From assembly GCA_020442635.1 (NCBI GenBank), contig JAGRJR010000002.1, positions 1 to 64,000 of the forward strand: a stretch of DNA of 64,000 nt, in the 5' to 3' direction. This document shows positions 1 through 64,000 of this stretch, in pieces (the first letter of the stretch is position 1; every line of letters starts with the position of its first letter). The position numbers and the translations under genes are program-made. The notes beneath the pieces were generated by a model. The model was given only the letters and a program-made list of their open reading frames with translations, was not told where the DNA came from and ran no database searches. Source of the DNA: Lysobacterales bacterium (GTDB lineage: Bacteria > Pseudomonadota > Gammaproteobacteria > Xanthomonadales > Marinicellaceae).

Positions 1-1118
1 ATGACTTTACCGCCAACAATGATCGTGATCGCAGTCATCTGACTCAAGAGTTTAGATTGATATCCGATGAAAGCAATCGGATTTTCAATGACTCAACGGA
101 TTGGCTGGCTGGTATTTATTTTTCCAGACTCGATGAAGACAATGACATCGATGAGTTTTATAACGATGAAGTCTATCGCCAACTTGACAGCGAATTTTCC
201 GCGCGCAATTTAGCTATTTTTACTCAATTAGACACTCGCCTCAGTACAGAAACGGTACTAACGACTGGTCTGCGCTTTGAACAAAGAAGCAGTGATTATC
301 GAGACAGCAATGGTTTGAACCTGTCTCCTAAAGATGATATGTTTGGTGGTCAAATATCAATCAATCATGCTCTGAATGCACAACAAAACATCTATGCCAC
401 CATTTCCAGGGGTTATAAAGCCGGCGGCTTTAATTTAGGTGTTTCACTGCCGGAAGACCGACGGGCCTATGACCCTGAATACCTGTTGAACTATGAAATC
501 GGCCTGAAAGCCCTGTTTCTGGATTATCGATTGAATTTAAATGTCAGTGCATTTTATTCACAACGCAAAGACATGCAAATCAGCACTTCAGTACAAGCCG
601 ACCCAACTGATCCATTGACCTTCATTTATCTGACCGCCAATGCCGCAGAAGGTCGCAACAAAGGCATTGAAATGGATTGGCTGTATCAAATCAGTCGCAA
701 CTGGTCATTTCACGGCGCCATAGGTTTATTGGATGCTACATTCAGTGATTATGTGACCGTAGATGCTAACTTCAATGGTCGCAAACAAGCCCATGCGCCT
801 GATTACACTTATAACCTTGGATTGACCTACCAGGGCGATACCGGTTGGTTTGCACGCGCTGATTTTAATGGCTCAGATGGCTTTTATTTTTCAGATTCAC
901 ATAATCAAAAAGCTGACAACAAAGATTTGTTGAACCTTAAATTAGGTTACCAAGCTGATACTTGGGCAATTTATGCCTGGGGTCGCAATGTGCTGGATGA
1001 AAGATATGCCGTGCGTGGCTTCTATTTTGGCCTGGAGCCACCCAACTATGAAAACAGCCTATACAAACACTTGGGTGATCCGCAACATTTCGGCTTAACC
1101 GCCAAGTTTGATTTTTAA
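1..1118 (+). CDS. TonB-dependent outer-membrane receptor, C-terminal part (5' end outside window)
   Basis: The frame is open from base 3 (codons read D-F-T-A-N-N) and runs 371 codons to TAA, so the start and plug domain lie upstream. What remains is beta-barrel: repeated aromatic-rich strands, a HLTQEFRLIS segment typical of TonB-dependent receptor barrels, and a terminal Phe (TAKFDF) as needed for outer-membrane insertion. Such receptors import scarce ligands with energy from TonB-ExbBD. The next three genes form a thiamin-binding, transport and kinase set in the same direction, so thiamin or a related pyrimidine is the likeliest ligand; this is inference from context. Identity as a TonB-dependent receptor is firm, substrate is not. 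Confidence 0.9.
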   Translation, partial: DFTANNDRDRSHLTQEFRLISDESNRIFNDSTDWLAGIYFSRLDEDNDIDEFYNDEVYRQLDSEFSARNLAIFTQLDTRLSTETVLTTGLRFEQRSSDYRDSNGLNLSPKDDMFGGQISINHALNAQQNIYATISRGYKAGGFNLGVSLPEDRRAYDPEYLLNYEIGLKALFLDYRLNLNVSAFYSQRKDMQISTSVQADPTDPLTFIYLTANAAEGRNKGIEMDWLYQISRNWSFHGAIGLLDATFSDYVTVDANFNGRKQAHAPDYTYNLGLTYQGDTGWFARADFNGSDGFYFSDSHNQKADNKDLLNLKLGYQADTWAIYAWGRNVLDERYAVRGFYFGLEPPNYENSLYKHLGDPQHFGLTAKFDF

Positions 1119-1145
1119 ACAGCAACCTTGAGATTTTCCACAGGC

Positions 1146-1207
1146 AAGGAATCTTTACATGACTGAGGTTATACTTGGGTAATGTGGATTCCTTGAACAG
1201 TAGGAAT
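1146..1207 (+). promoter_or_regulatory. Two mutually exclusive hairpins ahead of the thiamin genes (possible attenuator)
   Basis: AAGGAATC (1146-1153) pairs perfectly with GATTCCTT (1187-1194), helped by an inner ACAT/ATGT (1157-1160/1182-1185). The ATTCC of the second arm can instead pair with GGAAT at 1203-1207. The switch lies in the leader of the thiamin-binding gene. It does not fit the TPP riboswitch core. Function is inferred only. Confidence 0.3.
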
Positions 1208-1233
1208 GACCATTAACCTTACCAGAGAAAACC

Positions 1234-1491
1234 ATGAAAGTATCCGTAGAAATCAGTCTCTATCCTTTGGATCAAAATTACATACCACCCATTCAAGCAT
1301 TTATTGATCGCCTCAATAGTTATGCAGAACTCAAAGTGGTGGAAAACACCATGAGCACACAAGTGTATGGTGAATACCAACAAGTCTTGAGTATCATCAA
1401 TAAAGAAATGCAACGTACCCATGAACAATCACCCAAAGCAGCTTTTGTGATGAAAGTGCTGAACGGCGATTTGTCGCCAGAAACCAAGTAA
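1234..1491 (+). CDS. YkoF/MTH1187-type thiamin-binding protein
   Basis: An 85-residue protein opening KVSVEISLYPL and carrying a central STQVYGEY, matching the small thiamin/hydroxymethylpyrimidine-binding family (PF01910-like, YkoF single-domain form). These are ferredoxin-fold proteins that bind thiamin or its pyrimidine in the cytoplasm. There is no signal peptide. The ATG at 1234 follows AGAGAA, a weak ribosome site. Only 3 nt separate it from the PnuC-type transporter gene, and a phosphotransferase follows, so thiamin salvage is strongly suggested. The ligand is inferred from family and neighbours. Confidence 0.75.
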   Translation: MKVSVEISLYPLDQNYIPPIQAFIDRLNSYAELKVVENTMSTQVYGEYQQVLSIINKEMQRTHEQSPKAAFVMKVLNGDLSPETK

Positions 1492-1494
1492 CCC

Positions 1495-2100
1495 ATGGCT
1501 GACATTTGGCCACAAATTGTTACTGCCTGGCAGGCACAATCCATACTTGAGGTAGTGGCAGTGTTTACTGGCATTATCTATTTGCTCCTGGCTATAAAAG
1601 AAAACATCTGGTGTTGGTTTTTTGCAATAATCAGTACAGGCGTGTCAGTATACTTGTTTTTTGATGTAGAGCTTTTATCTGAATCACTTTTATACTTATA
1701 TTATTTTATCATGGCCTTTTATGGATTTTATCAATGGAAATTTGGGGATAATCACCATGAACGCCGCATCATCAGTTGGCACATAAAAAAACATTTGATG
1801 TGGATTGCGGTGACTGGCGCCATGGTTCCTGTGCTTGGATACACCACCAGTCAGTGGGGAGCAGCAATGCCCTACTTAGATGCATTCACTACTTGTTTTG
1901 CTATATTTTCTACTGTGCTCGTGGCATATAAAGTTTTGGAAAATTGGCATTATTGGTTAATTGTTAACACTATTTCCGTTTACTTATATGCAAGTAAAGA
2001 GCTGTACTTATATGCAGCTATGTCAGCCCTATATGTGGTTTTAACTGTAACTGGCATGATTAAATGGCGGCAAAGTTATGCAAATCAATTGGCTAAGTAA
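1495..2100 (+). CDS. pnuT: PnuC-family transporter, probably PnuT (thiamin)
   Basis: A 201-residue integral membrane protein with about seven hydrophobic segments. The family signature is visible twice: WCWFFAI near residue 40 followed by LYYFIMAFYGFYQW, and WLIVNTISVYLY near residue 160 followed by a final MIKW. PnuC-type carriers facilitate diffusion of a vitamin that is then trapped by phosphorylation. PnuC takes nicotinamide riboside and PnuT takes thiamin. Sitting between a thiamin-binding protein and a kinase-like gene favours thiamin. The next gene starts inside its last 23 nt, so the two are translationally coupled. Confidence 0.8.
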   Translation: MADIWPQIVTAWQAQSILEVVAVFTGIIYLLLAIKENIWCWFFAIISTGVSVYLFFDVELLSESLLYLYYFIMAFYGFYQWKFGDNHHERRIISWHIKKHLMWIAVTGAMVPVLGYTTSQWGAAMPYLDAFTTCFAIFSTVLVAYKVLENWHYWLIVNTISVYLYASKELYLYAAMSALYVVLTVTGMIKWRQSYANQLAK

Positions 2101-2818
2101 GCTACAGGAAATTCCCGTTATCCATTCAGCAGGCCTACTTTCGGTTACGCCCATGCAGCAAGGCCTGGGCAACCAGTCTTTGTTGCTGACCACTTCGCAA
2201 GGCAACTGGGTGTTTAGGATGAATCAAACACAACTGGGTGTCAATCGTCAATTAGAAGCGCAAGTCCTGCAATCGGTGAAATCATTAAATATTGCGCCGA
2301 AAGTCATTGAGAACAATCCTGAAGCTGGCTATTTAATTGTTGAACATCTGCACCAATCCACCTGGAAACCGCAGGATTTTTCCAGCACTAAAAAAGTCAA
2401 AAAGCTACAATCCAAACTCGAGCAGTTACATCGCATTCAATTCACTGCACCCGCCAGCCGTTTGGATCACCGCATTCCAGAGTATTTGAAAGACTTTAAA
2501 GTTGTTCCCCATAACGTTAGTTCCGAGATCACCCAACAACTCAAACAATTGGCTGACTTACGATTCTGGTCGGCCTGTCAGTATTTGTGTCATTATGACC
2601 TGAACCCACTTAATCTGTTGGGCGACCACCCGTGGATTATTGATTGGGAATTTGCTGGCCAGGGTCACGCCTTGATTGACTGGCTGGTTATGGAGCATGA
2701 AAGCGGTCATGACTTGAGCTCATTCTACCCTGAAGAAATCAATCCAGATTGGGTCCAACCTTTAAAAAAACTGATACACAATATGATGGTTTTGTGGCGA
2801 TTGAATCTATCGGCATAA
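2078..2818 (+). CDS. thiK: APH-fold phosphotransferase, probable thiamin kinase (ThiK-like)
   Basis: A 246-residue aminoglycoside phosphotransferase/choline kinase-fold protein. The catalytic loop HYDLNPLN (H-x-D-x4-N) lies near residue 173 and the metal-binding IIDWEFAG follows about 18 residues later. An N-terminal GLGNQSLLL resembles the glycine-rich nucleotide loop of this fold. It overlaps the PnuC-family gene by 23 nt and ends the thiamin cluster. ThiK phosphorylates thiamin to thiamin monophosphate, which would trap the vitamin brought in by PnuT. Other small-molecule kinases share the fold, so the substrate rests on context. Confidence 0.7.
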   Translation: MQINWLSKLQEIPVIHSAGLLSVTPMQQGLGNQSLLLTTSQGNWVFRMNQTQLGVNRQLEAQVLQSVKSLNIAPKVIENNPEAGYLIVEHLHQSTWKPQDFSSTKKVKKLQSKLEQLHRIQFTAPASRLDHRIPEYLKDFKVVPHNVSSEITQQLKQLADLRFWSACQYLCHYDLNPLNLLGDHPWIIDWEFAGQGHALIDWLVMEHESGHDLSSFYPEEINPDWVQPLKKLIHNMMVLWRLNLSA

Positions 2819-2823
2819 AAAAC

Positions 2824-2851
2824 TTGTGTCATCGTTGCTTTCAAGTAAAAT
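2824..2851 (+). promoter_or_regulatory. Probable sigma-70 promoter of tRNA-Leu
   Basis: TTGTGT (2824-2829) and TAAAAT (2846-2851) are 16 bp apart, 21 bp before the mature tRNA 5' end. The -10 box differs from consensus at one base. Confidence 0.45.
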
Positions 2852-2872
2852 AGCAAGCCACATTTCAAACAT

Positions 2873-2959
2873 GCCCAGGTGGTGAAATTGGTATACACGC
2901 CAGCTTCAGGTGCTGGTGGCCGCAAGGCCGTGGAGGTTCAAGTCCTCTCCTGGGCACCA
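2873..2959 (+). tRNA. tRNA-Leu (anticodon CAG)
   Basis: An 87-nt class II tRNA with encoded CCA. Acceptor GCCCAGG pairs with CCTGGGC. The anticodon stem CCAGC/GCTGG holds loop TTCAGGT, giving CAG. A long variable arm GGCCGCAAGGCC follows, then the T-arm with GGTTCAAGTCC. It reads CUG codons and stands alone between thiK and the M23 gene. Confidence 0.97.
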
Positions 2960-3040
2960 TTCAGTGAAATTCCTGTTCTACATTTACCCCAATATAAAAA
3001 CTGGCTTGTTTAATGGTTAAGATTTTGATACATTTTTTAC

Positions 3041-3964
3041 ATGAGCAATAAATACCTACTGGTTTTTTTACTGACTTTTACATCGTTACTTTTTGTTGAG
3101 TTGGCAGCAAAAAAATACTATAAACACGTTGATGAAAATGGTATCACCCATTATTCAGATAAACCGCCGGAAGAAACGGAAGATTTTGAGTCCTATCAAA
3201 TTCGTGCTGAAGACACCAAATATGATGTGGAAGTCATCAATCGAGGAACCAAACAACAACCCATTTTTTATGCCATAAACCCCTATCATGGACCAGTTGA
3301 ACTTAAAATGGTGGTGGTTCGACAATCCAACGCAGTGGTCGAACCATATTGGCCAAAGACCTATGTTCTGCCACCAGGAAGCGATACCCTTTTGGCGACT
3401 GTGAGTGCCAAAAATCGAAACCGCTCCTGGTCATTTCAATACAGTTATTCATCGACTTTAGGCGATCCCACCGCCAAACATCAAACTGACTATGCCTACC
3501 AATTACCCTTTGAAAAAACACAACAGTTCATGATAACTCAAGGTTTCGATGGTGAGTTCAGTCATCATGGTACTCAAAATAAACATGCCATTGATATCAA
3601 TTTATCCGAAGGAACCCGGGTTTTAGCAGCCCGAGGCGGTGTGGTGATGGACATTGCAAATGATTTTTATGATGGCGGTGTTGATGCCAAAAAATTGAGT
3701 CGGGGCAACTACATTCGGATATTACATGACGATGGCTCGATGGCCGTTTATGCGCATTTACAACTTGAATCTGCTGTGGTGGCCAAAGGACAGCGTGTAG
3801 CCACAGGGCAACACATCGCAAATTCAGGGAATACCGGCTTTTCCAGCGGACCACATTTGCATTTTGTGGTGCAGGTAAATCAAGGGTTGCGATTAGCATC
3901 GGTACCTTTTTTACTGGAGTATCGCAATGGAAAAATCAAACAACCTGTGATTGGTCCTTTATAG
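3041..3964 (+). CDS. Exported DUF4124 / M23 (LytM) metallopeptidase
   Basis: A 307-residue protein with a hydrophobic signal sequence (about residues 1-23). A short DUF4124-like segment follows (YKHVDENGITHYSDKPPE), common at the front of gammaproteobacterial envelope proteins. The second half is an M23 LytM domain: zinc ligands in KHAIDI (H...D) and the HLHF triad near residue 277. Such enzymes cut or help cut peptidoglycan cross-links in the periplasm. The conserved zinc ligands suggest it is active. It converges on the Lrp-type gene with a 5-nt gap. Target bond and partners are not visible. Confidence 0.85.
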   Translation: MSNKYLLVFLLTFTSLLFVELAAKKYYKHVDENGITHYSDKPPEETEDFESYQIRAEDTKYDVEVINRGTKQQPIFYAINPYHGPVELKMVVVRQSNAVVEPYWPKTYVLPPGSDTLLATVSAKNRNRSWSFQYSYSSTLGDPTAKHQTDYAYQLPFEKTQQFMITQGFDGEFSHHGTQNKHAIDINLSEGTRVLAARGGVVMDIANDFYDGGVDAKKLSRGNYIRILHDDGSMAVYAHLQLESAVVAKGQRVATGQHIANSGNTGFSSGPHLHFVVQVNQGLRLASVPFLLEYRNGKIKQPVIGPL

Positions 3965-3969
3965 CAATC

Positions 3970-4434
3970 TTAAGACAAATCCTGAATAGGCAAATGTGAT
4001 GTCCGTTTCTTTTGTTGCATGGAAAAACTGGTGTTGATTGAACGTATAGAAGGAATGCGCAGGATCTTTTCATAAATCAATTGATTGTAGTCATTCATAT
4101 CCCGAGCAACAATTTTCAATAAATAATCATACTCACCACTGGTGGCGTGACATTCGAGAATTTCTGGCCACTGCTGGATACCTTGGTCAAACTGTTCAAC
4201 TGTTTCAGGGTGATGATTATCCAGGGTAATTTGCGCAAAAGCGGTGATACTTAATCCGAGTTTATCCTGATCGACAATTGCCGTATACCCTTTGATATAA
4301 CCTTGTTTTTCCAAGGCATCTACCCGACGCCAGCATGGTGCCTGAGACAATGAAACATGTTCCGATAAATCCTTGTTGGTTATGCGGCCATCAAGCTGCA
4401 ATGCTTTTAGAATTTTTTTGTCAAACAAATCCAT
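3970..4434 (-). CDS. Lrp/AsnC-family transcriptional regulator (BkdR-like)
   Basis: A winged-helix N-terminus (MDLFDKKILKALQLDGRI, recognition helix around SQAPCWRRV) is followed by an RAM/AsnC ligand-binding domain with GEYDYLLKI. The length of about 154 residues is normal. A TTG three codons upstream (4443) is possible, but the ATG at 4434 matches family N-termini. The gene is divergent from the branched-chain 2-oxoacid dehydrogenase operon across about 120 bp, the arrangement of bkdR in Pseudomonas. It therefore probably senses branched-chain amino acids and controls that operon; this is inference. Confidence 0.85.
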   Translation of the reverse strand: MDLFDKKILKALQLDGRITNKDLSEHVSLSQAPCWRRVDALEKQGYIKGYTAIVDQDKLGLSITAFAQITLDNHHPETVEQFDQGIQQWPEILECHATSGEYDYLLKIVARDMNDYNQLIYEKILRIPSIRSINTSFSMQQKKRTSHLPIQDLS

Positions 4435-4470
4435 GAATGACAATTTAATTGCTTATAATAATTTAATCAA

Positions 4471-4483
4471 GAAATATAATTTC
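4471..4483. promoter_or_regulatory. Palindrome in the lrp/E1 divergent control region
   Basis: GAAATATAATTTC (GAAAT-3-ATTTC) sits within a very AT-rich stretch (4444-4556) between the Lrp-type gene and the E1 gene. Lrp-family proteins favour AT-rich dyads, so this is a candidate operator. It is supported only by symmetry and position. Confidence 0.35.
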
Positions 4484-4568
4484 TTTTAAGCCAAATTATT
4501 AGCAAATATCGAAAACACATTTTAACCATTTTAATAGATAATGGCTTTCCCAAAAATTGAGCCTGACC

Positions 4569-6662
4569 ATGCATTTGATCAAAGACCACGAAAATCAACA
4601 ACATATCTTCGACTGGCAACACATTGCCAAAACTTTATTGGCATCCAGGGCATTGGATGATTTGGAAGAGTATGATTTGGTCAAACAAAAAAAAGTATTG
4701 TATCAATTTTCAGCCCGCGGCCATGATTTGGCTCAAATCATGTTGGGACAACTGCTGAATCGTAAAAAAGATGCGGTTTCCGGTTATTACCGATCCAGAC
4801 CTTTATTGATGTCACTCGGTATCTCCACCGAAACCTTTTTACAAGCCACGATGATGCGTCAGGGTGGCTTTTCTAACGGTCGTGATATTGGTGTAGTGTT
4901 TAATCAACCCAATCAAGCTGGCGCTTGTGTATTACCCATGTCTGGTGGTGTAGGCGCTCAATATACACCAGTGGCCGGTTGGTCTCAAGCGATTGAATAT
5001 CATCGCACACATTTGAAAAATACTGACTGGGAAGAGGCCATTGGCCTGGTTTTGGGCGGTGATGGCTCAGTCGCCACCAATGGTTTTTGGTCGGCCTTAA
5101 CCATAACCACCACTTTGAAGCTACCGATGCTGTTTTATATTGAAGACAATGGTTATGGTATCTCGGTACCATCGCATTTCCAGACACCTGGTGGCAATAT
5201 TGTGAAAAACCTGGCTTCATTCAAGGGCATTGAAATACTTTCAGGGGATGGCACCAACCCTGAAGAAGCTGCTCATTTGATTAAACAAGCCTACCACCAT
5301 GTACGCAATGAAAGAAAACCTGTGTTGTTGCGTTTGACCGTGCCGCGTTTGAATGGACACTCTGCCCAGGATACACAGAGTTACAAAACTGATGAACGGA
5401 TCCAGTTTGAACAACAACATGACCCTTTGCCTAAATTAAAAAAATATATGATTAGTCAAGGATTGACCAATGAAACCAAATGGCAGGCCATGGAAAATCA
5501 AGCCAAAGAAGAAGCTTACAGAACCTTTCAAAAAGTCGATCAACAACCTTTTGCTGATCCTGCAAAAGTTCACACCCATGCTTTTGAGGAAAAAGACGAG
5601 AATGGCCAGTCCTTGTTACAACAACAAGGGGGCATTCACCCCGATAAGCCGGCTTTTCCAGCCAGTTCCCAAGAGATCATTGCTGAGCCCGGGCGCATCA
5701 ATATGGTGACAGCCATTCGTAAGACATTAGATTTTGAGTTAACACACAACGACAAAATGCTGGTTTTTGGAGAAGATGTCGGCGCTAAAGGCGGGGTCCA
5801 TGCGGTGACTTTAGGGTTACAAGAAAAACATGGTGAAGAACGCGTTTTTGATACCAGTTTATCCGAAGAAGGCATCATAGGTCGCTCAATTGGGATGTCA
5901 TTGGCTGGTTTATTACCTGTGCCCGAAATCCAATTCCGAAAATATGCCGATCCTGCCGAAGAGCAGTTGAACGAAACTGGCTCAATGCGCTGGCGCACCA
6001 ATAATCGCTTCGCGGCACCCATGGTGGTGCGTATGGCTGGTGGTTATTTCGGCTGTGGAGATCCATGGCATTCCCAATGTGCTGAAGTCAAATGGGTGCA
6101 TGCCATAGGGTGGCAAGTAGCAATGCCATCCAATGCTGAAGATGCCGTTGGATTATTACGCTACGCCTTACGTGACAACAACCCAACCATCTTTTTCGAA
6201 CACCGAAAAATGTTAGATCACATGTGGGCACGTCGCCCCTATCCTGGTGATCAATACATTGTGCCATTTGGTCAAGGTAAAAAAGTTACCGAAGGTGACC
6301 AGTTAACGGTGGTCAGTTGGGGCGGTATGGTTCATATGTGCCAAACGGCTGTTGAACAAACCGGCATCAGAACAGACTTGATTGATTTACGTACCCTGCG
6401 ACCCTGGGATAAAGAGATGGTTTTGGAATCGGTAAAGAAAACCGGACGTTGCCTGATTGTCCATGAAGACAATATCTCTGCCGGCTTTGGTGCAGAAATT
6501 GCAGCTGTTTTGGCCAAAGAAGCGTTCTTCTATCTGGACGCACCTATTGAACGTTTAGCCACTGCCGATATTGGCAACCCTCATGATCCGCGATTGATGG
6601 AACATGCCTTACCGAACCCAAACAGTATTGCCCAACGTATGATGGAGCTTGACCAAATATGA
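4569..6662 (+). CDS. Branched-chain 2-oxoacid dehydrogenase E1, fused alpha and beta subunits
   Basis: One polypeptide of about 697 residues contains both E1 halves. The alpha part (to about residue 330) has the thiamin-diphosphate motif GGDGS...EDNGYGIS and SGGVGAQY. The beta part (from about residue 380) has FGEDVGAKGG, SEEGIIGRSIG, DPWHSQCAE and LIDLRTLRPWD. E1 decarboxylates 2-oxo acids from Val, Leu and Ile and reductively acylates the E2 lipoyl arm. ATG 4569 is used here; an in-frame TTG at 4557 would add four residues, and neither has a clear ribosome site. The stop overlaps the E2 start as ATGA. No E3 gene is in the window, so a shared lipoamide dehydrogenase is expected elsewhere. 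Confidence 0.9.
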   Translation: MHLIKDHENQQHIFDWQHIAKTLLASRALDDLEEYDLVKQKKVLYQFSARGHDLAQIMLGQLLNRKKDAVSGYYRSRPLLMSLGISTETFLQATMMRQGGFSNGRDIGVVFNQPNQAGACVLPMSGGVGAQYTPVAGWSQAIEYHRTHLKNTDWEEAIGLVLGGDGSVATNGFWSALTITTTLKLPMLFYIEDNGYGISVPSHFQTPGGNIVKNLASFKGIEILSGDGTNPEEAAHLIKQAYHHVRNERKPVLLRLTVPRLNGHSAQDTQSYKTDERIQFEQQHDPLPKLKKYMISQGLTNETKWQAMENQAKEEAYRTFQKVDQQPFADPAKVHTHAFEEKDENGQSLLQQQGGIHPDKPAFPASSQEIIAEPGRINMVTAIRKTLDFELTHNDKMLVFGEDVGAKGGVHAVTLGLQEKHGEERVFDTSLSEEGIIGRSIGMSLAGLLPVPEIQFRKYADPAEEQLNETGSMRWRTNNRFAAPMVVRMAGGYFGCGDPWHSQCAEVKWVHAIGWQVAMPSNAEDAVGLLRYALRDNNPTIFFEHRKMLDHMWARRPYPGDQYIVPFGQGKKVTEGDQLTVVSWGGMVHMCQTAVEQTGIRTDLIDLRTLRPWDKEMVLESVKKTGRCLIVHEDNISAGFGAEIAAVLAKEAFFYLDAPIERLATADIGNPHDPRLMEHALPNPNSIAQRMMELDQI

Positions 6663-7882
6663 GTGATTTAATTGAAATCAAACTGAATGCCGATCAAACC
6701 GAAGGCACCAAAGCCACAGTGGCTCAGTGGCTCAAAAAAGTCGGCGATGCTGTCGTCAAAGACGAACCATTGATTGAGCTGGAAACTGACAAAGTGATGA
6801 TGGAAGTCATTGCACCTGCTGATGGCATATTGAAGCAAATTTTGGTGCGTGAAGGCGAACCTGCAGAAGAAAATATTATTTTGGGAACCATTGATGAATC
6901 GGTGGTGTCCAACCCAGTGAACGAAACAAATAAACAGGTAGAAACGACTCCAAATCAAGGCACATTAGATTTACCTCGTAAAAACCCGACTGCTGGGCTA
7001 CCCGATCCTCCTTCTACCTTCATAAGCCCAGCAGTTCGGCGTTTAAGCCAACAGCATGGCATTAACTTAACCCACATTCAGGGCTCAGGAAAAAACAACA
7101 GAATCACTTCTCGTGATATTCATGACTTTTTATCAAAACCCAATCAATCGGCTTTTGTGAGTGATGTTGTTGAACACACTGATGCTGGCAGTGAAATCAT
7201 ACCGCACACTCAAATGCGCAAGATCATTGCCGAACACATGCAACACAGCGTACAAACAGCACCACATGTGACCTCGGTTTTTGACCTTGATTTAACAGCC
7301 ATCATCCAACACCGCAAAACACACAAACAAAAATTCGCTGACCAAGGTGTTAAATTAACTTTTACGGCCTATTTTGTGGCAGCCGCTGTGCAAGCCATTA
7401 AACACCAACCCAAAGTCAACAGTCGATTCCATGAGCATGGCCTGGAGGTGTTCAAACATGTAAATTTGGGCTTTGGTACAGCATTAGGTGATGACGGCTT
7501 GATTGTTCCGGTTATTCACCAGGCACAAAATATGGATTTGATACAAATTGCCTCAGAATTAACTCGCCTAACCGAAAAAGCCAGAATTAACCAGCTAACT
7601 CCCAGAGAAATTCAAGGTGGCACTTTCACCATTTCTAATCATGGCGTATCAGGTTCGTTGGTTGCCACTCCAATCATTATTAACCAGCCCCAATCAGCGA
7701 TTCTGGGTTTGGGCAAAATGGAAAAGCGTGTGGTGGTCGAAGAGCACAATGGGCAGGACATGATGGTCATTAAACCCATGTGCTACGTCAGCTTAACCAT
7801 AGACCATCGTGCACTTGACGCCTATCAAACCAATGATTTCTTAAGCCACTTCAAACGAACAATTGAATGTTGGGAGTTGTAG
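6659..7882 (+). CDS. Dihydrolipoyl acyltransferase E2 of the branched-chain 2-oxoacid dehydrogenase
   Basis: A 407-residue E2 with three classical parts: one lipoyl domain (residues 1-80, lipoyl lysine K45 in ETDKVMMEV), a peripheral subunit-binding domain (about 117-156, ISPAVRRLSQQHGI...GSGKNNRITSRDI), and a catalytic acyltransferase core (about 185-407) ending in TIDHRALDAY with the active-site His-Asp pair. The usual DHRxxDG ends in Ala here (DHRALDA). It moves the acyl group from lipoamide to CoA. The start overlaps the E1 stop by 4 nt (ATGA), indicating coupled translation. Branched-chain rather than pyruvate specificity is inferred from E1 type and the Lrp neighbour. Confidence 0.9.
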   Translation: MSDLIEIKLNADQTEGTKATVAQWLKKVGDAVVKDEPLIELETDKVMMEVIAPADGILKQILVREGEPAEENIILGTIDESVVSNPVNETNKQVETTPNQGTLDLPRKNPTAGLPDPPSTFISPAVRRLSQQHGINLTHIQGSGKNNRITSRDIHDFLSKPNQSAFVSDVVEHTDAGSEIIPHTQMRKIIAEHMQHSVQTAPHVTSVFDLDLTAIIQHRKTHKQKFADQGVKLTFTAYFVAAAVQAIKHQPKVNSRFHEHGLEVFKHVNLGFGTALGDDGLIVPVIHQAQNMDLIQIASELTRLTEKARINQLTPREIQGGTFTISNHGVSGSLVATPIIINQPQSAILGLGKMEKRVVVEEHNGQDMMVIKPMCYVSLTIDHRALDAYQTNDFLSHFKRTIECWEL

Positions 7883-8044
7883 TTATCCTTGAAAAGTTTG
7901 TTCTATTCTAATAACTACCTCTGATGCCCTTTTACAAGAGTAGGTTGCAGCCAATTCTACTTAATAGGTGAGAGCATCTTTCACTCAGCATAACCACAGA
8001 ACAACTGGTGATAATTGGTTTTTTTGAAAGATACTTTTATACCA

Positions 8045-8070
8045 ACAAAAAACCCGCCAAAAGGCGGGTT
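8045..8070 (-). terminator. Rho-independent terminator of the 143-residue membrane protein gene
   Basis: An 8-bp stem AACCCGCC/GGCGGGTT with AAAA loop (8051-8070) is followed, on the minus strand, by a run of T. It lies 23 nt after the stop at 8093. The rest of 7883-8044 holds only weak imperfect hairpins. Confidence 0.85.
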
Positions 8071-8092
8071 CACTCAAATAATTCGTCAATAG

Positions 8093-8524
8093 TTAGATTG
8101 TTTTGCCCAGAAAAACCAGGGCCAAAATCAATGCAACCAATCCAAGAGCCTCTCTTTTAGGCTCCAAAAAGGCTACTGCACTGTTGATCATACCAGAGAT
8201 CTTTTCATTTGATTTTGTCCAGTCTTTTAACTGGCCTTGTGCAAACAATAACCCCAATGCCAACATAACTATCACTCCCAACACAGAAATGATCCAACTA
8301 AGCAAGGCATGTTGAAGCATCACACCAATGTATCTTAGCACCACAAATATCAACCAATACAAAGCCAGAAATATCGCCACCAAACCAACCCACCCTTCAG
8401 TTTGTTTGAGTGAATCCGTTAACCCTTTACTGGCCGGAATCAACTCACCAACTTTTTGTGCTGCAGCAATAAGACCTAAAACAATTAATGTGATCAGAAA
8501 AATCCAAGGCATTAAACTTGACAT
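8093..8524 (-). CDS. Small integral membrane protein, unknown function
   Basis: A 143-residue protein with about four hydrophobic segments: residues 5-22, 45-66, 75-95 and 127-141. A soluble stretch around 96-122 reads GQLKDWTKSNEKISGMIN. I recognise no family. ATG at 8524 is the only sensible start. It is a single-gene unit with its own terminator, divergent from rph by about 200 bp in which I see nothing distinctive. Confidence 0.6.
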   Translation of the reverse strand: MSSLMPWIFLITLIVLGLIAAAQKVGELIPASKGLTDSLKQTEGWVGLVAIFLALYWLIFVVLRYIGVMLQHALLSWIISVLGVIVMLALGLLFAQGQLKDWTKSNEKISGMINSAVAFLEPKREALGLVALILALVFLGKTI

Positions 8525-8726
8525 GACAAACCCTCAATAATTTATAAAACAATTATTTTAACAAATCATAAGAAATTTTTCATCTATCAAACCATCAATA
8601 CTCTAAAATCATGAACCAGTTCACTTACTTACTGTTTTTTTGTTCAGTTTGGTGATTTAACCTTGCTTGTTCTGCTTTACGACTATGGTGGTGGTAAAAT
8701 ACCGCCTTTAAACCAAAACCCTGAAC

Positions 8727-9443
8727 ATGAGACCATCAAAACGAAAAAACAATGAATTAAGACCTGTTAGCATCGAACGCAATTACACCATGCATGCCGA
8801 AGGTTCTGTGATGATATCTTGTGGCAACACCAAAGTTCTCTGCAATGCCAGTATAGAAGATCGTATTCCAATTTGGTTAAGAGGCAAAGGTCAGGGCTGG
8901 GTAACAGCCGAATATGGAATGTTACCCAGATCAACCCATTCGCGCATGGGTCGTGAAGCGGCCAGTGGGAAGCAAGGTGGACGCACATTGGAAATCCAAC
9001 GTTTGATTGCACGTTCCTTGCGAGCTGTGGTGGACTTGAAAGCATTGGGAGAACGGGTGATTACCGTTGATTGTGATGTAATTCAGGCCGATGGCGGCAC
9101 ACGAACAGCTTCCATCACGGGTGCTTATGTGGCGATGTGTGATGCTGTTGAACATTTAGTTAAAACTGGCCAACTCAAAACCAACCCAATTCATGGCTCA
9201 ATCGCTGCTGTATCTGTTGGCATTTATAACAATGAGCCTGTCCTTGACCTTGACTATCCTGAGGATTCCAATGCCGAAACTGACATGAACGTAGTGATGA
9301 ATGATGGTGGACATTTCATTGAAGTTCAGGGCACAGCGGAAGGTCATGCGTTTCGTCGAGAAGAGTTGAATGAATTGTTGGATCTGGCTGAACATGGCAT
9401 TAAACAACTGATAGAAGCTCAATACCAGGCATTGGCAAAGTAA
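8727..9443 (+). CDS. rph: Ribonuclease PH
   Basis: A 238-residue phosphorolytic 3'-5' exoribonuclease that trims tRNA 3' ends. The N-terminus [14 protein letters not shown] is diagnostic, followed by [19 protein letters not shown] and [17 protein letters not shown] with the conserved arginines. The active-site region [19 protein letters not shown] and [17 protein letters not shown] are also present. Length is normal. Its stop and the rdgB start share one base (TAATG), starting a compact rph-rdgB-hemW operon that is common in Gammaproteobacteria. Confidence 0.97.
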
Positions 9444-10039
9444 TGAAACCCATTCAACAAGTAATGCTTGCTAGCGGTAATGTAGGTAAGCTCAAAGAGT
9501 TCAATGATGCCTTTGTCGATTTAGGCATCGAATTAGTTCCACAGCCAAAAACCAGCGAATATGAAGTGGATGAAACAGGCACCACATTTGTCGAAAACGC
9601 CATCATCAAAGCCAGACATGCAAGTCAATTGAGCGGTTTACCGAGCTTAGCCGATGATTCCGGTTTAATAGTACCAGCTCTTAACGGTGAACCGGGTGTC
9701 TATTCAGCCCGTTATGCCGGTTTACCCAGTGATGCGTCGAAGAACCTGAATTTATTATTGAAAAATATGGAAGGTATCAATAATCGTGATGCCTATTTTT
9801 TTTGCTGTCTGGTTTATATGAGACATCATCAGGATCCAGACCCTCTGATTGCCAAAGGCATCTGGCCTGGCTCAATAACAACCGCAGCCAGTGGCTCAAA
9901 TGGCTTTGGTTATGACCCCATTTTTTACGTACACGATCATCAATGCACCGCTGCTGAACTGCCAGCCGAAATTAAAAAAGCCATTTCACATCGTGGACAA
10001 GCCATTACTGCTTTGAAACCCCAGATCGCTGGATTGTAA
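9443..10039 (+). CDS. rdgB: XTP/dITP diphosphatase (Ham1/RdgB)
   Basis: A 198-residue house-cleaning nucleotide pyrophosphatase that removes dITP, XTP and ITP. Family marks are LASGNVGKLKEF at the N-terminus, TFVENAIIKARHAS, the catalytic LADDSGLIV, PGVYSARYAG, and SGSNGFGYDPIF near residue 150. It starts inside the rph stop and ends 7 nt before hemW. Confidence 0.96.
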   Translation: MKPIQQVMLASGNVGKLKEFNDAFVDLGIELVPQPKTSEYEVDETGTTFVENAIIKARHASQLSGLPSLADDSGLIVPALNGEPGVYSARYAGLPSDASKNLNLLLKNMEGINNRDAYFFCCLVYMRHHQDPDPLIAKGIWPGSITTAASGSNGFGYDPIFYVHDHQCTAAELPAEIKKAISHRGQAITALKPQIAGL

Positions 10040-10046
10040 AACCGCC

Positions 10047-11192
10047 ATGATGCCACCCAAGCTCAGTTTGTATATTCACTTTCCCTGGTGTGTCAGCAAG
10101 TGTCCCTACTGTGATTTCAATTCACATGAATTAAAAAACAAGATCGAAGAACTGACCTATATCGAAGCTTTGCTCAAGGATTTACAACAGGACTTGCCAA
10201 AGGTTTGGGGCAGAACGGTTAACACCATTTTTATGGGGGGTGGCACACCCAGTTTATTTTCTGCCAGAGCAATGCAATCACTGATGCAACAGTTGCGCGC
10301 TTTGTTACCATTGCGTCCTGACGCTGAAGTCACCATGGAAGTGAACCCAGGGAGTCAGGAGTTTGATGAGTTCTCAGGATATTTGGCAGCTGGCATTAAT
10401 CGTTTGTCCTTCGGTATTCAATCATTAGATGATCAACAATTACAAAACTTAAAACGAATCCATAACAGTGAACAAGCCAGAGCAGCCATACAAAAAGCTA
10501 AAACCGCTGGTTATAAAAACTTCAATCTCGATATGATGTTTGGTTTACCACAACAAACATTACAAGCGGCCAAGGAAGACCTTTTGCAATTAATTGATCT
10601 GGGATCCACACATATTTCCTATTATCAACTAACCATAGAGCCAAACACATTGTTTGCTGTGAAAACGCCTGATTATTTGCCTGATTTGGAATTACAGCAT
10701 GACATGTTCCTGCAAGGACAGGAAATTCTGGCTGTACATGGTTTTGAACAGTATGAAGTATCGGCTTATGCCCGCCCTGGTTTTCGCAGTGAACATAACC
10801 TCAACTACTGGCAATTCGGTGACTATCTGGGTATAGGCGCTGGTGCGCACAGTAAAATTACCAACGGATTGAACAAAACCATTCAACGACAAGTGAAACA
10901 GAAACACCCACAAATGTTTTTGAATCATGCGGGTACAGCCAAAGGCATTATTGAAACTCGGCTTTTGGATGAACAAACCTTACCTTTTGAGTTTTTATTA
11001 AACGCCCTGAGACTCAAACAAGCCTTTTCTTGGCAAAAATTCACCGACACAACTGGAATGCCTGCTGAACACCTGCAACATACTTTTGACCAACACATCC
11101 CCACTGAATGGTTCATAATGGACGGCGTTGGTTTACAGTTAACAGATCAAGGCTTTTTAATGAGTGATGAAATACTACAACACTTTTTGTAA
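10047..11192 (+). CDS. hemW: Radical SAM haem chaperone HemW
   Basis: A 381-residue radical SAM protein formerly annotated as coproporphyrinogen oxidase-like. The cluster motif is HFPWCVSKCPYCDFNSH (CxxxCxxC), with GGGTPS, EVNPGS, GINRLSFGIQS and GLPQQT following in the expected order. The C-terminal HemN domain is present (EFLLNALRL). HemW delivers haem to membrane proteins. An alternative in-frame ATG is the very next codon (10050). It is the last gene of the rph-rdgB-hemW operon. Confidence 0.93.
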   Translation: MMPPKLSLYIHFPWCVSKCPYCDFNSHELKNKIEELTYIEALLKDLQQDLPKVWGRTVNTIFMGGGTPSLFSARAMQSLMQQLRALLPLRPDAEVTMEVNPGSQEFDEFSGYLAAGINRLSFGIQSLDDQQLQNLKRIHNSEQARAAIQKAKTAGYKNFNLDMMFGLPQQTLQAAKEDLLQLIDLGSTHISYYQLTIEPNTLFAVKTPDYLPDLELQHDMFLQGQEILAVHGFEQYEVSAYARPGFRSEHNLNYWQFGDYLGIGAGAHSKITNGLNKTIQRQVKQKHPQMFLNHAGTAKGIIETRLLDEQTLPFEFLLNALRLKQAFSWQKFTDTTGMPAEHLQHTFDQHIPTEWFIMDGVGLQLTDQGFLMSDEILQHFL

Positions 11193-11256
11193 AATTTAAT
11201 GTGACTGTAACAACTAATCAATTAAAATCCACACACAAAAACAAACATAAACACCC

Positions 11257-12459
11257 ATGCAAAACCGCCGAAAATTCATTGAAAACATCCTAAAGATTTC
11301 AGCTTTATCCGCAGCATTACCAGCCTGGTCAAAAACCACACAATTCGATCAACAACAAGCCATGCAGCATCTACTACCCGCTGATTCAAACGGTATCAGA
11401 TTACCCTATGGCTTTAAATCAAGGGTTGTTGCTGTTGAAGGCAAGCCAGCGGCTAAAAATTCAAATTATCTGTGGCACGAACGACCAGACGGCGGTGCTG
11501 TTTATGAAGATTTCAGCCGCAGCAACCAAGGGGGCTGGGTTTATGTTTCCAATGAAGAAAGCAAAACCGGTGGTGTAGGTGCTTTGATGTTCAATGCCGA
11601 AGGAGAAGTCATAGACTCATACCGCATACTGGACAACACTTTATGGAATTGTGCCGGTGGCAAAACGCCATGGAATACTTGGCTTTCAGCCGAAGAGTTT
11701 CCTTACGGCATGGTCTGGGAGTGTGATCCTTATGGCAAAAATCAGGCCAAAGCAGTTCCCTGCCTGGGTTCTTTTGAGCATGAAGCCTGTGCTATTGATC
11801 CCATGGGTCGCACCATTTATCTGACTGAAGATGAAAAAAATGGCCGCTTTTACCGCACAGTTTTACCCAACTATCCAAGCTATGAAGGCGGTCAATTACA
11901 AGTGGCTGAGGTGACAGGCGACCCAATGGCTGGTGAAGCCAAACTTACCTGGCACAATGTCCCCAACCCAAACCCCAAGAAGCCTGAATTGGAAACCCGT
12001 TATCAAGTCGAACAATCGACCATTTTCAATGGCGGAGAAGGCATCTGGTTTCATGCCGGATACATTTATTTTTCCACCAAAGGTGATAACCGCATTTGGT
12101 CACTGAATACCGAAACTCAGCAAATCAAAGTCATCTACGACTTCAAAACCAGCCAATACCCAGTACTCAAAGGTGTTGATAACATCACTGTTGATAACAA
12201 CGGGTACATCTATGTTTGTGAGGACGGTGGTGACATGCAAATCGTGGTACTTAGTGAATCTGGCAAAACTTTGCCGTTGTTACAAATCGAGAATCAAAAC
12301 AAATCTGAAATCACTGGCGTGGCCTTCACCAAGGATTTTAAACGCATGTATTTCAGTTCACAAAGAGGACCATCAAAAAATGGCAACCTTGGTATCACCT
12401 ATGAAGTTACTGGCCCTTTCGAGCACATCGGTCAGTTTTTTTCAACTTTAACTACTTAA
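11257..12459 (+). CDS. Tat-exported PhoX-like (DUF839) protein
   Basis: A 400-residue protein with a twin-arginine-type signal (NRRKFIENI, then a hydrophobic stretch to about residue 25). The body is a PhoX/DUF839-type beta-propeller: ETRYQVEQSTIFNGGEG, WLSAEEFPYG, GSFEHEACAIDP and WFHAGYIYFSTKGDNR. PhoX proteins are calcium/iron phosphomonoesterases of the periplasm, but many DUF839 members are untested. At 400 residues it is shorter than classical PhoX (about 600+), so phosphatase activity is uncertain. It starts 64 nt after hemW and may have its own promoter. Confidence 0.75.
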   Translation: MQNRRKFIENILKISALSAALPAWSKTTQFDQQQAMQHLLPADSNGIRLPYGFKSRVVAVEGKPAAKNSNYLWHERPDGGAVYEDFSRSNQGGWVYVSNEESKTGGVGALMFNAEGEVIDSYRILDNTLWNCAGGKTPWNTWLSAEEFPYGMVWECDPYGKNQAKAVPCLGSFEHEACAIDPMGRTIYLTEDEKNGRFYRTVLPNYPSYEGGQLQVAEVTGDPMAGEAKLTWHNVPNPNPKKPELETRYQVEQSTIFNGGEGIWFHAGYIYFSTKGDNRIWSLNTETQQIKVIYDFKTSQYPVLKGVDNITVDNNGYIYVCEDGGDMQIVVLSESGKTLPLLQIENQNKSEITGVAFTKDFKRMYFSSQRGPSKNGNLGITYEVTGPFEHIGQFFSTLTT

Positions 12460-12569
12460 TCGAACCTGAAAAAGGCATAACTTATTGTTAAACATAAGAA
12501 ATCACTTACAAACTCCATTTTTTTCGACCAAGAAATAGTAGATACCCTGCATTTTTCTGGTCGACGATA

Positions 12570-12696
12570 TAGCACTTGGACGTGCTACCTTAAGCCGTGA
12601 GGCTCAAGAAAGGTCAAATAACACCAGCAAAATCGCACTTTTGCGGTAAAGTGTTTTTTGGCCGATACTGAAAAAGGTCAGGATGGACTTTTTCAG
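12570..12696. other. Run of consecutive stem-loops in an intergenic region
   Basis: Four dyads follow one another: TAGCAC/GTGCTA (12570-12587), ACCTT-AGCC-GTGA-GGCT-AAGGT (12587-12614), CACTTT/AAAGTG (12636-12653) and CTGAAAAAG/CTTTTTCAG (12668-12696). The density exceeds what a simple converging-gene spacer needs. It may be a small RNA, a 3' UTR structure or a palindromic repeat. No promoter is obvious. Confidence 0.35.
12636..12659 (+). terminator. Rho-independent terminator downstream of the PhoX-like gene
   Basis: Six-bp stem CACTTT/AAAGTG with loop TGCGGT, followed by six T (12654-12659). It is AT-rich for a terminator, but the T-run is good. Confidence 0.55.
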
Positions 12697-12706
12697 AGAC
12701 GACTAC

Positions 12707-13303
12707 TTAATCATAGAAATCAACCACACCCGTTTTTAAACAGTAACAAGCGCCAACCACCTGTAGTCGGCCTTGTGCCACCCGAGATTCGATGATTTCT
12801 GAAGCACTGCTGAGCTGGGCCACCGACTTGATGACATTGGCCTTAACTGCATCATCGGCGCTAATTTGATCCAGTGAGCTATTTAACAACATGGGTTCAA
12901 TGGCCGGTTTTACACGTCTGACAATGGCCTGAATATTGATTGAGCCTGGTTTGTCAGGGTTTTTCATCGCATCAATAGTCGCCTGAATGGCACCACAATT
13001 TGAATGCCCCAAAACCACCACAAGTGGTGAATTAAACATACTCACAGCAAATTCAACACTACCAACTTGCGAAGGTGCCACAATATTTCCAGCCACTCGA
13101 ATCACAAATAAATCACCCAAGCCTTGATCAAATACCAATTCTGCTGGCACCCTTGAATCAGAACAGCCCAGAATGATGGCAAAGGGGTTTTGCGCTTCTA
13201 CAGCTGCAATGCGTTGAGAGCTGATGGATTCGATGTCGTGAATACTTTTGCCTGTGGCAAACCGGGCGTTACCCTCTTTCAATTTTTTTAAGGACTCAAT
13301 CAT
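12707..13303 (-). CDS. can: Beta-class carbonic anhydrase
   Basis: A 198-residue enzyme interconverting CO2 and bicarbonate. The zinc motifs are CSDSRV near residue 48 and HSNCGA near residue 100, with the catalytic Asp/Arg pair inside the first. There is no signal peptide, so it is cytoplasmic. A TTG one codon earlier (13306) is possible. ATG 13303 is preferred because it overlaps the stop of the upstream GNAT gene as TGATG, a re-initiation arrangement. Confidence 0.93.
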   Translation of the reverse strand: MIESLKKLKEGNARFATGKSIHDIESISSQRIAAVEAQNPFAIILGCSDSRVPAELVFDQGLGDLFVIRVAGNIVAPSQVGSVEFAVSMFNSPLVVVLGHSNCGAIQATIDAMKNPDKPGSINIQAIVRRVKPAIEPMLLNSSLDQISADDAVKANVIKSVAQLSSASEIIESRVAQGRLQVVGACYCLKTGVVDFYD

Positions 13304-13746
13304 CAATTTATCGGTAAAAAATAGTGGTATGTGGCTGTTTGTTTTTCATAGCCGATCTTATCATACAAAGCCTGTGCTTGAATATTATCCAAATCAGTTT
13401 CCAGAATAATGCCTTTGCTGCCTGTTTGCTCTGCAAATTCTTTGGCCGCTGCCATCAAAGCTTGTGCAACACCATGTTTTCTGACATTTGAGTCCACAAA
13501 CAAATCATTCAAAATCCACAAACGCTGCATGGTAACGGAAGAAAAACTGGGATATAGCTGAGTAAATCCAACCAACTGGCCATGATTTTCTGCCACAAAA
13601 ACCACAGATTCCTGCTGTTCCATACGGGCACTCAGGAAATTTCGGGCTCCTGCTAAATCACTGGACTGCTGATAAAACTGACGATAAGCATCAAATAACT
13701 GACTCAAGGCTTCTAAATCACTTGGTTTAGCTTTTCTGACAATCAT
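13303..13746 (-). CDS. GNAT-family N-acetyltransferase
   Basis: A 147-residue acetyl-CoA-dependent acetyltransferase. The pantetheine-binding loop is NDLFVDSNVRKHGVAQAL around residues 80-97 (R-x-x-G/A core). The C-terminal ILETDLDNIQAQALYDKIGY is typical of the fold. It is co-transcribed with the carbonic anhydrase gene, sharing one base. The substrate is not deducible. Confidence 0.85.
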   Translation of the reverse strand: MIVRKAKPSDLEALSQLFDAYRQFYQQSSDLAGARNFLSARMEQQESVVFVAENHGQLVGFTQLYPSFSSVTMQRLWILNDLFVDSNVRKHGVAQALMAAAKEFAEQTGSKGIILETDLDNIQAQALYDKIGYEKQTATYHYFLPIN

Positions 13747-13875
13747 AGGTTGTTCATATTGATAAATGAACCGCCATTATAGTCTGCCAACAAATTTGAC
13801 TGACTTATTAATCATTTTTTTGAATGTTTCATACGGAACCAACCAGAGCATTCAATTCGACATCAACCATTTATA

Positions 13876-14262
13876 TCATTGCCAAATACCCTCATCCCAA
13901 TTCATTTCATCCCAATTATTTGACACTCCACAATTAACGTGAACATCATCAACACCACCGATCAACATATGCCCTTCACCATTGCTCACTGAACAAAACT
14001 GACCAGATGGCTGAGCACTCACTGTAACCGCATAACTTGCACCAGATACGATTTCTTGTCCAAATACAAAAACACCATTTTCATTGACTTCAATCGTCTC
14101 GATACCTAACGAAGTTGAGAGTTGAAGCCCAATTGAACCTGAGGCTAAACCATTCATCATTCCAGAAACAGTTCCGGTATTTTCAAATCCATTTTTGAAA
14201 ATCAGTTGTGCATCACTACTCATACTCAAAAAGAACATACCAATTAAAATGAGATACTTCAT
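13876..14262 (-). CDS. Small secreted protein with I-F-x-N-G-F-E motif after the signal peptide
   Basis: A 128-residue protein. Signal peptide residues 1-18 end in SSDA, and the mature chain begins QLIFKNGFE. Residues 30-111 resemble a short beta-sandwich unit often tandemly repeated in secreted bacterial proteins (SGLASGSIGLQLS, VNENGVFVFGQEIVSGASYAVTV, QPSGQFCSVSNGEG, VHVNC), with two Cys likely paired. The tail is Trp/Asp-rich (NWDEMNWDEGIWQ). It lies 9 nt downstream of the repeat protein gene and is almost certainly co-expressed. No enzymatic residues are visible; a structural or cell-surface role is a guess. Confidence 0.65.
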   Translation of the reverse strand: MKYLILIGMFFLSMSSDAQLIFKNGFENTGTVSGMMNGLASGSIGLQLSTSLGIETIEVNENGVFVFGQEIVSGASYAVTVSAQPSGQFCSVSNGEGHMLIGGVDDVHVNCGVSNNWDEMNWDEGIWQ

Positions 14263-14271
14263 GACATTTCC

Positions 14272-15666
14272 TTATTGATCTTGAGATAAGGAGCCGGCCA
14301 CCCAATCCCGACTGCCTGTTGCATCACGAAGATAACCTCCACTGACAACGGATTCCTGACCAATTGCCTCATTCTGAACGCCGCCAACCACCACTGACCG
14401 AGTACCTAAGGCATCATTCGCATCACCAGATACCACAATTGAATCATCGCCTATTGCATCATTCCATCTACCACTTAGCACCACCGATCCAATACCCGAA
14501 GCATCATTTCCACTACCACCAACAGCCACCGATCTCAGTCCCAAAGCTTGATTTGTTGAACCACCCAATGCAGTAGCATAGTCAGCTTTTGCGCTATTTT
14601 GGTAACCTCCAACAGAAGTGGCATATAAATTTTGGGCGAAGTTATCCAGTCCTGCAACCACATGACTCAATTTCCCCCAAGCATCATTTAACCTACCACC
14701 TGAAATGCTGGACAACTCTCCTTTTGCAGTATTTTGTTCTCCTGCCATAATGACACTGCGAATACCTTCCGCTCGATTACTTTTACCTCCTACTACACTG
14801 GAATAATCTCCTATAGAATGATTGGTACTTCCACCTAAAATACTTGAAAAACCACCGCTGGCGATGTTCTGGTAGCCTCCTGAAATACTGGCATAACTAA
14901 AAGTTGTGGCATTTTCTTTACCGCCAGTAACATTGGAAAATTGTCCCATTGCAAGGTTATTTTCACCACCGGTCACACTGGCATAGTTAGCCATGGCCAT
15001 ATTGCCTTTTCCGCCAGTTACACTGGCATAAGCCCCATTTGAGACATTGAGGAAGCCACTGACAATGGCACCAAAATCATCAAAGGAATTGCCCACTCCA
15101 ACGACTAAATTGTGCGAACCACGCCGAATATTAGAGCTCCAGAACTGTCCGGCTGACTCACAATTTGACTGATTGCTATATTGTGGATCCGAGCAGAAAT
15201 TTGGTGCAAGCACACTCGATTCATTGTAACCAACCATCAGATTACCCAAACCATTGACCACACCACTTGTTGAACCTGTGCCATTGTTGACCTGCACATT
15301 TAGGGCTTCAAAGACGGCAGTCTGATAGCCGTTGACAGTGCCCTTATACAAATGACCATCCAGTTCGAGTACCGTATTGCCTTCAACTGCAGTGAGTCTG
15401 GCATTTAAACCGTTGATGGTGTCCTGTGCATTGCTCAGCTCACCTTGCATCATCGAAACAGCACTTTGCAAACTCAACACCATCGCTTCTAAGTTGGCAA
15501 TTCGGTCATTGTTGTCATCAATGGCTGTTTTGGCAGCATTGAAATTACCATTCACGTCAGCGGCACGAGCTGGTGTTCCTGCAACAAAAGCATTTGGGAT
15601 GACATATTCATCGGCACAGATGACCTGAGTTACCAGCAACAGGAATAATGTAATGTTAGTTTTCAT
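14272..15666 (-). CDS. Exported 15-residue-repeat beta-roll protein (YadA-head-like, no membrane anchor)
   Basis: A 464-residue protein with a signal peptide (1-18). The segment IPNAFVAGTPARAADVNGNF recalls phage tail-fibre and surface proteins. A likely coiled coil follows (about 45-97), and then seventeen exactly 15-residue repeats at residues 198-452, consensus [Y/R/F]-[A/S]-S-V-x-G-G-x-x-N-x-A-x-G-x. The spacing suggests a parallel beta-roll like the heads of trimeric autotransporter adhesins. There is no C-terminal YadA stalk or barrel anchor; the chain stops at SQDQ. A Cys pair lies in the 157-170 loop. I infer a secreted trimeric fibre; attachment to the cell is unexplained. Confidence 0.75.
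   Translation of the reverse strand: MKTNITLFLLLVTQVICADEYVIPNAFVAGTPARAADVNGNFNAAKTAIDDNNDRIANLEAMVLSLQSAVSMMQGELSNAQDTINGLNARLTAVEGNTVLELDGHLYKGTVNGYQTAVFEALNVQVNNGTGSTSGVVNGLGNLMVGYNESSVLAPNFCSDPQYSNQSNCESAGQFWSSNIRRGSHNLVVGVGNSFDDFGAIVSGFLNVSNGAYASVTGGKGNMAMANYASVTGGENNLAMGQFSNVTGGKENATTFSYASISGGYQNIASGGFSSILGGSTNHSIGDYSSVVGGKSNRAEGIRSVIMAGEQNTAKGELSSISGGRLNDAWGKLSHVVAGLDNFAQNLYATSVGGYQNSAKADYATALGGSTNQALGLRSVAVGGSGNDASGIGSVVLSGRWNDAIGDDSIVVSGDANDALGTRSVVVGGVQNEAIGQESVVSGGYLRDATGSRDWVAGSLSQDQ
14311..15075 (-). repeat. Seventeen tandem 45-bp coding repeats
   Basis: The DNA encodes seventeen in-register 15-codon units, preceded by a degenerate copy around residues 184-197. The DNA copies are diverged, with protein pattern kept better than nucleotide sequence. 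That points to old duplication held by selection rather than fresh slippage. Confidence 0.9.
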
Positions 15667-15753
15667 GGCTCAGTTAAGTTTTATTGATTATTGATAACTA
15701 CGTAAAGCCCAAAAAAAACACGACATTCACATATTAAAAACACAGCAAACGTT

Positions 15754-15759
15754 TATAAT
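15754..15759 (+). promoter_or_regulatory. Likely -10 box of the metallo-beta-lactamase-fold gene
   Basis: A perfect TATAAT lies 32 bp before the ATG at 15792. A good -35 is not visible. An AGGTGA ribosome site follows at 15781-15786. The 15667-15782 spacer also serves the divergent repeat-protein gene. Confidence 0.5.
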
Positions 15760-15791
15760 GACTTGCTAAAAAATTTTCACAGGTGACAAAA

Positions 15792-16715
15792 ATGAAAAAC
15801 ATTACATGGGTATTGGGTTTATTGATCAGTGGTTTAACCTTAGCCAAAGAAGAACCCAAAGTCAGCTTTGCCACCACTCAAGTTGGTGATGGCATTTACA
15901 TGCTACAAGGCGAAGGTGGATTTACCGGTGGCAATCTGGGTTTACTGGTCGGTGATGACGGCGTGGTTTTGATAGATGACTCGATGCCCCCGTTTATGGA
16001 TATCATGACCCAGGCCATCAAGGAATTGACAGACCAATCAATTGACTTTCTGATCAACACCCACGTTCATGGTGACCACACCGGCAACAACACCGCCATG
16101 GGTGGGCACACACACATCGTTGCCCATGATAACCTGCGTGCACATATGGTGAAAAACGGCATCCAGACTGGTGAAGGCATGATTCCTGCACCCAAAGACG
16201 CCTTGCCTGTTTTGACTTTCTCTGACCAAATGACCTTTCATTTCAATGGTCAGCCAGCCACCGCCATTCATGTACCTCATGCTCATACTGATGGTGATGC
16301 GTTCATTCATTTCAACAAAGCCAATGTGATTCATACTGGTGATGTTTTCTTCAATGGCTTATTCCCTTTTATTGACCTAGACTCAGGTGGCTCAGTCGAC
16401 GGTTATATTCATGCACAAATGAAAATCATCAGCATGTCCGATGATGACACCAAAATCATACCTGGCCATGGACCATTAGGTAATAAAAAAGATTTGCAAG
16501 CCGCTGTTGATATGTTAATTGATGCCAAAAGTATCATCGCTAAACACATTGAAAAAGGTGACTCATTGGAAACCATTTTGGAAGCCAATCCATTACAAAA
16601 ATACCATGATGATTGGAACTGGGGCTTTATCACCACCGAACGGATGACCCAACAATTGTTCAATGGTTTATCGAAAACACACAGTCACCAGGATGGTAAA
16701 GAACATTCTCATTGA
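15792..16715 (+). CDS. Exported metallo-beta-lactamase-fold hydrolase
   Basis: About 307 residues. ATG 15792 is preferred to the upstream GTG at 15783 because AGGTGA then serves as ribosome site. A signal peptide ends near LTLAKE. The zinc motif is HVHGDHTGNN near residue 93, with HAHTDGD near 165 and GHGPL near 225, giving two complete metal sites. C-terminal His-rich tail: HSHQDGKEHSH. Periplasmic members of this superfamily hydrolyse lactams, thioesters or phosphodiesters, and the substrate here cannot be named. The His tail may bind metal. A terminator follows directly. Confidence 0.85.
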   Translation: MKNITWVLGLLISGLTLAKEEPKVSFATTQVGDGIYMLQGEGGFTGGNLGLLVGDDGVVLIDDSMPPFMDIMTQAIKELTDQSIDFLINTHVHGDHTGNNTAMGGHTHIVAHDNLRAHMVKNGIQTGEGMIPAPKDALPVLTFSDQMTFHFNGQPATAIHVPHAHTDGDAFIHFNKANVIHTGDVFFNGLFPFIDLDSGGSVDGYIHAQMKIISMSDDDTKIIPGHGPLGNKKDLQAAVDMLIDAKSIIAKHIEKGDSLETILEANPLQKYHDDWNWGFITTERMTQQLFNGLSKTHSHQDGKEHSH

Positions 16716-16737
16716 AATATAATTCAACCGTGGAAAA

Positions 16738-16766
16738 AGCCGATGCCTATCTACATCGGCTTTTTT
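16738..16766 (+). terminator. Rho-independent terminator after the MBL-fold gene
   Basis: Stem AGCCGATG/CATCGGCT, 8-nt loop, then a run of T to 16766. It begins 22 nt after the stop codon, with an A-run on the 5' side. Confidence 0.92.
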
Positions 16767-16833
16767 ATTGGAAGTGAAGATTGTTTTTACCTAAAACAAC
16801 CCCATAAACATCAACATTTTGAGCCTAGTCACC

Positions 16834-17631
16834 ATGCGCAATCGATTAAAACAAATCCAAGACAATAAAATCTTTGAATGGTCTGTGGTCACAGTGATTA
16901 TTCTTTCAGCACTGTTGATTGGTGCCAAAACCTATCATTTACCACCTTCATTTGTGTCATTCCTGAATTATGCTGATTGGGCGGTGACCATTTTCTTTCT
17001 GCTAGAAATATCAATACGTTTTATCGCGGCAGATAACAAGAAAGCTTTTTTCAAAAGTGGCTGGAATGTTTTTGACACCCTCATTGTGATTGTCAGCCTG
17101 ATACCTATTGAAGATTCTGAAATGGCGCTGGTCGGTAGATTGGTGCGAGTATTCAGGGTACTGCGGATGGTCTCCATCGTTCCTGAATTACGCATCTTGA
17201 TTAACTCCTTGATCAAAGCCATGCCACAGTTGTCTTATATCATGTTACTGATGTTCATCATCTTTTACATTTACGGCGCAGTTGGCAGTTTCTTCTTCAA
17301 TGAAATCAACCCCGTTCTTTGGGGCGACATCGCCACCAGCATGTTAACCCTGTTCCGGGTGATGACTTTCGAAGACTGGACCGATGTGATGTACGAGACC
17401 ATGACCCTCTATCCGCTGAGCTGGACTTTCTATCTGTCCTTCATCTTCTTCACCGCCTTCGCCTTTTTGAACATGGTGATTGGTATCGTAGTCAACGTAC
17501 TGGAAAAAGAAAACTCTGCTCATGAAAGACAGCTGTTGATCGACAACAGCGAAGAAGAACTGACCCAACTGGACCACATACAAAAAGAACTGGCTGAGAT
17601 TAAGGCGATGCTGAAGGGTGAGAAGGTTTGA
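16834..17631 (+). CDS. Voltage-gated cation channel of the single-domain bacterial type
   Basis: About 265 residues with six transmembrane segments (numbering below from an alternative TTG start at 16819, which adds five residues). S4 is VGRLVRVFRVLR with Arg every third position (107, 110, 113, 116). S5 spans about 139-160. The pore loop carries filter TFEDWTD at 183-189, S6 spans about 203-228, and a C-terminal coiled coil (about 233-265) should drive tetramer assembly. This is the NaChBac-like layout. The filter differs from the usual TLESW and has an extra Asp at positions 186 and 189, so calcium or mixed selectivity is possible. Monocistronic between two terminators/repeats. Confidence 0.88.
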   Translation: MRNRLKQIQDNKIFEWSVVTVIILSALLIGAKTYHLPPSFVSFLNYADWAVTIFFLLEISIRFIAADNKKAFFKSGWNVFDTLIVIVSLIPIEDSEMALVGRLVRVFRVLRMVSIVPELRILINSLIKAMPQLSYIMLLMFIIFYIYGAVGSFFFNEINPVLWGDIATSMLTLFRVMTFEDWTDVMYETMTLYPLSWTFYLSFIFFTAFAFLNMVIGIVVNVLEKENSAHERQLLIDNSEEELTQLDHIQKELAEIKAMLKGEKV

Positions 17632-17647
17632 TACCAGATTGAATAGA

Positions 17648-18220
17648 TTATTTTAAACCTTGTTGAATCATGTATGTAGATAGTTCTTGGTAATTGTTTA
17701 AGTGCCCGGCAGAGTAAGCAGGCAAAACATATAAGCCTATTTCATTAATTAATTTCAACATCTCCAGACAGTCTTCTTGTTTTTTGTATTTAAAATGAAT
17801 TGTCCAGTAATCTTCAAAAAAAAACACAACTCCTAAATTATTAAATACGATATTTGGTGAGTAGGTTTCATCGTATTTTCTGGTTAAATATTCCCCAAAT
17901 TCTACTTTATTTATAAATTGTGAGAATTGTAATTTTTGCTTTGTATTTCGTCCTATAAATTTATATTTGTACGGTGTTTCTAACTTTACCAGTTCTAAAA
18001 TAAAATTTTTAATTGCTTTATCCCAAGATACTTTTTGAGACTTAGTTGCATTTTCTATCAAGTGAAAAGAGTCCGACTCGTAAAGCCAATGATCAAAGAC
18101 AGTTATTGCTGCCCAGCTGCAATCATTTTTTGTACAATCATCATTGTACTTCAACAAAAATGAAAATTTTTCAGCGAGAACTTTATTTTTATTTTTTGTT
18201 AAATTTTTAAATTTTCGCAT
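17648..18220 (-). CDS. AT-rich orphan protein, unknown
   Basis: A 190-residue, apparently soluble protein rich in Lys, Phe, Tyr and Asn, including KYKFIGRNTKQKLQF and a C-terminal YSAGHLNNYQELSTYMI. I recognise no domain, signal peptide or membrane segment. Its DNA is markedly more AT-rich than neighbouring genes (long T and A runs in codons), and a cluster of palindromic repeats lies behind its start. Both suggest recent acquisition. ATG 18220 is the start, with no clear ribosome site. It could be an immunity-type or orphan gene, but nothing specific supports that. Confidence 0.5.
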   Translation of the reverse strand: MRKFKNLTKNKNKVLAEKFSFLLKYNDDCTKNDCSWAAITVFDHWLYESDSFHLIENATKSQKVSWDKAIKNFILELVKLETPYKYKFIGRNTKQKLQFSQFINKVEFGEYLTRKYDETYSPNIVFNNLGVVFFFEDYWTIHFKYKKQEDCLEMLKLINEIGLYVLPAYSAGHLNNYQELSTYMIQQGLK

Positions 18221-18294
18221 CTATTTCTTCGTTAGTTCTATCGATAATTCAATTAATTTATTAAGTTTTTATTAGCATCTTGCACACCCCTGCA

Positions 18295-18412
18295 CCCCTC
18301 TCAAGAGGGGAGGTAGCTTATTCCATTTTTTATAAACCAATCAAGTTGATTAAATCTTCATATATTTGATTCAGCTTAAAATATACAGTTTACTTTCCCC
18401 TCTTAAGAGGGG
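18295..18412. repeat. Two copies of a CCCCTCT-AGAGGGG palindrome
   Basis: CCCCTCTCAAGAGGGG (18295-18310) and CCCCTCTTAAGAGGGG (18397-18412) are 87 bp apart in a gene-free 287-bp spacer (18221-18507). They differ at one central base. The surrounding sequence is otherwise AT-rich. They look like copies of one dispersed intergenic repeat. Confidence 0.7.
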
Positions 18413-18473
18413 CGGGCTTGCAAAATTAATATTAGTCAAAAGATGGTATTTATATTTTGGACAGTTTGAAAAA

Positions 18474-18498
18474 GATTCCCGCCTGCGCGGGAATGACT
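18474..18498. repeat. dRS3-like palindromic repeat, copy 1
   Basis: ATTCCC-N8-GGGAAT followed by GACT. The same core recurs at 38131-38157. On the minus strand the hairpin is followed by CTTTTT, so this copy could also end transcription of the moaB operon, whose stop is 10 nt away. The ATTCCC-N8-GGGAAT form is that of the Neisseria dRS3 repeat; homology is not implied. Confidence 0.65.
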
Positions 18499-18507
18499 CA
18501 ACAAATT

Positions 18508-19005
18508 TTAAGATTTTAATAAACCCGCAAAATTACACGGCCTATGCGTGCTGTCCAACTGCTCTTTCAAAATCTTGGTCCAGGCGGTGCGGCAGGCACC
18601 GGTTGAGCCTGGCAAAGCAAAAATCAGGGTATGGTTAGCGATGCCAGCCAGCGCGCGGGATTGGATGGTGGAGGTGCCGATTTCTTCATAGGAAATCATT
18701 CTGAACAGTTCACCAAATCCTGGAATACTTCTTTCAAACAAGGGCTCAATGGCTTCAGGCGTCATATCTCTGGGCGAAAAGCCCGTACCGCCAGTAAGTA
18801 AAATCACTTGAACCTTTGAATCTGCCATCCAGCTTTTAACCTGTTCACGGATGGTGTCTTGATTGTCTTTGACTATTTCATGAAAGACCACTTGATGGCC
18901 TTCGGCGCTAGCCGCTTCTTTGAGAAACAATCCTGATGTGTCGGTTTCAACGGTTCGCGTATCACTGACGGTGAGGATGGCTATATTGAGTGATTGTTTG
19001 CTCAT
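18508..19005 (-). CDS. moaB: MoaB/Mog-type molybdopterin protein
   Basis: A 165-residue MoCF-biosynthesis-fold protein. Signature [15 protein letters not shown] lies near residue 70, with the [10 protein letters not shown]-terminus and [13 protein letters not shown] near 125. E. coli MoaB binds molybdopterin without a clear essential role, while MogA adenylates it. Both share this fold, and the TGGTG..RD pattern fits MoaB. It starts 7 nt after the VWA gene and closes a likely operon with moxR. No other molybdenum-cofactor gene is in the window. Confidence 0.88.
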
Positions 19006-19012
19006 CGTTTCT

Positions 19013-20188
19013 CTACTTCGCTAAGTTGTCAATTGCCGACTGAATGCCATCCAAACTCAATGGATACATCCGCTCGGACATGATTTTGTGCAGCATTACA
19101 GTTGAATGGGTATAAGACCAGTATTCTTCTGGCACCGGATTAAGCCAGACCATTTTGTGCCATTGCTCCAACAAACGCTGCATCCAGGTATAACCGGATT
19201 CGTCATTCATGTGTTCAACACTGCCATAGGGTTCTGAAATTTCATACGGTGACATCGCCGCATCACCAACAATCATCACATGATAATCTGAACCAAAGGT
19301 ATTCAGTACATCCCAGGTGCTGATGTTTTCCTGCCACCTGCGATGGTTGTCTTTCCATAACTTTTCATAAATACAATTGTGAAAATAGAAATACTCCAAG
19401 TGCTTGAACTCTGATCTGACCGCTGAAAACAATTCTTCACATCGCTGCACATGGTAATCCATTGAACCACCTACATCGAAAAACACCAGTAATTTCACCG
19501 CATTGTGACGTTCTGGCCGCATTTTTAAATCGAGCAAACCTGCATTGTCAGCGGTGGACTTAATGGTGCCAGCCAAATCCAGTTCATCAGCCGCACCAGT
19601 ACGGGCAAATTTTCGCAGTTTGCGTAGCACCATTTTCATTGAGCGCGTATTGAGTTCAGCGGTTCCATCAAGGTTTTTGAATTGACGTTTTTCCCAAACC
19701 TTGGTGGCACGATTATGGCGGCCTTCACCGCCTATGCGAATGCCCTCAGGATTATAACCACTATGGCCAAACGGTGATGTGCCACCCGTGCCAATCCATT
19801 TGTTACCGCCCTGGTGTTTTTTCTGTTGTTCTTCCAGGCGTTTTTTCAAGGTTTCCATCAATTTATCAAAACCACCCAACGCTTCAATTTGCGCTTTCTC
19901 TTCTTCGGTGAGGTTTTTGATCCAATCTGGTTTCAGCCAATCATGCGGGATTAAAAATGACTCAAAATCCTCAATCATTTCCAGGTCATGAAAATAATGC
20001 CCAAAGGCCAAATCAAAACGATCAAAATGTTTTTCGTCTTTTACCATACACAGTTTGGACAGATGATAGAAGTCATCGACTGAACCAAACACCACTTGTT
20101 GTTCCAGCGCATCCAGCAGCACCAGCAACTCCTTGATGGATACCGGCAATCCAGCTTTTTTCAGTGTGTAGAAAAAATCAATTAACAT
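19013..20188 (-). CDS. VWA-domain protein, CoxE-like
   Basis: A 391-residue cytoplasmic protein. The N-terminal half (FFYTLKKAGLPVSIKELL) is the usual CoxE-type helical region. The middle is Gly-rich (about 130-165). The C-terminal von Willebrand A domain has metal-site motif FFDVGGSMD near residue 240, where the canonical form is D-x-S-x-S, then FHNCIYEKLW and IVGDAAMSPYE. CoxE-like proteins work with MoxR-type AAA+ ATPases in metal-centre assembly or protein remodelling. A moxR gene is two genes upstream in the same unit. Its client is unknown. Confidence 0.85.
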   Translation of the reverse strand: MLIDFFYTLKKAGLPVSIKELLVLLDALEQQVVFGSVDDFYHLSKLCMVKDEKHFDRFDLAFGHYFHDLEMIEDFESFLIPHDWLKPDWIKNLTEEEKAQIEALGGFDKLMETLKKRLEEQQKKHQGGNKWIGTGGTSPFGHSGYNPEGIRIGGEGRHNRATKVWEKRQFKNLDGTAELNTRSMKMVLRKLRKFARTGAADELDLAGTIKSTADNAGLLDLKMRPERHNAVKLLVFFDVGGSMDYHVQRCEELFSAVRSEFKHLEYFYFHNCIYEKLWKDNHRRWQENISTWDVLNTFGSDYHVMIVGDAAMSPYEISEPYGSVEHMNDESGYTWMQRLLEQWHKMVWLNPVPEEYWSYTHSTVMLHKIMSERMYPLSLDGIQSAIDNLAK

Positions 20189-20271
20189 AACACATAAATT
20201 TCATAATAATACATTCGGCAAATTAAGGCACGAATACACCTCAAATATACTGAAAGCAAAAAAATGTTTGG

Positions 20272-20724
20272 CTAAACATTTAAAAGCTCGTCTAAATGTT
20301 TAGCCGGAAAATCGTGCTCCACCCAAAGTTCTTTGTATTTTTCCATTCCCACATTATCAATAATATTTAATAAAATGGAGGTGATTTGCTCAATGATCTG
20401 ATTCGGGCAAGTACCGCCTGACAGCACCACCTTATAATCATCGATTGAGTGCATATTCCAACTTGCCCAGTCCTCGAACCACCTGGCCTCATATTCTGCC
20501 AAATTATTTCTCAATATAATCACCAGATGTAATTCCCCCGGTTCATCCATAAATATGGTTTTCGTTTCTTTTCGCCCATTTTTCAAATCAATAGCTAACT
20601 GAGCTAATTCACAAAGACTGTCATTTAAATAGGACACGGAAGCTTCATAAGAGTCAGTTTCATTAGATAATTTAAGCCTAGCCCAACCAGCATTTTCTAA
20701 TTCATATTCGATACTTAATTTCAT
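20272..20724 (-). CDS. Unknown protein inserted between moxR and the VWA gene
   Basis: A 150-residue soluble acidic protein (KLSIEYELENAGWARLKLS at the start, several Trp: ARWFEDWASWNM). I recognise no family. It has an ATG at 20724, 33 nt after moxR and 83 nt before the VWA gene. The intergenic bases are AT-rich. MoxR and VWA partners are usually adjacent, so this gene is either a locus-specific subunit or a later insertion. It has no membrane segment or signal peptide. Confidence 0.55.
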   Translation of the reverse strand: MKLSIEYELENAGWARLKLSNETDSYEASVSYLNDSLCELAQLAIDLKNGRKETKTIFMDEPGELHLVIILRNNLAEYEARWFEDWASWNMHSIDDYKVVLSGGTCPNQIIEQITSILLNIIDNVGMEKYKELWVEHDFPAKHLDELLNV

Positions 20725-20757
20725 AAACCTGTAAGCAAAATCATATTCTCGATGTAT

Positions 20758-21603
20758 TTAACCCTGACGGCGCATCATAAAAGCCAGTTTTTGCAGCATT
20801 TCCACATCTTGCTCATTTTTCAGCAAAGCACCATACAACGGCGGAATTGCTTCCTTGATGCTTTTGTTCTGTAGCGTTTCAATGGGGATGTCATCGGCTA
20901 CCAATAATTTAATCCAATCAATGAGTTCTGAAGTCGAAGGTTTTTTCTTTAATCCAGGTACTTCCCTGACTTCAAAGAACACTTCCAATGCGGCATTGAG
21001 CATGCCTTTTTTCAAATCAGGATGGTGTACTTTGATGATTTCCTGCATGGTCTGTTTATCAGGAAAATTAATGTAGTGGAAAAAACAACGGCGCAAAAAA
21101 GCATCGGGCAGTTCTTTTTCATTGTTACTGGTGATGATGATAATGGGTCGGTGTTTGGCTTGGATGGTTTCGCCGGTTTCATACACACTGAATTGCATTT
21201 TATCAAGCTCAACCAATAAATCATTGGGAAACTCAATGTCGGCTTTGTCAATTTCATCAATCAGCAGAACCACCTGTTCGTCAGCCGTAAAGGCTTGCCA
21301 CAACATGCCTTGCTTGATGTAGTTCTTGATGTCATGCACTTTATCATCGCCCAATTGCGAATCACGCAATCGTGAAACCGCATCGTATTCATACAGACCT
21401 TGTTGCGCTTTGGTGGTGGATTTGATGTGCCAGCTGATGAGTTTTTTGCCCATGGCCCCAGCCACTTCTTCGGCCAACATGGTTTTTCCGGTTCCTGGCT
21501 CGCCTTTAATCAGCAAAGGGCGTTGTAAGGTTACTGCCGCATTGACTGCTAATTGCAGCTCATCTGTAGCGACATAGTTGTCTGTTCCTGTGAATTTGGT
21601 CAT
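20758..21603 (-). CDS. MoxR-family AAA+ ATPase
   Basis: A 281-residue AAA+ ATPase. Walker A GEPGTGKTML lies near residue 36, Walker B VVLLIDEIDKAD near 115, sensor 1 IIITSNNEKELPDAFLRRC near 152 (arginine finger), and the C-terminal lid PSTSELIDWIKLL near 225. MoxR ATPases act as chaperones that load metals or cofactors, usually with a VWA protein. It begins 30 nt after the cupredoxin stop, so cupredoxin-moxR-unknown-VWA-moaB may be a single transcript. Cupredoxin involvement in its client pathway is speculation. Confidence 0.92.
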   Translation of the reverse strand: MTKFTGTDNYVATDELQLAVNAAVTLQRPLLIKGEPGTGKTMLAEEVAGAMGKKLISWHIKSTTKAQQGLYEYDAVSRLRDSQLGDDKVHDIKNYIKQGMLWQAFTADEQVVLLIDEIDKADIEFPNDLLVELDKMQFSVYETGETIQAKHRPIIIITSNNEKELPDAFLRRCFFHYINFPDKQTMQEIIKVHHPDLKKGMLNAALEVFFEVREVPGLKKKPSTSELIDWIKLLVADDIPIETLQNKSIKEAIPPLYGALLKNEQDVEMLQKLAFMMRRQG

Positions 21604-21633
21604 CGGTGGGTGTTGTTAATTAAAGCGACTATT

Positions 21634-22326
21634 TTAAAGGGAATCAAACCCATTTTCAAAAATGGCATCACTTAACACGTGGATAACTCCGGTTTCGGTG
21701 TGTGCTGGATTTTGACAATGATAGGCATAACTTCCAGGTTCAGTAAACTTCATGAATATCTGCCAGGGAAATCCGGTGAACTCATCTACGCCCTCTATGC
21801 CATCATCACGACAGCCATGGGCGCACCGAAAGCTGTCATCATCTGCAGCCATGTTATGAGCGCCACCCGCATTGGTAAAACGAACACGGGTATTTTGTAC
21901 AATGGTTAAACTTTGTGGTTCGAAACCGTTGGCATCGCTGACCACCACTGTAGCAAATTCAGTTGGGGTTTGTATAGATATTGAACCAGTCATACCAAAT
22001 CCTACATGTGGTTCACAGATATATGGAATACTGGCGTCCACTTGATGAAAGGTGACTTCAGAAATCCAACCATTGCCAGCAGGATCACCATTGCCTCCCG
22101 TGTCATCACAACCAGCTGCACAACGAAACAGAAAGTTTAAGTCTGTTGAAGCGACATTGTGGTTGTTATTACCCTGATTAAACCACCGGATGGTATCACC
22201 AGCCAAAACACCCAGATTGGCTGGCGTGAAGTTATTGTCCTGCACCACCACTTCGTGAATCTCTGCATAGCTGGTAACAAAAAATGTCACCCATGCCCAT
22301 ACCAGTATTATTTTAAACTTTCTCAT
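21634..22326 (-). CDS. Exported two-domain cupredoxin with I-F-E-N-G-F-D tail
   Basis: About 230 residues from ATG 22326 (further in-frame ATGs at 22338 and 22347). A signal peptide ends near TSYAE. The first plastocyanin-like domain keeps all type 1 copper ligands: NHNV His, then CEPHVGFGM (Cys-x2-His-x4-Met). The second has GGAHNMAA His and HCQNPAHTETG, with altered Cys-His spacing and no axial Met. Both domains carry a matching FRCAxGC insert, probably a disulfide loop. The C-terminus is AIFENGFDSL. Probable periplasmic electron carrier or copper protein. It is divergent from DUF1800-DUF1501 and upstream of moxR. Confidence 0.85.
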   Translation of the reverse strand: MRKFKIILVWAWVTFFVTSYAEIHEVVVQDNNFTPANLGVLAGDTIRWFNQGNNNHNVASTDLNFLFRCAAGCDDTGGNGDPAGNGWISEVTFHQVDASIPYICEPHVGFGMTGSISIQTPTEFATVVVSDANGFEPQSLTIVQNTRVRFTNAGGAHNMAADDDSFRCAHGCRDDGIEGVDEFTGFPWQIFMKFTEPGSYAYHCQNPAHTETGVIHVLSDAIFENGFDSL

Positions 22327-22427
22327 TGAGTCAACCATACAGGTCATTTGTTAAAAAACAAGAAATGACATCAATTTATCCAAATTCCAACAAAAGAATG
22401 TGATCCAATACCCAAATCTTTCGGCTA

Positions 22428-22433
22428 TATAAT
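22428..22433 (+). promoter_or_regulatory. Likely -10 box of the DUF1800-DUF1501 operon
   Basis: A perfect TATAAT lies 40 bp before the DUF1800 start, in the 147-bp divergent region shared with the cupredoxin gene (start 22326). No strong -35 is seen. Confidence 0.45.
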
Positions 22434-22473
22434 TTACACTGTTATGAAGTTAAATTAATCAAAAAAGAGTGGA

Positions 22474-24237
22474 ATGAACATTTTTAAGAAACAATATATT
22501 CCTCCATCGGAAAGACCTCAGGTTATCAAAGCCAGCCAAACAAAATCTAAACGAAAGTTTGTGTCGATGACCAAACACAAGCCGGTTAATAAAGGCAGTG
22601 TGGTTAGTCCAAACCTCATTCATCATGTACTGAGTAAAATGGCTTTTGGTCCTTCTCCTGAAGATACAGCCTATATCGAAGGTCTGTCAGGCAATACCAC
22701 ACAAGACAAGATTTTTACCTACATTGATGAACAATTGGATTTTACCAACATTGATGACTCTTCAACCGATGCATTATTAGGTGCGGGTAATGGTTTTACT
22801 ACACTTAATAAAACACGCCAGCAATTGTATCAGGATCATATTCGCAGGCCTGACAATACGCCCATCGATTGGGAAGATCATATCCGACCAAGCAGAGAAA
22901 CCATTGCTGCCACTTTTATCCGAGCGACCCATTCTAAAAGACAGTTGTTCGAAACCATGACTGATTTTTGGCACAACCATTTCAGCGTTTATGTGGACGG
23001 TGATGGCATTCCTGGTATGTTCGTTTACTATGATCGTGAAGTAATTCGAGCCAATGCCCTGGGTAACTTTTATGACATGCTGTATGCAGTCACCCGCTCC
23101 ACCAGTATGATGATGTATTTAGGCAATGCCACCAATAATGTCACAGCTCCCAATGAAAATTTTGCACGAGAATTATTGGAACTTCATACCCTCGGTGCAG
23201 CTAACTATTATGGACATATGGCCTGGCAAGATGTTCCAACGGATGGTCAGGGAAGGCGCTTAGGTTATGTAGAACGTGATGTGTATTATATGGCCAGATT
23301 ATTGACTGGCTGGTCATACGATGGTGCGCATTGGTCAGATGATGATGGCGGACATGCCCCGACCGGTGAGTTTTTATTTCGGGAAGACTGGCATTATGAT
23401 GGCATCTCTAGAATTTTAGGTGAATACTATGAGTTTGATCCTGGTAACCCTGAAGCAGATGTGGTCGATGTACTTCAGATGTTGGCTGCTCATCCAGGCA
23501 CGGCCAATTTTTTAGCCACAAAAATGTGTCGCCGTTTCATTGCTGATAACCCCACACCAGCAATTGTCAATCAAGTGGCCAACGTATTACAACAAAATTG
23601 GGACCAATCCAATCAAATTGCTTTAGCCATGGATGTGTTATTGAAATCAACAGAGTTCTTAAACACATGGGGTAAAAAGGTTAAACGTCCATTTGAAAAG
23701 AGTATCGCTGTGATGCGTCAGATTGGCTTTAACTACAGCTTTAACCCGACCCAAAGTGATACCAATACCCACCGATGGGTTTTTGCGGATTCAGGCGGTT
23801 ATCCATTCAGCTGGACCTCTCCCAATGGTTATCCCGACACCAAAGCCCATTGGCTGGGTTCATCCAGCCAAATGATGACTTGGCGTTATATCCAATGGTT
23901 TTGCAAGGAACGCGAAGAAAACACCGAGGTGCCTTATAACAGCATACTATCGCAAACAACCACTTATTTCACCAATACCAATGACATCACCGCTAACAAT
24001 CTCGTGAATTATTGGTATGAACGTCTGTGTGGCATACCGCCTGATGCACATTCACAAGATCGGTTGGCGCATTTCATGTCCTTAACACATTCAGATGAAG
24101 GTGGCACCAATGGTAATCCTCAAGGCAGAAATATGCCTATTGATTTAAATAGTAATGACTGGCCAGGTTATAACCAGGAACGACTGTTTGCCTTGGTTGC
24201 TACCATTTGTATGACAGCTGAGTTCAGTTATAGGTAG
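22474..24237 (+). CDS. DUF1800 family protein
   Basis: A 587-residue member of DUF1800. The hallmark is RQLFETMTDFWHNHFSVY near residue 157. ENFARELLELHTLG near 228 and KMCRRFIADNP near 350 are also family-typical. ATG 22474 has a good ribosome site (GAGTGGA). No classical signal peptide is visible; the N-terminus is Lys-rich for about 45 residues. DUF1800 genes almost always pair with DUF1501, as here, and the pair is thought to be exported, but no biochemical function is established. The DUF1501 gene starts 9 nt after its stop. Confidence 0.9.
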   Translation: MNIFKKQYIPPSERPQVIKASQTKSKRKFVSMTKHKPVNKGSVVSPNLIHHVLSKMAFGPSPEDTAYIEGLSGNTTQDKIFTYIDEQLDFTNIDDSSTDALLGAGNGFTTLNKTRQQLYQDHIRRPDNTPIDWEDHIRPSRETIAATFIRATHSKRQLFETMTDFWHNHFSVYVDGDGIPGMFVYYDREVIRANALGNFYDMLYAVTRSTSMMMYLGNATNNVTAPNENFARELLELHTLGAANYYGHMAWQDVPTDGQGRRLGYVERDVYYMARLLTGWSYDGAHWSDDDGGHAPTGEFLFREDWHYDGISRILGEYYEFDPGNPEADVVDVLQMLAAHPGTANFLATKMCRRFIADNPTPAIVNQVANVLQQNWDQSNQIALAMDVLLKSTEFLNTWGKKVKRPFEKSIAVMRQIGFNYSFNPTQSDTNTHRWVFADSGGYPFSWTSPNGYPDTKAHWLGSSSQMMTWRYIQWFCKEREENTEVPYNSILSQTTTYFTNTNDITANNLVNYWYERLCGIPPDAHSQDRLAHFMSLTHSDEGGTNGNPQGRNMPIDLNSNDWPGYNQERLFALVATICMTAEFSYR

Positions 24238-24246
24238 GAGTTTGAC

Positions 24247-25557
24247 ATGAAAAAAATGAACCGCAGAAATTTCATAAAAGGCTCGGGTTTGGTTACTATA
24301 GCAGGCATGGGCGGCTTACAACTGGGTTTTGCTAAAAACCTCACCAAAGGTTCTCAATCTGGTAGTGACTTACTGGTCTATGTATTCCTCAATGGAGGCA
24401 TGGATGGGCTTCATATGGTTCCACCTAAATCTGGAGCCAATTACACAGAATACAGGGACGTCCTTCGCCCCACTTTGCATGTTCCCAACAATGTTTCACT
24501 GACTTTGAACGGTTTTCCAGGTTTTGGTATGCATCCAGCGGCGGCAGAACTGGCTCAACTGTTCAATGACAACAAAATGTGTATTGTTCATGCCACAGGC
24601 CTGATCGAAGCTAATCGCAGCCATTTTGAGGCTACCCGCTATTTGGAATTAGGTGTTGCGGGTGCTTCAGGAGCCAGCTCAGGTTGGTTAACCCGCTATT
24701 TTGAATCATCTATATACACACCTCAGAATGCACTCATTCCTTCACTGGTGCCTAATTACAGCACCACCGATGCGGTATTGGCAGATGCCGCCACATTAGT
24801 GATGGCTGATCCAGGTAGTTTTGGCTTAAATGCTGGACATTGGAGCTGGCAAGCAGAAATGCAAAATACATTAACTGAAATTAACACCCAGGCAACCACA
24901 CCCGAACGCTTCAGTGCACAACAAACATTGAACGCTTCAGCCATTATACAAAGCATTGACTGGAATAATTATACCCCAGGCAATGGCGCAGTCTATCCAA
25001 CCAGTTTTATTGGCGACCAACTTAAAGCAGTTGCTCAACTATATAAAGCCAATGTTGATCTGGAAGTGGCCTATGTACCAACAGGAGGTTGGGACACACA
25101 CAATAACCAAGAAAATGTGTTCAATGATTTGGCCACTGATTTATCTCAAGCGTTATATGCTTTTTATCAGGATTTGGCAGCGACCCACAATGGCCAATTT
25201 ACCGTGGTGGTACAATCTGAATTCGGGCGTCGCGCCTATCAAAACTCTGACAACAGTACAGACCATGGCTATGGTAACCCCATGTTTATAATTAGCGACA
25301 ATGTCGTTCCAGGCTTTCATGGCACCTTCCCTGGTTTAGGTCAAAACCAGTTGTTTGAAGGTGATGATGTGGATGTTACTGTTGATTACCGTGATATAGT
25401 CAGTGAAGTCATCCTAAAAAGGATGGGCAATCCATTTTTGGGACACATTTTTCCCGGTTATAACGATTACACCGAACTGGGTGTTATCACGGGATACAAC
25501 ACCCAACCTAATTACGACTTCGACAGTATATTCCGTTCAGGCTTTGAAGCTGGTTAA
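24247..25557 (+). CDS. DUF1501 family protein, Tat-exported, with I-F-R-S-G-F-E tail
   Basis: A 436-residue DUF1501 protein related to the alkaline phosphatase/sulfatase-like superfamily. It has a twin-arginine signal NRRNFIKGSGL, then FLNGGMDGLHMV near residue 50, TGGWDTHNNQ near 278 and VVVQSEFGRRAYQNS near 318 with DHGYGNPMFII following. The C-terminus is DSIFRSGFEAG, the tail shared with the cupredoxin and the nuclease in this window. TAGGAG precedes the ATG. It forms a two-gene operon with DUF1800. Possible carbohydrate- or phosphate-related activity is family speculation. Confidence 0.9.
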   Translation: MKKMNRRNFIKGSGLVTIAGMGGLQLGFAKNLTKGSQSGSDLLVYVFLNGGMDGLHMVPPKSGANYTEYRDVLRPTLHVPNNVSLTLNGFPGFGMHPAAAELAQLFNDNKMCIVHATGLIEANRSHFEATRYLELGVAGASGASSGWLTRYFESSIYTPQNALIPSLVPNYSTTDAVLADAATLVMADPGSFGLNAGHWSWQAEMQNTLTEINTQATTPERFSAQQTLNASAIIQSIDWNNYTPGNGAVYPTSFIGDQLKAVAQLYKANVDLEVAYVPTGGWDTHNNQENVFNDLATDLSQALYAFYQDLAATHNGQFTVVVQSEFGRRAYQNSDNSTDHGYGNPMFIISDNVVPGFHGTFPGLGQNQLFEGDDVDVTVDYRDIVSEVILKRMGNPFLGHIFPGYNDYTELGVITGYNTQPNYDFDSIFRSGFEAG

Positions 25558-25567
25558 TGTAAGGACC

Positions 25568-25595
25568 GCCGGCGGTTCGCCGGCATCCTTTCTTT
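25568..25595 (+). terminator. Terminator of the DUF1800-DUF1501 operon
   Basis: A very GC-rich stem GCCGGCG/CGCCGGC with loop GTT (25568-25584) is followed by ATCCTTTCTTT. It begins 11 nt after the stop. The T tract is interrupted. Confidence 0.7.
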
Positions 25596-25625
25596 AATAA
25601 GCGGTTATTGTGACTTGAAGTTTTA

Positions 25626-25692
25626 GGGTAGTTGACTTTAATCAACGCATAACCATTATCAAGCACATCAGGTCAGCTAAAGCTGACTACCC
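25626..25692. repeat. Paired inverted REP-like palindromes
   Basis: A first unit GGGTAGTTGACTTTAATCAAC (25626-25646) and a second, inverted unit GTCAGCTAAAGCTGACTACCC (25672-25692) are versions of one palindrome. Differences between them are transitions that keep pairing (TGA/TCA against CAG/CTG). Two REP elements in opposite orientation form a BIME-type unit between the DUF1501 gene and pepD. Confidence 0.6.
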
Positions 25693-25759
25693 AATCAATT
25701 TTTCAACATTAGCGTGTGATAATGATTACTTCAGTATGCTCTGGCATGTTAAAGAAACA

Positions 25760-27202
25760 CTACGCCTTCAATGGAATATTTTCTAAAACTTCCAGCAAAA
25801 ATTTCCAAAACTTCTGCGTTGATGAAATGCTGGCACGTTCATCAGGCGAATGGGCTCTTTGAATGGTCGGACCAAACGAAATCATGTCCATATCAGGATA
25901 ATTGGTACCTAAAATACCGCATTCTAAACCCGCGTGATAAGCAATAATTTTGGGTTGTCCATTGAACATTTGCTGGTAAATATTTTGTAGCACTTTAAGA
26001 ATTTTAGAGTCAGGATTGGGTTTCCAGCCGGGGTAAGATCCATCGAGCGTTACCTTAAAACCACCCATCTCAAGCCCAGATTTCACTTGATTAGCCATGT
26101 CCATTTTACCTGCTTCAGTGGCACTACGAGTTAAGCTCAACACTTTAATCTGCCCGTCCTTAACCAAAATCCGAGCCAGATTATTCGAAGTTTCAACCAA
26201 ATTCTCAATATCAGGGCTCATTCTAAACACACCATTGTGAATGGTGTAAACAGTTCTAATCAGAGTGGTTTGTTCTTCTTCAACCATCACCGTTGTTGGC
26301 ATGTTGGTTTCTGTTAACAGGACCTCCAGCTTAGGCTCAATTTTTTGGTATTCCTCAATGATTTCATCTCTAACCTGAGTGAATGTGGCGCTGATATCGG
26401 TATTGGTCACAATGATTGCGGTACTTTCTCGCGGGATGGCATTGCGTAAACTGCCACCATCAATTTCTGAAATTTGCACCTGATCTTGCAAAGCAAACAA
26501 CAGGCGATTCATCATTTTATTGGCGTTACCAAAACCTTTATGAATATCAATACCGCTGTGCCCGCCGCGTAAGCCTTTCACGTTGATTTTGTAGGCTTTA
26601 TCACCAGTTGGATTGCTTGTGCTATAGCCTTTTTCAGCCGTGATATCGATTCCACCAGCACATCCCATGGCAATTTCATCATCGTCTTCTGTATCCAGAT
26701 TCAATAAAATCTCTCCGTCCAGATAACCAGCCTGCAAGCCCAAAGCACCTGTCATGCCAGTTTCTTCATCAATGGTAAACAACGCTTCTATGGCAGGATG
26801 TGGAATGTTATCAGCTGCCAACACACTCATGATGGCTGATACGCCCAAACCATTATCTGCCCCCAAGGTGGTGCCATCGGCAGTGACCCAATCACCTTCA
26901 ACCAGCATGTTGATGCCCTGGGTATCAAAGTCAAATTCGGTGTCATTGTTCTTTTGGCACACCATATCAAGGTGAGATTGCATTACGATGGTTTTGCGAT
27001 TTTCCATACCAGATGTGGCTGGTTTTTTGATGATGACATTGCCAACCGGATCGACTGTGGTTTCAAGATTGAATTTTTCGCCAAATTCAACCATAAATGT
27101 CCGCACTTTGTCCTCTTTCTTAGATGGACGAGGGATGGCATTCAAATCGGCAAAATGGTTCCACAGCGCCTGTGGTTCAAGTTTTCTGATAGCTTCTGAC
27201 AT
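25760..27202 (-). CDS. pepD: Aminoacyl-histidine dipeptidase (PepD), M20C family
   Basis: A 480-residue cytoplasmic zinc dipeptidase that hydrolyses Xaa-His and related dipeptides. Metal ligands lie in VMQSHLDMVCQ (His-x-Asp) near residue 76, TLGADNGLG near 117, IDEETGMTG near 146 and LLNLDTEDDDE near 170. RGGHSGIDIH near 213 belongs to the dimerisation region. Length matches E. coli PepD. It is followed on the opposite side by converging repeats and precedes no partner on its strand. Confidence 0.93.
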   Translation of the reverse strand: MSEAIRKLEPQALWNHFADLNAIPRPSKKEDKVRTFMVEFGEKFNLETTVDPVGNVIIKKPATSGMENRKTIVMQSHLDMVCQKNNDTEFDFDTQGINMLVEGDWVTADGTTLGADNGLGVSAIMSVLAADNIPHPAIEALFTIDEETGMTGALGLQAGYLDGEILLNLDTEDDDEIAMGCAGGIDITAEKGYSTSNPTGDKAYKINVKGLRGGHSGIDIHKGFGNANKMMNRLLFALQDQVQISEIDGGSLRNAIPRESTAIIVTNTDISATFTQVRDEIIEEYQKIEPKLEVLLTETNMPTTVMVEEEQTTLIRTVYTIHNGVFRMSPDIENLVETSNNLARILVKDGQIKVLSLTRSATEAGKMDMANQVKSGLEMGGFKVTLDGSYPGWKPNPDSKILKVLQNIYQQMFNGQPKIIAYHAGLECGILGTNYPDMDMISFGPTIQRAHSPDERASISSTQKFWKFLLEVLENIPLKA

Positions 27203-27222
27203 TGTTGTTTTATATTATTTTG

Positions 27223-28092
27223 TTATTTTATTTTCCAGGCATCCAGCCATTGTTCTGATACCGGCACCATATCAAAATCCCGCACCAGCCTTTCATGAAA
27301 ATCTGGTAAATGAGCCGCACCATAAAATATAGCGAATGATTGATTTTCCGTGTTTTTCATTTGTTCACGCAGTACTTTCAATGCTTTTTGATTTCTGGCA
27401 GCAACCAAAGTCGAACCTTCTGGTCCTTCCAAAACCTTAAACATCCCGTCAGTACTTGCCAATTCTTTGGCCATAATTTCTTTCAATGCATTTTCCCTGT
27501 CAGATGATATCAAAGCCATCATCATGTCAAAATCACTTGCTGATGATTGTCCGGTTAATTGTTGTGAAACACTGGCCCGCCATAATTTGAAAAACATGCT
27601 GAAAAAGGACTCTCCCTTGTTTTTCATGCTTTGGCTGAATTCTTGAGGGGTGAAATCGGCATGAACAAAGTGATTGGGGGTGTAGTCCACTTCCTCCATC
27701 TGGAAACTTAATCCCAGTACATTTTTCATGCCAATTTGTATGGCGGAAATCCAGCTTTTTTCTTCGTTATCCATACCTCCTTTGGGAATTTTCGTCCCCT
27801 CTGGTGCCACCAGTTCATACAACACCACATCATAGTCCTTAAACATTTTATTTAATGCTTGATAATACTGTTTGTCTCCGACATGTACCGCACCCACCAA
27901 ATCAACATAACGATCATCACCGCCTGTTCTGAATTGATACCGCACTACAGAAACTTGTAAAGCTTTGTGACCGGGTTGATCAAGCCATTGAATAAATTCA
28001 GGCTCTTCAGTTGATATTTGTGCAGCCGAAGTTGAAAAACTCATCACTGCACTTAACAACAGTAACATCAGAAGTTTAATTTTTTGCATCAT
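27223..28092 (-). CDS. TraB/TIKI-like (GumN-related) exported protein
   Basis: A 289-residue protein with a signal peptide (1-23, a Met-Leu run ending STSAA). The pattern VGAVHVGDKQYYQAL near residue 65 and FAIFYGAAHLPDFHERL near 255 are the paired GxxH motifs of the TIKI/TraB/GumN superfamily, metal-dependent hydrolases or proteases. Periplasmic or outer-membrane lipid-free form. It lies 20 nt upstream of pepD on the same strand and may be co-transcribed. Substrate unknown. Confidence 0.75.
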   Translation of the reverse strand: MMQKIKLLMLLLLSAVMSFSTSAAQISTEEPEFIQWLDQPGHKALQVSVVRYQFRTGGDDRYVDLVGAVHVGDKQYYQALNKMFKDYDVVLYELVAPEGTKIPKGGMDNEEKSWISAIQIGMKNVLGLSFQMEEVDYTPNHFVHADFTPQEFSQSMKNKGESFFSMFFKLWRASVSQQLTGQSSASDFDMMMALISSDRENALKEIMAKELASTDGMFKVLEGPEGSTLVAARNQKALKVLREQMKNTENQSFAIFYGAAHLPDFHERLVRDFDMVPVSEQWLDAWKIK

Positions 28093-28158
28093 AAATAGTG
28101 GGTTTTTAGTTATAGACCAAGATATAAGGGCGAAGGTTCAAGCATCAAGCATCTGCCA

Positions 28159-28362
28159 TTAAGCATCAATGTCGGGGATCAACATATCTTCATACAAAAT
28201 AATCATATCCCTGATACGTAATTTACGCTTTTTCAGGCGTTTTATTTTTAATTCATCGATTTCACCAGAACGAATTAATACCTCAATGATTTCATCAAGC
28301 TCCCGATGTTCATTTTTCAGTTCAGTCAGTCGCTGAACAATTTCGCGTTGGCTATATGACAT
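28159..28362 (-). CDS. YdcH-type DUF465 protein
   Basis: A 67-residue charged helical protein ([20 protein letters not shown] ... [12 protein letters not shown]), the short coiled-coil DUF465/YdcH family. Function is unknown in the family. It starts at 28362, facing ttcA. Confidence 0.75.
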
Positions 28363-28439
28363 TATTCTATGGATTCAATGCTAAAATACAGCAAAATTTT
28401 ACCGCATCACTGCACGAATTTCTTTTAAATTCCACATAT

Positions 28440-29249
28440 ATGCTCAAAGACAACATCAATAAACAACAATTAGAAACCAAACTCCGACGGCAAATGGCCA
28501 AAGCCTCAGGCGATTTTGGCTTGCTTCAAGCCGGTGATCGCATCATGGTGTGTTTATCCGGCGGCAAAGATTCCTACGCCATGCTGTCTTTGTTACAACT
28601 GATTCAACAAAAAGCACCTTTTACTTTTGACTTAGTAGCAGTAAATCTTGACCAAAAACAACCAGGCTTTCCTGGACATGTTTTGCCCAATTACCTTGAA
28701 ACACTCGGTATTGAACATAGCATCATCGAAGAAGATACCTATTCGATTGTTAAAGACATCATTCCCGAAGGCAAAACCACCTGTGGTCTGTGCTCAAGAC
28801 TGCGTCGAGGGATCTTGTATCGAGTCGCTGATGAATTGAAGTGCAATAAAATCGCTTTGGGTCATCATCAGGATGACATGGTTGAAACTTTGTTTTTGAA
28901 TATGTTCTTCGGTGCCAAGATGAAAGCCATGCCACCCAAACTATTAAGCGATGATGGTGAACATCTGGTTATTCGCCCCATGGCCTATATCCGGGAAAAA
29001 GACCTGATTGAGTACGCTAAGTTCCAGAACTATCCAATCATCCCCTGTAACCTCTGCGGTTCACAGGAAAACCTACAACGTCAGGCCATCAAACACATGC
29101 TACACCAATGGGACCTAATCAGCCCAGGTCGCGTGGAAAATATTGCCAAAGCCATGGCTAATGTGGTGCCTTCGCATTTATGTGATGCCCAGTTGTTTGA
29201 TTTTAAGGGCTTAAATCAAATCAATTTCCCCAAAGTTTTTAAGTGTTAA
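28440..29249 (+). CDS. ttcA: tRNA 2-thiocytidine synthetase TtcA
   Basis: A PP-loop enzyme installing 2-thiocytidine at tRNA position 32. The ATP motif [12 protein letters not shown] and the iron-sulfur Cys pairs CGLC and CNLC are all present, with [14 protein letters not shown] between. ATG 28440 (269 residues) matches the family N-terminus better than ATG 28356, which adds 28 unlike residues and overlaps the YdcH-type gene start. No ribosome site settles it. It converges with the GntP-type permease gene 9 nt away. Confidence 0.93.
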
Positions 29250-29257
29250 TTTTAATA

Positions 29258-30640
29258 TCAAACAAAGAATAGACTCAATATACCTACTGTCACAACCGTA
29301 ATTGATACCGGGATGACCAACGACACCATAAATATGTCTTTATAGGACTGTTTGTGTGACAGACCACAAATAGTCAATAGGGTAATCACCGCCCCATTAT
29401 GTGGTAAGGAATCGAAACCACCTGAGGCCATAGATGCTAAACGATGCATCCACTCAGGGTTGATGCTGAACTGTTCTGCCAATTGTGCATAGGTTGAACC
29501 CAAAGCCTCCAAAGCAATGGTTAGACCTCCAGATGCTGAACCGGTAATTCCGGCCAACACATTCACCGCCAATACTTCAGAAATCAATGGATTACCTGGT
29601 GAGACATTGATGACTGCATCTTTTACCAACAAAAAAGCGCCTAATGAAGCGATCGTTCCACCATAGCCGACTTCCGAAGCAGTATTAAAAGTCGGGAGCA
29701 TGGAACCCATGGCACCTTTAGTCATGGTACCGTTCACATCGGTAAATTTGGACCAGCTAAACATAATCACAGTTCCCACTGCTAGAATCAGTGCCATAAT
29801 CATGGACCAAATAGATTTGACCTTGTTGACGTCCATTTGACCAAATTTATCACTGGCCAAATAACCCGTATCCCAACTTGGAATCCACATTTTCTGGAAC
29901 AGGAAGTTAGCCAATACTACCACCACAATTGGTAGCAAGGCTACCCACAAACTGGGCAGATGATGATCCGCCATAATCACTGGTTCATTGGTGTGATTCT
30001 CGCCATAACCTTCTGCTTGATATTTTTTGATGCGCAAATTAATCCACCATAGTCCACCAAACATCATGGTAAAACCTGCACACAACCCAACCACCGGAGC
30101 AGCATACATATCGGTACCAAAATAACTGGCTGGAATGATGTTGTGAATTTGAGACGTTCCTGGCAAACAGGTCATAGTGAAAGTAAACGCACCCAATGCA
30201 ATGGTCGCAGGGATGAAACGTTTGGGTAAGTTACCTTCCTTGAATAATGCAGCGGCCAGTGGATAAACCGCAAATGCCACCACAAACACAGAAACCCCAC
30301 CATAGGTTAATAATCCGCAAGCCGTTACAATGGCTAAACTGGCATGCTTAATACCCAGCTTATTGATTATTGACTTAGCAATGACCATGGCCGAACCTGA
30401 GTCTTCCATCAGTTTGCCAAAAATAGCACCCAGTAAAAATATGGGGAAATATTTAATTGCAAATGAACCCATTTTTGTCATGAATATTTGCGTGTAAATG
30501 CCCAGCATCTGTGAGCCTTCACCAGCAAAGACCACAGCCAACATCGCCAGCACCGGTGCCAGAATTATCACACTGATGCCTCGGTATGCCAAATACATCA
30601 ACAAACCTAATGACAATAAAATTCCAATCACTCCTTCCAT
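29258..30640 (-). CDS. GntP-family permease, probable 3-hydroxybutyrate uptake
   Basis: A 460-residue inner-membrane transporter with about 12 transmembrane segments. GntP-family marks are FLLGAIFGKLMEDSGSA near residue 70, LPGTSQIHNIIPA near 157, and ASGGFDSLPHNGAVITLL near 415. The family carries gluconate, and some members serve 3-hydroxybutyrate or other hydroxy acids. It is the last gene after the hydroxybutyrate dehydrogenase, with AGAGG ahead of the ATG. Hydroxybutyrate as substrate is inferred from the operon. Confidence 0.85.
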   Translation of the reverse strand: MEGVIGILLSLGLLMYLAYRGISVIILAPVLAMLAVVFAGEGSQMLGIYTQIFMTKMGSFAIKYFPIFLLGAIFGKLMEDSGSAMVIAKSIINKLGIKHASLAIVTACGLLTYGGVSVFVVAFAVYPLAAALFKEGNLPKRFIPATIALGAFTFTMTCLPGTSQIHNIIPASYFGTDMYAAPVVGLCAGFTMMFGGLWWINLRIKKYQAEGYGENHTNEPVIMADHHLPSLWVALLPIVVVVLANFLFQKMWIPSWDTGYLASDKFGQMDVNKVKSIWSMIMALILAVGTVIMFSWSKFTDVNGTMTKGAMGSMLPTFNTASEVGYGGTIASLGAFLLVKDAVINVSPGNPLISEVLAVNVLAGITGSASGGLTIALEALGSTYAQLAEQFSINPEWMHRLASMASGGFDSLPHNGAVITLLTICGLSHKQSYKDIFMVSLVIPVSITVVTVGILSLFFV

Positions 30641-30695
30641 AAATCGCCTCTGATTACCTGTTTATAATTTTTGATATTGACATATTCATGCAATA

Positions 30696-31445
30696 TCAGT
30701 GTGCCGTCCAACCACCATCTAATACAAAGGCTTGCGCCGTGATATTTTTGGCATAAGGCCCAATCAAAAATTCAACCGTACCTGCCAATTCCAAAATCTC
30801 TATAAACTGTTTTTTTGGCATGTTTTTCAACATGATTTTGTCAATGACTTCAGCTTCTGATATTTGATGGACTTCGGCTTGTTGTTTAATTTGGTTGCGT
30901 ACCATGTCAGTATCAACATAACCTGGGCAAACAGTATTGATGGTGATGTCCGAAGCTGCCACTTCTAAGGCAACAGTTTTAGCCAAACCAATTAACCCGT
31001 GTTTGGCTGAAACATACGCACTCTTATAAGCCGATGCAACCAAAGAATGCACCGAGCCAATATTGATGATTCTGCCAAAGTTATTTTGTTTCATTGAACG
31101 CAAAACTGCTCTGGTTGTCATGGCTGGACCAACCAGCATGACATCAATCAATTGCTGCCATTTTTCTGCAGGAAAATCTTCAATTTTGCTGACATATTGA
31201 ATACCTGCATTGTTAATCAAAATATCAATTGACTGCTCAGACAAAGCTTGCAAATGTGCTTCATTGGTTACATCAAACACTTGCGCTTCGACTTGAAAAC
31301 CCTGCTTACTCATCTTCTCTTGTGTTTGCTTAACCCTTGATTCTGAAAAGTCGCTGATAATCACTTTATGGTCTTTTGCCAGATGTTTAGCTATCCCTTC
31401 ACCAATACCACTACTGGCACCGGTAATAAATACTTTCTTTTTCAT
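30696..31445 (-). CDS. bdhA: D-3-hydroxybutyrate dehydrogenase
   Basis: A 249-residue short-chain dehydrogenase oxidising 3-hydroxybutyrate to acetoacetate with NAD. The cofactor loop TGASSGIGEGIA is at residue 9, NNAG near 79, catalytic Ser in IGSVHSLVAS near 134, Tyr-x3-Lys in SAYVSAKHG near 148, and CPGYVDTDMV near 180. The C-terminal FVLDGGWTAH is typical of hydroxybutyrate dehydrogenases. It overlaps the oligomer hydrolase stop by 4 nt (ATGA). Stereospecificity is not visible. Confidence 0.9.
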   Translation of the reverse strand: MKKKVFITGASSGIGEGIAKHLAKDHKVIISDFSESRVKQTQEKMSKQGFQVEAQVFDVTNEAHLQALSEQSIDILINNAGIQYVSKIEDFPAEKWQQLIDVMLVGPAMTTRAVLRSMKQNNFGRIINIGSVHSLVASAYKSAYVSAKHGLIGLAKTVALEVAASDITINTVCPGYVDTDMVRNQIKQQAEVHQISEAEVIDKIMLKNMPKKQFIEILELAGTVEFLIGPYAKNITAQAFVLDGGWTAH

Positions 31446-33379
31446 TGCAGCACCAATTTATTTTTTACCACATTAATTGGATGATCCGGTGTTTTTGAAA
31501 TGGCTGGAATGTGTACCTCTGACAAATTGACCACTTCACCATCATTTCCTCTCGGACTGGTCTTAACCACCTGACTAGGCGCAAGCGCTGAGCCTGTACG
31601 CAAGTGAGCCAACATCATATCCATCGCTTGCTCAAAATAAGGATGCATGGGCACAAATTTTTCCTGAAATCCAGGATAGGCCAGAAATGCATCAAAATGT
31701 TGAACATGTTCAACTTCATAATAACGCATTAATTCATTTGGGCTTTCGCTGCTCTGGTTGCGATGGTAATAGGCACGACTGGAATGATTGATGGCGACGG
31801 TGCCATCTGCTTGACCATGCAATATAAGTGTGGGTAAGCTGTTAAGCTTTGGTTTGGCTATAATATTTTTTATTGCCAAAAGCATGTCATCAGATTGGCT
31901 GAGTTCAAAAAAACACAATTGAGACTCCAGACCATAAGCTGGTGCCAAAATCATACGTGATTGCACAACATTATCTTTATTGCTATAAGCCAATTCAACA
32001 CCATTTCCCGGAGCTATACCATTGGATAGAGCAAACATGCCTTGTTGTTCTCTGGTAGTTAACTCTCTTGGTTGCCCTGTGGGAGAGAAGGCACTCATGG
32101 CCGAATGGCAAAGATTGTCCTTAGCCGTTTTTTGTAGATAGCTGTTGCTGTAAGTGTGATTAATCGCCGCCCACATACCCGCCAATGTGTTGATTTGGGC
32201 TAATTCAAGCGCAGCTGGTTCTATCATTTGCTGTTGGATTTTAGACAGCGCATCTGCGGCCTGTTCTTCAACAGTATTTCCATTCAACAACCCTACTTCA
32301 ACCAAAGCCTGACAGCGTTGTACCAACAAAGGCTGAATCAGACCAGTATTTAACTTGAATGGGGCTGTAGATAAGGAAGCATCTAAAGCAGCACATGGTT
32401 CATAGAGGCTTAACCAAGTTGACAGCTCAAGCAATGCTTTGGTCTGTACATCAAATACTTTTCCATCCTGTTTTAGCTGATATGCATGTTGGAGATTGAG
32501 TTGAGGTTCAGCGGCAACCACCCCATCAATCACACCGTGCGTGTCCAGCTCAGCGGCTCGAAGTACCGCACCGCCACCATTGGAGAGACTAGCGGCAATC
32601 ACAAGCACATCCTTCCTTTCAATTTTTTTTTCAGCTTCCAAAATAGCCAATCCGTAGTTGGCAGCATCCAAAACAAATTCACCCCAATAGCGTTCTGGGT
32701 TGTCTTGGGAGTATGGGTGCTTTTGCACCACATGAAGTGGGCTAGGTGAGCTCAAGCCATTACTTGAAAGTAATTCATTGGCAGCTGTTTTCTCTGTAAG
32801 TACGCCATCTATTTGATAGCCATGGTAGTCGCTTAAGGCAATTTCTGTCCCAGTTCCTTTATCGGTGTAAACCACGGCACAACCATTTTGTAATGCCCAG
32901 ACACCACTGGTTCCAACAGCACCTAGAACATTGCGAGATCCACTTGACGGTGCCACCACCAAACAAGGTTGTTGCAATTGCATACCATCAGGTATTTGCA
33001 CTACAACTGTATGCATTGCACCGGACTTAATGGCTTTTTGTTCCCAATATTCATAACCTGCAATCGGTTGCTGTCCGTGGGTGATGCCATGCAAATGACC
33101 ATATCCACCACTTTCAGTTAGGTCATTCAAAGCCTTAAATTGATGATAGTAACTGGCTTGACGCAGTTCTTTGGCCGTCGGATTTTCAGACAACACAGGT
33201 GGAGATCCTTGCAACCCGGACAAGCCCAGGCCTGCAGTCAATAAATCATCATTCACTGCATCGTAATACACTTTTTTTTGATATTCCGGTTGTGGATCAT
33301 TTGGCACTGTTTTGTTTTTTTCAGTACCACAAGACATTAAGAAACCACTCAAACCTATCAATAAAATACCTTTGTTCAT
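31442..33379 (-). CDS. 3-hydroxybutyrate oligomer hydrolase, lipoprotein
   Basis: A 645-residue serine hydrolase of the D-3-hydroxybutyrate oligomer hydrolase family (PF10605). The N-terminus MNKGILLIGLSGFLMSC is a lipoprotein signal with acceptor Cys17, so the enzyme is anchored in the envelope. The nucleophile loop IAASLSNGGGAVLRAAE has Ser near residue 266. Asp and His partners are likely in LILHGQADGTVAINHSS and VEHVQHFDAF. ATG 33379 is chosen because GAGG precedes it; an open frame 111 nt longer lacks the signal. Releases monomers from short polyester chains. Next to a TonB-dependent receptor gene upstream. Confidence 0.9.
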   Translation of the reverse strand: MNKGILLIGLSGFLMSCGTEKNKTVPNDPQPEYQKKVYYDAVNDDLLTAGLGLSGLQGSPPVLSENPTAKELRQASYYHQFKALNDLTESGGYGHLHGITHGQQPIAGYEYWEQKAIKSGAMHTVVVQIPDGMQLQQPCLVVAPSSGSRNVLGAVGTSGVWALQNGCAVVYTDKGTGTEIALSDYHGYQIDGVLTEKTAANELLSSNGLSSPSPLHVVQKHPYSQDNPERYWGEFVLDAANYGLAILEAEKKIERKDVLVIAASLSNGGGAVLRAAELDTHGVIDGVVAAEPQLNLQHAYQLKQDGKVFDVQTKALLELSTWLSLYEPCAALDASLSTAPFKLNTGLIQPLLVQRCQALVEVGLLNGNTVEEQAADALSKIQQQMIEPAALELAQINTLAGMWAAINHTYSNSYLQKTAKDNLCHSAMSAFSPTGQPRELTTREQQGMFALSNGIAPGNGVELAYSNKDNVVQSRMILAPAYGLESQLCFFELSQSDDMLLAIKNIIAKPKLNSLPTLILHGQADGTVAINHSSRAYYHRNQSSESPNELMRYYEVEHVQHFDAFLAYPGFQEKFVPMHPYFEQAMDMMLAHLRTGSALAPSQVVKTSPRGNDGEVVNLSEVHIPAISKTPDHPINVVKNKLVLQ

Positions 33380-33490
33380 GTTGGATGACCTCAATGGATG
33401 CTTGACATAAAACCACCGTTTTGTAGTTTTACAATATACAGATTGATTAGCACCACGGAGTCGTTGAAACCGTGGTGTTAAAACCCTCAA

Positions 33491-35713
33491 TTAAAAGCGA
33501 TAATTCAAAGCAGCATACCAGATTCTTGGATCACCGTAGTAGGCTGTTTGGATATTACCAACACTAGAAAATTCTTGCGCATCTACTTTGTAAACTTCAT
33601 CAGTTAAGTTTTTACCACCTATAGTTAATGACCAGGCTGGATTTGCAAAATCATAAACCGCGTAGGCATTGAATAACCAATAATCATCCTGAGTTAGTGA
33701 CTCTTGATTATCAACAGACAGATACATGTCATCCGTATAGTTACCATTTAAACCAATTCGTAAAATAGCGCCACCATCCAGGTAAAAGGCATGGTTAAAT
33801 CCTAATCTGAAAGTCCACTCTGGAGAAAATGGTGGGATGTCATCTGAACGATCCAGGTCAGGCTGTCTGAAATCGAAGAATTTTTTGTAATCAGCATCTA
33901 GATATCCCAAAGAACTATAAACAGTTGTCGATGCACTGAGTAACCAAGTTAATTCCAATTCCGCTCCAGAAATATCAAGTTCTGCTGCATTGATAACTGG
34001 AAAACTTGAAATATCTTCAGCAACCCTGGCCTGAAAATCTTCATAATCAGAGGTAAAAACCGCATAGTTTAATCTCAAACGATTGTCCATAAATTGCGAC
34101 TTGCCACCCACCTCATAGGTCCAGACTGTTTCTGGGTCAAATGAACTGACATCTGATGCGGCATTCGCTCGGCCATTAAAGCCACCAGACTTAAAACCTT
34201 TGGAAGCACTGGCATACATCATACTGCTGTCACTGATTTGATAATCTACACTCACCATAGGTGTTACACTGTCCCAACTGTCCGAATCATCAAAGGCAAA
34301 CGTGCCTTCTAAAAAAGCTGCATTTCCCGAGTATGTCGTTGTGGTTCGCGCGTAATCTTTTTCATCTTTGCTGTACCGTATACCAGCTGTGAGTCCCCAA
34401 TGGTCATTCAGTACCCAGTTGCCCTGCGCAAAAACAGCATAACTGGTGGTTTCTAAATCATCATCAATCGTTCGTAAAAATTCAAGAGGTTCACCACTTA
34501 ACTGTAAAAAGTCATCCGCATAAGCTTCCTGATGCGACGGAACATCTTCCTTCATATAATACAACCCCATAACCCCATTGAAGCCATCATTATTATCAAA
34601 CAAGAATTGAAACTCCTGACTGAACTGCTTTTGATTCACGCCAACAAACACATCGCCCAATTCAAATTCAGTGGCATCGATGTCAATGAATGAGTCTGAA
34701 TCTAACTCTCTATGAGCTGTGATAGATTTAAAGTCCCAGTTATCATTGAAGTTGTAATTCAGAGTAAAGCTGGCACCAAGATGTTGTAACTCCTGATTTT
34801 CATCATCAGTGAATGAGGATCTACCGGTAAAATCATATTCACCCGTATCTGGTAAACGCAACAAAACTGGCGTGGTTAAATCGGCAAAATCCAAAGCAAT
34901 TAATGGTGACTCTGACCGACCCAGTGTCAAGGCGTTTTCCTGATCAGTATAGTCCAAAGAAAAATTCCAAGACAGTTGTTCATTTAATTGAGAATTGACT
35001 AAAAACCTTAGTGAGGTATTGTCTCTGTCATTGTAATGTTGGCCAGTCAGAGAATCCTTCACAAAACCGTTGTCTAATCTATATAAAGCAGAGACACTGG
35101 CATTGGTACGTTCTGTCAAAGCACCTTTGAAGTAAGTAGAGGTTGAAAGCGCTCCATAATCTCCAGCCATTATTCTGACTTCACCAGCGGTTTCTCCGTC
35201 TGGTTGTCTGGTAATGACGTTAACCGCACCTCCTATGGTGTTCTTACCATATAAAGTACCCTGTGGCCCACGTAATACCTCAATGCGCTCTACATCATGC
35301 ATGCTCAGTAAGGCACCTTGAATACGCGACATATAGACACCATCGACATAAACGCCCACACCCGGATCGAATGTTTGTAAGGCATCAGGCTGTCCAATAC
35401 CACGAATATAAATATTGGCACTACTGGCTGAACCACGTCCTTGTACCAAATTCATATTAGGTACCGCTCCTTTCAATGAATCTAAATTTTCCGCTTGAGC
35501 ATCTTCTAAATCTTCCCTGCTGAATGAAGTAACCGCCAATGGCACATCCTGCATGGACTCTTTGACTCGTCGAGCGGTTACCGTAACTTCATCTAAAGCC
35601 AATACTTCAGCCTCAGCATCCTCCTGAGCCATCACATCTGTCATTGAACATGCCACCATGCCTGACACCAGCAAAGCCTGCTGGATGGCAGTGAATAATC
35701 TATTTTTAAACAT
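33491..35713 (-). CDS. TonB-dependent receptor of the hydroxybutyrate operon
   Basis: A complete 740-residue receptor: signal peptide about 1-29, TonB box LDEVTVTARR near residue 40, plug domain to about 190 (IYIRGIGQP, VYVDGVYMSR, IEVLRGPQGTLYGKN), then a beta-barrel ending in NYRF with terminal Phe. It is the first gene of receptor-hydrolase-dehydrogenase-permease and is divergent from a TetR regulator. The obvious cargo is hydroxybutyrate oligomers; this has not been read from sequence and is inference. A 111-bp gap separates it from the hydrolase. Confidence 0.92.
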   Translation of the reverse strand: MFKNRLFTAIQQALLVSGMVACSMTDVMAQEDAEAEVLALDEVTVTARRVKESMQDVPLAVTSFSREDLEDAQAENLDSLKGAVPNMNLVQGRGSASSANIYIRGIGQPDALQTFDPGVGVYVDGVYMSRIQGALLSMHDVERIEVLRGPQGTLYGKNTIGGAVNVITRQPDGETAGEVRIMAGDYGALSTSTYFKGALTERTNASVSALYRLDNGFVKDSLTGQHYNDRDNTSLRFLVNSQLNEQLSWNFSLDYTDQENALTLGRSESPLIALDFADLTTPVLLRLPDTGEYDFTGRSSFTDDENQELQHLGASFTLNYNFNDNWDFKSITAHRELDSDSFIDIDATEFELGDVFVGVNQKQFSQEFQFLFDNNDGFNGVMGLYYMKEDVPSHQEAYADDFLQLSGEPLEFLRTIDDDLETTSYAVFAQGNWVLNDHWGLTAGIRYSKDEKDYARTTTTYSGNAAFLEGTFAFDDSDSWDSVTPMVSVDYQISDSSMMYASASKGFKSGGFNGRANAASDVSSFDPETVWTYEVGGKSQFMDNRLRLNYAVFTSDYEDFQARVAEDISSFPVINAAELDISGAELELTWLLSASTTVYSSLGYLDADYKKFFDFRQPDLDRSDDIPPFSPEWTFRLGFNHAFYLDGGAILRIGLNGNYTDDMYLSVDNQESLTQDDYWLFNAYAVYDFANPAWSLTIGGKNLTDEVYKVDAQEFSSVGNIQTAYYGDPRIWYAALNYRF

Positions 35714-35737
35714 TGTTTGTCCCCGTAGTTAAAAATT

Positions 35738-35800
35738 TGTTTAAGATGATACATTACATGTTTAATATTTTTCAACAATTGTTTAAATATTGTAGATTTA
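35738..35800. promoter_or_regulatory. TetR operator region: 21-bp phased repeats and a palindrome
   Basis: TGTTTAA occurs at 35738, 35759 and 35780, exactly 21 bp apart (two helical turns). The third lies in TTCAACAATTGTTTAA (35771-35786), a 16-bp dyad with one mismatched pair. It sits between the divergent receptor and TetR genes, the right place for TetR-type operators controlling both. Confidence 0.6.
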
Positions 35801-35845
35801 ATTTTTTCAAGAGCATGCTATGATAGTCATACAATTAATATAATA

Positions 35846-36514
35846 ATGCGAAACAATGCGATGACTACCAAGAAGAAAACCAAGGATTTAATATTGGATG
35901 CCGCTGAAGAATTATTTGCTATTCGGGGTTTTTACGGAGTGTCAATTCGTCAAATAACCACCAAAGCAGAAGTGGATCCCGCTTTAGCCAGTTATCATTT
36001 TGGCAAAAAAAAGGACATTTTCGATGCAGTCATGTTGCGACGTGCAGAAATACTTAATCGTGAAAGAATCCAGATGCTGGACGATTGCATCAGGCGCGCC
36101 AAACCCAATCCTGCCCCATTACATGAAATTATTGATGCGTTTACCCATGCTCTGTTGAACCGCAGTAATAAAGGTGGCAAAGGCTGGAGAAGTTATTTTG
36201 CCATCATAGCTCAAATCAACAACCATCCAGAATTGGGAGGAATCATTATGAGTCAATATTTTGATCCTCTGGCAAAAAAATTCCTACAAGCCATTCATGC
36301 CAATATGCCTGAAGCCAATGACGAAGATTTGTACTGGTGTTATCATTTCTTGTCAGGCGCGCTGACCTTAACTTTTTCGGGAACAGAGCGCATCAGCAAA
36401 TTATCTGATGGCTTATGCCCCTCAAATGATTTGGATGCCGTTCATGACCGACTGGTTCCATTTATTACCGCCGGCTTCAAAGCCTTTATGAATCCCTTTA
36501 CAATAGGTCGTTAA
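35846..36514 (+). CDS. TetR-family repressor of the hydroxybutyrate operon
   Basis: A 222-residue TetR protein. The HTH is RGFYGVSIRQITTKAEVDPALASYHFGKKKD (recognition helix around residues 44-56; broken here: VSIRQITTKAEV then PALASYHF). The C-terminal ligand domain is unremarkable (WRSYFAIIAQ, WCYHFLSGALTLTF). ATG 35846 or ATG 35861 are possible. It is divergent from the TonB-dependent receptor across 132 bp with candidate operators. Hydroxybutyrate or an acyl derivative as inducer is a guess. Confidence 0.88.
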   Translation: MRNNAMTTKKKTKDLILDAAEELFAIRGFYGVSIRQITTKAEVDPALASYHFGKKKDIFDAVMLRRAEILNRERIQMLDDCIRRAKPNPAPLHEIIDAFTHALLNRSNKGGKGWRSYFAIIAQINNHPELGGIIMSQYFDPLAKKFLQAIHANMPEANDEDLYWCYHFLSGALTLTFSGTERISKLSDGLCPSNDLDAVHDRLVPFITAGFKAFMNPFTIGR

Positions 36515-36522
36515 TAAAAAGG

Positions 36523-37233
36523 TCACAACCTTTTTAGATAGGCTGCCTCACCCAATTGCTTGGTTTGCTCCATAATCCATGCCGCCCTTTCTCTCATATA
36601 ATCGGTTGGCGGATTGATTTGATATCTTTTAGGTGCTGGTAACCTAGCAGCCAATAAGGCAGCTTGCTCACGGCTAAGTGCAATTGCCGGAAGAGAAAAA
36701 ATAGCTTGTGCTGCACTTTCAGCGCCGTAGATTCCATCTCCAAACTCGACCACATTCAGGTACAACTCAAGAATGCGCCGTTTGGGAATCATTAGTTCTA
36801 TGGCGCCTGTAAAATAAACCTCAAGACCTTTGCGTAACCAACTACGACTTGGCCATAGAAATATATTTTTAGCCAGTTGTTGGCTGATGGTGCTGGCACC
36901 GCGCATGCTTTTACCGGCTTGGCGTTTCTCCAACACCTGTTGGATGGCATCAACATCAAACCCCCAGTGTTCTGCAAATTTTTGATCTTCGGAAGCAATC
37001 ACTGACAGCGCCAATGACGGCGCTATTTGTAAAAAGTCTCGCCACTCATGTTGTAGTCTAACTGGCCCAAATTCATCACTGTAAAGCCGTTGCAACATAA
37101 AAGCCGTGGTTGGTGGATTAAACCAACGCAGAAACAAAACCATGGAAAACGTAATGACCAGCCAAAGTACCGATAACCAAAGCAGCCATCGCCTGAGCCG
37201 AGCAAAAAAAGACCGTTTATTCTTTCTTACCAT
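36523..37233 (-). CDS. mtgA: Monofunctional peptidoglycan glycosyltransferase MtgA
   Basis: A 236-residue GT51 enzyme with one N-terminal membrane anchor (about 14-36). Motifs: VIASEDQKFAEHWGFD with catalytic Glu near residue 85, RGASTISQQLAKNIFL near 111, and KRRILELYLNVVEFG near 152. It polymerises lipid II into glycan strands. Convergent with the TetR gene (8-nt gap). An M23 gene on the same strand lies 23 nt upstream. Confidence 0.94.
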   Translation of the reverse strand: MVRKNKRSFFARLRRWLLWLSVLWLVITFSMVLFLRWFNPPTTAFMLQRLYSDEFGPVRLQHEWRDFLQIAPSLALSVIASEDQKFAEHWGFDVDAIQQVLEKRQAGKSMRGASTISQQLAKNIFLWPSRSWLRKGLEVYFTGAIELMIPKRRILELYLNVVEFGDGIYGAESAAQAIFSLPAIALSREQAALLAARLPAPKRYQINPPTDYMRERAAWIMEQTKQLGEAAYLKRL

Positions 37234-37256
37234 GGTTATGACTTTGAAATAAACTG

Positions 37257-38069
37257 TCAGTGTTGCTCAGGAATTATCAACTGTGGATCCAATCGAAGTG
37301 ATGTGCCAATATTCAGACGCCAATCCAGATGTGGGCCAGTGGCTCTGCCAGTGGCACCGATTTCTCCAATTTTCTGACCTTGTTCGATAACCTGCCCTTC
37401 TTTGACATTTACCTGACTTAAATGCAAATAGGTCGTATTCAAACCATAGCCGTGGTCAATGATGATGGTCCCACCAGTGTAATAATGATCAGTGACCGCC
37501 ATGGTCACCACTCCACCCGCTGGAGCCACCACTGGAGAGCCTGTCACATTAGCTATGTCCATGCCATAATGTGGTCGCTTGGGTTCACCGTTGAGGATAC
37601 GTCTTGAACCATACACACCACTGACCCTTCCTTCAGCCGGCCAAATAAAATCCTCAAGAAAGGCTTTTTGCTCTGACCAAACCGCTCTGGCCTCTTTTAC
37701 TTGTTTCGATTCTCTGCTAATTCGCGCCAAGGTTTCAGCAGGTGGATTGACTTTTGACGGCGGTAAACCATCAATGCGTTCAGTGGGAAATTCTCTGGCC
37801 TGAACAGGCACTGTGGTTTGATATTTTTGACCTTGGTAATCGATACTGATGGTTTTATCCTTGTCATCAAACCGCCCAAAACCAAAAATAAAGTGGCCTT
37901 CATCTGTCATGACCACTTGTTCACCATCAATCATGACTTTAGCATCAGGGTTGGTTTGCGCGATGATCAAGGCACCTTGTACTGGCTTGCCTTTGAATTT
38001 CAGAAAGTAATCATCAGCCACAACAGCAAAAACCTGTAACAACAAACCAACAAAAACCACAAATCTCAT
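37257..38069 (-). CDS. Exported M23 peptidase-like protein, HLD variant
   Basis: A 270-residue protein with a signal peptide (1-18). A beta-rich N-domain (to about 130) with KGKPVQGALIIAQTNPDA precedes an M23 domain: KRPHYGMDI near residue 167 (His and Asp ligands) and ATGPHLDWR near 242. The third ligand position is Asp (HLD) rather than His (HLH). This occurs in a known gammaproteobacterial branch, so activity may be retained. Possibly co-transcribed with mtgA, which would link synthesis and trimming of peptidoglycan. Confidence 0.85.
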   Translation of the reverse strand: MRFVVFVGLLLQVFAVVADDYFLKFKGKPVQGALIIAQTNPDAKVMIDGEQVVMTDEGHFIFGFGRFDDKDKTISIDYQGQKYQTTVPVQAREFPTERIDGLPPSKVNPPAETLARISRESKQVKEARAVWSEQKAFLEDFIWPAEGRVSGVYGSRRILNGEPKRPHYGMDIANVTGSPVVAPAGGVVTMAVTDHYYTGGTIIIDHGYGLNTTYLHLSQVNVKEGQVIEQGQKIGEIGATGRATGPHLDWRLNIGTSLRLDPQLIIPEQH

Positions 38070-38130
38070 GACAAATCACTATAATAAAAACTTTATTCTA
38101 CCACCCTAAAGCTCAAAGTAAACTTAAGGA

Positions 38131-38157
38131 GATTCCCGATCGGAGTCGGGAATGACT
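38131..38157. repeat. dRS3-like palindromic repeat, copy 2
   Basis: GATTCCCGATCGGAGTCGGG then AATGACTG: ATTCCC-N10-GGGAAT, followed by GACTG and seven T. It shares the GATTCCC...GGGAATGACT frame of the copy at 18474. A related GGCAGGAATGACGG lies 28 bp on (38180-38193). Confidence 0.6.
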
Positions 38158-38202
38158 GTTTTTTTATGCTTTCAGCTTTGGCAGGAATGACGGTGATCAC
38201 TT

Positions 38203-38841
38203 ATGAACCTTATAGCCATTGAAACATCGACTGAAATGTGTGCTGTTGCCTTGTTAAACAAAGAGCTCAAGCAAGTTGCACCGCAAAAACATGCTGAGCT
38301 GGTTTTGGGCTACTTGCAAGCCTTGCTGGATCGACAAGGTTTGCGCAAAACCGACATTGATGGCATTGTATTTGGCCAGGGTCCAGGTGCTTTTACTGGC
38401 GTTCGCATAGCCACTTCGATCGTTCAGGGTTTGGCTTTGGCATTGGATGTACCGGTGCTACCTGTTTCTACCTTAAAAAATCTGGCTCATCAAATCTGGT
38501 TTCGGGACACCGAACAGCAACAACGTATATTGGTGGCCAATGATGCCCGCATGGGGGAAGTTTATTGGGCTGCCTTCGAAACAAAAAACGAACAATTAAT
38601 CAGACTGTCAGCCGATGCGATTTGTGCCCCAGAGGCATTAAACACCGACGGCTTTGATGTTTGTGTAGGCAGTGCTTTTAAATCGATGGTTTCGGTCAGT
38701 GAACAAGTTGAAGTCTGTGATGACATGTTGCCTGATGCCATCACCTTATTAGACATTGCTGAAGTTGAGTTTTCCTCACGAGCTCAAAACATCATTGACA
38801 TCCAGCCTTCCTATATTCGGGAAAAAGTGGTTTTTAGCTGA
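38203..38841 (+). CDS. tsaB: tRNA t6A biosynthesis protein TsaB
   Basis: A 212-residue ASKHA-fold protein working with TsaD, TsaE and TsaC to make threonylcarbamoyladenosine-37 in tRNA. The N-terminus is LIAIETSTEMCAVAL, and FGQGPGAFTGVRIATSIVQG near residue 62 is diagnostic. Length is normal. Its last 8 nt overlap the tail of mgtE (converging). Confidence 0.93.
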   Translation: MNLIAIETSTEMCAVALLNKELKQVAPQKHAELVLGYLQALLDRQGLRKTDIDGIVFGQGPGAFTGVRIATSIVQGLALALDVPVLPVSTLKNLAHQIWFRDTEQQQRILVANDARMGEVYWAAFETKNEQLIRLSADAICAPEALNTDGFDVCVGSAFKSMVSVSEQVEVCDDMLPDAITLLDIAEVEFSSRAQNIIDIQPSYIREKVVFS

Positions 38842-40195
38842 GAAGCAACCAAGTGCCGAAAGCCAAAAAGGAAACATAGCCAACCAAGTCAGTAACCGTA
38901 GTCAAAACCACACCACCAGCAATGGCTGGATCAATGCTCATTTTACGTAAAACAACCGGCACCACCACACCAGCCAAAGCACCAGCGACCAGATTGACAC
39001 CCAATGCCATGGCGATGACTAATCCAAGGTCATAATCCTTAAACCACAACACAATAACTCCAGCCAATACCACAGCCCAGATGATGCTGTTAATCACGCC
39101 AATCATAAATTCTCGGCTGAGTAAATCTTTGATGTTACCACTACCCACCTGACCCGTTGCCATACCTCGTATCATCAAGGTCAAAGTCTGGGAACCCGCA
39201 ATGCCTCCCATGGATGCTACTACCGGCATCAATACACCCAACGCACCAACCTGTTTAATGGACTCTTCAAAAAAGCCGATTGCAAAAGCAGCCAATAATA
39301 CCGTCAGCAAGTTAATACCTAACCAAATCGCACGGCGCTTGGAGGAAACCAAGATAGGCGCAAACATATCGCCTTCCTCATTCAAACCAGCCATACGCAT
39401 CACAGAACGTTCCGCTTCTTCTCGAATCACATCCACCACATCATCAATGGTGATGCGGCCAATCAATATATTTTTATCATCTACCACTGGCGCCGAAATC
39501 CAGTCATTGTGTTCAAAATCCTGTGCGACTTCGCTGGCAGGCGTAGTATCCAAAATTGCAGGCGCATCCTCATCGAGAATGTCTTTGATTGGTGTTTTCG
39601 GATCACATGTTAACAAGGTAGCAATGGGCACCCGACCCTTGTAATGACCTTTGCGGCCAACCGCGAACAAGTCACCAACTGGAGCAGGTACTGAGCCACG
39701 AAATTGCAAATAGCGCTTAACCACTTCCACGGTAACATCGGTTCGTACCGTTACCACTTCAGGGTTCATCAAACCACCGGCCGAGTCCTCATCATAGGAC
39801 AACACCTGATTGAGCAAATCCCTGGACGCTTTGTCCATTGATAAAATCAGCTGGTTTGAAACTTCTTCTGGCAGATCCACAATGAGGTCTGCCATGTCAT
39901 CCAAATCAAGATCCCTTGTAGCCTCTACCAATTGTTCGGTGTCCATGCTTTCAATCAGGCTGTCGCGTACCTCATCATGCAAAGAAACCAGCACTTCACC
40001 CTGTGAAGCTTCATCTACCAGTTCCCAAACAGCCTGTCGCTTTTCACCGGGCAAAGATTCCAAAAATAAAGCCACTTCAGCACCAGGAATACCATTGATG
40101 ATGCGCGTAACAGCACCCATGCGTTCTTCTTTCAACGCTTCGCTTAAGGCAGAAATGTCTTTCTCTGTAGCCTCATTGGGTACTGATTCAACCAT
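38834..40195 (-). CDS. mgtE: Magnesium transporter MgtE
   Basis: A 453-residue Mg channel: N-terminal superhelical domain (about 10-130), tandem CBS domains (about 135-260) that sense cytoplasmic Mg, and five C-terminal transmembrane helices. Family marks: EDSAGGLMNPEVV near residue 137, MPVVASMGGIAGSQTLTLMIRG near 330-352, and MALGVNLVAGALAGVVVP near 400. It separates tsaB from rimI, which are often adjacent. Confidence 0.93.
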   Translation of the reverse strand: MVESVPNEATEKDISALSEALKEERMGAVTRIINGIPGAEVALFLESLPGEKRQAVWELVDEASQGEVLVSLHDEVRDSLIESMDTEQLVEATRDLDLDDMADLIVDLPEEVSNQLILSMDKASRDLLNQVLSYDEDSAGGLMNPEVVTVRTDVTVEVVKRYLQFRGSVPAPVGDLFAVGRKGHYKGRVPIATLLTCDPKTPIKDILDEDAPAILDTTPASEVAQDFEHNDWISAPVVDDKNILIGRITIDDVVDVIREEAERSVMRMAGLNEEGDMFAPILVSSKRRAIWLGINLLTVLLAAFAIGFFEESIKQVGALGVLMPVVASMGGIAGSQTLTLMIRGMATGQVGSGNIKDLLSREFMIGVINSIIWAVVLAGVIVLWFKDYDLGLVIAMALGVNLVAGALAGVVVPVVLRKMSIDPAIAGGVVLTTVTDLVGYVSFLAFGTWLLLS

Positions 40196-40326
40196 GGGTC
40201 TCCTGTTCTATTCCGTTTTGGTAAATGACTGCCGTTAATTGCAGCTTTGCAGATTACATTGCAATGTATGATAATACAACACATTCAAATTGTACATTCA
40301 TCACATCAAATAAACGTGACAACACA

Positions 40327-40803
40327 TTGAAAAATAAAATCATTTTCTCAAAAATTACCGACCAGGATTGGCCTCAAATCATGGCCATAGAGCAGCAGGC
40401 TTATCCCAACCCATGGCCATTAAAGATCATGCTGGATTGCCAACAGGCAGGTTATCAATGTATCAAAGGCTGTTATGAATCTAGCCCTCAAACTATCCTT
40501 TGTTATGCATTTTTGATGATTGGATTTGAAGAGTCCAATTTGCTTAACATCAGTGTCAATCCCAACTACCAAAGACAGTCCATTGCCTCTCAACTTTTGT
40601 ATCGGTTGTTATTGATCAGTCGCATTAATCACGCCAAACAGATGTGGTTAGAAGTTCGTGAAAGTAATCAGCCTGCCATTGCGATGTATGAGAAACATGG
40701 TTTTCGACGCATTGGGTTACGAAAAAATTATTATCAATACACCACCAAACATGGCACGCAAGTCAAAGAGCATGCTATTTTGATGTCAAAATCAATTGTT
40801 TGA
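40327..40803 (+). CDS. rimI: Ribosomal protein S18 alanine N-acetyltransferase RimI
   Basis: A GNAT protein with ISVNPNYQRQSIASQLL (acetyl-CoA loop) and LEVRESNQPAIAMYEKHGF, typical RimI. IEQQAYPNPWP near the N-terminus matches family RimI. The frame opens at ATG 40225, but the first 30-odd residues are unlike RimI. A promoter-like TGATAAT near 40270 lies inside that stretch, so TTG 40327 (ATG 40264 is another option) is preferred. Start is uncertain; function is confident. Confidence 0.8.
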   Translation: MKNKIIFSKITDQDWPQIMAIEQQAYPNPWPLKIMLDCQQAGYQCIKGCYESSPQTILCYAFLMIGFEESNLLNISVNPNYQRQSIASQLLYRLLLISRINHAKQMWLEVRESNQPAIAMYEKHGFRRIGLRKNYYQYTTKHGTQVKEHAILMSKSIV

Positions 40804-41115
40804 AACCACTAAAGTAACCATGAATGCGTTTAACAACTTTGTAATAGAAATTCCGGTTATACATTGGTACCCTTTCAGCGATTGTTTCCTTGCTGATGCA
40901 TGTAGCTCTCAACTACAAATTCAAAGTCTCAGGCAACAAAAAATCATCAAACTTTAATAGGAGATGTTATCACAGCGATGTTTGTGACATCGTTGTCCCT
41001 GAAATAGTGGTTTCATTTTATGTCAAAAAAGGCGACCTCTAAGACCGCCTTTTTTCTTTACCCGGGATTTCATTAAACTAAAAACTTAATAAGCACAGTT
41101 TTTTGCAATAAATGC
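40804..41115. other. Gene-poor 312-bp spacer between rimI and katG
   Basis: It holds a 45-codon ATG frame (40820-40957, opening MNAFNNFVIEIPVIH) of doubtful reality. A strong hairpin follows: ACAGCGATGT/ACATCGTTGT with one G-U pair (40972-40996). A bidirectional terminator (41025-41055) ends the region. The order short frame, hairpin, terminator would suit a small transcript; no clear promoter is seen. Confidence 0.4.
41025..41055. terminator. Bidirectional terminator between rimI and katG
   Basis: AAAAAAGGCG and CGCCTTTTTT flank an 11-nt loop. Read on the minus strand it ends katG (stop at 41116), and on the plus strand it ends anything from the rimI side. Confidence 0.85.
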
Positions 41116-43371
41116 TTATTGATCTAATCGCATCACTTTGGTCCAGGCACTGATGAAGTCATCTACAAACTTTTTCTTAGATGTATCAAATGCGTAAACT
41201 TCAGCAACCGCTCTCAGTTCAGAATTAGAGCCAAAAATTAAATCTACAGGAGTGGCTGTCCAAAGCTTTTCACCGGTTTTACGATCAACCCCTTGGTACA
41301 GACTTTCATCATCCGTTGGGCTCCATTGAGTTGACATGTCCAGTAAATTGACAAAAAAGTCGTTACTCAAAACGCCTGGATTTTTGGTCAACACGCCATG
41401 ATCAGAACCATCATAATTAGCGCCCAAGGTACGCATGCCGCCAATCAATACGGTCATTTCAGGCACAGTTAAATCCAGTTGATCTGACTTGTCTACCAGC
41501 ATTTCAACGGGCGATTGATAACTCTCAGCCTGGTTGAAATAATTTCTGAAGGCATCCGCAGAAGGCTTGAGCAAATTGAAAGAATTGGTGTCAGTTAACT
41601 CTTGTGTGGTGTCGACACGTCCAACTTGAAACGGAACAGTCACATCATATCCGGCTTCGCTCGCCGCTTTTTCAATGGCTGCGGCACCACCCAGAACAAT
41701 CAAGTCAGCCAAAGATACTTTTTTTCCACCTCGAGCTGTGTCATTGAATTCTTTTTGGATGTTTTTAAGTTCACCTAAGACTTTAGCCAAATCTTTAGGG
41801 GTGTTAACTTCCCATTCACTTTGTGGTAACAAGGCGACCCTCGCTCCATTGGCTCCACCCCGCATGTCTGAGGCTCGATAGCTCGATGCAGCAGCCCAGG
41901 CCGTTTTAACTAGCTGCGATACAGTCAAGCCTGAGTTTAAAATATCTTTTTTAAGGCCTTTGACATCTCTATCAGAAATCATTTTGTAATCTACTGTAGG
42001 AATTGGGTCTTGCCAAATTAAATCTTCCTGTGGCACTTCTTTACCCCAAAAATGGCTCTTAGGTCCCATGTCTCTATGAGTCAATTTAAACCACGCTTTG
42101 GCAAAAGCCTTTTGATATTCATCAGGGTTGTTCAAAAATCTGGTAGCAATGGCTTTGTAAGTAGGATCAAATTTCAATGCCAAATCCGCTGTAGTCATGA
42201 CTGGAGGATTGAATTTACCTTCAACATGAGCGTCTGGTACAGATTTGTGCAAAGATTCATCAGTTGGAATCCATTGAATGGCTCCTGCCGGGCTTCTTGT
42301 TTCTTTCCAATCAAAGTTAAGTAGATTTTGTAAATACAACGTGGTCCATTTGGTTGGCATTTGCGTCCAGGCCCCCTCCAGGCCACTGGTAACTGTGTCC
42401 TCAGAATGTCCTTTACCACATTTGTTTTTCCAACCCAAACCTTGCTCTTCCAAATTGGCTCCACCAGGTTCTGCATCAACACAATCACCCGGTTTGTGGG
42501 CGCCATGCATTTTGCCGAATGTGTGCCCACCTGCAATCAAAGCCACCGTCTCTTCATCGTTCATGGCCATTCTGCTGAATGCCACCCGAATATTTTTGGC
42601 GGAACCTAAAGGATCAGGTTTACCTTGTGGACCTTCGGGATTAACATAAATCAAACCCATATGCATGGCACCTAAAGGTCTTTGTAATTGACCATCTTTT
42701 TCGAACCGATCACTCGCCAACATCTCCAATTCTGGCCCCCAATAAACAGTATCTGGCTCCCAGTCATCATGTCTACCACCAGCAAAACCATAGGTTTCAA
42801 ATCCCATGTTTTCCAAAGCCACATTACCTGCCAGAACCATGAGGTCTGACCAAGAAATCGCGGACCCGTATTTTTGCTTGATCGGCCACAATAATCTTTT
42901 GGCCTTGTCCAGATTGCCATTATCAGGCCAACTATTTAATGGATCAAAACGCATTTGACCACCGCCAGCTCCGCCTCTACCGTCGAGAGTTCTATATGTT
43001 CCTGCACTGTGCCACGACATTCTGATAAAAAATGGCCCATAATTTCCAAAGTCAGCAGGCCACCAGTCCTGCGAAGTGGTCAACAATGTGTCAATTTCAA
43101 GTTTGAGTTTGGCTAAATCCAATTCAGCAAATGCTTTCGCATAATCATAATCATCACCATGATACGGATTTGAACGTTGATCGTGATCCCTGAGCGAGGA
43201 TAAGTCCAATTGCTCTGGCCACCAAAAGTTATTCGACTTGGGCTGATTACTTTTGGTTTGTTTGTGGTATTTTTCAGATCCCATAGAACCTGCATTGACA
43301 TCAGCTGTAAAAGTGAGCAAACCCATGTTTGCTGCCATAATGGCTGATAAATATAACGAATGCTTTCTCAT
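41116..43371 (-). CDS. katG: Exported catalase-peroxidase KatG
   Basis: A 751-residue bifunctional haem enzyme removing peroxide. Start ATG 43371 is set by a strong GGAGG 7 nt upstream; a longer open frame to 43446 lacks one. The N-terminus is a signal peptide (to about DVNAG), so unlike most KatG this one is exported. Distal site [11 protein letters not shown], proximal His in [12 protein letters not shown], and the Met-Tyr-Trp crosslink residues (RMAMND Met, LIYVNPEGP Tyr, SWHSAG Trp) are all present. Preceded by an OxyR-like site and followed by a terminator. Confidence 0.96.
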
Positions 43372-43443
43372 TTTTGTCCTCCAGTTGATTAAATATGTCA
43401 GGCCAAATAACTTAGACCTCAATAAGCAGACAAAACTCTTCTG

Positions 43444-43462
43444 CAATAGAAATAATCTATTG
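43444..43462. promoter_or_regulatory. OxyR-like operator upstream of katG
   Basis: CAATAG-N7-CTATTG is a perfect dyad 73 bp before the katG start. It contains ATAG-N7-CTAT, one half of the four-part OxyR site; the second half is not conserved. katG control by OxyR is well known in Gammaproteobacteria. Confidence 0.55.
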
Positions 43463-43610
43463 TTATTTTTATATCAATTCACCAAGCCAATTACCAATTC
43501 TTAATTTCTATCACCATAATTGGTTTTTCCGAATATCTGTCACACCACTCAATAACAAGAGAATGATTTTGCATGTTTGATCCTTTCCCCACTCAATGTC
43601 AGACAAAAAA

Positions 43611-43638
43611 AAGCCCGCTCATTAGGCGGGCTTTTTTT
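43611..43638. terminator. Bidirectional terminator after the nuclease gene
   Basis: GCCCGC/GCGGGC stem with A-run before and seven T after (43613-43638). It lies 20 nt beyond the nuclease stop on the minus strand. Confidence 0.93.
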
Positions 43639-43658
43639 ACTGCGTTTTATGATAGTGA

Positions 43659-46600
43659 TCAATCAAATCCATTTTCAAAAATCAAATCTGTGTCTTCATA
43701 AATAAACAGTACAAATCCATCATGATCTGTAGAGCGCAATGATGTACTGCCATCTAATTCTGGCTCTAAATTCGAATCTGCCTGGCCACGAACATATTGC
43801 ATATCAACCAGATTCATCAAACCTTTATCATTCATAATGGCATTATCCAATACTTGAGCACTGCCTCGGAAGACAAAGGAATATTGGTTTTCAGCTGCTA
43901 AAGTTTGAACTGCTTGAGTCAAAGGGTTGGCTGCGAACAAAGGCGCTTCCCAAACTAAATTGTCCGCCTCAACAGCTTCACCGGTGATTTGACCCACCAC
44001 ATCAACATAACCATCAGTGAATTGGAATGCATTGAAGTCACCCAATACATATAACCCTACATTTGGATCTTCAGCCAAGATAGCATCTACCATACTGGCA
44101 ACAGAATTGGCTTGTTGTAAACGCTTACTTCGTACGCGTTCTCCGTCAACTGCATCATCAATGCCGCCTCTGGAACGCATATGCACCACCAAGACATTGA
44201 TAGCCAATGAAGATTGACTCAATGCCACATCCGCTCTTAAACGCAAGGGTGGCCGATCATGCAACAAAGAACCATCAAAAGTGTTGAGTTCACCTGCTCC
44301 TAATTGAGTGATCTGAACATTAGATAACTGACCGGCTTGATACAAATAAGCCACATCAATACCACCTTGATCATTTCCCTCAACCATGGTGGAAATGTAA
44401 GTGGGTCCACCATAATTAGCTATTGCTGCAGTTAAATCCTGTAACACAGAAATGTTTTCAATTTCTTGTAAGGCAATGATGGTTGGCGCTTTCATGTCAT
44501 CAACAAAATAACGAGCCAACTTACTTAAACGATCTGCATACTCGACAGGATCAGCTATCTGATCATCGTCTTCAGGACCCGGATCATCAACGGCATTGAA
44601 CAATCTGAACAAATTAGCTGATGCCAAAGTCACTTCATCAGCGGCTGCATCACGAACGGCACCCGGAATCACATTTTCATTGATAACATTAATGGTTGAT
44701 GGCCAAATTTCATATTCACCAAAATCAAAACCAAATACCCCAGAAATGGCCACTTCAGTACCCGCTGCATAGCTGTTGGCCACCAAATCTAAACCTAAAG
44801 CATCGACATCCATTTCCAATAATTCTGGGTTGCCATCAAACACCGGTAAACCAACCAGACCAGGATAGTCTATACCGGGCTCTCTGAATGCTCTGGATGA
44901 GCCTGCTTTGACCAGTTGATCATCACGATTGGCCCCAAAAAATGATACGTAGGCCGCACTGATAAAGCCTTGTGGCATATCAAACAACATGCCTTCAACA
45001 CACTCATAACCCAAAGCCTCATCAACACAAGGAAACTGGGTTGGATCTGTTGGTGGAAAGTTATCATCCAATAAGACAGCAGTTGGCAATGGATTACCAG
45101 TGCTGTCAACATTCAAAATATAACTACCTGGGTTAGTGAATTCTGTCAAATCAAAAAACTCAACCACTTCACCAGTCAAATCAACCTGATCACCAACAGC
45201 AACCGTAGGTGCGCCACCGGTAAATACAAAGATACCATTTGATGTCATTGCATCTCCATCATCTCGTGCATCTGGAGTTTGCATGTAGAAACCATTGGTA
45301 TCGAGCGCAGTTACGATATTGTCATTCGTGGTGACTACAGCACCATTGTATGGGGAAGACAGTCCAGCACCTTGAATCTCAAAAATTTCTACTTCAGGGA
45401 ACCCTGCTAAAAATGTAAAAGAATAATTATCACCAGGCGTACCATCTCCGTTACCATCTAACTGATCGGGCGTGTCATCCAAGTCAGTAATTTCTGTTGC
45501 AATCAACTCAACAGTACACATTTCTCCATTGGGTAAATCTGAAGTCGGATCCAAAACCAATTGTGAACCATTACTGAGCGGCAGACCTGAAAAAGTAATG
45601 TTATTGCCACCACAAGTGAAATTCACTGCACTGGCTGTGGCATCTATATTTTCTGAAAATTCGATGATGATATTGGCTGCAAGAGCTACCCCAGAAGCAC
45701 CATCAGTCGGCGTGGTTGAGTCTACCCTTGGCGGTGTTGGATTATTTCCACAAGGTACAAATGGATTACCATTAATTTGTGTGCCTGGGGAAAACAATGC
45801 GCCACCACTACCAGTGGCACCAGCATGGCCAACATAACTTCCACCAGTAATGTCTGGATCCAATGTATACGACTCGTTTGTTCCTGAGCTGCCATAATTT
45901 AAATTGATTCTATCGGTTGATCCATCATTCAAAATAATCGAATCACCACCGTTATTCAATCCCAATGAACCGCTTGAAGCGACAATTGCTTCACTGCCCC
46001 CAAATGAACCTGTTGGCGTACCACCACCAAACACCACAATGGCTTTACACGAATCTAAAATGGTATTAGCTGCAAAGGTGTGTCTGGGGCCGAAACCATC
46101 TGAAAGTACCCACCCAGAAATATCCACTGCATTGGGTCCATTGTTGTAAATCTCTATGAATTCATCATCAGAAGCATCAGCAGTTCCATCGCCATTGGCA
46201 TCACCATTGGTGGTATCAGGATCTGCTTGATACTCATTAACAATCAAAGCAATTTGTGACTGCAATTCAGTTTCTACTGTGAATGAAAATTGATAGTCAG
46301 CAGCCATATTATCTGCAGTGCCATCCTGATCAGTCACTTCAGCAGCAATCACATCTACGGTACATGTGGCTTCAAAAGGTAAATCCACATCGGGCGTAAT
46401 CACCAATGATGAACCAGAGAAAGGCAAGCCTGCAAATGTTTGAGATTGCCCATCACAGGTCAAAGTGACTGCATTGGCTGTGGCATCAATACTTTCATCA
46501 AAATTAACGGTAATAGTGCTACCAATAGCTACATCTACGGCAGTATCTACGGGTTCGGTAGTGGTCACTGATGGCGCCGTATCCATACCCACTGGGCACC

Positions 46601-47156
46601 CTGAAAATTGACTACCATCAATTAATGTACCTGGTGAATATAAAGAACCACCACTACCCGTTGCCAAGCTATGTTTAACAAAAACGCCTGTAACATCAGG
46701 ATCTCTGGTAATGGACTGATTATCACCTGCATCAGCACCATAGATTTCGGTCAACACATCGGAGTTTCCATCATTCAAAATGACACTATCGCCTCCATTG
46801 TTCAAGCCCAATCCACCGGTAGAACTGATTTGCACAATAGAATTACCAAAGGTTCCTGTCGGTGTGCCACCGCCAAAAACCACTATAGAACAACCATTAT
46901 TAATAACCGATCCGGCTGGAAAAGTATGTCTCACCGCTACAGCATCCGACAATGTCCAACCTGAAATATCAAAGTTGGTGCCAGTGTCATTATAAATTTC
47001 TACAAACTCATCTTGTGTTGTGCTGGCGGTACCATCACCGTTGGCATCACCATTAACTGTATCCGGGTCAGACTGAATTTCATTGATGACCAAAAAATTA
47101 CCAGCGTATGTATGTGTGGCCATCAACACAAACACCAGAGAAAGCAAATACTTCAT
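43659..47156 (-). CDS. Large secreted nuclease with duplicated lamin-tail and Ig-like domains (ExeM/NucH-like)
   Basis: An 1165-residue exported protein: signal peptide (1-18); lamin-tail domain 1 (about 20-135, VINEIQSDPDTVNGDANGDG); Big_5-type Ig-like domain (about 190-295); lamin-tail domain 2 (about 300-425, with the same DTTNGDANGDG start); a second Ig-like domain (about 470-590); then an OB-like segment and an EEP endonuclease domain (about 780-1150) with LVVHMRSRGG, LGDFNAF and STDHDGF. Such proteins degrade extracellular DNA, for nutrients or biofilm release. The chain ends in DLIFENGFD in place of a GlyGly-CTERM anchor. Followed by a terminator. Confidence 0.9.
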   Translation of the reverse strand: MKYLLSLVFVLMATHTYAGNFLVINEIQSDPDTVNGDANGDGTASTTQDEFVEIYNDTGTNFDISGWTLSDAVAVRHTFPAGSVINNGCSIVVFGGGTPTGTFGNSIVQISSTGGLGLNNGGDSVILNDGNSDVLTEIYGADAGDNQSITRDPDVTGVFVKHSLATGSGGSLYSPGTLIDGSQFSGCPVGMDTAPSVTTTEPVDTAVDVAIGSTITVNFDESIDATANAVTLTCDGQSQTFAGLPFSGSSLVITPDVDLPFEATCTVDVIAAEVTDQDGTADNMAADYQFSFTVETELQSQIALIVNEYQADPDTTNGDANGDGTADASDDEFIEIYNNGPNAVDISGWVLSDGFGPRHTFAANTILDSCKAIVVFGGGTPTGSFGGSEAIVASSGSLGLNNGGDSIILNDGSTDRINLNYGSSGTNESYTLDPDITGGSYVGHAGATGSGGALFSPGTQINGNPFVPCGNNPTPPRVDSTTPTDGASGVALAANIIIEFSENIDATASAVNFTCGGNNITFSGLPLSNGSQLVLDPTSDLPNGEMCTVELIATEITDLDDTPDQLDGNGDGTPGDNYSFTFLAGFPEVEIFEIQGAGLSSPYNGAVVTTNDNIVTALDTNGFYMQTPDARDDGDAMTSNGIFVFTGGAPTVAVGDQVDLTGEVVEFFDLTEFTNPGSYILNVDSTGNPLPTAVLLDDNFPPTDPTQFPCVDEALGYECVEGMLFDMPQGFISAAYVSFFGANRDDQLVKAGSSRAFREPGIDYPGLVGLPVFDGNPELLEMDVDALGLDLVANSYAAGTEVAISGVFGFDFGEYEIWPSTINVINENVIPGAVRDAAADEVTLASANLFRLFNAVDDPGPEDDDQIADPVEYADRLSKLARYFVDDMKAPTIIALQEIENISVLQDLTAAIANYGGPTYISTMVEGNDQGGIDVAYLYQAGQLSNVQITQLGAGELNTFDGSLLHDRPPLRLRADVALSQSSLAINVLVVHMRSRGGIDDAVDGERVRSKRLQQANSVASMVDAILAEDPNVGLYVLGDFNAFQFTDGYVDVVGQITGEAVEADNLVWEAPLFAANPLTQAVQTLAAENQYSFVFRGSAQVLDNAIMNDKGLMNLVDMQYVRGQADSNLEPELDGSTSLRSTDHDGFVLFIYEDTDLIFENGFD

Positions 47157-47272
47157 AAATGATACCGTCGTAAAAATCAGTTATTTTAACAGTTTAATCA
47201 TGACAAAACGGTCACAATTGAAACAAAACATTGAATTGTTCTTTGATGGCTTTTATTATTTTATACAAGAGC

Positions 47273-47298
47273 ATAAAAAAGCCCTGATATACAGGGCT
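47273..47298 (-). terminator. Rho-independent terminator of pckG
   Basis: Stem AGCCCTG/CAGGGCT with 5-nt loop ATATA. On the minus strand six T follow. It is 33 nt beyond the pckG stop. Confidence 0.9.
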
Positions 47299-47331
47299 CT
47301 GATACATAATGAAGTTGCTTATTATCTGGAA

Positions 47332-49080
47332 TTAACCAAGGTGATTATCAACCGCTAGCAATTCTTCAAACAGGGCACTGGGAACCCGATCACCATACTC
47401 TTTTAAAAAGGCCTCCACCGAATTGACCTCTGTTTTCCAAGCATCTACATCTACCGTTAATAATTGCTCTAACACAGCCAAATCCATATCCAGATTATCG
47501 GTGTTAATGTCTTTGACCTCCGGCAAATAGCCAATGGCAGTTTCCCGGGCTTGCAGTTGATCAGTACAACGTCCAATGATCCACTCAAGAACACGCATGT
47601 TTTCACCAAAACCTGGCCACATGAACTTACCCTGATCATTTTTTCTGAACCAATTCACGGTGAATACTTTTGGTAGGTGATCTGCCTTAGTTTGCATATC
47701 CACCCAATGTCCCCAATAATCACCAAAATGATAACCACAGAATGGTTTCATGGCCATTGGATCACGTCTGACCACGCCCACAGCACCAGTGGCCGCAGCA
47801 GTGGTTTCAGAAGCCACTGTGGCTCCCATCAATACCCCATGGTTCCAATTTCTGGCTTCAGCAACCAAGGGCACCAAACTCGCACGACGGCCACCAAAAA
47901 TAATGGCATCAATGGGCACTCCTGTGGCAGATTCCATTTCTGGGGAGTAGCTTGGACACCTTTTAGCAGAAACAGTAAATCTTGAGTTGGGGTGAGCGGC
48001 CGGACCATTGGCTGCATCAAAAGGACGGCCTTTCCAGTCTGTTTTTGGTGTTCGGTCATCCAGTCCTTCCCACCAGGGTTGACCATCTTCAGTTTCCGCC
48101 ACATTGGTAAATATGGTGTCCTTATACAACATAGCCAAAGCATTGGGATTGGTACCTTTTGAAGTACCTGGAGCCACCCCAAAAAAACCAGCTTCTGGGT
48201 TAATCGCCCACAAACGGCCATCTTCACCAGGGCGCATCCAACAAATATCATCACCTACGGTACTGATTTCCCAGCCATCTTTGACATAACCTTCAGGTGG
48301 AATCAACATGGCCAAATTGGTTTTACCACAAGCAGAAGGAAATGCTGCCGCTACGTAGTGTTGTGTGCCAGCTGGTGTTTTTATACCCAGAATTAACATA
48401 TGTTCAGCCAACCAGCCTTCGGTTTTGGCTTGGTATGAGGCAATTCTTAATGCATGACATTTTTTACCCAGCAGGGCATTACCACCATAACCTGATCCAA
48501 AACTTTGAATACTTAATTCTTCCGGGAAATGCATAATGAATCTGCGATCAGGATCCAATTCACCAATTGAATGCAAGCCTTTAACAAAACCACCTTCTCG
48601 TTCAATGCGAGCAAGTGCGGCATCACCCATACGGGTCATTAATCGCATGTTTTGTACCACATAGGCACTATCGGTTATCTCAACACCGCAACGAGCAATC
48701 GGCGAATCTATCGGACCCATGCAATAAGGAATCACATACATGGTTCTGCCTCGCATACAGCCCGCGAATAAACCATCCATTTTTTCATGAGCAGCTTCAG
48801 GTGCCATCCAATGGTTATTGGGCCCAGCATCAGCTTCATTTTCGGTACAAATAAAAGTCAGGTGCTCAACACGTGCCACATCCTGTGGGTCTGATAAGTG
48901 TAAATAGCAATCAGGATGGGTGTCTTGGTTGAGTTTTTTAAAAGTGCCGTCAGCCAACAGCATTTTATTGAATTTTTGCTTTTCAGCTTCGCTGCCATCA
49001 CACCAATAAATGCTATCTGGTTGTGTCAATTCAGCAACTTGTTTGACCCAATCGGCCAGTGCTTGATTAGTCGTACTCAT
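47332..49080 (-). CDS. pckG: Phosphoenolpyruvate carboxykinase (GTP)
   Basis: A 582-residue GTP-type PEPCK converting oxaloacetate to phosphoenolpyruvate for gluconeogenesis. The P-loop-like kinase motif AFPSACGKTNLAM lies near residue 275, with GEDGRLWAINPEAGFFGVAPG near 305 and IIFGGRRASLVPLV near 415. ATG 49080 gives the usual MSTTNQALADW start; the open frame continues to a TTG at 49113. GTP-dependent PckG is the form of Xanthomonadales-like and marine lineages, while E. coli uses the ATP form. Confidence 0.96.
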   Translation of the reverse strand: MSTTNQALADWVKQVAELTQPDSIYWCDGSEAEKQKFNKMLLADGTFKKLNQDTHPDCYLHLSDPQDVARVEHLTFICTENEADAGPNNHWMAPEAAHEKMDGLFAGCMRGRTMYVIPYCMGPIDSPIARCGVEITDSAYVVQNMRLMTRMGDAALARIEREGGFVKGLHSIGELDPDRRFIMHFPEELSIQSFGSGYGGNALLGKKCHALRIASYQAKTEGWLAEHMLILGIKTPAGTQHYVAAAFPSACGKTNLAMLIPPEGYVKDGWEISTVGDDICWMRPGEDGRLWAINPEAGFFGVAPGTSKGTNPNALAMLYKDTIFTNVAETEDGQPWWEGLDDRTPKTDWKGRPFDAANGPAAHPNSRFTVSAKRCPSYSPEMESATGVPIDAIIFGGRRASLVPLVAEARNWNHGVLMGATVASETTAAATGAVGVVRRDPMAMKPFCGYHFGDYWGHWVDMQTKADHLPKVFTVNWFRKNDQGKFMWPGFGENMRVLEWIIGRCTDQLQARETAIGYLPEVKDINTDNLDMDLAVLEQLLTVDVDAWKTEVNSVEAFLKEYGDRVPSALFEELLAVDNHLG

Positions 49081-49198
49081 GCGAACTTGTTGTGTTGGAA
49101 AAATAGGTCGCAAACCTTAACCGCTCAGGTCAATAAAATCAAGTCAAACGGCCTTCTACGAGGGTTATTTTTGGAATTATTGTTAAGTAAAGTATTGA

Positions 49199-50134
49199 TT
49201 ACTTGATACGATCTAATATTCCATCTAATTCATCAGCGCCATGATAGTAGATAACCAATTTACCCTTACCTTTATCACTGTGTTGAATTTCAACCTGTGC
49301 ACACAGTTTTTCGGTTAATTGTTGTTCCAAATGTTTAATGTCTGCACTCTTGCTGTCTGCTCGTGGTTTGTTTTTAGGTTTGACAGGTTCTTTGATTGAT
49401 TTAACCAATGCTTCGGCTTGTCTGACAGACATCTTTTTAACCATGATTTGGTTGGCAGCATGTATCTGCTGGTCCTTATCCAATGACAACAAACAACGGG
49501 CATGTCCCATTTCCAATAAGCCCTGATTCAATAGGTCCTTAACCTCTCCTGATAAATCCAGCAACCTCAACAAATTACTGACTGCCACACGCGAACGACC
49601 TACAGCTTCCGCAGCCTCAGCGTGAGTCAGCTCAAATTCTTCAATTAATCTTGCCAGAGCCAATGCTTCTTCCAAAGGATTTAAATCTTCCCGCTGAATG
49701 TTTTCAATCAGCGCCATCGCAATGGTTTGTTGATCATCTACGTCTTTAACCAGTGCTGGAACTTCGGTTAAATTAGCTAGTTGAGCGGCACGCCAGCGGC
49801 GTTCACCTGCAATGATTTCATATTTATTACTGGTTATTTCACGAACCACAATCGGTTGCACAATGCCTTGTGCTGCGATGGAGTCTGCCAGTTCCTGCAA
49901 CTTGGCCTGATCCATAATACTACGTGGTTGGTATTGACCTGGTTGTAATTTATTGATGGGTAAGGTTTGTAATTCGTTTTGTTCAGCAAAACCTTCACCA
50001 TGACCTGAGTCCTGTTTTCTTGCACCCAGTAATTGATCCAATCCTCGGCCCAAACGACTGGTACGAGTGACTTTTTTGCTGACTTTCTTTTTGCTCACTT
50101 TCTTACTGAGTTTTTTCTTGCTGTTATCAACCAT
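49199..50134 (-). CDS. parB: Chromosome partitioning protein ParB
   Basis: A 311-residue ParB with an unusually Lys-rich N-terminal tail (residues 5-22, alternating K and S). The CTP-binding motif is GERRWRA near residue 113, and ENIQREDLNPLEEA near 142 belongs to the arch. HTH follows (THAEAAEAVGRSRVAVSNLL), and a C-terminal dimerisation domain. It overlaps parA by 8 nt with a strong ribosome site (GAGGAG). I found no parS-like TGTTTCACGTGAAACA in the window. Confidence 0.95.
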   Translation of the reverse strand: MVDNSKKKLSKKVSKKKVSKKVTRTSRLGRGLDQLLGARKQDSGHGEGFAEQNELQTLPINKLQPGQYQPRSIMDQAKLQELADSIAAQGIVQPIVVREITSNKYEIIAGERRWRAAQLANLTEVPALVKDVDDQQTIAMALIENIQREDLNPLEEALALARLIEEFELTHAEAAEAVGRSRVAVSNLLRLLDLSGEVKDLLNQGLLEMGHARCLLSLDKDQQIHAANQIMVKKMSVRQAEALVKSIKEPVKPKNKPRADSKSADIKHLEQQLTEKLCAQVEIQHSDKGKGKLVIYYHGADELDGILDRIK

Positions 50135-50891
50135 GATTTCTCCTCAACAACTCACTGGCCAAACCTTTATAGGCAACTGCTCCTCGCGACAAATGATCAT
50201 ATTCAATCGCCGATTGTCCAAAACTGGGCGCTTCTGCCACTTTAACATTTCGTGGAACCACTGTTTTGAATACCTTGGAGCCAAAATGATTGCTGATTTG
50301 TTCAGCCACATCATTAGCTAGGTTGTTACGACCATCAAACATGGTTCGTAATAACCCTTCTATTTCCAAATCCGGATTGACCGTTTGTTTGACCCTCTCA
50401 ATGGTATCTAGCAGTGACGTTAAACCTTCAAGCGCATAATATTCGCATTGCATGGGTATCAGAACACTGTCAGCAGCAGCCAATGCATTCACTGTCAAAA
50501 TGCTGAGCGATGGAGGGCAATCTATTAAAATAAAATCATAATCTTGTGAGACTGGTGCCAATTGTTGTTTCAGCACCAATTGTGGCTCCTCGTATTCCAT
50601 CATCTGCAATTCAGCAGCGGTCAAATCGGTATTGGCACCAATGACATCCAAAGATTCAAACGACATGATGGCTTCTGATACATCACATTCATCCATCAAC
50701 AACTCACAGGCTGAAAACTGCAGGTTTCTACAATCTGCACCACAAGCCATGGTCGCATTGCCTTGTGGATCTAAGTCAACAAGCAGCACTTTTTTACCGA
50801 GTTGTGCCAGACCAACCGCCAGATTGACCGTGGTGGTGGTTTTTCCTACACCACCTTTTTGATTGGCTACCGCTATGATTTTTTGTTTCAT
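50127..50891 (-). CDS. parA: Chromosome partitioning ATPase ParA (Soj)
   Basis: A 254-residue deviant Walker ATPase. KGGVGKTTTTVNLA at residue 10 is the P-loop with signature Lys, LVDLDPQGNAT near 39 the A' motif, and ILIDCPPSL near 120 Walker B. It overlaps rsmG by 4 nt (ATGA) and parB by 8 nt, giving a tight rsmG-parA-parB operon typical of origin-proximal DNA. Confidence 0.95.
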   Translation of the reverse strand: MKQKIIAVANQKGGVGKTTTTVNLAVGLAQLGKKVLLVDLDPQGNATMACGADCRNLQFSACELLMDECDVSEAIMSFESLDVIGANTDLTAAELQMMEYEEPQLVLKQQLAPVSQDYDFILIDCPPSLSILTVNALAAADSVLIPMQCEYYALEGLTSLLDTIERVKQTVNPDLEIEGLLRTMFDGRNNLANDVAEQISNHFGSKVFKTVVPRNVKVAEAPSFGQSAIEYDHLSRGAVAYKGLASELLRRNHG

Positions 50892-51529
50892 GATGATTGG
50901 ATTTTTTCAAATTGATACAATTTGCGCACTCCAGACAAGAATGGCACCTGGATATCCCAAACTGCCGTTTGCCTGAATGGCTGACCACTTTTCAGCTGTT
51001 CTTCTTTGGGTCCTTTCATGGCCAAAAAACGACCATCAGGTTTAACCAAATGAGCGGTTAAGTCCAGAAAAAGACTAATTTCTGAAAAGGCTCGTGATGT
51101 TACCACATCAAATTTTTCATCGGGTAAATAATTTTCAACCCTTTCATGCACCACAGTCACATTATCTATGCCCAATTCACGTTTTACCTGTCGCATAAAA
51201 CGGGCTTTTTTCCCCACTGCATCTAATAACACCAATTGTTTTTCCGGGAACATAATGGCCAGAATAAACCCAGGGATCCCTCCACCTGTTCCCACATCAA
51301 TGATTCGCTTACCTTGATAATACTTTACCACCGACAGTGCATCCAGGGCGTGATGAGTCACCATATCCGGCAAAGTATTAATGGCAGTGAGGTTATACGC
51401 TTTATTCCATTTTTGTAACAACATTAAATAAGCCATGATGGTCGAAGCTGGTTCAACAGCTAATTCCAGCTGTTGCATGCCCGAAATCAGTTGATTTGTC
51501 TGTAACTTTATTAAATTGGCTTCGTTCAT
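50888..51529 (-). CDS. rsmG: 16S rRNA (guanine-527) methyltransferase RsmG
   Basis: A 213-residue SAM-dependent methyltransferase (GidB) modifying G527 of 16S rRNA. Motif I is IIDVGTGGGIPGFILAI near residue 70, with KWNKAYNLTAI ahead and FDVVTSRAF following, all diagnostic. ATG 51529 or ATG 51544 can serve. First gene of the partition operon. The usual partner mnmG is not present. Confidence 0.94.
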   Translation of the reverse strand: MNEANLIKLQTNQLISGMQQLELAVEPASTIMAYLMLLQKWNKAYNLTAINTLPDMVTHHALDALSVVKYYQGKRIIDVGTGGGIPGFILAIMFPEKQLVLLDAVGKKARFMRQVKRELGIDNVTVVHERVENYLPDEKFDVVTSRAFSEISLFLDLTAHLVKPDGRFLAMKGPKEEQLKSGQPFRQTAVWDIQVPFLSGVRKLYQFEKIQSS

Positions 51530-51693
51530 TGGTGAAAATATCATAAAATGTGACTTTTAACCCATGATATGAATCTCAATATCCGTAAGCTAATATTAAC
51601 TAAGAACAACTCATGTGTTCTTTATGACAGGCCTATGGTGATTCAATCAAGGATTTATACCCTCACATCATAACAAATTAAGGCGAATTAAAC

Positions 51694-52332
51694 ATGAATT
51701 TTGATACAGCTAGACACAATATGGTGACACAACAGGTGCGTTCCTGGGACGTCATTGACAAAGATATTTTAGCAGCCATGCTCAAGGTACAAAGAGAAGA
51801 GTTTGTCCAGGTACCACAAAGAAAACTGGCTTTTGCCGATATGGCTTTGCCAATTGGACATGATCAAAGCATGATGAAACCAGTAGTCGAAGGTCGTATG
51901 TTACAAGCTTTAGAACTTAATCCCAATCACAGTGTCTTAGAGGTTGGCACTGGCAGTGCTTATGTGACAGCCTTGTTAAGCTGCTTAGCTGACCAAGTTC
52001 ATAGCATTGAACTTTTCCAGGATTTCACTGAAGCGGCCAAGCAAAAATTAGATGAACACCAAATAAGCAATGTCCGACTGGAAACTGTGGATTTTTATGA
52101 ATTCGAACCCAATCAAAAGTATGACCGCGTTGTTTTTACCGGATCAGTCAATGAAGTTCCTGCAGAAGTCTTTAACTGGTTGAAGACCGATGGTCAGGTC
52201 TTTGCCATAGTTGGCAATGATCCCATTATGGAAGCAAGAATGTACCAGTCTCAGGCTGTCTTTACATCTTACTTTGATACCGTGGTGGGTAAACTGGTCA
52301 GAAAAAATCAACCAAACAAATTTGAACTATAA
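51694..52332 (+). CDS. Protein-L-isoaspartate methyltransferase-like protein
   Basis: A 212-residue SAM-dependent methyltransferase of the PIMT family. VLEVGTGSAYVTALLS near residue 85 is motif I, FADMALPIGHDQSMMKP resembles the substrate loop but lacks the usual T-I-S, and ELFQDFTEAAK follows. The gene just before tolC is a recurrent gammaproteobacterial arrangement for this divergent PIMT branch. Repair activity is doubtful given the altered loop. It ends 7 nt before tolC, so the two are co-transcribed. Confidence 0.8.
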   Translation: MNFDTARHNMVTQQVRSWDVIDKDILAAMLKVQREEFVQVPQRKLAFADMALPIGHDQSMMKPVVEGRMLQALELNPNHSVLEVGTGSAYVTALLSCLADQVHSIELFQDFTEAAKQKLDEHQISNVRLETVDFYEFEPNQKYDRVVFTGSVNEVPAEVFNWLKTDGQVFAIVGNDPIMEARMYQSQAVFTSYFDTVVGKLVRKNQPNKFEL

Positions 52333-52339
52333 ATAAACT

Positions 52340-53701
52340 ATGAAAAAAATCATTTTATTAAGCACTTTGGCAGCAGGTACTGTCGGAGCAGAAAACCTGG
52401 TAGATGTCTTAAATGTAGCACTGGAAAAAGATCCACAATTAAAAGCTGCTAAATTCAACCAACAAGCAACTGAAGAAAACAAGAAACAGGCATTTGCCAA
52501 CTTTTTGCCGCAAGTCAGCGGTTCCTGGTCTAAGTCAGAATCAGATTCAAAAACTGAATACAGTGATGGCTCCACCAGTAATCCTCCCAAGTCTGAATCT
52601 GATGGCTGGACAATTAATTTGAGCCAATCTATTTATGATCATGCCAACTTTATTGGCCTAAAACAGGCAGATTTGCAAAAGGCAAAAGGAATGGCACAAT
52701 TTGACAAAGCGGAACAGGATTTTCTAATAAGGCTGGCCCAAAGCTACTTTGATGTACTTACTAATATCGACGCTGTGAAATTCGCTGAATCTGAAGAAAA
52801 AGCCATCCAAAGACAATTGGAGCAAGCAGAACAAAGGTATGAAGTAGGTCTTGCCGCCATTACTGATGTTCACGAAGCACGTGCACAATATGATGGCTCC
52901 AGGGCCAGCGTTATTAATGCAAGAAATCAGTTGGATGACTCCAGAGAGGCTTTATTTGAAATCACCCGTTCTCATTACACTCAACTAGATGCACTCCCTG
53001 AAAATATTGAAGAAATTACGTTATCAGAACAAGACATCCAAAGCTGGGAAAAACTAGCATTGTCTAATAACCCTGACTTGGGCGTAGCTCGGATTGATGC
53101 TGAGCTTGCTGATTACACAGCCGATAAGCAAAGGTCCGGACATTACCCCACTGTCGGCCTGACAGCCAGCTTGTCGTCGAACAATTCCAAAGGCACAACT
53201 TTTATACAACCATCACCTGACCCTAATGGATCACCAGTTGTGACACAATTTCCAGACAGTCAAAGAGATTCAAATTCAATTTCACTGAATGTTAATGTAC
53301 CAATCTTTTCAGGTGGTCGCACCTCTTCCCTGACCCGTCAAGCTAAACTGCAGTACCAGGCTGCCATGGAAAATCTTGATCAAACCACATTTTCCACAGT
53401 GAGGAATGTCAGAAATTCGCTACACAATGTAGAAGCAGGTTGGAGTTCCGTTCAAGCCAGACAGTTGGCCGTGGTTTCTGCTAAAAGCGCAGAAGAAGCG
53501 ACTGCAGCCGGTTTTGAGGTAGGGACCAGAAACATTGTAGAAGTATTGAATTCGCAAAGAAGCCTTTATCAGGCGCAAAGAGATTACTCAAGAGCCAAGC
53601 ACGATTACCTAATGAATATTCTGCGTTTGAAAAGAGCTGCAGGTATTCTGGAACAACAAGATATCATAAACATCAATGGTTTGTTGGCTTCAAGTCAATG
53701 A
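52340..53701 (+). CDS. tolC: TolC-family outer-membrane efflux channel
   Basis: A 453-residue outer-membrane factor with a signal peptide (1-17). Two repeats of the TolC helical barrel (starting near KDPQLKAAKF and NNPDLGVARI) include YEVGLAAITDVHEARAQYD and the matching FEVGTRNIVEVLNSQRSLYQAQ. It makes the tunnel for type I secretion and drug efflux. Co-transcribed with the PIMT-like gene. Its 3' end overlaps the PilZ gene tail by 7 nt. Confidence 0.95.
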   Translation: MKKIILLSTLAAGTVGAENLVDVLNVALEKDPQLKAAKFNQQATEENKKQAFANFLPQVSGSWSKSESDSKTEYSDGSTSNPPKSESDGWTINLSQSIYDHANFIGLKQADLQKAKGMAQFDKAEQDFLIRLAQSYFDVLTNIDAVKFAESEEKAIQRQLEQAEQRYEVGLAAITDVHEARAQYDGSRASVINARNQLDDSREALFEITRSHYTQLDALPENIEEITLSEQDIQSWEKLALSNNPDLGVARIDAELADYTADKQRSGHYPTVGLTASLSSNNSKGTTFIQPSPDPNGSPVVTQFPDSQRDSNSISLNVNVPIFSGGRTSSLTRQAKLQYQAAMENLDQTTFSTVRNVRNSLHNVEAGWSSVQARQLAVVSAKSAEEATAAGFEVGTRNIVEVLNSQRSLYQAQRDYSRAKHDYLMNILRLKRAAGILEQQDIININGLLASSQ

Positions 53702-54024
53702 TCCAGTTTATTGATGGCTGTATTAAGTTTATCCCTATCACCATCTGAAATATCAATAATCTGAAACCCCCCAAAAGTCAGACCACTGGCTTGGGGGTCA
53801 GACCAAATGCACTCTGCACCCACAGACAAACTAATCTTTGACTTCATGGCAATAACTAGATTGAGTTGAAAAATCATTCCTGAACAAAATTTTTCCCGAC
53901 CCGCTAATAAAAAACCCCCTGCTGACACATCAACAATCTTGCCTAAAACTTTTCCTTCTAGTTGATTTATGACAACTGAACCATCTGGAGGGTTAACCCT
54001 TTTATTTAATCTTTTTTCAACCAT
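53695..54024 (-). CDS. PilZ-domain c-di-GMP-binding protein
   Basis: A 109-residue single PilZ domain. The c-di-GMP motif RLNKR opens the protein (residues 5-9) and DVSAGGFLL lies near 33 (D/N-x-S-x-x-G). It is 13 nt downstream of the DUF1631 gene and likely co-transcribed. Single-domain PilZ proteins relay c-di-GMP levels to a partner, and the DUF1631 protein is the obvious candidate. Confidence 0.88.
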   Translation of the reverse strand: MVEKRLNKRVNPPDGSVVINQLEGKVLGKIVDVSAGGFLLAGREKFCSGMIFQLNLVIAMKSKISLSVGAECIWSDPQASGLTFGGFQIIDISDGDRDKLNTAINKLDH

Positions 54025-54037
54025 TTACTACCCCAAA

Positions 54038-56209
54038 TCAGGCGGCCATTTTTTTTAATTTATTCATTATTTTAGTCAATGCGTTTTTAAAATATCCACC
54101 TTGAGGTAACTCAACCTTGATGATGTTTTTTCTACACAAATCTATAGCCAACCGTTGTAATTTCATTTTATGAGGATGTCTCCCCAACAAATCTACAAAC
54201 AAAGCACTTTCACTCATGGTACTCACCCAACTTAACTTTCTTCTTAATGTTTCATTTTGTTGGTTGATAATAAAATCAAACAATGTTCCATAAGGCAAAT
54301 TCACAACACGCTCCTTCATAGCACGTTCTTCATCTGTTAATTCTCTGATCTCTTCTATTTTTTTGTTTTCGGTTTCAATTTCTTCAGACTTGGCAACTTC
54401 ATCAATTGAAAGCACTTTTTTCAGTTTAGGTTTATCTGTATCCTTACTCTCATCACTTTCCTGCCATCCCAAGCATGTATGGATGTTATCTTTTGTAGCC
54501 AATCGATCCCTTTTTGAAAAGCCCAATTCATCCATGGTTTTATCTAAATGATGAATGGCACTGATTTTCTCAGGACCTGTTAATTCAGCAAATTTTTGTT
54601 TGTTGCCAATTAATGAGATGGTTTTTGCCGATTGAATTTTTTTCTGCCATTGTTCAGACTCCTTACCTTCTCGTAATAAAGTTAAGGTTAATGAATCACG
54701 CCAGACATGATTGATGATGTCTTTAACAAACTTAACATCACAACCCTCCAGAATCTCTGTTAAATGTGATTCAACCTCGGCTTTGGTCAAATCCATTTTT
54801 TCTTTACCTTGCGCTGCGCTTATCCATTTTTTCTCGGCCCGAACTGCTCGATTTTTAGTTACGCTCAAGTAATCAGAGAGTTCTTTTAATGCCTTTACAA
54901 ATGCACCAGTTGTACCATCAAAAGATTTTGCGGCCGTGTCACTGTATTGATGAATTTGTTTAATAACATTGGTTCCATGCCACTGCTGAGAGGACTCTAC
55001 CAGCAATTCCATAAAGCGGCGAGCTGGATGTTCAGTGTCTATGAAAAAACTTTCATCACTAATAGCGGTCCGAAGCAAAGGCACATTGATGGCATTGAAA
55101 GATGATCTGATATTGGTATCAATACTTTCATCTTTGATAATTTCATCATAAACCATACCCATTAAATCGAGGGTTTTATTTTGTTTTTCTGTTAATTCAG
55201 GATAATAATTGCCCGTTATGTTTCTGACCTGATCGGCCAACATATCTTTCAGGTTTTGAATATTATTACTGGTTGCCACCACTCCGGATTCTTTAGCAAT
55301 TTGTGACAAAGCCTGATCAAAATCGGTGTCTTTTATCACTTGTGCAGATGGTCCCCCTTTCACCAGTTGACCTTTAGGGGATAGCAAATTAAAGATGTTC
55401 TCAAGCATGTCTTTGCTTTCTGGGTCGTATTGCCTGCGTTGCACATCACCTTGATATTCAACTTTACCGGTTTCAGTTTTTTGCTGATTTAGTGATACTT
55501 GTGGTGCATTTTGTTCCTCAGCCTCATTCACTGGCTCTCTGCTATCAACTGTTTTACTAGACAGCTTTTCGTTATTAGCAGCTTTAGGTTTAATGATTTC
55601 TGGCTGAATGTTGGGCAATATTCCAGCCTTTATAAATACATCGTTAATTTGGTGATAGGTTTTGTTGATTGACTTACCAAATTCCTTAATTAAATGGTCA
55701 ATAATCAGCGTTTTTACCTCTACATCAAAATCAATCTGCTTAAAAACATGGCTGAACAACCAGACAATTGAAGCCGGTGAAAATGGCATATTGGTTTTAT
55801 CAATTTTTTCATTACCAAAAATGACATTCATCCTTTTTTCAAGCGTATATAACTCAGCATGACTGACCACTTCAAAGTTTGAATCCATTTGTGTCAAAGC
55901 CAAAGAAATGGCCAGTTCTTCATCTTCAACCAAAGACAAGGACATTTTAGAATCGGACTTATTAACTTCCTGAGAGATAAAATCTGGCATGGATTTTATC
56001 TTGCTCCTTAAGTGGCTGGATAAATTTTTGGCCCCTGATTTTAATTGTCGATATTGATTAAACAGGACCTGTTCCTGTTGATTTGAAGTGGCTTGTTGTG
56101 CTTTCCTGAATAATTCATTCAGGCTTAGGCTCATCGATTCCTTGAGAGCTACCAGGATGTGTTTATCAAAAATAACGATACATTCTTTAAGTATTTGTGT
56201 TTTGTTCAT
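54038..56209 (-). CDS. DUF1631 family protein
   Basis: A 723-residue cytoplasmic protein of the DUF1631 family, some of which are mis-annotated as thymidine phosphorylase. Recognisable are NELFRKAQQATSNQQEQ, ELYTLEKRMNVIFGN, PAARR-like HPARRFMELLVESSQQW near residue 400 and a C-terminal LPYGTLFDFI. The 200-260 stretch is low-complexity and probably disordered. No enzyme motif is visible. It is followed by PilZ, an association that points to c-di-GMP signalling, perhaps in motility or surface behaviour. Function is not established. Confidence 0.8.
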   Translation of the reverse strand: MNKTQILKECIVIFDKHILVALKESMSLSLNELFRKAQQATSNQQEQVLFNQYRQLKSGAKNLSSHLRSKIKSMPDFISQEVNKSDSKMSLSLVEDEELAISLALTQMDSNFEVVSHAELYTLEKRMNVIFGNEKIDKTNMPFSPASIVWLFSHVFKQIDFDVEVKTLIIDHLIKEFGKSINKTYHQINDVFIKAGILPNIQPEIIKPKAANNEKLSSKTVDSREPVNEAEEQNAPQVSLNQQKTETGKVEYQGDVQRRQYDPESKDMLENIFNLLSPKGQLVKGGPSAQVIKDTDFDQALSQIAKESGVVATSNNIQNLKDMLADQVRNITGNYYPELTEKQNKTLDLMGMVYDEIIKDESIDTNIRSSFNAINVPLLRTAISDESFFIDTEHPARRFMELLVESSQQWHGTNVIKQIHQYSDTAAKSFDGTTGAFVKALKELSDYLSVTKNRAVRAEKKWISAAQGKEKMDLTKAEVESHLTEILEGCDVKFVKDIINHVWRDSLTLTLLREGKESEQWQKKIQSAKTISLIGNKQKFAELTGPEKISAIHHLDKTMDELGFSKRDRLATKDNIHTCLGWQESDESKDTDKPKLKKVLSIDEVAKSEEIETENKKIEEIRELTDEERAMKERVVNLPYGTLFDFIINQQNETLRRKLSWVSTMSESALFVDLLGRHPHKMKLQRLAIDLCRKNIIKVELPQGGYFKNALTKIMNKLKKMAA

Positions 56210-56427
56210 TACATTGTTCAGTAAATATTGATGCGATTACAGTTTTCCAAAACACCGTTCACACCTTTTCAAACTTGGGATCAGTTTTACATAACCCCCA
56301 AACCATGGTATTAAATTACATGACAAAACAATCATTTGCAAGGAAAACCACAACCAAAAAATGTGTTGATTGTGGTACATAGAAATAGACTTGAAAGTAG
56401 TGAACCCTAAATCACAACATGATTGAT

Positions 56428-57024
56428 TCAGCTAAAAAAACCTTTCAATAATCCTGAACCCTGTTTTAACACATCGGACAAATCGACATCACCATCGCCG
56501 TCGCCATCGAGAGCTTTTTCCAAAAAGCTTAAATTGGGTTGTTGTTTTTTAATGGTTTTTCGCTCCAAACCTAACAAGTCTTGTAACCCTGAGGCATCTA
56601 AATTGTTTTGTTGTTTAGCTTTTCCAACAGCGCCCATAACGACCGGAGCCAAATTGGCAAGTATTTTGGTTACATCTGCTGAACTCAACCCTGTTGCTTT
56701 TCCTAACTGTGTTGACACGTTATCCTGCCTACTGCCAAGTACATGGCCCAGGATTTTTTCTCCCATTGACTGGGTATTACTTTGACCCAGGATTGAACCC
56801 AGATTTCCCAATATACCACCATCATGATCACGCTCCAGTGCATTGGCCAGAGACTCAGCTCCACTACGGGATTTCGCATTTTTTTGTAGCGCAGACAACA
56901 GTAAAGGAATGGCGGCAGCAATAGCCCTTTGCGTGGCATCTTGGTTACCACCAACTTCACGACTCACTTGTTCTACTTCACGTTGCCCTATACTGTTTTT
57001 GATTAAATCGAAGATTCCAGACAT
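56428..57024 (-). CDS. DUF937 family protein with Asp-rich loop
   Basis: A 198-residue Gly/Ser/Ala-rich protein of the DUF937 (YidB-like) family. ATQRAIAAAIPLLLSAL near residue 30 and the Gly-rich HDGGILGNLGSILGQ near 78 are typical. The C-terminus carries ALDGDGDGDVDLSDVL near 173, an EF-hand-like calcium loop. No signal peptide. The family function is unknown. A 218-bp gap on its downstream side (56210-56427) precedes the DUF1631 gene. Confidence 0.75.
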   Translation of the reverse strand: MSGIFDLIKNSIGQREVEQVSREVGGNQDATQRAIAAAIPLLLSALQKNAKSRSGAESLANALERDHDGGILGNLGSILGQSNTQSMGEKILGHVLGSRQDNVSTQLGKATGLSSADVTKILANLAPVVMGAVGKAKQQNNLDASGLQDLLGLERKTIKKQQPNLSFLEKALDGDGDGDVDLSDVLKQGSGLLKGFFS

Positions 57025-57226
57025 TGAATAATTCCTGATTAGTTAATAATTAAGCACAAAATATCCTGATAACCAAAGACTTACAAGCAGACATTTGTCA
57101 ACAATGTTTACAAGTCAACTCAGACCATCTGGTATAAACCATCTTATCAGAAAAATTTCACTGGAGATAAACAAATCTTCGAGAATCATTTATGTGGCAA
57201 ATAATGTCACCGATTCAAATAAAAAG

Positions 57227-57249
57227 AAGGCAGCTCGATGCTGCCTTTT
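57227..57249. terminator. Terminator between DUF937 and gap
   Basis: Stem AAGGCAGC/GCTGCCTT with loop TCGAT, A-run before and T-run after. It is 22 nt beyond the gap stop on the minus strand. Confidence 0.88.
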
Positions 57250-57270
57250 GACTCAGTTCAAAAACCACGT

Positions 57271-58743
57271 TTAATTGCTTGGATATGCAGGCCAGTTTAC
57301 GCCAGCAAATTTTTCCAAACAACGTAAAACCTGACAAGAGTAGCCAAACTCATTGTCATACCAGCAGTAAAGCACTACATGATCATCTTCAACAATGGTT
57401 GCTTGTGAATCAATTACACAAGCTTGTCTTGAACCCACAAAATCAGTTGAAACCGCTTCAGTTGAAATGGTGTAACCAATTTGTTGCTGCAACCTTGAAT
57501 GCAATGACTTGTACCTTAGAAACTCATTCAATTCTTCGGTAGTGGTGTTTTTGCCCAACTGAATATTCAGTATAGCCATTGAAACATTGGGGGTAGGGAC
57601 CCTGATGGCATTACCAGTTAATTTGCCTGCCAATTCTGGCAACACCTTCGCGACTGCTTTTGCAGCACCTGTTGAAGTTAAAACCATATTCAAAGCGGCA
57701 CTGCGGCCTCGACGGTCTTTGTTGTGGTAGTTATCAATCAGATTTTGATCATTGGTGTAGGCATGAACTGTTTCAATATGACCATGTTTGATACCATATT
57801 CTTCATCCAGACATTTCAATACCGGCACAATCGCATTGGTGGTACAAGAGGCTGCGCAAATCACTTCTTTATCAGGTGTGATTAAATCATGGTTGATTCC
57901 ATAAACGATGTTTGGAATGTCGCCTTGAGCGGGTGCAGTTAATAACACTTTAGAAGCGCCAGGGCGTAAATGTCCTCGCAAACCATCCTCATCTTTCCAT
58001 ACACCGGTATTGTCAACAATCAAAGCATCATTGATGCCATATTCTGTGTAATCAATATCAGCCGGTGAGTTGGCATAAATGATTTGTACTTCATTACCAT
58101 TGATGACTAATTTGTTTTGTTCATGCAAAACCCGGATGGTGCCATTGAATTTGCCATGCACTGAATCTTTTCTCAACAAGGCAGCACGCTTTTCCAAATC
58201 ATTATCACTTTTGCTTTTACGAATCACGATGGCTCGTAAAACCAGCACGTCTCCGCCACCTGTTTTATCTACCAGCAATCGGGCGACCAAACGACCAATA
58301 CGGCCAAAACCATACAAGACCACGTCTTGTGGTTTGTCTAATGGCTTGGCATCTGAATCAATTAAATGAGCCAACTCCTGTTTCACATAAGCATCAACAT
58401 CTGACTGAGCAATGTCACTGTAGCTGTTGTTCTTAAAATAACGATAAACCATTTTACCTACATCAATATGTGCAGGACCAAGAGGCAATTCAGAAATGGC
58501 TTTGATGAAAGGAAAAGTTTCATATTCACTCAGTTCATTGGCCTCAACCTGACGAACAAAGCGATGGGCTTTCATTAAATCTGTAACAGATTGATTAATC
58601 ATGCGCTTGCCGTACATATACAAGGACACATTTCTGCGGCGATATAATCTGCCAATCAAAGGAATCATGCCTTCGGCCAGCGCCTCTCTTTCTTTCCAAT
58701 CAGCAAAAAACTCAGTAGGTAGTGGTCTATTGTTTTCAGTCAT
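57271..58743 (-). CDS. gap: Glyceraldehyde-3-phosphate dehydrogenase, long N-terminal form
   Basis: About 490 residues: a 120-residue helical N-terminal extension absent from ordinary GAPDH, then a NAD-binding fold (YGFGRIGRL near 146) and the catalytic Cys in CAASCTTNAIVPVLK near 298. His is in ETVHAYTNDQ. ATG 58743 is used because GGAG stands 5 nt ahead; a GTG one codon earlier is possible. This long form is found in several gammaproteobacteria beside the standard enzyme and may work in the gluconeogenic direction, in keeping with pckG; this is inference. Confidence 0.9.
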   Translation of the reverse strand: MTENNRPLPTEFFADWKEREALAEGMIPLIGRLYRRRNVSLYMYGKRMINQSVTDLMKAHRFVRQVEANELSEYETFPFIKAISELPLGPAHIDVGKMVYRYFKNNSYSDIAQSDVDAYVKQELAHLIDSDAKPLDKPQDVVLYGFGRIGRLVARLLVDKTGGGDVLVLRAIVIRKSKSDNDLEKRAALLRKDSVHGKFNGTIRVLHEQNKLVINGNEVQIIYANSPADIDYTEYGINDALIVDNTGVWKDEDGLRGHLRPGASKVLLTAPAQGDIPNIVYGINHDLITPDKEVICAASCTTNAIVPVLKCLDEEYGIKHGHIETVHAYTNDQNLIDNYHNKDRRGRSAALNMVLTSTGAAKAVAKVLPELAGKLTGNAIRVPTPNVSMAILNIQLGKNTTTEELNEFLRYKSLHSRLQQQIGYTISTEAVSTDFVGSRQACVIDSQATIVEDDHVVLYCWYDNEFGYSCQVLRCLEKFAGVNWPAYPSN

Positions 58744-58949
58744 CACATCTCCAGCCGGTCGGCCTGTTGTTTGTTATCAAATCGGGCGCATATTCTACCA
58801 TTGAATCATCCACATGCCCACTGGTGCATATAGCAATTTGAATAACCAACCACTTAGCCAAATCAAATTGAATAGCTTTCACGGAAATGTTTGATGAATT
58901 AACCTTGTGAAAACACAGTGAAAATTAAGAATATAGGAATAACAAACCT

Positions 58950-59621
58950 TTAAAGATTTAATAATTTAAAAACCTTGATTGCATTTTCAAAGTCTTCATC
59001 AAGCGTATTGCCAATCTTTGGCATGATTACAATTTCATGGTCATGAATGAAAATAGAAAGCATAGCATTTCGAATTGGCGACCAATATGCCGCATCACCC
59101 AAGTCATCAACATCTTGATTTTGAATATTTTGTGGTTTTGACCATTCGAATAATTGCTGCACACTTGGTTTAGGAGTCATTTTGTTGGTCAAGAGTTCCA
59201 AATCAATTATAGATATCGCTAACTCACCACTGCCATGACGCAATCTCCTTGATGCTGCTTGATCCAGTTTTCCTTTACTTTTTAAATCATTCATCAACAG
59301 CTGTTTAGACACCAAAGTTTCTCTTGTAAGATCCCAAAACAAGTCACAGGTAAAATTTCCATTCGTTTCGTGTGTGGTTTGATTCAATTTTGTGCTGATG
59401 TTAAACATCTCGATCAATTTCTTTTGATCGATAACATCACAAATACTCTCCTCAGACTTATACTTGGATAATTGTTCATGCGTTCTATTTGACTCCTCAC
59501 TGCCTTTTACTTTTTTAGCACTGATTATGCTTTGGTCATCAACTTCGTTTGTACCCCCCCCACATGACAAGAGAATCAAAAATATTAAGCACAAAATAGG
59601 ATTTAATGCATGACCGTTCAT
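58950..59621 (-). CDS. Predicted lipoprotein, unknown
   Basis: A 223-residue protein with a lipoprotein signal: hydrophobic to LILLSC, Cys20 as acceptor, followed by GGG. The mature part is charged with two further Cys (residues 61 and 91) that could pair. I recognise no domain. It is monocistronic with a 203-bp gap to gap and a 283-bp spacer toward tRNA-Asp (59622-59904). Confidence 0.6.
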   Translation of the reverse strand: MNGHALNPILCLIFLILLSCGGGTNEVDDQSIISAKKVKGSEESNRTHEQLSKYKSEESICDVIDQKKLIEMFNISTKLNQTTHETNGNFTCDLFWDLTRETLVSKQLLMNDLKSKGKLDQAASRRLRHGSGELAISIIDLELLTNKMTPKPSVQQLFEWSKPQNIQNQDVDDLGDAAYWSPIRNAMLSIFIHDHEIVIMPKIGNTLDEDFENAIKVFKLLNL

Positions 59622-59844
59622 TGATAGTTTCCAAAAATCTATATTGCTAAGGAGTGTGGTACAAGCGACTGATAAATGTCAAGAAATTCGGTTTTAAGTC
59701 TGACACAGTTTTGTTGACTTAGGTAGATATAATTTTGAAACAACCTAACCTTTTCTGACTGAATGATTTTAATGCTCCTTACGCCATATTCTCAAGTTTG
59801 CATGGTCTCTGGTTTAAAATTTTTTCATGAAACATTGAATAAAA

Positions 59845-59873
59845 TTAACACATTGAAATATTTTTATTATAGA
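59845..59873 (+). promoter_or_regulatory. Promoter of tRNA-Asp with stringent-type discriminator
   Basis: TTAACA (59845-59850), 17-bp spacer, TATAGA (59868-59873), then the GC-rich discriminator ATGCGCGC. Such discriminators mark ppGpp-controlled stable-RNA promoters. Confidence 0.65.
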
Positions 59874-59904
59874 ATGCGCGCTCTTTGTAAAATGAACACC
59901 CTGC

Positions 59905-59981
59905 GGAGCGGTAGTTCAGTTGGTTAGAATACCGGCCTGTCACGCCGGGGGTCGCGGGTTCGAGTCCCGTCCGCTCCGCCA
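59905..59981 (+). tRNA. tRNA-Asp (anticodon GTC)
   Basis: A 77-nt tRNA with encoded CCA. Acceptor GGAGCGG/CCGCTCC, D-loop with AGTTCAGTTGGTTAGAA, anticodon loop CTGTCAC (GTC), and T-loop GGTTCGAGTCC. Stands alone after its own promoter. Confidence 0.97.
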
Positions 59982-60065
59982 TTTTCCACCTTTACTTATC
60001 CCAACATTCCGGTTGTTTTTCTGTTCCATTCAGTTAATATAATGACTTTGTCATTACCACACATC

Positions 60066-61979
60066 ATGCGAGCAATTTTATTTCTGTTTGTGTTGTTGGC
60101 CGTCACTGCTTGTCAGTACCAATCCAACAAACCTTTACCAAACACTCAGATAAACCCAGAGACTTTGTCACAGATGAATGCACACCGCCCTGATGTATTT
60201 TCCTTTTCAAGACACGATGAAGTCAAAATAAAACACCTGGACCTTAATTTGGAAGTCAACTTTAAACAACTCATTTTGGAAGGATTTGTAGTAGTCCATT
60301 ACGATGTTATCAACCCTGACGCCAAGCGTTTGGTGCTTGACACACGGGAACTGAAAATTAAACGGGTTGAACCGCTCTATGAACAAAAACACAACAAGTT
60401 AAACTGGAATAAAGGGGATAGCATAGCTGGTTTGGGAACTGAATTAATCATCAACATCCCTGAGGATCATTCGCCAATCAAGATCTATTACCAAACTTCA
60501 CCACAAGCATCAGGGCTACAATGGCTAAGTCCTGCACAAACCCATGGTCAGCATCCCTATCTTTTTTCACAGTCCCAAGCCATTCATGCCAGAAGCTGGA
60601 TCCCCATTCAAGACACACCTTCGGTGAGGATAACCTACAACGCAAAAATCCAAGTCAAACCTAACTTGAGGGTAGTCATGAGTGCTGACAACAACACACA
60701 ACAAGCAGTTGATGGTTTACATACTTTTTCGATGCAACAGGCCATCCCGGCTTATTTGATTGCGATTGCCGCTGGTGACATTCAATACAAAAAGATCAGT
60801 GACCATGTGACTGTATTTGCCCAACAACAACTATTATCAGATGCAGCTTATGAATTTGCCGCCACCGAAGAGATGATTTCTGTCACAGAAGCCATTTATG
60901 GAGAATATCGCTGGGGACAATATGATCTGTTGGTGCTACCACCCAGTTTCCCCTTTGGTGGCATGGAAAACCCCAAGCTTTCTCACATTACACCCACCAT
61001 CATCGCTGGCGACCGTTCACTTGATTCATTAATAGCTCATGAGCTGGCACATTCCTGGTCTGGTAATCTGGTCACCAATGCTTTGTGGCAAGATGCCTGG
61101 TTAAACGAAGGATTTACTTCATACCTTGAGTCCCGGATTGTGGAGGCTGTATATGGCAGGGATCGTATGATGATGGAAGCCACGCTTATCTATGATGCCA
61201 TGTTGGCTGAAATGCAACAGTTGGACAACAACATGCAAAAATTGGTCAACACCAGCAAGACCAATGATCCTGATGATTTTTTCAGCAGTGTGGCTTATGA
61301 CAAGGGCCGTTTTTTTCTTGAGTGGTTGGAACAACAGTTTGGCAGAGAACATTTTGATCGATTCCTCAATCAATATTTTGATCATTTTGCTTTCCAGAGT
61401 ATTTCCACCGAAGATTTTGTTACATTTTTAAAAGAAAATCTTATGGACAGGTATCCCAATACGGTAACAACAGAGCAAATCCATACATGGTTACACCAGC
61501 CAGCAATGCCAGTTTTTTTCAACCCGCCAAAGACTCAACGTTTTGCGGTTATCAGCGATATTGCCGATAAGTGGACCAGCGGCAAAGTTAGGGCAAAAAA
61601 CATAGATACTTCGCAATGGACTACACAAGAATGGCTACATTTTCTCAGATCCTTACCGGTTCAACTCACATTTGTTCAATTGCAGGAATTAGATCAAGCT
61701 TTTGACCTTACCCACAGTACCAACAGTGAAATTTCCCATGATTGGTTGTTAATTGCGATAAATAATCGATATGAAATTGCTTATCCAAGGTTAATTGACT
61801 ACCTCACTCACATAGGTCGTGTTAAACTGATCAAGCCTTTATATGAGGCGATGATGAAACAAGGCGAACTGATTAATTTGGCCACAAACATTTATCAAAA
61901 AGCACGCCCAGGCTATCACCACATTGCCATTCAGCAAATTGACAAAATCGTTAAACAAACAATCGGAGATGAGCCATGA
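60066..61979 (+). CDS. M1-family aminopeptidase, lipoprotein (LTA4-hydrolase-like)
   Basis: A 637-residue zinc aminopeptidase from ATG 60066 (ATG 60042 adds 8 residues). The N-terminus MRAILFLFVLLAVTAC is a lipoprotein signal with Cys16. The exopeptidase motif GGMENP is near residue 302 and HELAHSWSGN...NEGF near 326 gives the HExxH-18-E zinc site. The last third is a helical domain. It trims peptides outside the cytoplasm, in keeping with pepD inside. Its stop overlaps a tiny ATG frame as ATGA. Confidence 0.92.
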   Translation: MRAILFLFVLLAVTACQYQSNKPLPNTQINPETLSQMNAHRPDVFSFSRHDEVKIKHLDLNLEVNFKQLILEGFVVVHYDVINPDAKRLVLDTRELKIKRVEPLYEQKHNKLNWNKGDSIAGLGTELIINIPEDHSPIKIYYQTSPQASGLQWLSPAQTHGQHPYLFSQSQAIHARSWIPIQDTPSVRITYNAKIQVKPNLRVVMSADNNTQQAVDGLHTFSMQQAIPAYLIAIAAGDIQYKKISDHVTVFAQQQLLSDAAYEFAATEEMISVTEAIYGEYRWGQYDLLVLPPSFPFGGMENPKLSHITPTIIAGDRSLDSLIAHELAHSWSGNLVTNALWQDAWLNEGFTSYLESRIVEAVYGRDRMMMEATLIYDAMLAEMQQLDNNMQKLVNTSKTNDPDDFFSSVAYDKGRFFLEWLEQQFGREHFDRFLNQYFDHFAFQSISTEDFVTFLKENLMDRYPNTVTTEQIHTWLHQPAMPVFFNPPKTQRFAVISDIADKWTSGKVRAKNIDTSQWTTQEWLHFLRSLPVQLTFVQLQELDQAFDLTHSTNSEISHDWLLIAINNRYEIAYPRLIDYLTHIGRVKLIKPLYEAMMKQGELINLATNIYQKARPGYHHIAIQQIDKIVKQTIGDEP

Positions 61980-62066
61980 AAGCAACATCAACAGTCATAA
62001 AGGAGCTTCAGTGTTGACTTATTACAAGAATAAACCAAACAATAAATTGTTTATACCTTAGCACCT

Positions 62067-64000
62067 ATGGGGGATTTCTTTAGTGTCACACTTATTTTTC
62101 AAGCCATCAGTTCCGTACTGATTGGCTGGTTATTGTTGCATTTTGCCAAACTGTATCAACGGAATTACCTGTTTTATTGGTCAATCAGCTTTTTCTGTTT
62201 AAACCTATACCTTATTGCTGTTTATATCAGCTTACAACTTTCAACTCTCCAACTGGATCCTTCTTCCTGGCTTCGTTTGGGCATTTTATTTTTAGTATCA
62301 CTGGCAGGTTATTTACAAATTGCTTTTTTGATGACTGGAACCATATCCCTGGTAAGAGGCGCCAACATCACCAATAAAATTTTGTTCAGGGTACTGGTTA
62401 TTTGCATACTCATTGCGGCCAGCATAACTCTTTTTAAAAACTGGACGGACTCATCCGCAGATGCCAACTTAAGATATTTAGTGCGAATTGGTTTGCGTTA
62501 TGTGATTGCTGGCCTGGCTTGCTTTGGTACAGCCATCTATATATTGAGAGCAGACGCCAATCCATTATTAGGTAAAAAGCTGGTCACAATCGGTTTTTTT
62601 GTTTATGGCTTTGAGATGGCCTTTCTGGGGTGGTTGACCCTTGAAAACTATATTTTTGGTGAAAGCGCAGTTTTATTGATTCTAGCGCCATATCATGGTT
62701 TGTTTGAGTTGTTGATCTACCCTTTTATTGGTGTGGGATTGGTGGTTTGGTTACTAGAAGTTGAGCGCATGCGAAGGCAGCAATCTTTTGAAAAACTTCA
62801 AAACTTGAACCAGACTGATGGACTGACTGGTTTACCTGGACAGAGGGCTTTGCATAAACATTTGCAAACCTGGCAACAAATGGCACAACCTTTGAATCGA
62901 CTAACTTTAACCCTGATGGGGATTGACCAAATGCAAAGGTTTAATGATGCCGAGGGTATTAAAAAGGGGGATGAAATTATCACCACTTTAGCTAAACGAC
63001 TCGAATTTCTTTGTATCGGTGGATATCGTTTTTTTGGTCGTTTACACGGTGATGTTTTTGTTATTATATCTAGCGGCTATGGCGATGAACAATTGGAAAA
63101 GGTACAAAAATTACGCCGCTCATTCTCTCGACCTTTGAAAATCAAGAACAAGACCTACCACCTTGAAGTGAGCGCAGGTAGCACCGAAATCACACCCAAC
63201 ACCAGCATAGATACCCTATTACATCAAGCCAGCCAAGCCTTACAGCTGGCAAAACAAACAGGTGGAAAACAACACCAGATTTATCAGCCAGGTATTCGCT
63301 TGTCTCTGAATACCGACCTGATATTCGAAAACGAATTAAGGGCCGCATTCAAACGAGACCAATTTGAAATTTATTACCAGCCGATCTGGTCCACAACCAA
63401 TACCATTTTGTGTTTTGAAGCATTAATCCGTTGGAATCATCCTAAAAAGGGGTTACTTACTCCCAATGCTTTTCTGACATTAGTCCAAGATTTGGGTTTG
63501 ATGATTGAATTAGATCACTGGGTTGCTCGACAAGCCATCAAACAAATCAGAGCATGGCAATTCATTAATCCTGGATCAGCAAAAATCACAGTAAATGTCT
63601 CCGCTGAAACAGTGCAAAATGGCAACTTGGTTGCGCACATTAAAAACTGTCTAGCAACAGAAAAAGTCAAACCCAGCAACCTCACTTTGGAAATTACTGA
63701 AAATACCGCTATGCACAACATAGAAAGTGGCAAAAACACCCTGACAGAATTAAGTAAATTAGGTACACATATTGCCATCGATGATTTTGGGACAGGTTAT
63801 TCCTCTTTAAACTACCTGAAGGCTTTTCCATCTGATGTGATTAAATTTGATCGCTCTTTTGTTGCTGATAAAAAGAACCAGGAAATCAACTTGGAAATCC
63901 TTAAATCATTGGTACCTTTGTGCCATCGACTGGACAAAAAAGTTGTGATTGAAGGCATTGAAGACAAAGGACAATTAGAGGCCATGCAACAACTACACAT
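62067..64000 (+). CDS. Membrane GGDEF-EAL protein (runs off the right edge)
   Basis: At least 644 residues, open to the window end. Seven or so transmembrane segments fill residues 1-235, and a GGDEF domain follows (about 250-405; TDGLTGLPGQRAL near 252). The signature reads LHGDVF at 326-331 instead of GGDEF, so cyclase activity is unlikely. The EAL domain (from about 425) keeps EALIRW at 451, EITEN, DDFGTGYSSLNYL at 572 and KFDRSF, consistent with an active c-di-GMP phosphodiesterase. ATG 62067 is taken for its position; there is no good ribosome site. Confidence 0.9.
   Translation, partial: MGDFFSVTLIFQAISSVLIGWLLLHFAKLYQRNYLFYWSISFFCLNLYLIAVYISLQLSTLQLDPSSWLRLGILFLVSLAGYLQIAFLMTGTISLVRGANITNKILFRVLVICILIAASITLFKNWTDSSADANLRYLVRIGLRYVIAGLACFGTAIYILRADANPLLGKKLVTIGFFVYGFEMAFLGWLTLENYIFGESAVLLILAPYHGLFELLIYPFIGVGLVVWLLEVERMRRQQSFEKLQNLNQTDGLTGLPGQRALHKHLQTWQQMAQPLNRLTLTLMGIDQMQRFNDAEGIKKGDEIITTLAKRLEFLCIGGYRFFGRLHGDVFVIISSGYGDEQLEKVQKLRRSFSRPLKIKNKTYHLEVSAGSTEITPNTSIDTLLHQASQALQLAKQTGGKQHQIYQPGIRLSLNTDLIFENELRAAFKRDQFEIYYQPIWSTTNTILCFEALIRWNHPKKGLLTPNAFLTLVQDLGLMIELDHWVARQAIKQIRAWQFINPGSAKITVNVSAETVQNGNLVAHIKNCLATEKVKPSNLTLEITENTAMHNIESGKNTLTELSKLGTHIAIDDFGTGYSSLNYLKAFPSDVIKFDRSFVADKKNQEINLEILKSLVPLCHRLDKKVVIEGIEDKGQLEAMQQLH

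Follow-up and report, generated by a model that had tools for sequence, protein, structure and literature searches.

Five genes in the window, the whole 64,000-nucleotide stretch of DNA analysed, probably form a substrate-induced locus for the uptake and use of exogenous poly(3-hydroxybutyrate) (PHB) fragments. The source genome, that of a marine bacterium, belongs to Marinicella (Lysobacterales, Gammaproteobacteria) and comprises 3.54 Mb in 262 contigs, with a completeness of 95.7%. It is very likely that the locus is dedicated to exogenous oligomers of 3-hydroxybutyrate (3HB), and probable, judging from sequence and gene neighbourhood, that its TonB-dependent receptor (TBDR) imports them. 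Bacteria commonly store PHB, which, like PHBV, is an important biodegradable polyester. Its extracellular depolymerases are well studied; the entry of oligomers through the outer membrane of Gram-negative bacteria has no characterised answer in the literature searched. A direct, testable candidate for this import is offered by a family of receptors whose genes accompany those for PHB degradation in many genera.

Gene content and conservation within Marinicella

Transcription on the minus strand proceeds from the receptor gene through those of a 3HB-oligomer hydrolase and a D-3-hydroxybutyrate dehydrogenase (BDH) to that of a GntP-type permease, with a TetR regulator encoded divergently on the plus strand. 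All five genes are intact in the sequence at the following positions:

29258–30640, minus strand: GntP-type permease, 460 aa, candidate inner-membrane 3HB carrier (PF02447, 32.5 bits against a cut-off of 22.5)
30696–31445, minus strand: BDH, 249 aa (TIGR01963, 320.2 bits against 307.05)
31442–33379, minus strand: 3HB-oligomer hydrolase, 645 aa, predicted lipoprotein (Cys17; PF10605, E = 1.5e-149)
31442–31445, minus strand: ATGA shared by the hydrolase stop and the BDH start, seen in the sequence
33447–33481, minus strand: hairpin between the receptor and hydrolase genes, with arms of 12 nt and lacking a T-run
33491–35713, minus strand: TBDR, 740 aa (PF07715 and PF00593; neighbourhood conservation)
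35746–35775, minus strand: predicted sigma-70-like promoter of the receptor operon, TTGAAA-18-TATCAT (promoter-like sites in this region are not above chance)
35771–35786, plus strand: candidate TetR operator TTCAACAATTGTTTAA, overlapping the -35 hexamer (sole exact copy in the 3.5 Mb genome)
35846–36514, plus strand: TetR regulator, 222 aa, divergent, with a PsrA-like C-terminal domain (PF00440, PF17939)

The grouping of these five genes and the ATGA overlap had been pointed out in an earlier note made from the DNA letters, and both are confirmed, each gene by its sequence and family scores. The grouping is not due to chance, as the receptor adjoins the hydrolase in all 10 of the hydrolase-bearing Marinicella genomes (one of which has two such loci), and the other 6 lack both. 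The hydrolase is thus present in 10 of 16 genomes, and the receptor, among the matches listed, in exactly the same 10. TetR is seen at the locus in 10 of 10 and BDH in 9 of 10, the single locus without BDH (L125) ending at a contig edge. GntP adjoins the locus in three Marinicella genomes, including the source genome, and not in most. The hairpin between receptor and hydrolase recurs in position within the genus and differs in sequence.

Both enzyme families are specific, as the earlier note had stated. The hydrolase scores 499.9 bits against a PF10605 cut-off of 27, aligning to positions 5–680 of the 688 in the Pfam profile, and by family it is predicted to be a 3HB-oligomer hydrolase. Its ATG start lies at 33379, and the N terminus carries a lipobox-like LMSC. 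Among 20 homologues, Cys17 is nearly invariant and S266, D525, and H561 are invariant, which suggests Ser266/Asp525/His561 as the putative catalytic triad. No sequence relative of the hydrolase was found among solved structures; its predicted model is a confident alpha/beta hydrolase (pLDDT 87.5) with weak similarity to the folds of feruloyl esterases, tannase, and MHETase. A PF10605 member by the curated cut-off, it differs from the 3HB-oligomer hydrolases of that family in its receptor-operon setting and in belonging to a genus in which no PHB synthase (PhaC) was found. All 13 solved-structure matches listed for BDH (E ≤ 1e-40) are hydroxybutyrate dehydrogenases.

The receptor possesses a signal peptide, a TonB-box-like EVTVTA, and plug and barrel domains; these domains, with five copies of ExbD in the genome, place it among the TonB-dependent receptors. 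It is 80% identical to the receptor of Marinicella litoralis and 72% identical to that of M. gelatinilytica. The match of the permease to GntP is real, albeit weak, and assignment to the gluconate subfamily fails (TIGR00791, 34.8 against 292.75). GntP homologues lie beside the receptor, or divergent from it, across the order, a position which suggests that the permease carries 3HB.

Receptor neighbourhoods across the order

A survey of 151 genomes of the order yielded 90 hydrolase places, at least about 160 relatives of the receptor, and 41 strong matches to an esterase found beside the receptor in other genomes. This esterase matches the PHB depolymerase of Talaromyces (Penicillium) funiculosus (2D80/2D81) with E = 6e-36 over its length. 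Across 19 homologues its residues Ser73, Asp160, and His194 do not vary, and they align with the fungal enzyme, the nucleophile of which is marked by the Ser-to-Ala variant 2D81. The receptor-side esterase of these genomes is hence a full-length homologue of the fungal depolymerase with a conserved triad; searches of the window and of Marinicella found no depolymerase of this type.

Receptor places were picked by receptor similarity alone (at least 36 places at 47% identity or above, same order). Within 17 kb of the receptor, 28 of these have either the hydrolase (22) or the depolymerase-like esterase (6), and the remaining eight, several of them on short contigs, all lie beside GntP. Receptor homologues are therefore not mostly found beside genes for unrelated substrates. 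The earlier suggestion that they might always adjoin PF10605 hydrolases does not hold as worded (22 of at least 36); a further six stand beside the depolymerase homologue instead.

Counted from the enzymes, a receptor relative lies within 6 kb of at least 36 of the 41 esterases, where 0.33 would be expected under random placement with shared ancestry ignored, and within 10 kb of at least 43 of the 90 hydrolases, where the expectation on the same terms is 0.62. Because these expectations ignore shared ancestry, the occurrence of different layouts in unlike lineages weighs more than the ratios. Three layouts, read from HMM searches of stop-to-stop frames, recur in the order. Layout A, that of Marinicella, comprises receptor, hydrolase, BDH, a divergent TetR, and in some cases GntP. 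In layout B, which occurs in several families (with loci in Luteibacter, Dyella, and Lysobacter), GntP is divergent from the receptor, which is often followed by the esterase; then come a large kinase with a transporter-like N terminus, a LuxR-type regulator, the hydrolase, and often BDH. Layout C consists of receptor, esterase, acyl-CoA ligase, and mostly BDH, with no hydrolase and with TetR in some cases; it is found in one family (f8) and in a member of Marinicella's own family (L128), and L100, L105, L110, and L112 are among its loci.

A FastTree phylogeny of 137 receptors places that of the window in a gammaproteobacterial clade of 39 rows (local support 92), every one of which has a 3HB-oligomer hydrolase, a depolymerase homologue, BDH, or GntP alongside. 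Support rises to 100 when four alphaproteobacterial rows (44%–45% identity) are added; none of the tested hydroxybutyrate genes was found near these four, their neighbours being TetR, MFS, or acyl-CoA ligase genes. On the opposite side of the tree, a group of 76 rows combines many layout-B loci with loci beside MFS carriers, ABC carriers, and a carboxylesterase. Relatives of around 30%–35% identity in Alpha- and Betaproteobacteria likewise often lie beside MFS or ABC transporters. The case for hydroxybutyrate specificity, as read from sequence, is thus strong within the gammaproteobacterial clade to which the receptor belongs, but should not be extended to every relative at 30%–35%. A class-wide link between depolymerase and receptor is not supported: beyond the order, a receptor accompanies only 1 of 14 esterase places, and PHB use in general therefore does not require one.

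Origin of the substrate and competing readings

The earlier note had found no depolymerase at the locus and proposed that one might be encoded elsewhere or supplied by other organisms. The first proposal is not borne out, in that neither PF10503 nor the esterase-type depolymerase of the order (alignment A2)—the two types covered by the search—was found in the source genome or in the 16 Marinicella genomes. PHB synthase (PhaC_N) was not found in the 16 genomes either. With no PhaC and no recognised depolymerase found, the substrate is most likely external and would be cut beforehand by other organisms, unless the hydrolase can act on amorphous polymer directly.

A role for the hydrolase and BDH in mobilising the cell's own stored PHB would accord with the ties to PHB turnover that PF10605 enzymes have in Ralstonia, and some PhaC-bearing genomes of the order do have the hydrolase with no receptor nearby. 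The finding of PhaC in 0 of 16 Marinicella genomes leads to rejection of this reading as extremely improbable, and the lipoprotein-like signal of the hydrolase and its tandem arrangement with an outer-membrane receptor also speak against it. It is similarly very improbable that the receptor serves iron-siderophore uptake and adjoins the hydroxybutyrate genes by chance. Its nearest solved structures are indeed siderophore, heme, and colicin receptors; however, its score of 199.1 bits lies under the cut-off of 223.5 for TonB siderophore receptors (TIGR01783), its adjacency to hydroxybutyrate genes is conserved across many genera, and no iron regulator accompanies it, the regulators alongside being TetR or, in other lineages, a kinase/LuxR pair.

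Two further readings concern the role of the receptor and the breadth of the substrate. The hydrolase might sit on the outer face of the cell, with the receptor importing dimers or a helper molecule, or binding the polymer surface, instead of acting as a strict oligomer importer. This is fairly unlikely, albeit compatible with a predicted lipoprotein that lacks the inner-membrane retention Asp at +2, given that lipoproteins can be surface exposed and that the PF10605 enzyme of Ralstonia pickettii is extracellular. The 104 Da monomer should, however, pass through porins, so that a large receptor would be of little benefit for it, and loci lacking the oligomer hydrolase still have a depolymerase homologue beside the receptor. 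The PsrA-like regulator, the acyl-CoA ligase neighbours in some lineages, the carboxylesterases beside distant receptor relatives (L147, L166), and the weak resemblance of the hydrolase model to feruloyl esterase, tannase, and MHETase folds could all point to a wider class of substrates (oligoesters of hydroxyacids, or short acyl esters), of which 3HB would be one of several. Against this, the BDH and PF10605 families are both named for 3HB and the recurrent partner of the receptor is a PHB-depolymerase homologue, and a substrate range of this breadth is judged unlikely.

Regulation, proposed route, and related systems

The TetR regulator contains a TetR_N and a TetR_C_30 domain, and in this architecture it resembles PsrA. 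It differs from PsrA in falling far under the cut-off of the corresponding equivalog model (NF053516, 111.5 against 300), which excludes that assignment, and in having only one exact predicted site genome-wide. This site (TTCAACANNTGTTKAA, no mismatch) occurs once, at 35771–35786 over the receptor promoter, and overlaps the best promoter-like -35 hexamer ahead of the receptor. The motif TTCAACA-NN-TGTTtAA lies in the gap between TetR and receptor in all aligned Marinicella genomes, the only exception being the second, divergent copy of the locus in one genome (G103, L090). In its general form, TTCAACA-NN-TGTTKAA, it is operator-like and also occurs in TetR–receptor intergenic regions of other genera and classes. 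Each exact copy of the operator among the fetched loci sits just upstream of a receptor; these copies include one in layout C (L105), one in Kordiimonas (L190), and one in Pseudomonadales at a locus that combines TetR, receptor, and hydrolase (L159). Taken together, the sites point to a putative one-target repressor.

In the proposed route, neighbouring organisms or surface enzymes would liberate 3HB oligomers, which the TBDR, powered by TonB–ExbBD, would carry over the outer membrane. The outer-membrane-anchored lipoprotein hydrolase, presumably on the periplasmic side, would then cleave the oligomers to R-3-hydroxybutyrate. The monomer would be taken up by the GntP permease and oxidised to acetoacetate by BDH. 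TetR would bind TTCAACA-NN-TGTTKAA over the -35 hexamer and hold the receptor operon off until a putative 3HB-derived inducer binds the regulator. Short oligomers might also cross porins with no receptor involved, a point that counts against the importer reading.

The description of the system as complete in the earlier note is not sustained, as neither a recognised depolymerase nor a means of activating acetoacetate was found: CoA transferase (PF01144) was not found in 18 Marinicella genomes, and no acetoacetyl-CoA synthetase in the source genome exceeds its cut-off (TIGR01217, best score 267 against 521). Judging from the acyl-CoA ligase present in layout C, activation of acetoacetate might fall to a FadD-like ligase.

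TonB-dependent loci for carbohydrate utilisation are known as the CUT loci of Xanthomonas and as PULs. Common to these and to the window locus are a local regulator, a TBDR, a lipoprotein or periplasmic hydrolase, an inner-membrane carrier, and a first catabolic enzyme; the window locus differs in that its substrate would be a polyester and not a glycan, in having no SusD, and in its enzymes, which are unrelated to glycan enzymes. As in a TonB-dependent catabolic uptake locus, the receptor is conserved together with the hydrolase, the first catabolic enzyme, and a local regulator; the GntP carrier is not adjacent in most Marinicella versions.

The earlier note knew of no characterised TBDR for hydroxybutyrate oligomers. 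None was found in the literature searched, which covered few subscription journals; a PHB receptor has, however, already been predicted in Alteromonas macleodii, where the TonB-dependent transporter MASE_06600 was assigned PHB uptake on the basis of an adjacent PHB depolymerase and rises by 1.59 log2 units under carbon limitation (PMC7190382). That assignment is a neighbourhood prediction, and the likeness to the window locus is one of gene context; the window has an oligomer hydrolase, BDH, and a candidate dedicated TetR operator, and no depolymerase. The idea of a PHB receptor is thus not new; its support here is much broader.

A further proposal, put forward tentatively and as somewhat short of probable, is that this receptor family is dedicated to importing polyester oligomers across the outer membrane and that Marinicella scavenges fragments from depolymerase producers. 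The Marinicella version of the locus, in a genus where searches found no depolymerase, points to a niche as cheater or cross-feeder on marine bioplastic. M. litoralis KMM 3900 carries the locus (L139), and its genome (G036) has no depolymerase match. Scavenging by means of an importer and a hydrolase, with no depolymerase or PHB synthase found, would explain both this genome and the specific presence of M. litoralis on PHBV film. After 206 days in a seawater study, PHBV film carried an M. litoralis OTU at 5.9%, against no more than 0.017% for any other plastic in the same table; according to the authors, it had never been described as a PHBV degrader (PMC8637277).

Hairpins and a duplicated locus in Marinicella

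A hairpin is present in the gap between the receptor and hydrolase genes:
33447-33481, hairpin without a T-run
Hairpins of differing sequence occupy the equivalent position in Marinicella relatives, with z-scores of -2.4 to -4.6 in nine of these versus -1.6 in the window. Such hairpins may keep the receptor at a higher level than the enzyme. One Marinicella genome, G103, carries two copies of the locus (L050 and L090), whose receptors share 81% and 69% identity with that of the window; the second copy lacks both the exact operator (the candidate TetR site) and a strong intergenic hairpin.

Neighbouring genes and regulators

In most Marinicella genomes, the 3-hydroxybutyrate dehydrogenase gene is flanked not by the GntP permease but by a conserved ORF pair:
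L039, L041, L042, L044, L049, and L052, ORF pair (about 342 and 205 aa) adjoining the dehydrogenase gene
Many loci within L115-L137 share layout B, in which GntP is divergent from the receptor; these encode a kinase of ~1100 residues with a transporter-like N terminus, together with a LuxR-type regulator. This pair, which resembles CrbS/CrbR of the acetate switch, is the apparent regulator of PHB use in layout B.

Storage, scavenging, and other receptors

Among the matches listed, the oligomer hydrolase of PHB synthase genomes tends to occur without a receptor nearby, which suggests separate storage and scavenging roles; the genomes concerned (G044, G094, G109, G124, G129, G134, G144, and G149) belong to family f9, and their kinship confounds the pattern. 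In Caulobacter and Microbulbifer, distant relatives of the receptor (L147 and L166) adjoin alpha/beta-hydrolase or carboxylesterase-family genes and are possible receptors for other esters. The contig start carries another receptor:
1-1031, second TonB-dependent receptor, truncated (L002; 30% identity)
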